The translations under genes were made by a program, and so were the position numbers. A stretch of DNA of 22,042 bases from a virus: positions 1 through 22,042 of IMG/VR virus record IMGVR_UViG_3300037635_001846. The stretch is one strand, 5' to 3'. This document shows positions 1 through 22,042 of the stretch, piece by piece. The notes under the pieces were generated by a model that saw nothing but the letters and a program-made list of their open reading frames with translations, ran no database searches and had not been told where the DNA came from. Position 1 is the stretch's first letter. Each line of letters opens with the position of its first letter.

Positions 1-2519
1 TGAGTCCAAAAGAAGTTAATACAGATATGATGGCTAACGCAGCAGATTCTATGTTTACAGCTTTAGCATGGAACGCTGGTGCTGCAACACTGACACCGGT
101 TATTACAAAAGGTTTAGGTAAAGTTGGTAGATTAATGATTGGTGCAAAATCAAAAGATGCAAAAGAATTAGTCAACATTGCTAGAGATAAAGGATTGCCA
201 CTACCTATGGTAATGACTGCACAAGAAGGTACAGGTCTACTTGGTGGTTTTGCTGCTAAGTATTTTAAGGTACTTGGTATCATGCCTTTTATTAATGGTA
301 TTGGTAAAGAAGCTTTACAAGGAGCAGAACAAGCAGCAGGTAAAAATTATTTAAATAATGATGTTCTTAAATACGGTCCACTTATTAAAACAGGAATGTT
401 ATCAGCTACTGTTTGGAAACAAGCAGACGCAGCTTTTAAACAAAATTCTAATTTAATTAATTCCAGTTACAAAGCTTTTGATACTTTAGCGGATACAATT
501 GGTAATCCTAAAGTTATTCCTACGGGTCATGTAAAATTTATGGCTAGAAATTATGTAGATGAACTTTCTATGAAATATCCCGGTTTAAAATCTTATGCAC
601 AGGATGCCTTAGGTGACATAGACATGAAAGAAATTGCTAAATTACAGGGTACAGGAGATCCATTAGCTTTATTTTTTAGATACATGAACGGTATTGATGA
701 TTTTGTTACTCCTAAACAATACAAAGGAATGATGGAAACATTAAACAGAGCTATTTCTACCACAACTTATGACAATATAAGACCTACTTTATGGTCTATA
801 AGAGAAGCTCTTGAAAATGATCTAAATTCATTTGGTGGAGCTATAACAAAAGAAACATTTTTAAAAGATGACACAGTAAAAGCTGCTTATGAAACATTAA
901 AGAAAACAAATCCTGCTGCAGCAGAAGCAGACATGGCATTAAAAATAAAAGCATCAGAAGGTTTGAGAGATAAATTATACAGTGCAAACGACACCTTCTC
1001 TACATTAATGAACTTTTATCAAAATGCCAACGCTACCAAAATATTTAGAGATTATAGTGCAACTACGTTTACTAACAAAGCTTTGGCTGGAATTGGTTCA
1101 ATGCAAAAGAAAAAATCTCAAAAATTTTTTAATGATTTAGCAAACGATGTATTTACAAGCGGCACTCCAGAAGGAATAACGCAATTTAGGCAATTATTAG
1201 GTGCTCAAAAAATAGTATCACAAAAAACGGGACGAGCAATAGGTGTTACTAAAGGTGGTGGAGAAGCATTATATGATGCAGCAAAAGCAAGATGGATGTT
1301 TAACTCATTTATAAAAAGTTTTGATTCAGCAGCATCTCGTCCAGGTAGATCGATGATTGATGAAATTACTAATGAGGCTAGTGTTAGAGCAGGTATTAAT
1401 GGAACTGTTGATGTTATGGAATCTATGGTTCAAAAAGGTGATGTTGTAGATTTTAGTTTAGATAAAGTAAAAGCTGGAACTAATATATTTGATGCAACTA
1501 AAATTAGATTTAGCCCAAAAGATACTTCTATGTTTAACATAAATAAATTTATGAGAAATTTAGGTTTAAGTGATATTGTTGATGATGTAGGGCAAGATAA
1601 AATGACAGCTATTTTAGGTGGTAAAGCACAATCAAAAGAATTTGAAAAATTTTTAACTTATATGAAAGCAATATCCGATACCCCTATAGCTGATACTTCT
1701 ACTTTTATGCAAAGAAGATTACAATTAGGTGGACTTAATTCATTTACAGGAGCTTTAGTTCTTGGAGGTTCTGCAGCTGTCAACCCATTTGCACCAGCAC
1801 TATTTATATTACTTGGAAGACGCGCAGGTCAAATACTTACAGATCCAATAGCTATGCGAGCTTTCAATGATGCACTTAACCCTGATGAACAAATTAGACT
1901 ATTAATGGGTAAAAAAGTAGGTAATGGTGTACCAGGAGTTTTAGGTATAGGAAGACGATACTTTAAAGGTAGAGATATACAAACAGCAGCTAATGTTTTA
2001 AGATCGCCAGGTGTTGTTGGTAGACTTGGTCTAACACAAAAAAGAGAAGCATTTGCAAGACTTGTTAATTATTTAAATGAAAGTGATGCAGATGTTCCAA
2101 GAGTAGATCCTAAAACGGTGACACCAGAAGAAATTACTGAAAGAATGGGACAGTTGGATGCGAAAGTTCCAGCACCTATTTATGATGAAAACACTATTCC
2201 TAAAAATAATTTTGAAGTAATGTTTGCACAAGATTATTCAGGAACCTCTGGTAACTTACAGACAGATACTAACGCTGTAAGTATGTTATCTACAGCTACA
2301 CAAAACGAAGCTATGGTTGATGCTGAAGAAGCACCGATTGAAGCTGAAGAAAAAACATCTATTATGGCTGATCTGCAACTTGAAGACCCTATAACTCAAC
2401 CGCCTGTAGCACCAGTACCACCGGCTACCGGACAAGTAAATCCACAACAGTTCCAAGCTTTGTTTCCCAATGATCCGACAGGAGCTGCAATAGCACAAAG
2501 AGGAGTTAAACGTGGCTAA
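1..2519 (+). CDS. Large virion-associated / DNA-ejection-type protein, 5' partial
   Basis: The reading frame is open to the left edge (first full codon at base 3), so the gene most likely begins upstream; ATG codons at 27 and 30 have no Shine-Dalgarno sequence in front of them and are probably internal. At least 838 residues are encoded. The protein is rich in Ala, Lys, Asn and Gly and mostly helical in appearance. A glycine/alanine-rich hydrophobic stretch lies around bases 1727-1840 (residues about 567-604 counted from the ATG at 27), followed by an acidic and proline-rich tail near the C-terminus. No enzyme motif is visible. Size, composition and position beside a small membrane protein and ahead of replication genes fit an internal virion or DNA-transfer protein of a podovirus-like phage. 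That role is inferred from context and style; a tape-measure-like or other structural protein is possible. Confidence 0.6.
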   Translation, partial: SPKEVNTDMMANAADSMFTALAWNAGAATLTPVITKGLGKVGRLMIGAKSKDAKELVNIARDKGLPLPMVMTAQEGTGLLGGFAAKYFKVLGIMPFINGIGKEALQGAEQAAGKNYLNNDVLKYGPLIKTGMLSATVWKQADAAFKQNSNLINSSYKAFDTLADTIGNPKVIPTGHVKFMARNYVDELSMKYPGLKSYAQDALGDIDMKEIAKLQGTGDPLALFFRYMNGIDDFVTPKQYKGMMETLNRAISTTTYDNIRPTLWSIREALENDLNSFGGAITKETFLKDDTVKAAYETLKKTNPAAAEADMALKIKASEGLRDKLYSANDTFSTLMNFYQNANATKIFRDYSATTFTNKALAGIGSMQKKKSQKFFNDLANDVFTSGTPEGITQFRQLLGAQKIVSQKTGRAIGVTKGGGEALYDAAKARWMFNSFIKSFDSAASRPGRSMIDEITNEASVRAGINGTVDVMESMVQKGDVVDFSLDKVKAGTNIFDATKIRFSPKDTSMFNINKFMRNLGLSDIVDDVGQDKMTAILGGKAQSKEFEKFLTYMKAISDTPIADTSTFMQRRLQLGGLNSFTGALVLGGSAAVNPFAPALFILLGRRAGQILTDPIAMRAFNDALNPDEQIRLLMGKKVGNGVPGVLGIGRRYFKGRDIQTAANVLRSPGVVGRLGLTQKREAFARLVNYLNESDADVPRVDPKTVTPEEITERMGQLDAKVPAPIYDENTIPKNNFEVMFAQDYSGTSGNLQTDTNAVSMLSTATQNEAMVDAEEAPIEAEEKTSIMADLQLEDPITQPPVAPVPPATGQVNPQQFQALFPNDPTGAAIAQRGVKRG

Positions 2520-2688
2520 ACAATCTGCAGCAGCTAGAATAGATCACCACGAAAAAATTTGTAAGCTAATGCAAAAACAGACCTTTGAAAAGATGGATAA
2601 GATGGAAGCACGTATAAATAGAATAGAAAAAATTATTGTAGGCGGTATGTTTGCAATATTTATGGCTGTACTTTCCAATCATTTGTAG
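2512..2688 (+). CDS. 58-residue coiled-coil plus transmembrane protein, holin-accessory-like
   Basis: The gene starts with GTG at 2512, preceded by a clear AGAGGAG ribosome site at 2498-2504, and overlaps the end of the large virion gene by 8 bases in another frame, suggesting coupled translation. Residues 1-40 are charged and heptad-like (IDHHEKICKLMQKQ, then KMDKMEARINRIEKI). Residues 41-57 form one hydrophobic segment (IIVGGMFAIFMAVL). This layout, a short coiled coil followed by a single C-terminal membrane span, resembles XhlA-type holin-accessory proteins and small phage lysis or membrane proteins. No endolysin gene is visible beside it, so the lysis role is only a suggestion. That it is a real gene is likely from the ribosome site, the overlap and the orderly protein pattern. 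Confidence 0.7.
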   Translation: MAKQSAAARIDHHEKICKLMQKQTFEKMDKMEARINRIEKIIVGGMFAIFMAVLSNHL

Positions 2689-2700
2689 TATTAACTACGT

Positions 2701-3369
2701 ATGAAGTTACTTAAAAAGTATCCTTACAAACATTATAATAGATTCTCAGACACAACAGGACGTAAATACTTAGTAGATAATATTAAAGTTCCGAGTGTCA
2801 CAACCATACTTTCTGCAACCAAGGACAAACGTTTTTTAGATAATTGGAGACGTAAGGTAGGAGACGCAGAAGCTGATAGAATAATGAAACAAGCATCTAC
2901 TATTGGCACTGAAATGCACCAGGTATTAGAATACCATTTAACAGGTCAAGGTTATTACAATGCTATGGAAGAAGGATCTAAGCCAAGGATGATGGCGAAA
3001 ACTATTTTAAATAATATTAAAATAGATGAAGTATGGGGTAATGAAATAAGTTTAGAATATGAAAATAAATTTGCAGGTACAGCAGATTTATCTTGTGTTG
3101 CTTACGGGAAACCGAGCATCGTAGACTGGAAACAATCTAACAGACCTAAAAAAGAAGAGTGGGTTGAAGATTATAAATATCAACTAGGAGCTTACTACTT
3201 AGCACATACTAAAAATTATGGGCCAATTGAACAAGGTGTAATATCAATTTGCACTAGAGATCTCATGTATCAAGAATTTAAATTAAACGAATCTGATTTA
3301 AAAGAATATGGAGATAAATTTTTAGAAAGAGTTGAACAATACAATAAACTTATAGCAACCAACTCTTAA
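2701..3369 (+). CDS. PD-(D/E)XK exonuclease, RecB/Cas4-like phage type
   Basis: The 222-residue protein carries the ordered motifs of the RecB-like PD-(D/E)XK nuclease fold: GTEMH with His73, the GTAD motif with Asp129, VDWK with Asp142 and Lys144, and the YQLGAYYLA motif with Gln161. These are the expected metal-binding and catalytic residues (H, D, D-x-K, Q). In phages such proteins act as DNA exonucleases in recombination, host-DNA breakdown or end processing; the substrate here is unknown. The start ATG at 2701 lies 12 bases after the previous stop and lacks a good ribosome site, so it is only moderately certain. The last 20 bases overlap, tail to tail, with the antisense helicase gene. 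Confidence 0.85.
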   Translation: MKLLKKYPYKHYNRFSDTTGRKYLVDNIKVPSVTTILSATKDKRFLDNWRRKVGDAEADRIMKQASTIGTEMHQVLEYHLTGQGYYNAMEEGSKPRMMAKTILNNIKIDEVWGNEISLEYENKFAGTADLSCVAYGKPSIVDWKQSNRPKKEEWVEDYKYQLGAYYLAHTKNYGPIEQGVISICTRDLMYQEFKLNESDLKEYGDKFLERVEQYNKLIATNS

Positions 3370-4777
3370 GATCTTCTTCTCCTAAAGTTTTAGCAGCAAG
3401 CTTACCTTTACTGGTAAGAGACTTCATGATAGCTTCATCTAATGTACCTCTGGCTACAATATCAATATAAACAACAGTACCTTTTTGGCCCATTCTATGA
3501 GCACGGTCTTCTGATTGCATTCGGACTTCTAAGTTATAACTGTTGCTAAAATAGATAACAGTATTGCAAGCAGTGAGAGTGAGACCAAAGCCACCGGTAG
3601 TAGGATTACCAACTAAAAAACGACATTTGTCATCTGTTTGAATACGATCAACAGCATTTTTTCTATCCTCAACACTAACTTCTCCATAAATACTTACTGT
3701 GGATTCTGGGCCATACTTGTCTATTAGAAAGTTTTTAATTTCATGAATGTTATATAAATAATTAGCCCAGATAATAACTTTACCATCAGTTTCATCTAAT
3801 GTCTCCTCGAGAGCAGAAAGTTTGGATTTATGTAGTTGTAATATTTTTCCATCATCATCTTTGGTAAAACCATTACATACCTGGTGTAGTTTAATAATTT
3901 CTGTAAGTTTGTTAGAAAAAGATATTGTACTATCTTCTACAATAGCAAGTGCATGAGTTCGTAGTCTTTCATATATTTTTTTACCCTCACCTTCTAATTC
4001 TATATATCTCTTAGATCTAACCTTAGGTTTAAGATCTAAACATTGGTCTTTACGTATTCTGGTAGCAAAACTCTTCATTTTTTCTTCTAGTTCTTCTAAT
4101 CTTTTGTAATATTTAGGTACACTTACAAACCTTCCAGAACCTACAGGGATATCTGTCATCTCAGCATATCTATTTCTAAAGGCAAGATAACTATTAAAAC
4201 CTAATAATTCTGGACTTAAGAATGCACATTGTGTAAATAGATCTAATGGAGATTTTGTTATTGGGGATCCTGTTAGTATACGCTTTATATGGGATAATTT
4301 TCCTAATCCTAAAATGTTTTTTGTTCTTTTTGCTGATCGGTTTTTTATTGTGGTTGATTCATCCAACGCTACAAAATTTAATTTATTTTTTTTAAGGTAA
4401 TCAACACACGCTTCAAATCCCCTTCTAGTTGATAAAGCTTCTACGTTAATTAAAAATATTTTAAGATCTGGTGATTCGCTTAACTTATAATAATCTTTAG
4501 GTTTATCTAAATTCCATTTATATATTTTATATTTTAATACATCTGGCATATGGGTTTCTATCTCAGATTGCCAATTTGTATAAACAGACTTAGGCGCAAT
4601 AATTAAAACAGAGTTAATTTTTCTTTGTAAATAAAGATAAGCAATATTATCTATAGTAACTTTTGTTTTACCTGTACCCATTTCCATAAAATATGCCCAT
4701 GAATTTTTTTCTGCTGATTCGGACAAAGCATTTCTCTGGTGCTCGTACGGCTTGGTCTTATAGGGGTATTTCGACAT
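3350..4777 (-). CDS. SNF2-family (SF2) helicase / DNA-dependent ATPase, antisense
   Basis: The 475-residue product (from ATG at 4777) shows the full set of SNF2 motifs: a Q-motif-like YEHQ at 11-14, Walker A MGTGKT (Lys37), motif II as DEST (Asp139-Glu140) instead of the usual DEAH/DEGH, motif III LTGSP at 168-172, motif V TTGGFGLTLT at 393-402 and motif VI QSEDRAHRMGQ at 421-431. Such enzymes translocate on DNA and remodel protein-DNA complexes; a role in phage replication or recombination is inferred from the neighbours. An in-frame TTG at 4807 would add ten residues, but neither start has a Shine-Dalgarno sequence. On the minus strand TTGATC and TATAAA sit 15 bases apart just upstream (4814 down to 4788), a weak promoter candidate that would give a near-leaderless transcript. 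It is the only minus-strand gene in the replication block. Confidence 0.9.
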   Translation of the reverse strand: MSKYPYKTKPYEHQRNALSESAEKNSWAYFMEMGTGKTKVTIDNIAYLYLQRKINSVLIIAPKSVYTNWQSEIETHMPDVLKYKIYKWNLDKPKDYYKLSESPDLKIFLINVEALSTRRGFEACVDYLKKNKLNFVALDESTTIKNRSAKRTKNILGLGKLSHIKRILTGSPITKSPLDLFTQCAFLSPELLGFNSYLAFRNRYAEMTDIPVGSGRFVSVPKYYKRLEELEEKMKSFATRIRKDQCLDLKPKVRSKRYIELEGEGKKIYERLRTHALAIVEDSTISFSNKLTEIIKLHQVCNGFTKDDDGKILQLHKSKLSALEETLDETDGKVIIWANYLYNIHEIKNFLIDKYGPESTVSIYGEVSVEDRKNAVDRIQTDDKCRFLVGNPTTGGFGLTLTACNTVIYFSNSYNLEVRMQSEDRAHRMGQKGTVVYIDIVARGTLDEAIMKSLTSKGKLAAKTLGEEDLKSWLL

Positions 4778-4848
4778 CTTAAAAGTTTTTATATTTTTTT
4801 CTTGCAAAGATCAAATGAATAATTTAAGAGACCTGCAGGAGGAAAAAT

Positions 4849-5388
4849 ATGGATATTGAGAAAATGTCAAACATTGACATTAGTCAAGATAGTGTAAAAT
4901 CTATTTCTGACAAATGCAATTCTTTAAATACGTTACGAAAACAAATAGAAAAAGATGAAGAAAGTCTTTCACTTCTTAAGCATAAAGCTAGAGATATGGA
5001 AGAGAGAATAATTCCAGAGATGATGCAGGAAGCAGGTGTATCTTTGTTGAAATTAAGTGATGGTTCTACTGTAGAAGTTAAACCATTCTATGCAGCAAAA
5101 ATTCCTGAATCACGTGTAGAGGAAGCCTTCAGTTGGTTAAGAGGTAAGGGGTTCGAAGATATAATCAAGAACACCGTAACCGCTTCATTCAATAGAGGTC
5201 AAGACAACGAAGTCTCTGAATTAATAAAAGTCTGTGAAGACCATGGATTCAACTATAATAAAAAAGAAAAAGTTGAGCCTATGACTCTTAAGGCTTTTGT
5301 TAAAGAGCAAGTCGAGGGTGGTAAAGAACTTCCTTTTGATTTGTTCGGTGTGTACATCGCAAATAAAACGAAAATAACTAACAAATAA
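4849..5388 (+). CDS. Coiled-coil phage protein of unknown function next to SSB-like gene
   Basis: The 179-residue protein starts at an ATG behind a strong GCAGGAGG-type ribosome site (4837-4842). Residues about 20-55 form a charged helical, probably coiled-coil region. Then comes a motif style I associate with a common marine-phage family: EERIIPEMMQEAGVS, LKLSDGSTVEVKPFYAAKIP, and a helix with FSWLRGKGFEDIIKN. The family usually sits just before the SSB-like protein, as here. Its biochemical job is not known to me; a Gam-like nuclease inhibitor or a replication accessory protein are possibilities suggested only by the coiled coil and the location. The gap to the next gene is 11 bases, so they are probably co-transcribed. 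Confidence 0.75.
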   Translation: MDIEKMSNIDISQDSVKSISDKCNSLNTLRKQIEKDEESLSLLKHKARDMEERIIPEMMQEAGVSLLKLSDGSTVEVKPFYAAKIPESRVEEAFSWLRGKGFEDIIKNTVTASFNRGQDNEVSELIKVCEDHGFNYNKKEKVEPMTLKAFVKEQVEGGKELPFDLFGVYIANKTKITNK

Positions 5389-5399
5389 TAGGTAATAAT

Positions 5400-6191
5400 A
5401 TGAAAATAAAAGACGGACAATCGGGCCAAGTATCGATTAAAGAAGAGGCTGGTGCAGTTGCTAATATTGATTTAGAGCAATTTGCTGATGCTGGATTTGA
5501 TAATGTAGATTCAAAGAGTTTAGCATTACCATTTCTAAAAGTTCTGGGACAGTTGTCACCACAAGTAACTCAAGGTGACAGTCAGTTTAACCCTGAAGCA
5601 AGACCTGGAATGATCTATAACACCGTAACAGATGAACTTTATGATGGTGCAGGAGGTATAACAGTTATACCTTGCTATTATAAATTAGAATACATTGAGT
5701 GGAGAGACAGAGAAAAAGGTGCTGTTGCTCCTGTAAATGTTTATTCTTCTGGTTCGGATATCATGACTAAAACTACCAGAGGTGACGATGGTAAGGATAG
5801 GCTTGAGAATGGTAATTACATAGAAGAGACAGCTTCACACTACGTTATGATAGTGCAAGAGGACAAATCTTCTACAGCTATGATTACTATGAAATCTACT
5901 CAAAGAAAGAAATCCAAAAAATGGAATTCAATGATGATGTCTTTGAGACAGAAAAGAAAAGATGGTAAGGGTTTCTTTAGACCTGCGCCATTTACTCAAC
6001 AATACACAATCAAAACTGTTTTAGAAAAGAACAATCTAGGTTCGTGGTACGGTTGGGAAATCGAACACACAGGTACAGTGGGGAGCGAAGACACAATCAA
6101 AGCAGCTTTTGAGTTTTACGAATCATGTAAAAAAGGTGCTGTCAGAGTTAACCATGGCAAGGAAGAACAAGTAGAAAAAACTCCATTCTAG
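5400..6191 (+). CDS. Putative single-stranded-DNA-binding protein of marine-phage type
   Basis: The 263-residue protein has the pattern LALPFLKVLGQLSPQ, PGMIYNTVTDELYDG, GGITVIPCYYKLEYIEW, then ITMKSTQRKKSKKWNSMM. I recognise this as a widespread family in marine and alphaproteobacterial phages, often labelled single-stranded DNA binding. The centre looks beta-rich, with aromatic and basic residues suited to nucleic-acid contact, and the C-terminus is charged. There is no enzyme motif. The AGGT ribosome site just before 5400 is modest. Its place between the coiled-coil protein and the primase supports a role in coating template strands during replication. The SSB label comes from recalled family annotation and context, not from a diagnostic motif. 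Confidence 0.65.
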   Translation: MKIKDGQSGQVSIKEEAGAVANIDLEQFADAGFDNVDSKSLALPFLKVLGQLSPQVTQGDSQFNPEARPGMIYNTVTDELYDGAGGITVIPCYYKLEYIEWRDREKGAVAPVNVYSSGSDIMTKTTRGDDGKDRLENGNYIEETASHYVMIVQEDKSSTAMITMKSTQRKKSKKWNSMMMSLRQKRKDGKGFFRPAPFTQQYTIKTVLEKNNLGSWYGWEIEHTGTVGSEDTIKAAFEFYESCKKGAVRVNHGKEEQVEKTPF

Positions 6192-6192
6192 T

Positions 6193-7764
6193 ATGGACCT
6201 ACTTGACAACACCCTGGGAGAGTTTGTAGAACTCTTCCAGGGCTCTTCTACATATTTTGGATGTTCTGCACCTACTGGAAATAAAAACTCTAAGGGCAAA
6301 TCAGAATTTAAACATTGGGTTGAACCTAAACCGATGACAAAAGATCATTGGGTTCAACACTTAAAAGGAGAAGCTTACTATGGATCAGTTCCCATTCGAG
6401 ATGATAATACATGCAGTTGGGGGGTCATCGATGTTGATCGTTATAATATACAGCATCAGGACGTTATATCGGTTATACGGAAAAGGAAATACCCACTCGT
6501 CCCATTCAGATCAAAATCCAACGGACTCCATTTAATTATTTTTATCAAAGGTGTTGTTGCAGCATCTGCGATGAGAAAAAAATTAATTGAGATCGCTTCA
6601 GATTTAGGAATCAACGACACCACTACAGATATATTTCCTGCACAAGATCAAGTTGATTTGACACCTGATAATTGGGATGACAAAAGAAAAGGTAACTTTG
6701 TAAACCTACCTTACCAAAACGCAAAACTTCCTACAAGGGTCGCTATGGACGACCAATGTCAGTCAATAAAAATAGAAGATCTATATAAATTTGTATCTAA
6801 ATTTAGATTAACTCCTGAGTCTTTTAAAAAATTAAAAATATTTCAAGATGATGAGACAAAAGATTATCCTCCTTGTGTAGTTAACTTTATGAAAAATAAA
6901 GTACAAAAAGGTGAAGGTCGTAATGATGCTATGTTTAACGTGGCTGTCTTAGCAAAGAAGATTAATCCAGATCCAGTAATGTATGAAGAGTGGACAAGAG
7001 ATATGATGACTAAGGTTTGTAGTGAAAAACTTCACCCAAAGGAATTACAAAATATATTTAAGGGAGTTGAAAACAAAGAGTACACTTATAAATGTAAAAC
7101 ATCTATTGCAAGAATGCATTGTGTATCTAGCACATGTGTAAAAAGAAAATTAGGTATTGGAGCAAATGAAGCTTTACCAGAAGTTGGAAAACTTATTAAA
7201 GTTAACTCTTATCCAGAACCTTATTGGATACTACCCATACAAGGTAAATCTATAAGACTTTCTACAAAACAATTATACCAACAGCAGTTGTTGGGAGAAC
7301 AGTTATTAAATTATGATATTGTTTGGAGACCATTAAAACCCTCTAAACGAGATCCAGATCCTTACAGAGATTGGCTTGATGAGTTAATACAAAATAAACA
7401 AGACATGGAAGGTTTTGATTCTGGTGAGGAAAGACAAGACGTATTTAATTCTAGAATGACTAGGTTCTTAGAAGATGTTGAAGATACTACTGAATTTGAT
7501 CAGATAGATTCTGGTAACATTTGGAAAGACGAAAGTGAGATGAGATTTAAGTTAGAAACATTTAAATCATTCATGAAAAAAGTAGGGTATAATTGGAATG
7601 AAAAAGAATGTACAAGTTTTCTTGAGCAGGGAAAAGCTTTGCCTAAGAAGAAGTTTCAAAACATTAGTAGTAGGCATTGGGTTGTAGCACTACCACAACA
7701 AACAGAGCATAAAAATAAAGATGTCAAATTTAATAAAGCAAAAGCTGCGTGGGAAGACAATTAA
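6193..7764 (+). CDS. Archaeo-eukaryotic-type (AEP) DNA primase with PriCT-like and Cys-rich C-terminal parts
   Basis: The 523-residue protein shows the three AEP catalytic motifs in order: DVD within GVIDVDRY (Asp80, Asp82), SNGLHL preceded by FRSK (Ser109-His113), and DIFPAQ (Asp146). Next is a PriCT-like helical part with KGEGRNDAMFNVAVLAKK (about 239-256). Then comes a Cys motif YKCKTSIARMHCVSSTCVKRKLGI with Cys301, Cys310 and Cys315, like the zinc-binding tail of viral and TOTE-type AEP primases. It would make primers on single-stranded DNA for the PolA encoded downstream; primer-polymerase activity is possible. The gene starts one base after the SSB-like stop and overlaps the helicase gene by 44 bases. 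No helicase domain is fused to it, unlike T7 gp4. Confidence 0.85.
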   Translation: MDLLDNTLGEFVELFQGSSTYFGCSAPTGNKNSKGKSEFKHWVEPKPMTKDHWVQHLKGEAYYGSVPIRDDNTCSWGVIDVDRYNIQHQDVISVIRKRKYPLVPFRSKSNGLHLIIFIKGVVAASAMRKKLIEIASDLGINDTTTDIFPAQDQVDLTPDNWDDKRKGNFVNLPYQNAKLPTRVAMDDQCQSIKIEDLYKFVSKFRLTPESFKKLKIFQDDETKDYPPCVVNFMKNKVQKGEGRNDAMFNVAVLAKKINPDPVMYEEWTRDMMTKVCSEKLHPKELQNIFKGVENKEYTYKCKTSIARMHCVSSTCVKRKLGIGANEALPEVGKLIKVNSYPEPYWILPIQGKSIRLSTKQLYQQQLLGEQLLNYDIVWRPLKPSKRDPDPYRDWLDELIQNKQDMEGFDSGEERQDVFNSRMTRFLEDVEDTTEFDQIDSGNIWKDESEMRFKLETFKSFMKKVGYNWNEKECTSFLEQGKALPKKKFQNISSRHWVVALPQQTEHKNKDVKFNKAKAAWEDN

Positions 7765-9334
7765 AATATTTGGACCACCAGGTACAGGTAAAACAGAGAA
7801 CCTTCTAAAACGTGTAAAACGTTATTTAGAAAAAGGTTACTCTCCCGATGAGATTTGTTACGTATCCTTTACTAACAAAGCTGTAAATGAATGTGTTGCA
7901 AGAGTCAGACAAAAGTTTAAAGGTTATGATGAAGATGCTTTTTCATATTTTAGAACACTACATTCTCTGGCCAGACAACAGTTTGCTGAAATTCCCGTAT
8001 TAGATCCAAAGGCAGACCTGCTGATGTTTCATACACAATATGGCACTGTCAAGGTGGGTTACAAAGATACTTGGGATGATCAAAAAGTATATAATAATTG
8101 GTCGCTTCAAATTTATGACAGGGCAAGAAACATGAAAGTAGATCCTGTGTGGTTGTACAAACAACAAACAAGAAAAACAGTTAGGCTACAACAATTTAAA
8201 TCTATTATTGCAGGGTATCAACAATTTAAAACAATGGAGATGGAGACAGGACAACGAACACCGGACAGATTAGATTTTACTGATATGGTAGAAAAATTTG
8301 TTAATGATGGTTTAGTAGTACCTTTTAAAGTTTTAATGGTAGATGAAGCTCAAGATCTCACACCTTTGCAGTGGGACATGGTTGTTAAGATAGCTCAAGC
8401 AGTAGAGAGAGTTTATATTGCAGGAGACGATGACCAAGCAATATATGAATGGAATGGTGCGGATGTTAATTTGTTTCAAACATTTCCAGGTAAATCATTA
8501 GTGCTTAAAAAAAGTGTAAGACTTAATAAAAATATACATTTTTTTTCTAAATGTTTACTTAACTCTATGGGTGATAATCGTATTAAAAAAGAATTTTACT
8601 CTAATGGTAAAGAGGGTTCGGTACATAGGTGGAATGGTTTAAAGAAAGTACCTTGGGGTATGGAAGGTAGTTGGATGGTGTTGGCTAGAATTAATGATGT
8701 GAAAAAAGAATTACAACAAGAGGCAAGAAACCTTGGCCTGTACTATCAAGATCAAAAAAATAATAAGTCTTTTGACCCTAATCAATTTGCAGCAATTAAT
8801 TATTGGGAGAAGATTTGTGAGGGTGGTAGTATTACTAGAGAGGAAGCCACAACAATGTATGAGTTCTTATTAAACATTGACCACGGCTACCGGTCACAGG
8901 ATAGTAAAAAATGGAGTTTTGCACATCCAAATCAAGTGTTTACATTTGATGAATTACATTTAAGGTGTGGTATGCGTGATGAAAAAGGTCTGTGGAATCA
9001 AGTATTTAAAAGAAAATTTAAAGATAAAGATAAACAATATTTTCAAAAACTTATGAGTGAAGGTGTAGATTTATCACAACCTCCTAAAATAATTATAGAT
9101 ACTATACACCAAGTAAAAGGTGGTGAAGCAGATAATGTTGTCCTGGCCAGCAAATGTAACTTTCCATCTCATTACGAAAAAAAGAATTTAGCAGAAAAAG
9201 TAAAAGAGCTTAGGGTTTGGTATACAGGTGCCACTAGATCTAAAAGCACATTACATTTGTTAGGCACTTACCATCAATATAATTTTCCATTAGGAAAGTA
9301 TTATAAACAATATGAGGCTAACTATGTCAGATAA
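7721..9334 (+). CDS. UvrD/PcrA-like superfamily 1 DNA helicase
   Basis: All SF1A motifs are readable in the 537 residues: Walker A GPPGTGKT (18-25, Lys24), motif Ia YVSFTNKAV (47-55), RTLHSLA (78-84), motif II VDEAQD (207-212), motif III AGDDDQAIYEWNGAD (234-248), motif IV SVRLN (265-269), motif V TIHQVKGGEADNVV (461-474) and motif VI VWYTGATR (499-506). These predict an ATP-driven 3'-5' DNA unwinding enzyme. Since no DnaB-type helicase is visible, this may be the replicative helicase working with the AEP primase and PolA; that is inference. The ATG at 7721 lies inside the end of the primase gene, a 44-base overlap, and only 15 residues precede the strand leading to Walker A, so the N-terminus seems complete. 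Confidence 0.9.
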   Translation: MSNLIKQKLRGKTIKIFGPPGTGKTENLLKRVKRYLEKGYSPDEICYVSFTNKAVNECVARVRQKFKGYDEDAFSYFRTLHSLARQQFAEIPVLDPKADLLMFHTQYGTVKVGYKDTWDDQKVYNNWSLQIYDRARNMKVDPVWLYKQQTRKTVRLQQFKSIIAGYQQFKTMEMETGQRTPDRLDFTDMVEKFVNDGLVVPFKVLMVDEAQDLTPLQWDMVVKIAQAVERVYIAGDDDQAIYEWNGADVNLFQTFPGKSLVLKKSVRLNKNIHFFSKCLLNSMGDNRIKKEFYSNGKEGSVHRWNGLKKVPWGMEGSWMVLARINDVKKELQQEARNLGLYYQDQKNNKSFDPNQFAAINYWEKICEGGSITREEATTMYEFLLNIDHGYRSQDSKKWSFAHPNQVFTFDELHLRCGMRDEKGLWNQVFKRKFKDKDKQYFQKLMSEGVDLSQPPKIIIDTIHQVKGGEADNVVLASKCNFPSHYEKKNLAEKVKELRVWYTGATRSKSTLHLLGTYHQYNFPLGKYYKQYEANYVR

Positions 9335-9575
9335 AAGTATGTTCGATGAAGCATTTCCGCAAGACAGACAAATCGGAGGATCCCACTACCAACATTTTGA
9401 AATTCAACCTTGGACATTTATAAGAAAGAATGGTTTAAATCCATTTCAAGCAAATGTAATAAAATATGTTTGTAGGTATTTATTCAAAGGAAAACAAATA
9501 GAAGATTTAGAAAAAATTAAACATTATTGTGATTTAGAAATAGAACATTTAAAAGATGCCAAAAAGAAGAAATAA
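9324..9575 (+). CDS. DUF3310 family small phage protein
   Basis: The 83-residue protein has the hallmark DUF3310 layout: GGSHYQ at 18-23, IQPW at 27-30, then FQANVIKYVCRYLFKG (41-56) and DLEKIKHYCDLEIEHL (61-76). Family members are common in phages, sometimes labelled nucleotide kinase without strong evidence; the function is unproven. The ATG at 9324 is chosen over the in-frame ATG at 9312 because GAGG lies 6 bases before it. It overlaps the helicase stop by 11 bases, and its last 20 bases overlap the next mini-gene. Confidence 0.85.
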   Translation: MSDKSMFDEAFPQDRQIGGSHYQHFEIQPWTFIRKNGLNPFQANVIKYVCRYLFKGKQIEDLEKIKHYCDLEIEHLKDAKKKK

Positions 9576-9729
9576 ACTAGTAATGTGTGAACACTGTGAT
9601 GAAGTAGTGGCTGTAATTGTACATGAATACAGTTATTACTGTGCAGACTGTGCTTTGTTTGATTTAGCCGTACCTTTTAAAAAAGCAATATCTATTGAAG
9701 ATGCAAACCTAAGTAGGAAAATACAATGA
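9556..9729 (+). CDS. 57-residue zinc-ribbon mini-protein
   Basis: This small gene overlaps the DUF3310 gene by 20 bases at its start and PolA by four bases (ATGA) at its end, the tight coupling expected of a real operon member. The peptide is basic at the N-terminus (MPKRRNK) and has two Cys pairs, Cys11-x2-Cys14 and Cys29-x2-Cys32, 14 residues apart, the pattern of a single zinc ribbon. Such mini-proteins can bind nucleic acid or a protein partner. The place just before PolA hints at a replication or transcription accessory role, which is inference only. No recognisable family beyond the zinc-ribbon pattern. Confidence 0.7.
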   Translation: MPKRRNKLVMCEHCDEVVAVIVHEYSYYCADCALFDLAVPFKKAISIEDANLSRKIQ

Positions 9730-11594
9730 CCCATCAATTAAATTTTATTTACAACGATAGTGATTGGATAGCTCCAGCAGAGTATCCAGATTTATCAAAA
9801 GCAACAGAGATTGCAATTGACTTAGAAACTAAGGATCCAAACATAAAAACTAAAGGACCAGGTTGGGCAACGTTTGATGGACACATAGTAGGTTTTGCAG
9901 TTGCTGCTCTTGGACAACAATGGTATTTCCCTATTGCTCATGATGCTGGTGGGAATATGGATCTATCGATAACCTGCGCATGGATGCAAGATGTTTTAAA
10001 AACAAATGCTACAAAAATATTTCACAATGCAAGTTATGATGTAGGTTGGTTGCTTGTAAATGGATTTGAGATTAGAGGTAAGATAGTTGACACTATGATT
10101 GCAGCAGCATTGATCAATGAAAACAGATTTAGTTTTAGTTTAAATGCATGTGCTAAAGATTATTTAGGTGAAATCAAGAATGAGACATTTTTAAATGAAA
10201 AAGCCAAAGAATGGGGAATTGACCCAAAAGCTGACATGTGGAAGCTGCCTGCGGGCTACGTAGGCTTCTATGCTGAGCAAGATGCAGGCCTAACCTTACG
10301 TTTATGGGATCGGCTTAAAACAGAGGTATCTAAGCAGTCTCTACACGATGTTTGGGAAATGGAGATGGAATTACTGCCTATTTTGATAGATACTAGACGA
10401 AGAGGAATAAGAGTTGACGAAGAGAAGGCTTCTCTGCTAAAAAAAGAATTCAAACAAAAAGAGTCTGAGGTTTTATCAAGTATAAAATCTCAGACCACAC
10501 TTGATGTAGATATCTGGGCTGCTCGATCTGTTGCTCAAGTGTTTGACCGAATAGGTGTTGACTACCCACGTACAGCAAAAACTGATGAACCAAGCTTTAC
10601 ACAAAACTGGTTAGTAAATTGTAATAACCCAATAGCGCAACTAATAAGACAAGCAAGAGAAATAAATAAATTTCATTCAACATTTATAGACTCCATTCAA
10701 AGGTATGTTCACAAAGGCAGAATTCACTCTGAGATAAATCAGTTAAGATCTGACCAAGGTGGAACTGTATCTGGACGTTTATCATATTCAAATCCAAACC
10801 TACAACAAATTCCTGCAAGGAACAAAGAGTTTGGTGACAAAATTAGAAGCTTGTTTCTACCTGAAGAAGGTAGGCAATGGGGTAGTTTCGACTACTCACA
10901 ACAGGAGCCTAGGCTTGTTGCTCACTACGCTGCATCGGTCAATGATAACTTTGAAGGTGCAGCGGAGTTTATCGAAGCCTATAAAAATGAATCAGCTGAC
11001 TTTCATCAAATAGTTGCTGACATGGCGGGAATTACAAGAACTCAGGCCAAAACAATTAATTTAGGATTATTTTATGGAATGGGTAAAGCTAAATTAGGTA
11101 AAGAATTAGGTATTACAAAAGATAGAGCTGAAGCTTTGTTAAGACAATATGGTGAAAGAGTACCTTTTGTTAAAAAATTAGCTACAGATGTATCTAGCTC
11201 TGCCTCAAAATATGGGTTTATTCGGACGATAGGGGGCCGTAAATGCCGATTTGACATGTGGGAGCCTGCTACCTTCGGAATGAACAAGGCTATGCAATAT
11301 GAGGAGGCTAAGGCAATTTATGGAAATAACATCAGGAGGGCTTTTACTTACAAAGCCTTAAATAGATTGATCCAAGGATCTGCCGCTGATCAAACAAAAC
11401 AAGCTATGATTAATTGTTACAAGGCTGGTTATAAACCTTTATTACAAATTCATGACGAACTTTGTTTTTCAATTGATAAAGAATCTGACGTTCAAGGTGT
11501 AAAAGACATTATGGAAAATGCTATAGACACATTAAAAGTACCATCAAAAGTTGATATTGCATTAGGAAAATCTTGGGGCGAAGCTAAAGAATAA
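9726..11594 (+). CDS. polA: Family A DNA polymerase with 3'-5' exonuclease (PolA), Leu at the 762-equivalent site
   Basis: The 622-residue enzyme has a proofreading domain with Asp32 and Glu34 (IDLE), Asp105 (NASYD) and Tyr182...Asp186, and a polymerase domain with motif A SFDYSQQEPRL (Asp389), motif B RTQAKTINLGLFYG (Arg438, Lys442, Tyr450) and motif C LQIHDEL (His576-Asp577-Glu578). There is no 5'-3' exonuclease domain, as in T7-type polymerases. In motif B the residue that matches Phe762 of E. coli Pol I is Leu446, a variant known from surveys of marine viral PolA. The gene follows the zinc-ribbon gene with an ATGA overlap and is the last plus-strand gene of the replication block. It should replicate the phage genome with the primase and helicases upstream. 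Confidence 0.95.
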   Translation: MTHQLNFIYNDSDWIAPAEYPDLSKATEIAIDLETKDPNIKTKGPGWATFDGHIVGFAVAALGQQWYFPIAHDAGGNMDLSITCAWMQDVLKTNATKIFHNASYDVGWLLVNGFEIRGKIVDTMIAAALINENRFSFSLNACAKDYLGEIKNETFLNEKAKEWGIDPKADMWKLPAGYVGFYAEQDAGLTLRLWDRLKTEVSKQSLHDVWEMEMELLPILIDTRRRGIRVDEEKASLLKKEFKQKESEVLSSIKSQTTLDVDIWAARSVAQVFDRIGVDYPRTAKTDEPSFTQNWLVNCNNPIAQLIRQAREINKFHSTFIDSIQRYVHKGRIHSEINQLRSDQGGTVSGRLSYSNPNLQQIPARNKEFGDKIRSLFLPEEGRQWGSFDYSQQEPRLVAHYAASVNDNFEGAAEFIEAYKNESADFHQIVADMAGITRTQAKTINLGLFYGMGKAKLGKELGITKDRAEALLRQYGERVPFVKKLATDVSSSASKYGFIRTIGGRKCRFDMWEPATFGMNKAMQYEEAKAIYGNNIRRAFTYKALNRLIQGSAADQTKQAMINCYKAGYKPLLQIHDELCFSIDKESDVQGVKDIMENAIDTLKVPSKVDIALGKSWGEAKE

Positions 11595-11643
11595 TTTAGA
11601 GCGCAGTATCCTTAGGGAAAAATTTAATTTTTTTTAAGCTAGT
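11595..11643. other. Short convergent gap between PolA and the minus-strand cluster
   Basis: The 49 bases between the convergent genes contain an AT-rich A5T3/T8 stretch (11619-11635), which is a poor inverted repeat, and the dyad AGCTAG-T-CTAGCT (11637-11649) that runs into the end of the minus gene. A bidirectional terminator would be expected here, but no GC-rich stem with a T tract is present on either strand. Confidence 0.3.
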
Positions 11644-11832
11644 CTAGCTAGCTATATCTAGAAGACCTAATTTTGCGTCTTCAACACTTTGATCATTAAT
11701 CTTTTTTCTTAAATCTTTGATCTCTATATCAATCCACTTCATATCTGGAGTAACTCTACCCTGTTCCAACGCTTGCGTTGCCCACTTGGACTCCAACTGA
11801 AGCTTCTCCGATATTAACTTTTGTAGGGCCAT
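11644..11832 (-). CDS. 62-residue helical protein of unknown function
   Basis: The minus-strand peptide begins MALQKLISEKLQLESKW and continues with charged helices (IDIEIKDLRKKINDQSVEDAKLG); it has heptad-like spacing and may form a coiled coil. A GAGG element lies about 9 bases before the ATG on the minus strand, supporting the start. It overlaps the preceding minus-strand gene by 77 bases in a different frame, which is long for such genes, so one of the two ends may be misread. No family is recognised. Position after the 88-residue gene suggests co-transcription. Confidence 0.6.
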   Translation of the reverse strand: MALQKLISEKLQLESKWATQALEQGRVTPDMKWIDIEIKDLRKKINDQSVEDAKLGLLDIAS

Positions 11833-12022
11833 CTCGGTTTACCTCTTCGAAGGTTAAGAATAAAAAGTTAGGATCCTCAAACCCAGCACCTTCAATCTCT
11901 TTTACTTCTCCTGAATCAACCTTCTTTACAAAACATTCAAGAGCGGTCTTATCATCATCAGCGCTAACGATCTCATCAAGATACACATTTTTGTATTTTA
12001 CTTGGATACGATAGTGCTTCAT
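11756..12022 (-). CDS. 88-residue hypothetical protein
   Basis: The protein starts MKHYRIQVKYKNVYLDEIVSADDDKTALECF and reads like a small alpha/beta fold of about 60 residues: a strand pair, a helix with DDDKTALECFVKKV, then FLFLTFEEV. The tail is glycine and valine rich (VNIGEASVGVQVGNASVG). That tail is the part sharing DNA with the next gene in another frame. No enzyme motif or known family was recognised. There is no clear ribosome site before the ATG at 12022. It is the middle gene of a three-gene minus-strand cluster. Confidence 0.6.
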   Translation of the reverse strand: MKHYRIQVKYKNVYLDEIVSADDDKTALECFVKKVDSGEVKEIEGAGFEDPNFLFLTFEEVNRDGPTKVNIGEASVGVQVGNASVGTG

Positions 12023-12057
12023 AAGGTATTATATATCAATTTGTGACATGATTGCAA

Positions 12058-12330
12058 CTATGTAGTCACCTTTGGTTTAGGTTTAGGTATTACTGGTTTT
12101 GGGACTTGTATTTGTCTGCACTCAAATTTAACAACAATCTTGTTTTTTTCTACGTATTCCTTATCAAATTGTTCAGTTTCTTCTAATGATTTAAACGTGC
12201 CATGAGCTACTCTATAGCCATATTCTACACAATCGTAGTGTGATGTGAACGTAAAACCAGGTATATGATGATTAGGGCAATCATTGGTTATCATACTGCA
12301 CATGTACATAACTAATATAAATTTTGTCAT
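12058..12330 (-). CDS. Small Cys-containing, possibly exported protein with a Pro/Lys-rich tail
   Basis: The 90-residue protein begins MTKFILVMYMCSMITNDC, a short hydrophobic N-terminus that could be a signal or membrane anchor. A compact part with Cys18, Cys34 and Cys71 follows, including FTSHYDCVEYGYRVAHGTF and KIVVKFECRQI. The end is a low-complexity KPVIPKPKPK tail. I recall small proteins of this style in marine phage genomes, always of unknown function. AGGA lies about 5 bases before the ATG on the minus strand. If exported, it would act at the membrane or periplasm of the infected cell; that is inference. It is the first gene of the minus-strand cluster, divergent from 12426. Confidence 0.65.
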   Translation of the reverse strand: MTKFILVMYMCSMITNDCPNHHIPGFTFTSHYDCVEYGYRVAHGTFKSLEETEQFDKEYVEKNKIVVKFECRQIQVPKPVIPKPKPKVTT

Positions 12331-12362
12331 AATATCCTATATTATCCTAGCTTATTATTTAC

Positions 12363-12390
12363 TTGCATATCCCATTAAAATGTTTATATA
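12363..12390 (+). promoter_or_regulatory. Candidate sigma70-like promoter for the 12426 operon
   Basis: TTGCAT (12363-12368) and TATATA (12385-12390) are 16 bases apart; TATAAA (12387-12392) at 18 is an alternative -10. The stretch TATATAAAGATAC (12385-12397) recurs with one base fewer at 18199-18210, ahead of another operon. It lies in the divergent gap 12331-12425. Confidence 0.45.
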
Positions 12391-12425
12391 AAGATACACA
12401 ATAATAATAACAAAGAGGAGGCCAA

Positions 12426-12689
12426 ATGGCAACCACAACAAAATGTGATTCACAAGTGTTCAAGGATTGGAGTGAAAAAGTAGATAATATTTTATCACGG
12501 CTACCGAAAACTGACGTAAGTGGAGAACCACTAGAGTATCAAGACGATGCTTACCAAGAAGTTATGAAGATGTTGCAGCAGTGTTCAATGAACTTTGAAG
12601 ACATGCCTATATATCCAATTAACGAAACCATTGCTAATAAACTAATACAAGATCAACAGATGGGGGCCGATGAAAGACCTGATATTTAG
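12426..12689 (+). CDS. 87-residue acidic hypothetical protein
   Basis: A very strong ribosome site (AGAGGAGG at 12414-12421) precedes the ATG, so high expression is likely. The protein is mostly helical and acidic, with segments FKDWSEKVDNILSRLP, YQDDAYQEVMKMLQQC and INETIANKLIQDQQMG. No motif or family was recognised. It is the first gene behind the candidate promoter at 12363 and overlaps the following membrane mini-gene by 20 bases. Early host-takeover or regulatory roles are typical of such genes, but nothing in the sequence proves that. Confidence 0.75.
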   Translation: MATTTKCDSQVFKDWSEKVDNILSRLPKTDVSGEPLEYQDDAYQEVMKMLQQCSMNFEDMPIYPINETIANKLIQDQQMGADERPDI

Positions 12690-12777
12690 TATGATGTTTA
12701 TTGCATTGTTAACTATTATCCCAGCAAAGATATTATTATTTATTTTTGCATCTGTGGGATATTTAATGTTCTACTAA
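12670..12777 (+). CDS. 35-residue two-span membrane mini-protein
   Basis: The peptide MKDLIFSMMFIALLTIIPAK followed by ILLFIFASVGYLMFY is almost wholly hydrophobic. It probably spans the membrane once or twice with the Pro-Ala-Lys as a turn. The gene overlaps the preceding stop by 20 bases and has only a GGGG stretch as ribosome site. Tiny membrane proteins of this kind occur in many phages; whether this is a holin-like, signalling or spurious product cannot be told. Confidence 0.5.
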   Translation: MKDLIFSMMFIALLTIIPAKILLFIFASVGYLMFY

Positions 12778-12793
12778 CCAAGGAGGAAAAGAT

Positions 12794-13582
12794 ATGAACA
12801 AAGCTATAAATAATAAATTTTTTGAAACTACTGATTATAGTAAATTCAAAAAGACTAGAGGTAATAGACCTGTAGACGAAGCACACGTGCAACAACTTAA
12901 AAAGTTAATTGCAGAAAAAGATTTGTACGATCCAATTCGTGTAAATAAAAATCTAGAAGTTGTTGATGGCCAACACACGCTGGAGGCCAGAAAACAATTA
13001 GATCTAAAGATTCCATATATTATTATGGACTCTGATGATCCATTAGATGTAGCAAGACTTAACACAGGTCGTAAGAACTGGTCTATGGAAAATTATTTAG
13101 ATCAACACTGTGCGAGAAATAAAATGGACTATCGAATTGTTCGAAACAAAATGCAACAGTACGGAATTAATGTTGCAGAGATGGTAGTGCTTTTGTTAAA
13201 ACAAACTTCACTGTGGTCAAGAATCAGTAATGATTTTAAAACAGGACGATTTGTAATTCCTGCAGGAGGTATTGAACATACCGATCGTATTGGATCACAA
13301 TTGATGCAACTTAAAAAATATTTCTATGGTATGGAATCTACAAAGAATAAAAGATTCAAACGTTCCATGGTGGTGTCTTATATTGTTGCTGACAAACATC
13401 CTAAGTTTGATCATAGAAGATTTAAAACTGCTTGTAAGAGTAAATCTTCATGGTTTTTGACAGGTACATCTACTGCTGATTACATAGCGATCATTGAACG
13501 TATTTATAATGCAGGACTGACTCAAAAAAATAAAATAAATTTAGTTGAGTTTTATAAAACTAAAGAGTATCAAGACAAATAG
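12794..13582 (+). CDS. ParB/Srx-fold nuclease-domain protein
   Basis: The 262-residue protein has an N-terminal ParB-like domain: RPVDEAHVQQLKKLIAEKDLYDPIRV followed by the signature VVDGQHTLEARK (Gly59-Gln60-His61...Glu64). This matches the conserved GxxR/H-like active-site loop of ParB/Srx proteins, in which bound CTP or ATP contacts the loop. The C-terminal two thirds are helical and basic, with RFKRSMVVSYIVADKHPKFDHRRF, and may bind DNA. In phages, such proteins appear as nucleases or as transcription/partition-like regulators; no partition partner (ParA) is in the window, so a stable-plasmid role is unlikely. The AGGAGG ribosome site at 12781-12786 is strong. It is followed after 8 bases by the RHH-like gene. 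Confidence 0.75.
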   Translation: MNKAINNKFFETTDYSKFKKTRGNRPVDEAHVQQLKKLIAEKDLYDPIRVNKNLEVVDGQHTLEARKQLDLKIPYIIMDSDDPLDVARLNTGRKNWSMENYLDQHCARNKMDYRIVRNKMQQYGINVAEMVVLLLKQTSLWSRISNDFKTGRFVIPAGGIEHTDRIGSQLMQLKKYFYGMESTKNKRFKRSMVVSYIVADKHPKFDHRRFKTACKSKSSWFLTGTSTADYIAIIERIYNAGLTQKNKINLVEFYKTKEYQDK

Positions 13583-13590
13583 GAGAAACA

Positions 13591-13800
13591 ATGGACGTAA
13601 ACAAATGGAAATCAATTGCTGTTGATATCGAATCATACACAATTATTAGGGCAATGGGTGCAAATGGCCTTAGAAACCCAGGCAACATGATTAAAAAAAT
13701 GGTTAGCGATTCTATAAAAAAGATTGCTAAAAAAGAAGGTGTTGCTGAACCTAAGATGAAAGAGAATTTATTGACTCAAGGAAAGAAACTCTTGAAGTAA
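13591..13800 (+). CDS. 69-residue basic protein, possibly ribbon-helix-helix-like
   Basis: The gene has a good AGGAG ribosome site and lies 8 bases after the ParB-like gene. Its N-terminal part (KSIAVDIESYTIIRAMGANGLRNPGNMIKKMVSDSIKKIAKKEG) has the length and order of a ribbon-helix-helix domain: one strand then two helices. The tail is lysine rich. That suggests a small DNA-binding regulator, perhaps acting on nearby palindromes, but the fold is inferred by eye only. An intrinsic terminator follows directly. Confidence 0.6.
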   Translation: MDVNKWKSIAVDIESYTIIRAMGANGLRNPGNMIKKMVSDSIKKIAKKEGVAEPKMKENLLTQGKKLLK

Positions 13801-13805
13801 TAATA

Positions 13806-13820
13806 AACATCACTGATGTT
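13806..13820. repeat. 15-bp palindrome just before the terminator
   Basis: AACATCA and TGATGTT form a perfect dyad around one central C, between the stop codon of the RHH-like gene and the terminator stem. It could be an operator half-site pair or an accessory stem; nothing more can be said. Confidence 0.35.
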
Positions 13821-13824
13821 GGAT

Positions 13825-13850
13825 AAGGGCCGCGAGAGTGGCCCTTTTTT
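13825..13850 (+). terminator. Intrinsic transcription terminator
   Basis: AAGGGCC (13825-13831) pairs perfectly with GGCCCTT (13840-13846) around an 8-base loop and runs into six T residues (13845-13850). This closes the operon that starts at 12426 and is the clearest terminator in the window. Confidence 0.9.
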
Positions 13851-13852
13851 AT

Positions 13853-13880
13853 TTGACTTAGATCAATAAATAGTTATTAA
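13853..13880 (+). promoter_or_regulatory. Candidate promoter and stem in the leader of the 13986 gene
   Basis: TTGACT (13853-13858) and TATTAA (13875-13880) are 16 bases apart, right after the terminator, and would start transcription of the next operon. In the leader, GAAATAAGTG (13906-13915) can pair with CACTTTATTTTC (13928-13939) with two bulged T residues around a 12-base loop. Confidence 0.45.
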
Positions 13881-13985
13881 TTAAATAGTATTCCTAAGCC
13901 TAAATGAAATAAGTGGGGCTTTCAAAACACTTTATTTTCATAGAACAACGAAACTCAAATTTAACTTTAATTTAAGGATTTATTT

Positions 13986-14237
13986 GTGGGCAAAGCTATT
14001 AAGAAAAGTAGTGAAGAAGCATTAAACCATGCGTTGGACAAGCTAGTGATGGTGTGTCCAAATAAGAAGACGTATGATGAGTTAACAAGTTTAATGTTTC
14101 AGTTGTATTGTGGAAATGACTTTGGTTTAGGAAATTTCAGTCTTTCTTTTCTCGACAAAATCGAGGATAGATGGCGATCAGGACGTAAATCGGTAGCGAA
14201 AGCTAAAGGTTTAACTCTGGTTGTTAAAAATGCTTAA
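13986..14237 (+). CDS. 83-residue hypothetical protein, GTG start
   Basis: The gene begins with GTG at 13986 behind AAGGA, 7 bases upstream. The protein looks helical: SSEEALNHALDKLVMVCPNKKTYDELTSLMFQLYCG followed by a Gly/Phe-rich turn and a basic tail (RWRSGRKSVAKAKG). No family was recognised. A separate promoter candidate lies at 13853. The stop codon is built into the left arm of the stem at 14236-14284, so folding may influence the end of translation and the start of the next gene. Confidence 0.65.
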   Translation: MGKAIKKSSEEALNHALDKLVMVCPNKKTYDELTSLMFQLYCGNDFGLGNFSLSFLDKIEDRWRSGRKSVAKAKGLTLVVKNA

Positions 14238-14284
14238 CCACGGTGTAATTTTTCCATATCGATATCTTTTCCCGCATCGTGGTT
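14236..14284 (+). promoter_or_regulatory. Intercistronic stem with palindromic loop
   Basis: AACCACGGTG (14236-14245) pairs with CATCGTGGTT (14275-14284), ten pairs with one G-U. The left arm contains the last two bases of the upstream stop codon and the right arm ends against the ATG at 14285. The loop includes the perfect palindrome ATATCGATAT (14256-14265). The downstream gene has no Shine-Dalgarno site, so the fold may control it. Confidence 0.5.
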
Positions 14285-14521
14285 ATGCAAATGAGTACCA
14301 AAAAAGCTAGGGGATTACTTAAAGATTCAATCATATTATTGGACCTGATGACAGGTGAGGATAGAATGAACTACCTTGAGCGCATGTGGAATTTGTATTT
14401 CAGAGTGTACGAGAAGAAATCTATTAGAGTTACAAGAAATAAAAAATCTAAAACTTTTTTAATGGATAAGAAGAAAGCCTATGACTTGTGCTCCCAGCTT
14501 ACTCAAATTTTTGGGCATTAA
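14285..14521 (+). CDS. 79-residue or shorter basic hypothetical protein
   Basis: Possible starts are GTG 14279, ATG 14285 and ATG 14291; 14285 is chosen because it follows the intercistronic stem directly, but none has a ribosome site. The protein is helical (ARGLLKDSIILLDLMTGEDRMNYLERMWNLYFRVY) with a lysine-rich centre (RVTRNKKSKTFLMDKKKAYDL). No known family was recognised. Its end overlaps the next reading frame by 41 bases if that gene uses its ATG. Confidence 0.6.
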   Translation: MQMSTKKARGLLKDSIILLDLMTGEDRMNYLERMWNLYFRVYEKKSIRVTRNKKSKTFLMDKKKAYDLCSQLTQIFGH

Positions 14522-14906
14522 ATTGAGTTTAGAGATTGTAAAACCTAAAGCTTTTGCAGAACAGCGATTGTTTCAGGCAATACTTGTCCAGGCGTTGGAG
14601 GACGCTGTAAATCCATCTGGTTTTAAGAAAGAGACATATTACAAGCATGATTCTCATAAGTGGTTTGTTAGTAATAGTATAGAATTTCAAGACATATGTT
14701 GGGGTGCTGACATGGATCCTGAGTTTGTACGTGGTGAGTATATGAAAATGGTAGATAGTGGAAAAATTTTTTTTACAAAATTACAGGTATCCTGGATTAA
14801 GTATCGAGATTTATATAAAAGGTATCGGGAGTGTAATACTAAGGAGGAAAGAAGAATTATTAAGAAATTGATATTGAAAGAGAATTTAAAAAGATTAGAG
14901 GACTAG
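14481..14906 (+). CDS. Conserved-looking marine-phage hypothetical protein
   Basis: The frame gives 141 residues from ATG 14481. A TTG at 14523, one base after the upstream stop, would give 127 residues starting SLEIVKPKAFAEQRLFQAILVQALEDAV. The latter start matches the protein style I recall for a family in marine phages, and the first 14 residues from the ATG look unlike it. Further segments are KKETYYKHDSHKWFV, FQDICWGADMDPEFVRGEYMKMV and WIKYRDLYKRYRECN. No enzyme motif is apparent and the function is unknown; the WIKYRDLYKRY part is strongly basic and aromatic and may bind nucleic acid. Confidence 0.75.
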   Translation: MTCAPSLLKFLGIKLSLEIVKPKAFAEQRLFQAILVQALEDAVNPSGFKKETYYKHDSHKWFVSNSIEFQDICWGADMDPEFVRGEYMKMVDSGKIFFTKLQVSWIKYRDLYKRYRECNTKEERRIIKKLILKENLKRLED

Positions 14907-15085
14907 TCATGGGGGTCGAATGTGTTTGACTCCTGGAGGAAAACATAGGGAGCAATTCCTCGAAAAACCTCCAGAAGTAATTAACCAATTGTGAATGAAC
15001 ACAGCTGAACTGTATCAGAATAACGGATACCGGACAATGGAAATATTTACTATATAGATTATCTAGACCCCTGAGCAATAAAAAG

Positions 15086-15099
15086 TACCCCCGGGGGTA
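15086..15099. repeat. 14-bp perfect C5G5-centred palindrome
   Basis: TACCCCCGGGGGTA is perfectly self-complementary. With no loop it is unlikely to be an RNA terminator, but it is a strong candidate for a protein binding or cruciform site in an otherwise AT-rich genome. Confidence 0.6.
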
Positions 15100-15106
15100 A
15101 AAGAGG

Positions 15107-15208
15107 TGTCCCTGCTGTCCCTGTAGACTATTATTCAATTATACCAACACTTCTAATCAATTTAGTACTGTCCCTGTGGTGTCCCTGTGGTGTCCCTAAG
15201 GGACACCA
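15107..15208. repeat. TGTCCCTG iteron-like array ending in a perfect hairpin
   Basis: TGTCCCTG occurs at 15107, 15116, 15169 and 15180, and TGTCCCTA at 15191; the last three are exactly 11 bases apart. The final copy is the left arm of a perfect dyad, TGGTGTCCCT (15188-15197), one A, AGGGACACCA (15199-15208). The 11-base spacing places copies about one helical turn apart, as expected for cooperative protein binding. Confidence 0.65.
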
Positions 15209-15267
15209 CTCTTGCGGGAACGCTATCGAAACTTTTTGGGGCTATTACTTTACGATGAAATAATCTA

Positions 15268-15273
15268 TATAAT
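15268..15273 (+). promoter_or_regulatory. Consensus -10 element six bases before an ATG
   Basis: TATAAT is a perfect -10. A TTACTT at 15245-15250, 17 bases upstream, is a poor -35. Transcription starting 6-8 bases downstream would begin at or next to the ATG at 15280, giving a leaderless message; the gene has no Shine-Dalgarno site. Confidence 0.4.
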
Positions 15274-15279
15274 AGAAAT

Positions 15280-15474
15280 ATGCGAAAACAATTATTTATG
15301 TTAGCTAAGGATAGAGTTAAAAAACTATTCCCTGGAAATAAGGAAAAACAAAAACTATATACTGATGAGTATGATAGTGCAAAAATACATATGTCTCATA
15401 CATCTGCTGATAGTTATGCAAGAGGTGAAGTGAGAAGAATATTTACACCAAAAAAACCTAAAGGTAGAAAGTAA
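15280..15474 (+). CDS. 64-residue basic hypothetical protein preceding TerS
   Basis: The protein is rich in Lys and Arg (KDRVKKLFPGNKEKQKLYTDEYD, and a tail FTPKKPKGRK). Its centre has DSAKIHMSHTSADSYARGEVRRIF. The stop and the TerS start share one base (TAATG), a sign of translational coupling. A DNA-binding or packaging-linked role would fit the charge and neighbour but is not shown by any motif. No family was recognised. The start is ATG 15280, just after a TATAAT element. Confidence 0.65.
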   Translation: MRKQLFMLAKDRVKKLFPGNKEKQKLYTDEYDSAKIHMSHTSADSYARGEVRRIFTPKKPKGRK

Positions 15475-16004
15475 TGCCTGGTGGACTTAAAAAGAAATCA
15501 TTAAGAACTGAATTAGATTTAACTCCAAAACAAAAAATGTTTGTTGAAATCTATGTTGCTGATTGGGGTAGCATAACACAAGCTGAAGCTCTTAAACGTG
15601 CAGGCTATGTTTGTACTAATGAAAAAGATTATGGATCTGTTGCATCTAGAATGTTATCTAGAAAACACAGTCCTCATATAGCAAACTACTTTGATAAGTT
15701 GTTTGAAAGAGAAGTAAAAAAATACACAAGTGACAACCTTAGAAGATATAAAAGGTTAGAAAGAATTGCTGACAAAGCAGAGAAAGAAAAACAATTCGCT
15801 GCTGCTATTAACGCTGAGTATAGATCTGGTCAATTGGCCGGTGCTTATGTTGATCGTAAAGAAGTAACTGTTAGTGGTTTGGAGGGTATGTCACGTGAGC
15901 AACTTGAAAAAAAGCTCGAGGAACTATCAAACAAGATCGATGGATTCAATGCCAAAACGATCGAAGTTGAGTCCGAAGACGTTACAGCAATTGAAGAGGG
16001 CTAG
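15474..16004 (+). CDS. terS: Terminase small subunit
   Basis: The 176-residue protein has the N-terminal pattern of small terminases: LTPKQKMFVEIYVADWGSITQAEALKRAGY at residues 16-45, a helix-turn-helix-like DNA-recognition region in which the phage protein binds the packaging site. A helical middle part (LRRYKRLERIADKAEKEKQFAAAINAEYRSGQLAGAY, 89-125) follows, and then a coiled-coil oligomerisation-like tail (SREQLEKKLEELSNKI, 140-155). Small terminases form rings that hand DNA to the large subunit. TerL lies about 3.8 kb downstream rather than next door. The gene starts one base inside the previous stop codon. Confidence 0.8.
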   Translation: MPGGLKKKSLRTELDLTPKQKMFVEIYVADWGSITQAEALKRAGYVCTNEKDYGSVASRMLSRKHSPHIANYFDKLFEREVKKYTSDNLRRYKRLERIADKAEKEKQFAAAINAEYRSGQLAGAYVDRKEVTVSGLEGMSREQLEKKLEELSNKIDGFNAKTIEVESEDVTAIEEG

Positions 16005-16095
16005 TTGGTCTGAGTGGTTAGATGTTTTTAACCAAGTACATAACTCTACAATAACTACTTCAGTTGGTAAAATTAAGGTAAAGATTGATGATTAA
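15949..16095 (+). CDS. 48-residue basic protein overlapping TerS
   Basis: From ATG 15949 the frame gives MPKRSKLSPKTLQQLKRASW then SEWLDVFNQVHNSTITTSVG and a KIKVKIDD tail. The part beyond the TerS stop (from about 16005) reads as a normal protein, with Trp and hydrophobic spacing. The frame is open further upstream to 15874, but that stretch lies wholly within TerS and looks like a shadow. No clear ribosome site is seen; coupling to TerS translation is likely. The next gene overlaps by 8 bases. Function unknown. Confidence 0.5.
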   Translation: MPKRSKLSPKTLQQLKRASWSEWLDVFNQVHNSTITTSVGKIKVKIDD

Positions 16096-16411
16096 AAAAA
16101 AGAGACAACAATCTAAAATATTAAACTTTGATTTTAAAAATCTCGGTAATGTAATTGATGATTATCCATTTGTTGAGATAGAGTGGTTGGACATCGAAGG
16201 TGATGCTGGTTGGAGCAGCACAAAAGATTTAAGCAAAGAACAATTACCTGTATGTGTATCAAAGGGTTACTTACTTAGTCAAAAGAATGGGATTACGAGG
16301 ATATTTAGTGATTACATTAAGTCTAAGGATAAACCAACGTTTGACAATATTGGTGCAACAACTATTATTCCAACAGCAGTAATTAAATCAATTAGGAAAA
16401 TAAAATTATAA
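16088..16411 (+). CDS. Conserved-style phage hypothetical protein
   Basis: ATG 16088 is used; a TTG one codon earlier is less likely. The 107-residue protein follows a pattern I have seen in many phage genomes: YPFVEIEWLDIEGDAGWSS near the start, LPVCVSKGYLLSQKNG in the centre, and GATTIIPTAVIKSIRKIKL at the end. That is a small beta-rich fold with a conserved W-D-I-x-x-D-x-x-W stretch. The family function is unknown to me. The gene overlaps the preceding mini-gene by 8 bases. Confidence 0.7.
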   Translation: MIKKKRQQSKILNFDFKNLGNVIDDYPFVEIEWLDIEGDAGWSSTKDLSKEQLPVCVSKGYLLSQKNGITRIFSDYIKSKDKPTFDNIGATTIIPTAVIKSIRKIKL

Positions 16412-16426
16412 TTAACTTACTTAATC

Positions 16427-16834
16427 ATGTCTAATAAAAATGGGGAAACTAGGCTATGGCAAAAGGTAAAAAAAGGACTGACTGATTGCTTTCTAACTCG
16501 CGTAGAATCTAGCACAATCAATGGTATTCCTGACATTCATGCTGTAATGAGTAATGAAGTTTTTTGGATGGAATTAAAATCAGATTCGTTAAGTTATCCG
16601 AAGCTAAATAAGTGGCAGATTGTTTGGATCAACAAGTATATCATGGCTGGTGGTAAAGTTATTATCTTGGGTGAGACCCCTTTGAAGAGAACCCTTAAAC
16701 TGTACAGACCGGTGTCCGTTTTCACTGATGCTCGTTCCCTCGTCCCGTTTGCCTCGTTCTCGTTCCCGTTACAATGGCCACTGGTCCAGCGCAGGATGCT
16801 AACGGAGCTGGGATCTCCTTCAGAGGCAGCGTAG
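16427..16834 (+). CDS. VRR-NUC-like PD-(D/E)XK nuclease with repeat-derived C-terminal tail
   Basis: The 135-residue protein has the compact nuclease core of VRR-NUC / phage resolvase-like enzymes: GIPDIHAV (Asp36), FWMELKSD (Glu49, Lys51), the LNKWQIVWI helix with Gln64 and AGGKVIIL. Such enzymes cut branched or flap DNA and are often near terminase genes. After about residue 98 the protein enters DNA that carries the CTCGTT repeats, so its tail (SVFTDARSLVPFASFSFPLQWPLVQRRML) is read from CTCGTT units and a TGGCCACTG element. The final residues may therefore be recently acquired. An original end near residue 95 would still leave a complete nuclease core. Confidence 0.7.
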   Translation: MSNKNGETRLWQKVKKGLTDCFLTRVESSTINGIPDIHAVMSNEVFWMELKSDSLSYPKLNKWQIVWINKYIMAGGKVIILGETPLKRTLKLYRPVSVFTDARSLVPFASFSFPLQWPLVQRRMLTELGSPSEAA

Positions 16835-16848
16835 CTCTCGTTCTCGTG

Positions 16849-16894
16849 CCCTGGCCACTGATCTTTTCCCTCTTTGTTTGATCAGTGGCCTGGG
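16849..16894. repeat. Long inverted repeat with pyrimidine loop
   Basis: GGCCACTGATC (16853-16863) is perfectly complementary to GATCAGTGGCC (16880-16890), and beyond one T-T mismatch CCC (16849-16851) pairs with GGG (16892-16894). The 16-base loop TTTTCCCTCTTTGTTT is almost all pyrimidine. No T tract follows on either strand, so it is not an ordinary terminator. Confidence 0.75.
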
Positions 16895-17029
16895 GACCAG
16901 CAGCAGGTGAAGCTCTCGTTTCTCGTTCTCGTTTACTGGATAAATCTCGTTCTCGTTTACTGGCCACTGGTGAGCCCCCGCAGCGTCAGCTTCAGGGGGG
17001 TGAAGACTGGGATCAGGAGAACTTTGTGG

Positions 17030-17058
17030 TTGACAGGTATCCCATGATGTCGTATGGT
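17030..17058 (+). promoter_or_regulatory. Promoter copy A, sigma70-like
   Basis: TTGACA (17030-17035), a 17-base spacer and TATGGT (17053-17058) precede the 64-residue gene. The -35 matches consensus exactly. The element is 23/26 identical to copy B at 17271, including the spacer GGTATCCCAT. Confidence 0.7.
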
Positions 17059-17079
17059 CAGACAAACAAAGGAGAATAT

Positions 17080-17274
17080 ATGGCAATAGATTTCGATGCA
17101 CTGGATCTCGTTCGAGGCGAGAACAAATCTCGTTCTTACAACACTAAGTTAGATGGGCTCCAGCAGCAGGTGACTGAGCTCACCACGCTGGTAGCTCAGA
17201 TGGTAAAAGAACTTCCTATGGAAAAGAAATGGTCGTTTGAAGAAAGATTAAAAAAAATCAAAGAAAGGCCTTGA
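17080..17274 (+). CDS. 64-residue coiled-coil protein with repeat-encoded segment
   Basis: The ATG at 17080 has a good AAAGGAG ribosome site and a promoter 22 bases further up. The protein starts MAIDFDALDLVRGENKSRSYN, in which LV and SRS come from two CTCGTT units. A clear heptad helix (LDGLQQQVTELTTLVAQMVKEL, residues 24-45) and a charged tail EERLKKIKERP follow. The helix suggests self-association. No known family was recognised. The stop codon forms part of promoter copy B, so the gene and promoter are fused end to end. Confidence 0.65.
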   Translation: MAIDFDALDLVRGENKSRSYNTKLDGLQQQVTELTTLVAQMVKELPMEKKWSFEERLKKIKERP

Positions 17275-17299
17275 CAGGTATCCCATCGTGTCTTATATG
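17271..17299 (+). promoter_or_regulatory. Promoter copy B, sigma70-like
   Basis: TTGACA (17271-17276), a 17-base spacer and TATATG (17294-17299) lie directly upstream of the 61-residue gene and overlap the preceding stop codon. Near-identical to copy A. Expected transcription start is around 17306. Confidence 0.7.
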
Positions 17300-17327
17300 T
17301 AGTTCGTTAACCAAAGGAGAACTACAT
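17297..17327 (+). promoter_or_regulatory. Dyad covering the start codon, split by the local promoter
   Basis: ATGTAGTTC (17297-17305) pairs perfectly with GAACTACAT (17319-17327) around a 13-base loop. The loop contains most of the AAAGGAG ribosome site, and the right arm includes the first two bases of the ATG at 17326. The left arm overlaps the -10 of promoter B, so it is transcribed only in read-through RNA. Confidence 0.6.
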
Positions 17328-17511
17328 GATAAGTAAAAAACTAATACAGCAGATGAACAATTATTATGATCAAGAGTATATCAAAGATGGATCTAAGCCC
17401 AAAGAAGATAAACCTGAAGAAGGCAAAGTATACGCACTGACCGGTGGCTCGGGCACGCGCTGCATTGCCAACGGAAATACATGGAAAGAGTCAGAGGTGA
17501 AGGATGACTGA
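17326..17511 (+). CDS. 61-residue hydrophilic hypothetical protein
   Basis: A strong AAAGGAG site and promoter B precede the gene. The N-terminus is a charged helix (MISKKLIQQMNNYYDQEYIK). A lysine/glutamate/proline-rich linker follows (GSKPKEDKPEEGK), then a short segment YALTGGSGTRCIANGNTWKE that resembles a small beta hairpin. No family was recognised. It overlaps the next gene by 8 bases, suggesting coupled translation. Translation may be controlled by the dyad around its start codon. Confidence 0.65.
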   Translation: MISKKLIQQMNNYYDQEYIKDGSKPKEDKPEEGKVYALTGGSGTRCIANGNTWKESEVKDD

Positions 17512-17866
17512 TGAACTGAAGGAGTGGTACCTAATGCCAAGCATCAAGGAATGCCTCGCTGAGTATCAGAAGCAGGATATAGGATTAATTGCAGACATTG
17601 CTAAGCACGGCTGCTCAGGAGGTGTCGCTGGTATTACGTATTACTCAGAAACAATTGCGTTTCATGATCACCATCAGGAGGAGATCTGGCAGCTGGTCCA
17701 GGATCACGCGGATGCAGCTGGCCTGAAGAAGGGTGAGTTTCTACAACACATATCCGAAGACCCAACCTCGCTTACTGGACTAGTTAATGATCTCGTTTGG
17801 TGGACGGTTAAAGTTCGGGCCCAGGAGCTGCATGAACTGGTACCTGCAGCTGGAGCTTCCATATGA
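17504..17866 (+). CDS. 120-residue conserved-style phage protein (HGCxGGVxGxTYY type)
   Basis: The protein has a pattern I recall from phage hypothetical proteins: IADIAKHGCSGGVAGITYYSETIAFHDHHQEEIWQLVQDHA followed by a helical part. This conserved block (about residues 28-68) suggests a true, shared family, possibly one of the DUF72xx group, with unknown function; the His/Asp-rich FHDHHQEEIW could bind metal. GGTGAAGG lies just before ATG 17504. One CTCGTT unit at 17792 is read here as part of NDLVWW, and a near-copy at 17766 as TSLTG. It ends with an ATGA overlap with the membrane mini-gene. Confidence 0.7.
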   Translation: MTDELKEWYLMPSIKECLAEYQKQDIGLIADIAKHGCSGGVAGITYYSETIAFHDHHQEEIWQLVQDHADAAGLKKGEFLQHISEDPTSLTGLVNDLVWWTVKVRAQELHELVPAAGASI

Positions 17867-17964
17867 GTTTCGTTGTCGTTTGGCTGTGCCTTTTGTTTAT
17901 GTTTCCTGGTATCACATTAGCTGGCACTGGGATCCTGATGCTCTCGCTCGTTGGTATTCTTTGA
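17863..17964 (+). CDS. 33-residue hydrophobic membrane mini-protein
   Basis: The gene shares ATGA with the preceding stop and has GGAG 8 bases upstream, strong signs of translational coupling. The peptide MSFVVVWLCLLFMF, then PGITLAGTGILMLSLVGIL, has two hydrophobic stretches separated by Pro-Gly and fits a one- or two-span membrane protein, perhaps holin-like. The VV and LV residues come partly from CTCGTT-related units (17947 and the degenerate TTCGTTGTCGTT at 17868-17879). Function unknown. Confidence 0.55.
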   Translation: MSFVVVWLCLLFMFPGITLAGTGILMLSLVGIL

Positions 17965-18163
17965 TGCACCACATGTCGTCTCGTTTAGAAAGGTGAGCCC
18001 CCTGCGCAGAAGCTACCGATGGAGTGAAGGACTGGCGCTGGAAACTCTGGTGGTAAAGCTCGGTCTCGTTTGAAGTAATGGATAATGTGGTACATAGACT
18101 ACTATGGAGTTTGGCACCCAGCAGGAGAAACTGCTGTGGTATGAAGAATGGTAAGGTTGCTAG
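17965..18163. other. Remnant-like stretch with a diverged repeat copy
   Basis: No solid gene. It includes the second GGTGAGCCCCC unit (17992-18002), CTCGTT at 17980 and 18065, and three mutually overlapping mini-frames between 18078 and 18173 (for example one reading MWYIDYYGVWHPAGETAVV). The mix looks like decayed small genes. Confidence 0.45.
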
Positions 18164-18210
18164 TTTAGAATAATTCTAAAAGATAATTGTTGCATTAGTA
18201 TATAAGATAC
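18164..18210 (+). promoter_or_regulatory. 17-bp palindrome and candidate promoter region before the 18249 operon
   Basis: TTTAGAAT (18164-18171) and ATTCTAAA (18173-18180) form a perfect dyad around one A. Just downstream are TTGCAT (18190-18195) and TATATAAGATAC (18199-18210); the latter nearly matches 12385-12397. The exact -35/-10 pair is unclear, but an operator next to a promoter is plausible. Confidence 0.45.
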
Positions 18211-18248
18211 GATAAGACATTAGAATTAATCAACAAAGGAGAAAAGTT

Positions 18249-18677
18249 ATGGGATTAGATCAACACGCACACCTTCGAGGTCAAAAGGTAGATTGGGAAC
18301 AATACTATTCTGATGATGATTACGGAGATAAAGCAAATGTTTTTGTGTGGAGAAAACACGCAAGACTTCAACAGTTCATGGCAAAGAAGTGGGACGAACA
18401 AAACTCACACCATAAACATGAGGGAATGCTCTCAAGTTTAGGTTTTAATTCTGATTGTGATGCCCCTGTATATATAACTCAAGAGGTGGCTAAAGAGTTA
18501 GCCGAACAAATACAAGAGGGCTTTAAGGATTACAAAGCAGAAGATGGATTTTTCTGGGGGCAACAGTTCCAAGAGGAAAGCGTCAAGGAGTACAAGGAAC
18601 AAGATATCAAGTTCCTTAAATTCTGTGAGCAATCTATCAACGAGAGTAAGGTCGTTGAATATTGGTGTAGTTGGTAA
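18249..18677 (+). CDS. GLDQ-type phage protein (sometimes mislabelled phosphoglycerate kinase)
   Basis: The 142-residue protein begins MGLDQHAHLRG, then has VWRKHARLQQFM, VYITQEVAKELAEQIQEG, DGFFWGQQFQEE and a DIKFLKFCEQSI...VEYWCSW end. This order matches a widespread phage family that begins MGLD and contains WRKH and FFWG blocks. Databases sometimes call it phosphoglycerate kinase, but it lacks any kinase feature and its function is unknown. A strong AAAGGAG site lies before the ATG. Its stop and the next start share one base (TAATG). Confidence 0.8.
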   Translation: MGLDQHAHLRGQKVDWEQYYSDDDYGDKANVFVWRKHARLQQFMAKKWDEQNSHHKHEGMLSSLGFNSDCDAPVYITQEVAKELAEQIQEGFKDYKAEDGFFWGQQFQEESVKEYKEQDIKFLKFCEQSINESKVVEYWCSW

Positions 18678-18877
18678 TGGCTACTGATAAAATTAACGAG
18701 GCGACAGATGTCGCCTCGTCTCGTTCTCGTGGTGGAAATAAGAAAGATAATAAAACTAAACAACAGCTGGGGACGGCACGGGAAAAACTTTTCACCGAAA
18801 AAATAAAAAGACTATTTAATCTATTAGAGGATAATAATGCTAATACTACTATTGCTAGACCTAATAAACTTAATTAA
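18677..18877 (+). CDS. 66-residue hydrophilic protein containing a hairpin and CTCGTT copy in its DNA
   Basis: ATG 18677 shares a base with the previous stop. The protein starts MATDKINEATDVASSRSRGG, where ASSRSR is read from the CTCGTCTCGTTCTCG element and NEATDVA from the perfect inverted repeat 18696-18719. The rest is lysine-rich and helical (TAREKLFTEKIKRLFNLLED). The real, original protein may be only the C-terminal part, with the N-terminal half contributed by inserted repeat DNA. No family was recognised. Confidence 0.6.
   Translation: MATDKINEATDVASSRSRGGNKKDNKTKQQLGTAREKLFTEKIKRLFNLLEDNNANTTIARPNKLN
18696..18719. repeat. Perfect 11-bp inverted repeat inside a coding region
   Basis: ACGAGGCGACA (18696-18706) and TGTCGCCTCGT (18709-18719) are perfectly complementary with a 2-base centre. 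The right arm runs directly into CTCGTCTCGTTCTCG, an outlying copy of the repeat-island hexamer. Confidence 0.7.
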
Positions 18878-18896
18878 AAAAAAGTTAAATTAACTA

Positions 18897-18924
18897 TTGA
18901 ATAAGATTTAATAAGATGTATTAA
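18897..18924 (+). promoter_or_regulatory. Candidate promoter for the 18969 gene
   Basis: TTGAAT (18897-18902) and TATTAA (18919-18924) are 16 bases apart in the 91-base gap. The -10 has the same sequence as that proposed at 13875. High local AT content makes chance matches likely. Confidence 0.35.
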
Positions 18925-18968
18925 TTAGAGGTATTTATAAAAATACATAACTTAACAAAGAGGTAAAA

Positions 18969-19322
18969 ATGCAAAGAGCAAAAAAGCTAAAGCAAGACGA
19001 AAAAAAAATAGTCCTAGCTTATGCAACACTAAAGCTAAAAGCAAATAGACTTAACAAAGAGTTAGACAGTATGAAAGAGCATGTTGTTAATCTATTTGAT
19101 AGAACAAACCAAAATTTAATTATTGTTCAAGACGAGCATGGAAATAATTTTGGATTGCAAAAGATTAACAGAAAGAGAAAATCTTTTGATAAAGATAAAT
19201 TTAAATTAAGTCATTTAGATTTATGGAATGCACATCAAAAAGAAATTGCTTATTGTGAGTATAAAGCAATAGGTGGTATTAATGGATTGCAAGAACCTAG
19301 CGAGGTATCAAATGCCCAATAA
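18969..19322 (+). CDS. 117-residue lysine-rich coiled-coil hypothetical protein
   Basis: AGAGG lies 7 bases before the ATG. The N-terminal half is a charged helix (KKLKQDEKKIVLAYATLKLKANRLNKELDSMKEHVVNLF). A short beta part follows (NLIIVQDEHGNNFGLQKINRKRKSFDKDKFKLSHLDLW). The order (coiled coil, then a strand pair, then FDKDKF) is reminiscent of the 4849-5388 protein, but no sequence identity is claimed. The function is unknown; a DNA-replication or host-nuclease role would be a guess. It overlaps the next gene by 11 bases. Confidence 0.7.
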   Translation: MQRAKKLKQDEKKIVLAYATLKLKANRLNKELDSMKEHVVNLFDRTNQNLIIVQDEHGNNFGLQKINRKRKSFDKDKFKLSHLDLWNAHQKEIAYCEYKAIGGINGLQEPSEVSNAQ

Positions 19323-19572
19323 TGATTTGATCAACATAGCTAATGTATTGAGTGAGAAGTTAAACTCTAATGCACCTACTTCACTTGCTGACATGGTGGT
19401 GGACAATGGACAAAAGAAACAACTCAACTATGAGATCATGTTTCAGTTGTTAATGGGCGAGTGTGAAAAGCACATACTTGAGAACGTTGGCAATCCAATC
19501 GTTGATGAATTCAAGGACAACATACTTAAAAAGTTCAGCACCCTTGTTCAAGCAATACATAACACAGAATAA
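19312..19572 (+). CDS. 86-residue helical hypothetical protein
   Basis: ATG 19312 with GAGG six bases upstream is preferred to the in-frame ATG at 19273, which lies deep in the previous gene. The protein (MPNNDLINIANVLSEKLNSN, ADMVVDNGQKKQLNYEIMFQLLMGECEKHILENV) is helical and slightly acidic. No known family was recognised. It is the last small gene before TerL and is followed by a strong hairpin. Confidence 0.65.
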   Translation: MPNNDLINIANVLSEKLNSNAPTSLADMVVDNGQKKQLNYEIMFQLLMGECEKHILENVGNPIVDEFKDNILKKFSTLVQAIHNTE

Positions 19573-19582
19573 TTAAACACTA

Positions 19583-19615
19583 ACCAATGGCGAGGCTATG
19601 CACCTCGCCATTGGT
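19583..19615. repeat. 13-bp perfect hairpin between the small genes and TerL
   Basis: ACCAATGGCGAGG (19583-19595) pairs with CCTCGCCATTGGT (19603-19615) around CTATGCA. There is no T tract after it on the plus strand, so if it ends transcription it would be Rho-dependent or partial; it could also protect RNA ends or bind a protein. Confidence 0.75.
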
Positions 19616-19767
19616 GTATCTATCACACACCTATAGCAAGGCTCATAATCAATCTCATAATCGTTTTTAAAATTGCAGGTATCAGGGTTCGCGTTGCCAG
19701 GCTAGGTTTTTTGAGGCGAAAGGGTTTACAAAGTAGGATATACAAATATACTAGGGTCCCAAACGAG
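19616..19767. other. Leader region before TerL
   Basis: About 150 bases without a clear gene. The TerL frame is open back to TTG 19711, but the residues there are basic and irregular. AGGCTCATAATCAA at 19639-19652 is repeated exactly inside TerL at 19981-19994. No consensus promoter was found. Confidence 0.4.
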
Positions 19768-21246
19768 ATGAAAATAGAAAACTTAACTGAAGATGAATTA
19801 AAAGATATTATTCTGAAAAAACAGTTAGAGTGGATCAAGCTCTGCCAGGATAATTTTTTAATTTTTGCAGAGTCTGTGTGGCAAGACTTTATCTATCGTA
19901 AAACAAAGGACCCAAAGAAGTATGGGCACCATCAAATTATTGCTGAATCGTTTCAAGATATTGCAGATGGTGATGCAAAGAGGCTCATAATCAACATGCC
20001 ACCACGTCATACTAAATCTGAATTCGCATCTTATTTATTCCCTGCTTGGTATATTGGTAAGTATCCAAAGAAAAAAATTATGCAGGTATCACACAATGCT
20101 GAACTTGCTTCAAGGTTTGGTAGCAAAGTTCGTAACTTAATGAACACCAAGGAGTATAAAGAAATCTTCGGAAGTGTTACACTTCGAGAAGACAGTAAAG
20201 CAAAAGGCAGGTGGGAAACCAATCACGGTGGTGAATACTTTGCAGCGGGTGTAGGCGGATCTATCACAGGTCGAGGGGCCGATTTGCTTATTATTGACGA
20301 TCCACATACGGAACAAGATTCCTTGTCCGATACAGCGATGGAACGTGCTTACGAATGGTACAGTTCAGGACCCAGACAGCGTTTACAACCAGGAGGAAGA
20401 ATCTTAGTTGTTATGACTCGTTGGGCTACTGATGATCTTACAGGAAGGTTGGTCAAAGCACAGAGTGGTACTAAAGCAGACCAATGGGATGTAATTTCTT
20501 TTCCTGCAATCATGCCAGATGATAAACCCGTATGGCCTGAGTATTGGGGTAAAGAAGATTTAGATTCTGTTAAAGCCTCAATCTCAATGAAAAATTGGAA
20601 TGCACAATATATGCAGGACCCAACCTCAGAAGAGGGTGCAATTATAAAAAGGGAATGGTGGCAGGATTACGATAAAGAAAATTTACCAAAGTTACTTCAT
20701 GTCATACAAAGTTATGATACTGCATTTTCTAAAAAAGAAACTGCAGATTACTCAGCTATTACCACCTGGGGGGTATTTGAACCTATAGAAGGTTACGAAA
20801 AAGCAATTATATTATTAGATGCACAAAAGGGACGTTATGATTTTCCAGATTTAAAAAATGTTGCACTAGAGCAATATCATTACTGGGAACCGGAAACTGT
20901 AATCATTGAAGCAAAAGCTAGTGGTACACCATTAATTCACGAACTTCGTAGAGCAGGAATTCCTGTAATTGATTATGTTCCAGCTAGAGGACGAGATAAG
21001 CATACTAGAATAAATAGCTGTGCACCTGTATTTGAATCTGGTATGGTGTGGGCACCTTTAGAGGAACACTGGGCACAGGAAGTAATTGAGGAATGTGCAG
21101 CGTTTCCTAATGGTCAGTATGATGACTATGTTGATTCTATGACCCAAGCTGTGTTAAGATATCGACAAGGTGGATTTGTTTCTACGTACTCGGACGATTG
21201 GGACGACCCACCAATGAAATTAGAAAAAGATTATAAATATTATTAG
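19768..21246 (+). CDS. terL: Terminase large subunit (packaging ATPase-nuclease)
   Basis: From ATG 19768 the protein has 492 residues. The ATPase part has a Walker A variant PPRHTKSE (78-85), an adenine-side QVSHNAELASRFG segment, Walker B LLIIDDPH (173-180, Asp177-Asp178) and the coupling motif TRW (217-219). The RNase-H-like nuclease part has SYDTAFS (Asp317), VIIEAKASG (Glu381) and YDDYVDS (Asp452-Asp456). This is the complete two-domain motor that pumps and cuts phage DNA. The PPRHTKSE loop, lacking the usual GKT, is common in this branch. The start is uncertain, since no good ribosome site precedes it, and an upstream TTG at 19711 would add 19 basic residues. Confidence 0.93.
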   Translation: MKIENLTEDELKDIILKKQLEWIKLCQDNFLIFAESVWQDFIYRKTKDPKKYGHHQIIAESFQDIADGDAKRLIINMPPRHTKSEFASYLFPAWYIGKYPKKKIMQVSHNAELASRFGSKVRNLMNTKEYKEIFGSVTLREDSKAKGRWETNHGGEYFAAGVGGSITGRGADLLIIDDPHTEQDSLSDTAMERAYEWYSSGPRQRLQPGGRILVVMTRWATDDLTGRLVKAQSGTKADQWDVISFPAIMPDDKPVWPEYWGKEDLDSVKASISMKNWNAQYMQDPTSEEGAIIKREWWQDYDKENLPKLLHVIQSYDTAFSKKETADYSAITTWGVFEPIEGYEKAIILLDAQKGRYDFPDLKNVALEQYHYWEPETVIIEAKASGTPLIHELRRAGIPVIDYVPARGRDKHTRINSCAPVFESGMVWAPLEEHWAQEVIEECAAFPNGQYDDYVDSMTQAVLRYRQGGFVSTYSDDWDDPPMKLEKDYKYY

Positions 21247-21255
21247 GAGAATTTT

Positions 21256-22042
21256 ATGGGAAGAACTACAAAAAGAATTGGTCTAACTCAAAGAGGATCT
21301 GATGAAGGTGGTTCAACTTCAAGAACTTCTACTCAAATTGAAAATTATCATAGAAACAAAAGAACTTTTCAATACAAAAAAAATGATAGAGGAAAGATAA
21401 TTAAAATTCCAATGCTTACAGGTGGCCAAGCAAAAATTGCAGCCAAAGCTCCACCACCAAATAAAATTGATGCAAAAGATTTCGCTGTGCTAAGAGCAGA
21501 AAAAGCAAAAGGCAGAGGCATGGGTTTACAAGATGAAAAAGTTAAACCAGGTAAAGTTATGAAAGCAAACTTAGGTTTAATGTTTATGAAAAAAGCAAAA
21601 GACAAAGGTGCTAAAGGTGCTGAGTTTTTATCTCCACTTGCAATGCTAAAAAGAATTTCTGGTAAAAAAATGGGTGGTGTTGCTAAATACAGAGTCGGTA
21701 AATCTATTAAAGTTAAAGACGATTCATCTTTTAGTAAAAAAATGGAACTTCAAGACAAAGGTGTTATCAATAAAAAAACTGGTGCTGGAAGAGAAAAAAT
21801 TACAAAAGCATTAAAAGCAACTAGAGTTGGTAAAATGTTATTACCTGTCGCTGTAGCGGGAGTCGCTGCACAACAATATTTAAAATCTAAAATGAAAAAG
21901 AAAGATGAGCCTAAGAAAAAAATGGGTGGTGGCATGATGAAGAAATATTCTTCTGGTGGAGAATCTTCATATACAAAAGGATATGAAGGAAGAAAAACTG
22001 GAAAAGGTGTAAGAGAAAGTTTAAAAGATAAAGTTACTCCTA
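21256..22042 (+). CDS. Lys/Gly/Met-rich protein after TerL, 3' partial
   Basis: The frame starts at ATG 21256, with AGGAGA 6 bases upstream, and stays open to the right edge (262 residues seen). The N-terminus reads MGRTTKRIGLTQRGSDEGGS. The body is highly basic and low in complexity, with repeated KKMGGG-type motifs (SGKKMGGVAKY, KKKMGGGMMKKYSSGG) and one hydrophobic stretch, MLLPVAVAGVAAQQYL, that may be membrane-associating. Proteins of this style follow TerL in several marine phages, but their role is not established; a structural or DNA-condensing function would fit the charge. The next gene, normally the portal, lies outside the window. Confidence 0.75.
   Translation, partial: MGRTTKRIGLTQRGSDEGGSTSRTSTQIENYHRNKRTFQYKKNDRGKIIKIPMLTGGQAKIAAKAPPPNKIDAKDFAVLRAEKAKGRGMGLQDEKVKPGKVMKANLGLMFMKKAKDKGAKGAEFLSPLAMLKRISGKKMGGVAKYRVGKSIKVKDDSSFSKKMELQDKGVINKKTGAGREKITKALKATRVGKMLLPVAVAGVAAQQYLKSKMKKKDEPKKKMGGGMMKKYSSGGESSYTKGYEGRKTGKGVRESLKDKVTP

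Follow-up and report, generated by a model that had tools for sequence, protein, structure and literature searches.

An oriented, conserved CTCGTT array and a covarying hairpin between the terminase genes of a pelagiphage, with a possible pac-like role

Introduction

The pac site of phage P1 carries several short hexamers, which are Dam sites, around the cut site in about 160 bp. In phage T7, the short-repeat arrays SRL and SRR lie near the genome ends, where they flank the terminal repeats, and cyanobacterial genomes contain dispersed short tandemly repeated repetitive (STRR) sequences. At the RNA level, there are alphaproteobacterial small RNAs that carry anti-Shine-Dalgarno CCUCC loops. The pac site of phage SPP1 contains three sets of direct repeats at terS; its boxA is absent in the SPP1-like phage SF6, which has a different repeat pair there, and the DNA-binding domain of SF6 TerS shows little sequence specificity on DNA (PMC4737164). 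Here, a hexamer array between terS and terL of a marine phage is described and compared with these systems. No account of such arrays was found in the literature searched, and the main text of the main genome survey of this phage group is silent on them (PMC9599517).

The CTCGTT island and its genomic context

The window, the whole stretch of DNA analyzed, is a virus contig of 22,042 bases, the full length of its record. It is an HTVC023P-type pelagiphage, a virus of SAR11-type marine bacteria, whose terL and DNA polymerase are 69.7% and 61.6% identical to those of Pelagibacter phage HTVC023P. The genes are arranged in the order terS, a conserved small ORF, a small nuclease gene, the CTCGTT island with several small ORFs, and terL. 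These gene matches place the island between terS and terL, as a preliminary description had proposed.

15474-16004, plus strand: terS, terminase small subunit (phrog_51, E=1e-11; Pfam PF03592 Terminase_2, 27.4 bits against a cut-off of 26.1)
16427-16834, plus strand: small nuclease gene, weakly Hjc-like (phrog_2165, E=1.9e-9; phrog_93, E=1.3e-6)
17030-17058, plus strand: sigma-70-like promoter TTGACA-17-TATGGT before ORF 17080 (17027-17064 conserved at 0.884)
17080-17274, plus strand: small ORF with CTCGTT at 17107 and 17129
17504-17866, plus strand: DUF7222 ORF with CTCGTT at 17792 (Pfam PF23864, E=3e-12)
17863-17964, plus strand: 33-codon hydrophobic ORF with CTCGTT at 17947 (read from the sequence)
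19711-21246, plus strand: terL, terminase large subunit (phrog_38, E=2.4e-119; TIGR01630; 69.7% identity to HTVC023P terL)

The Pfam Hjc match of the nuclease gene (E=0.018) is below the cut-off, and PDB sequence searches with TerS and the nuclease returned no useful relative. Close relatives either carry the DUF7222 gene or lack it cleanly (L005, L007, L018, L026, L034, L038 and L044 are without it), which indicates that the terS-terL interval swaps accessory genes. The repeated elements and diverged duplicates noticed previously were recovered: TGGCCACTG is present three times, and the promoter-like TTGACAGGTATCCCAT is repeated at 17030 and about 17275. The promoter-like TTGACA elements at 17030-17064 and about 17275-17300 also share an ATCCCAT/ATGGGAT word near the -10 region, which is similar in other lineages and is a possible operator.

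The window has 17 exact copies of CTCGTT on its plus strand and 4 on its minus strand. Between 16731 and 18070, 15 copies lie on the plus strand and 0 on the minus strand, starting at 16731, 16753, 16759, 16837, 16915, 16922, 16928, 16946, 16952, 17107, 17129, 17792, 17947, 17980 and 18065. The earlier count of at least 15 copies, in intergenic DNA and at least three genes, is thus correct. With Markov models of order 0-3, for which the window served as training sequence, 0.09-0.42 copies are expected in this range, so that the hexamer is far more frequent than by chance. No non-simple hexamer exceeds 7 copies in any other sampled 1,340-base stretch of the window; the strongest hexamer in the control stretches of the window is TGTCCC, with five copies in 14000-15300. 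The GC content of the island, also noted previously to be raised, is 0.42-0.51 compared to about 0.35 for the window. A blastn comparison of the island with 50,697 phage records gave no match.

16731-16764, plus strand: CTCGTT units 1-3 (16731, 16753, 16759), inside the 3' tail of the nuclease gene, the first three of the array
16837-16842, plus strand: unit 4, overlapping the 5' edge of a hairpin (see below)
16915-16957, plus strand: units 5-9 (16915, 16922, 16928, 16946, 16952); columns 0.77-1.00 versus a spacer mean of 0.58
17947-18070, plus strand: units at 17947, 17980 and 18065; unit columns 0.973 versus 0.805
18720-18725, plus strand: further unit in ORF 18677-18877, beyond the range described previously; 0.969 versus 0.872

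Overall, CTCGTT is carried by the nuclease tail, ORF 17080-17274, ORF 17504-17866, the 33-codon ORF 17863-17964 and ORF 18677-18877.

Conservation of the units among relatives

An exact 18-mer from the island is present in 41 further viral contigs, all of which (41/41) align to the window flanks. The search of relatives suggested by the preliminary description thus located the hexamer at this position; one relative of 58,127 bases, for example, has 19 of its 27 genome-wide copies inside a single 1.65-kb island there. Across about 50 distinct relatives the CTCGTT copies are about 94-99% conserved, compared to 58% for noncoding spacers. For noncoding units, column conservation is 0.937 versus 0.581 for spacers outside the hairpin (49 distinct relatives, p=1e-12).

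Since an alignment may favour repeats, coding copies were checked separately, BLAST-aligned in conserved genes. The unit columns of ORF 17080 are conserved at 0.99 versus 0.834, and third codon positions in the nuclease tail at 0.955 inside units versus 0.746 outside (p=0.006). The seven downstream copies have an observed conservation of 0.971 against a random-placement mean of 0.832 (P=1e-4). Among the controls, the reverse copy at 18639 shows no special conservation and two positions of the forward CTCGTT within terL are variable (0.76 and 0.74); the reverse copy at 18695 is conserved (0.95 versus 0.877), but lies within a terminator-like inverted repeat. The CTCGTT units are selected as nucleotide sequence, in whatever gene or spacer they lie. 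Despite this conservation, copy number and modules turn over: the upstream block holds 5-14 copies in different relatives, and L014, L028 and L036 each harbour an inserted module of about 100 bases that bears further repeats.

A covarying hairpin within the island

An RNAalifold long-range fold was run on the whole region; the analysis of structure centred on one hairpin.

16842-16901, plus strand: covarying 19-bp hairpin, most likely RNA (16/19 pairs with compensatory changes)
16864-16878, plus strand: hairpin loop UUUUCCCUCUUUGUU, near-invariant
12409-12418, plus strand: Shine-Dalgarno AACAAAGAGG of ORF 12426-12689, complementary to the hairpin loop
18954-18963, plus strand: Shine-Dalgarno AACAAAGAGG of ORF 18969-19322, complementary to the hairpin loop

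Over 25 distinct sequences, 93.4% of cells are paired and 16 of the 19 pairs have changed on both sides; the covariation score was reached by 0 of 500 shuffles, and no slide comes near it. The stem varies while the loop is nearly invariant. The pairs include 33 G-U and 0 A-C, and because of this the folded molecule is the plus strand, most likely as RNA. A DNA cruciform as the reason for the hairpin was rejected on the same asymmetry. The hairpin model R1 (68 bits) matches five of six large contigs of the CTCGTT lineage and has no significant match in 78 loci of other lineages; an Rfam search of the island returned none at gathering score (best E=0.55). The hairpin is probably a separate, RNA-level element within the island.

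The reverse complement of loop positions 16869-16878 is AACAAAGAGG; these ten bases are therefore complementary to the Shine-Dalgarno sequences of ORFs 12426 and 18969. That of ORF 18969 is kept in most relatives, and only 0-2 ATG starts per genome carry AACAAAGAGG. Loop and target are both nearly invariant, with few variants and none that compensate: in L008 and L488 a change in one is not matched by the other, and one or both targets are absent from some genomes. As loop and target variants fail to compensate each other, it can only be hypothesized that the loop regulates translation via Shine-Dalgarno pairing. The hairpin is a candidate for a regulatory RNA of the phage, for which two targets can be named.

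Alternative words at the terS-terL locus of sister lineages

Several hundred loci, each bearing terL or terS, were fetched for comparison. Of 147 loci, 121 have a nuclease homologue upstream of terL and in the same orientation. The small nuclease gene near terS is unannotated in HTVC027P, 023Pt_psg01 and DSL-LC04 (L046, L047 and L048). In the lineage of the window, CTCGTT is enriched between the nuclease gene and terL, with 6-21 copies, down to 85% terL identity. The same interval holds CCCGTT/CTCGTT in L300, TTCCCAT in L320 and L323, TCCATT in L334 and L332, GCTTG in HTVC027P and L271, and GCTCG in 023Pt_psg01, L212 and L249. Steps of a single transition connect CTCGTT, CCCGTT, CCCATT and TCCATT, suggesting that they belong to one family of sites that drifts.

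A significant hexamer was found between nuclease and terL in 38 of 73 dereplicated loci, compared to a significant control window in 4 of 60; the nuclease-terL region outscores the control window in 40 of 60 loci (p=2e-5). Across loci, units are biased 491 to 52 toward the terL strand, the period at which they recur depends on the lineage (about 4 to 10 bases), and 68 of 73 loci have a higher GC content there than elsewhere in the locus. The GCTTG units of the HTVC027P lineage are conserved at 0.948 versus 0.626 for the rest. HTVC023P and its close kin mostly have no significant short unit between nuclease and terL; HTVC023P carries longer repeated blocks at the terS-terL locus.

These alternative words also bear on an explanation offered previously, namely that CTCGTT could spread into coding DNA because it is open in all six reading frames. 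The openness itself is real, but 56% of all hexamers are likewise open and the HTVC027P lineage uses GCTTGA, which contains the stop TGA, at the same locus, so that six-frame openness has no explanatory value.

Several further features were observed in the interval. Words enriched there in every lineage were considered, but they mainly contain CpG and were read as composition; CGCG, GCGC and GCGAC are relatively enriched compared to the rest of the locus in every lineage. L462 and L464 carry 15 copies of TGAGTA, with no reverse copy, in the same interval as CTCGTT. HTVC027P-type pelagiphages contain the Rfam Flavobacterium-1 RNA (RF02976, about 90 bits against a cut-off of 58.9) between terS and terL, at positions and on strands that differ between genomes:

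L046 4254-4374, minus strand: Flavobacterium-1 RNA (RF02976)
L063 7699-7816, plus strand: Flavobacterium-1 RNA (RF02976)
L068 5485-5606, plus strand: Flavobacterium-1 RNA (RF02976)

The minus-strand genes gp33 and gp34 of HTVC027P (L046 3251-4171) lie among the GCTTG arrays. Their expression at 6-9 h after infection groups them in a separate cluster (PMC12753301), which is consistent with self-promoted cassettes in the terS-terL interval.

Possible roles of the array

The observations to be accounted for are the clustering and strand bias of the units, their restriction to one locus, their conservation against drifting spacers and the lineage-specific replacement of the word. The units are probably an oriented, cis-acting array of recognition sites. 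As the array sits in the packaging module, our best, still tentative guess for its role is one similar to pac. The sites would be asymmetric with a core of about YTCGTT, and would be read by a packaging-module protein that recognizes specific sequence, most probably the small terminase and perhaps also the adjacent nuclease. Packaging of the concatemer would start in this diffuse pac-like region and proceed with polarity toward terL, and reader and word would change together between lineages. In line with a pac site, the array lies at the terminase genes, between terS/nuclease and terL, and consists of repeated sites under sequence constraint. Confidence is held down because the contig ends show no terminus and the word does not track TerS specifically. 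Contig-end mapping detected no fixed genome end or terminal repeat; the ends are scattered apart from a loose grouping at 16761-16808, which may also stem from assembly breaks at repeats. The similarity of units follows distance in the nuclease (partial r 0.26) more closely than distance in terS (0.09). The partial correlation of the word with TerS, nuclease and TerL distances was weak throughout, was highest for the nuclease, which is the physical neighbour of the array, and singled out no reader. The units also extend across several genes and 1.3-2 kb, a wide region for a pac site. The lineage-dependent period of the units, the mostly missing short unit in HTVC023P and its close kin, and the low sequence specificity of the SF6 TerS domain likewise speak against a pac-like role.

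After the pac-like reading, an RNA-level role ranks next, followed by an origin and then by neutral turnover. The less likely RNA-level account supposes that a plus-strand read-through transcript of the nuclease gene presents CUCGUU sites to an RNA-binding protein and that the hairpin is part of it, its anti-Shine-Dalgarno loop repressing translation of ORFs 18969 and 12426. The plus-strand-only covariation of the hairpin and the complementarity of its loop to the Shine-Dalgarno of two window genes, that of ORF 18969 in most relatives, would fit, as would the plus-strand orientation of the nuclease gene in all 121 loci in which it was found, which always puts the first array in its sense transcript. 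Yet the 78 loci of other lineages lack a significant match to the hairpin model although arrays are present, the later arrays of HTVC027P lie among the minus-strand genes gp32-gp34, and CTCGTT stays conserved in sequences that have lost its pairing in the outer stem (pair 5-63 is unpaired in 13/25); the missing co-change in L008 and L488 and the absence of targets from some genomes also count against it. That the units are iteron-like initiator sites of a replication origin is improbable: direct repeats do cluster at one place per genome, and HTVC023P has its longer blocks at this very locus, but a search of GC and AT skew revealed no origin. GC skew, followed in the window and in 40-kb stretches of HTVC023P and HTVC027P, does not switch at the locus and follows the coding strand, and the array has raised GC with no adjoining AT-rich stretch, unlike an iteron origin.

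The preliminary description had favoured an expanding or recombination-prone repeat family. In part this holds, as copy number varies, the module in L014, L028 and L036 bears repeats, the DUF7222 gene comes and goes and the word differs between lineages, all of which would suit a neutral or selfish expansion at a site where recombination often exchanges cassettes of accessory genes. Such an expansion is nevertheless improbable too as the main account: orthologous copies are held site by site far above the spacers and the neighbouring sequence, synonymous sites included, which contradicts free spread into coding DNA, and every island copy is on one strand. A very improbable alternative is that the repeats encode useful residues. 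The nuclease tail is indeed a conserved peptide (pN/pS 0.56 over the tail), and the possibility raised previously that relatives keep the same residues applies there in part. Most copies, however, are noncoding or in other genes and frames, and synonymous positions within units are held; for the noncoding copies, protein-level constraint is refuted.

Returning to the pac-like array, a broader and rather unlikely proposal is that, in this abundant group of marine phages, a fast-evolving code in the packaging block has its recognition word rewritten between lineages (CTCGTT, CCCGTT, CCCATT, TCCATT, GCTTG, GCTCG) while position and strand bias persist, and that among the sites of the CTCGTT lineage there is a hairpin that would repress chosen phage genes via an anti-Shine-Dalgarno loop. 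The locus is in any case a specific candidate with several natural word variants, so that the reader protein may be found by matching words to proteins.

Comparison with known systems

The hairpin resembles alphaproteobacterial small RNAs in that a stem-loop shows a pyrimidine loop complementary to Shine-Dalgarno sequences. It differs in being phage-encoded, in its loop CCUCUUUGUU and in lacking an Rfam match at gathering score, and is a candidate RNA. Like the STRR sequences, the array consists of short units with lineage-specific words; unlike them, CTCGTT keeps to a single interval and is conserved at each of its sites. As with SRL and SRR of T7, its short units are close to the packaging region and vary from one related phage to another; in contrast to T7, neither a terminal repeat nor a fixed end was detected. 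A cluster of hexamers that would serve in recognition for packaging recalls P1 pac, but CTCGTT is non-palindromic and not a Dam site. As regards SPP1 and SF6, the sites here are downstream of terS and the nuclease gene and extend over 1.3-2 kb and several genes. The likeness of this putative pac-like region to their pac sites lies in sets of direct repeats (boxes A, B and C) at the terminase genes that overlap promoters and coding sequence, in a repeat sequence that differs at the same place between related phages, and in a TerS that belongs to Pfam Terminase_2.
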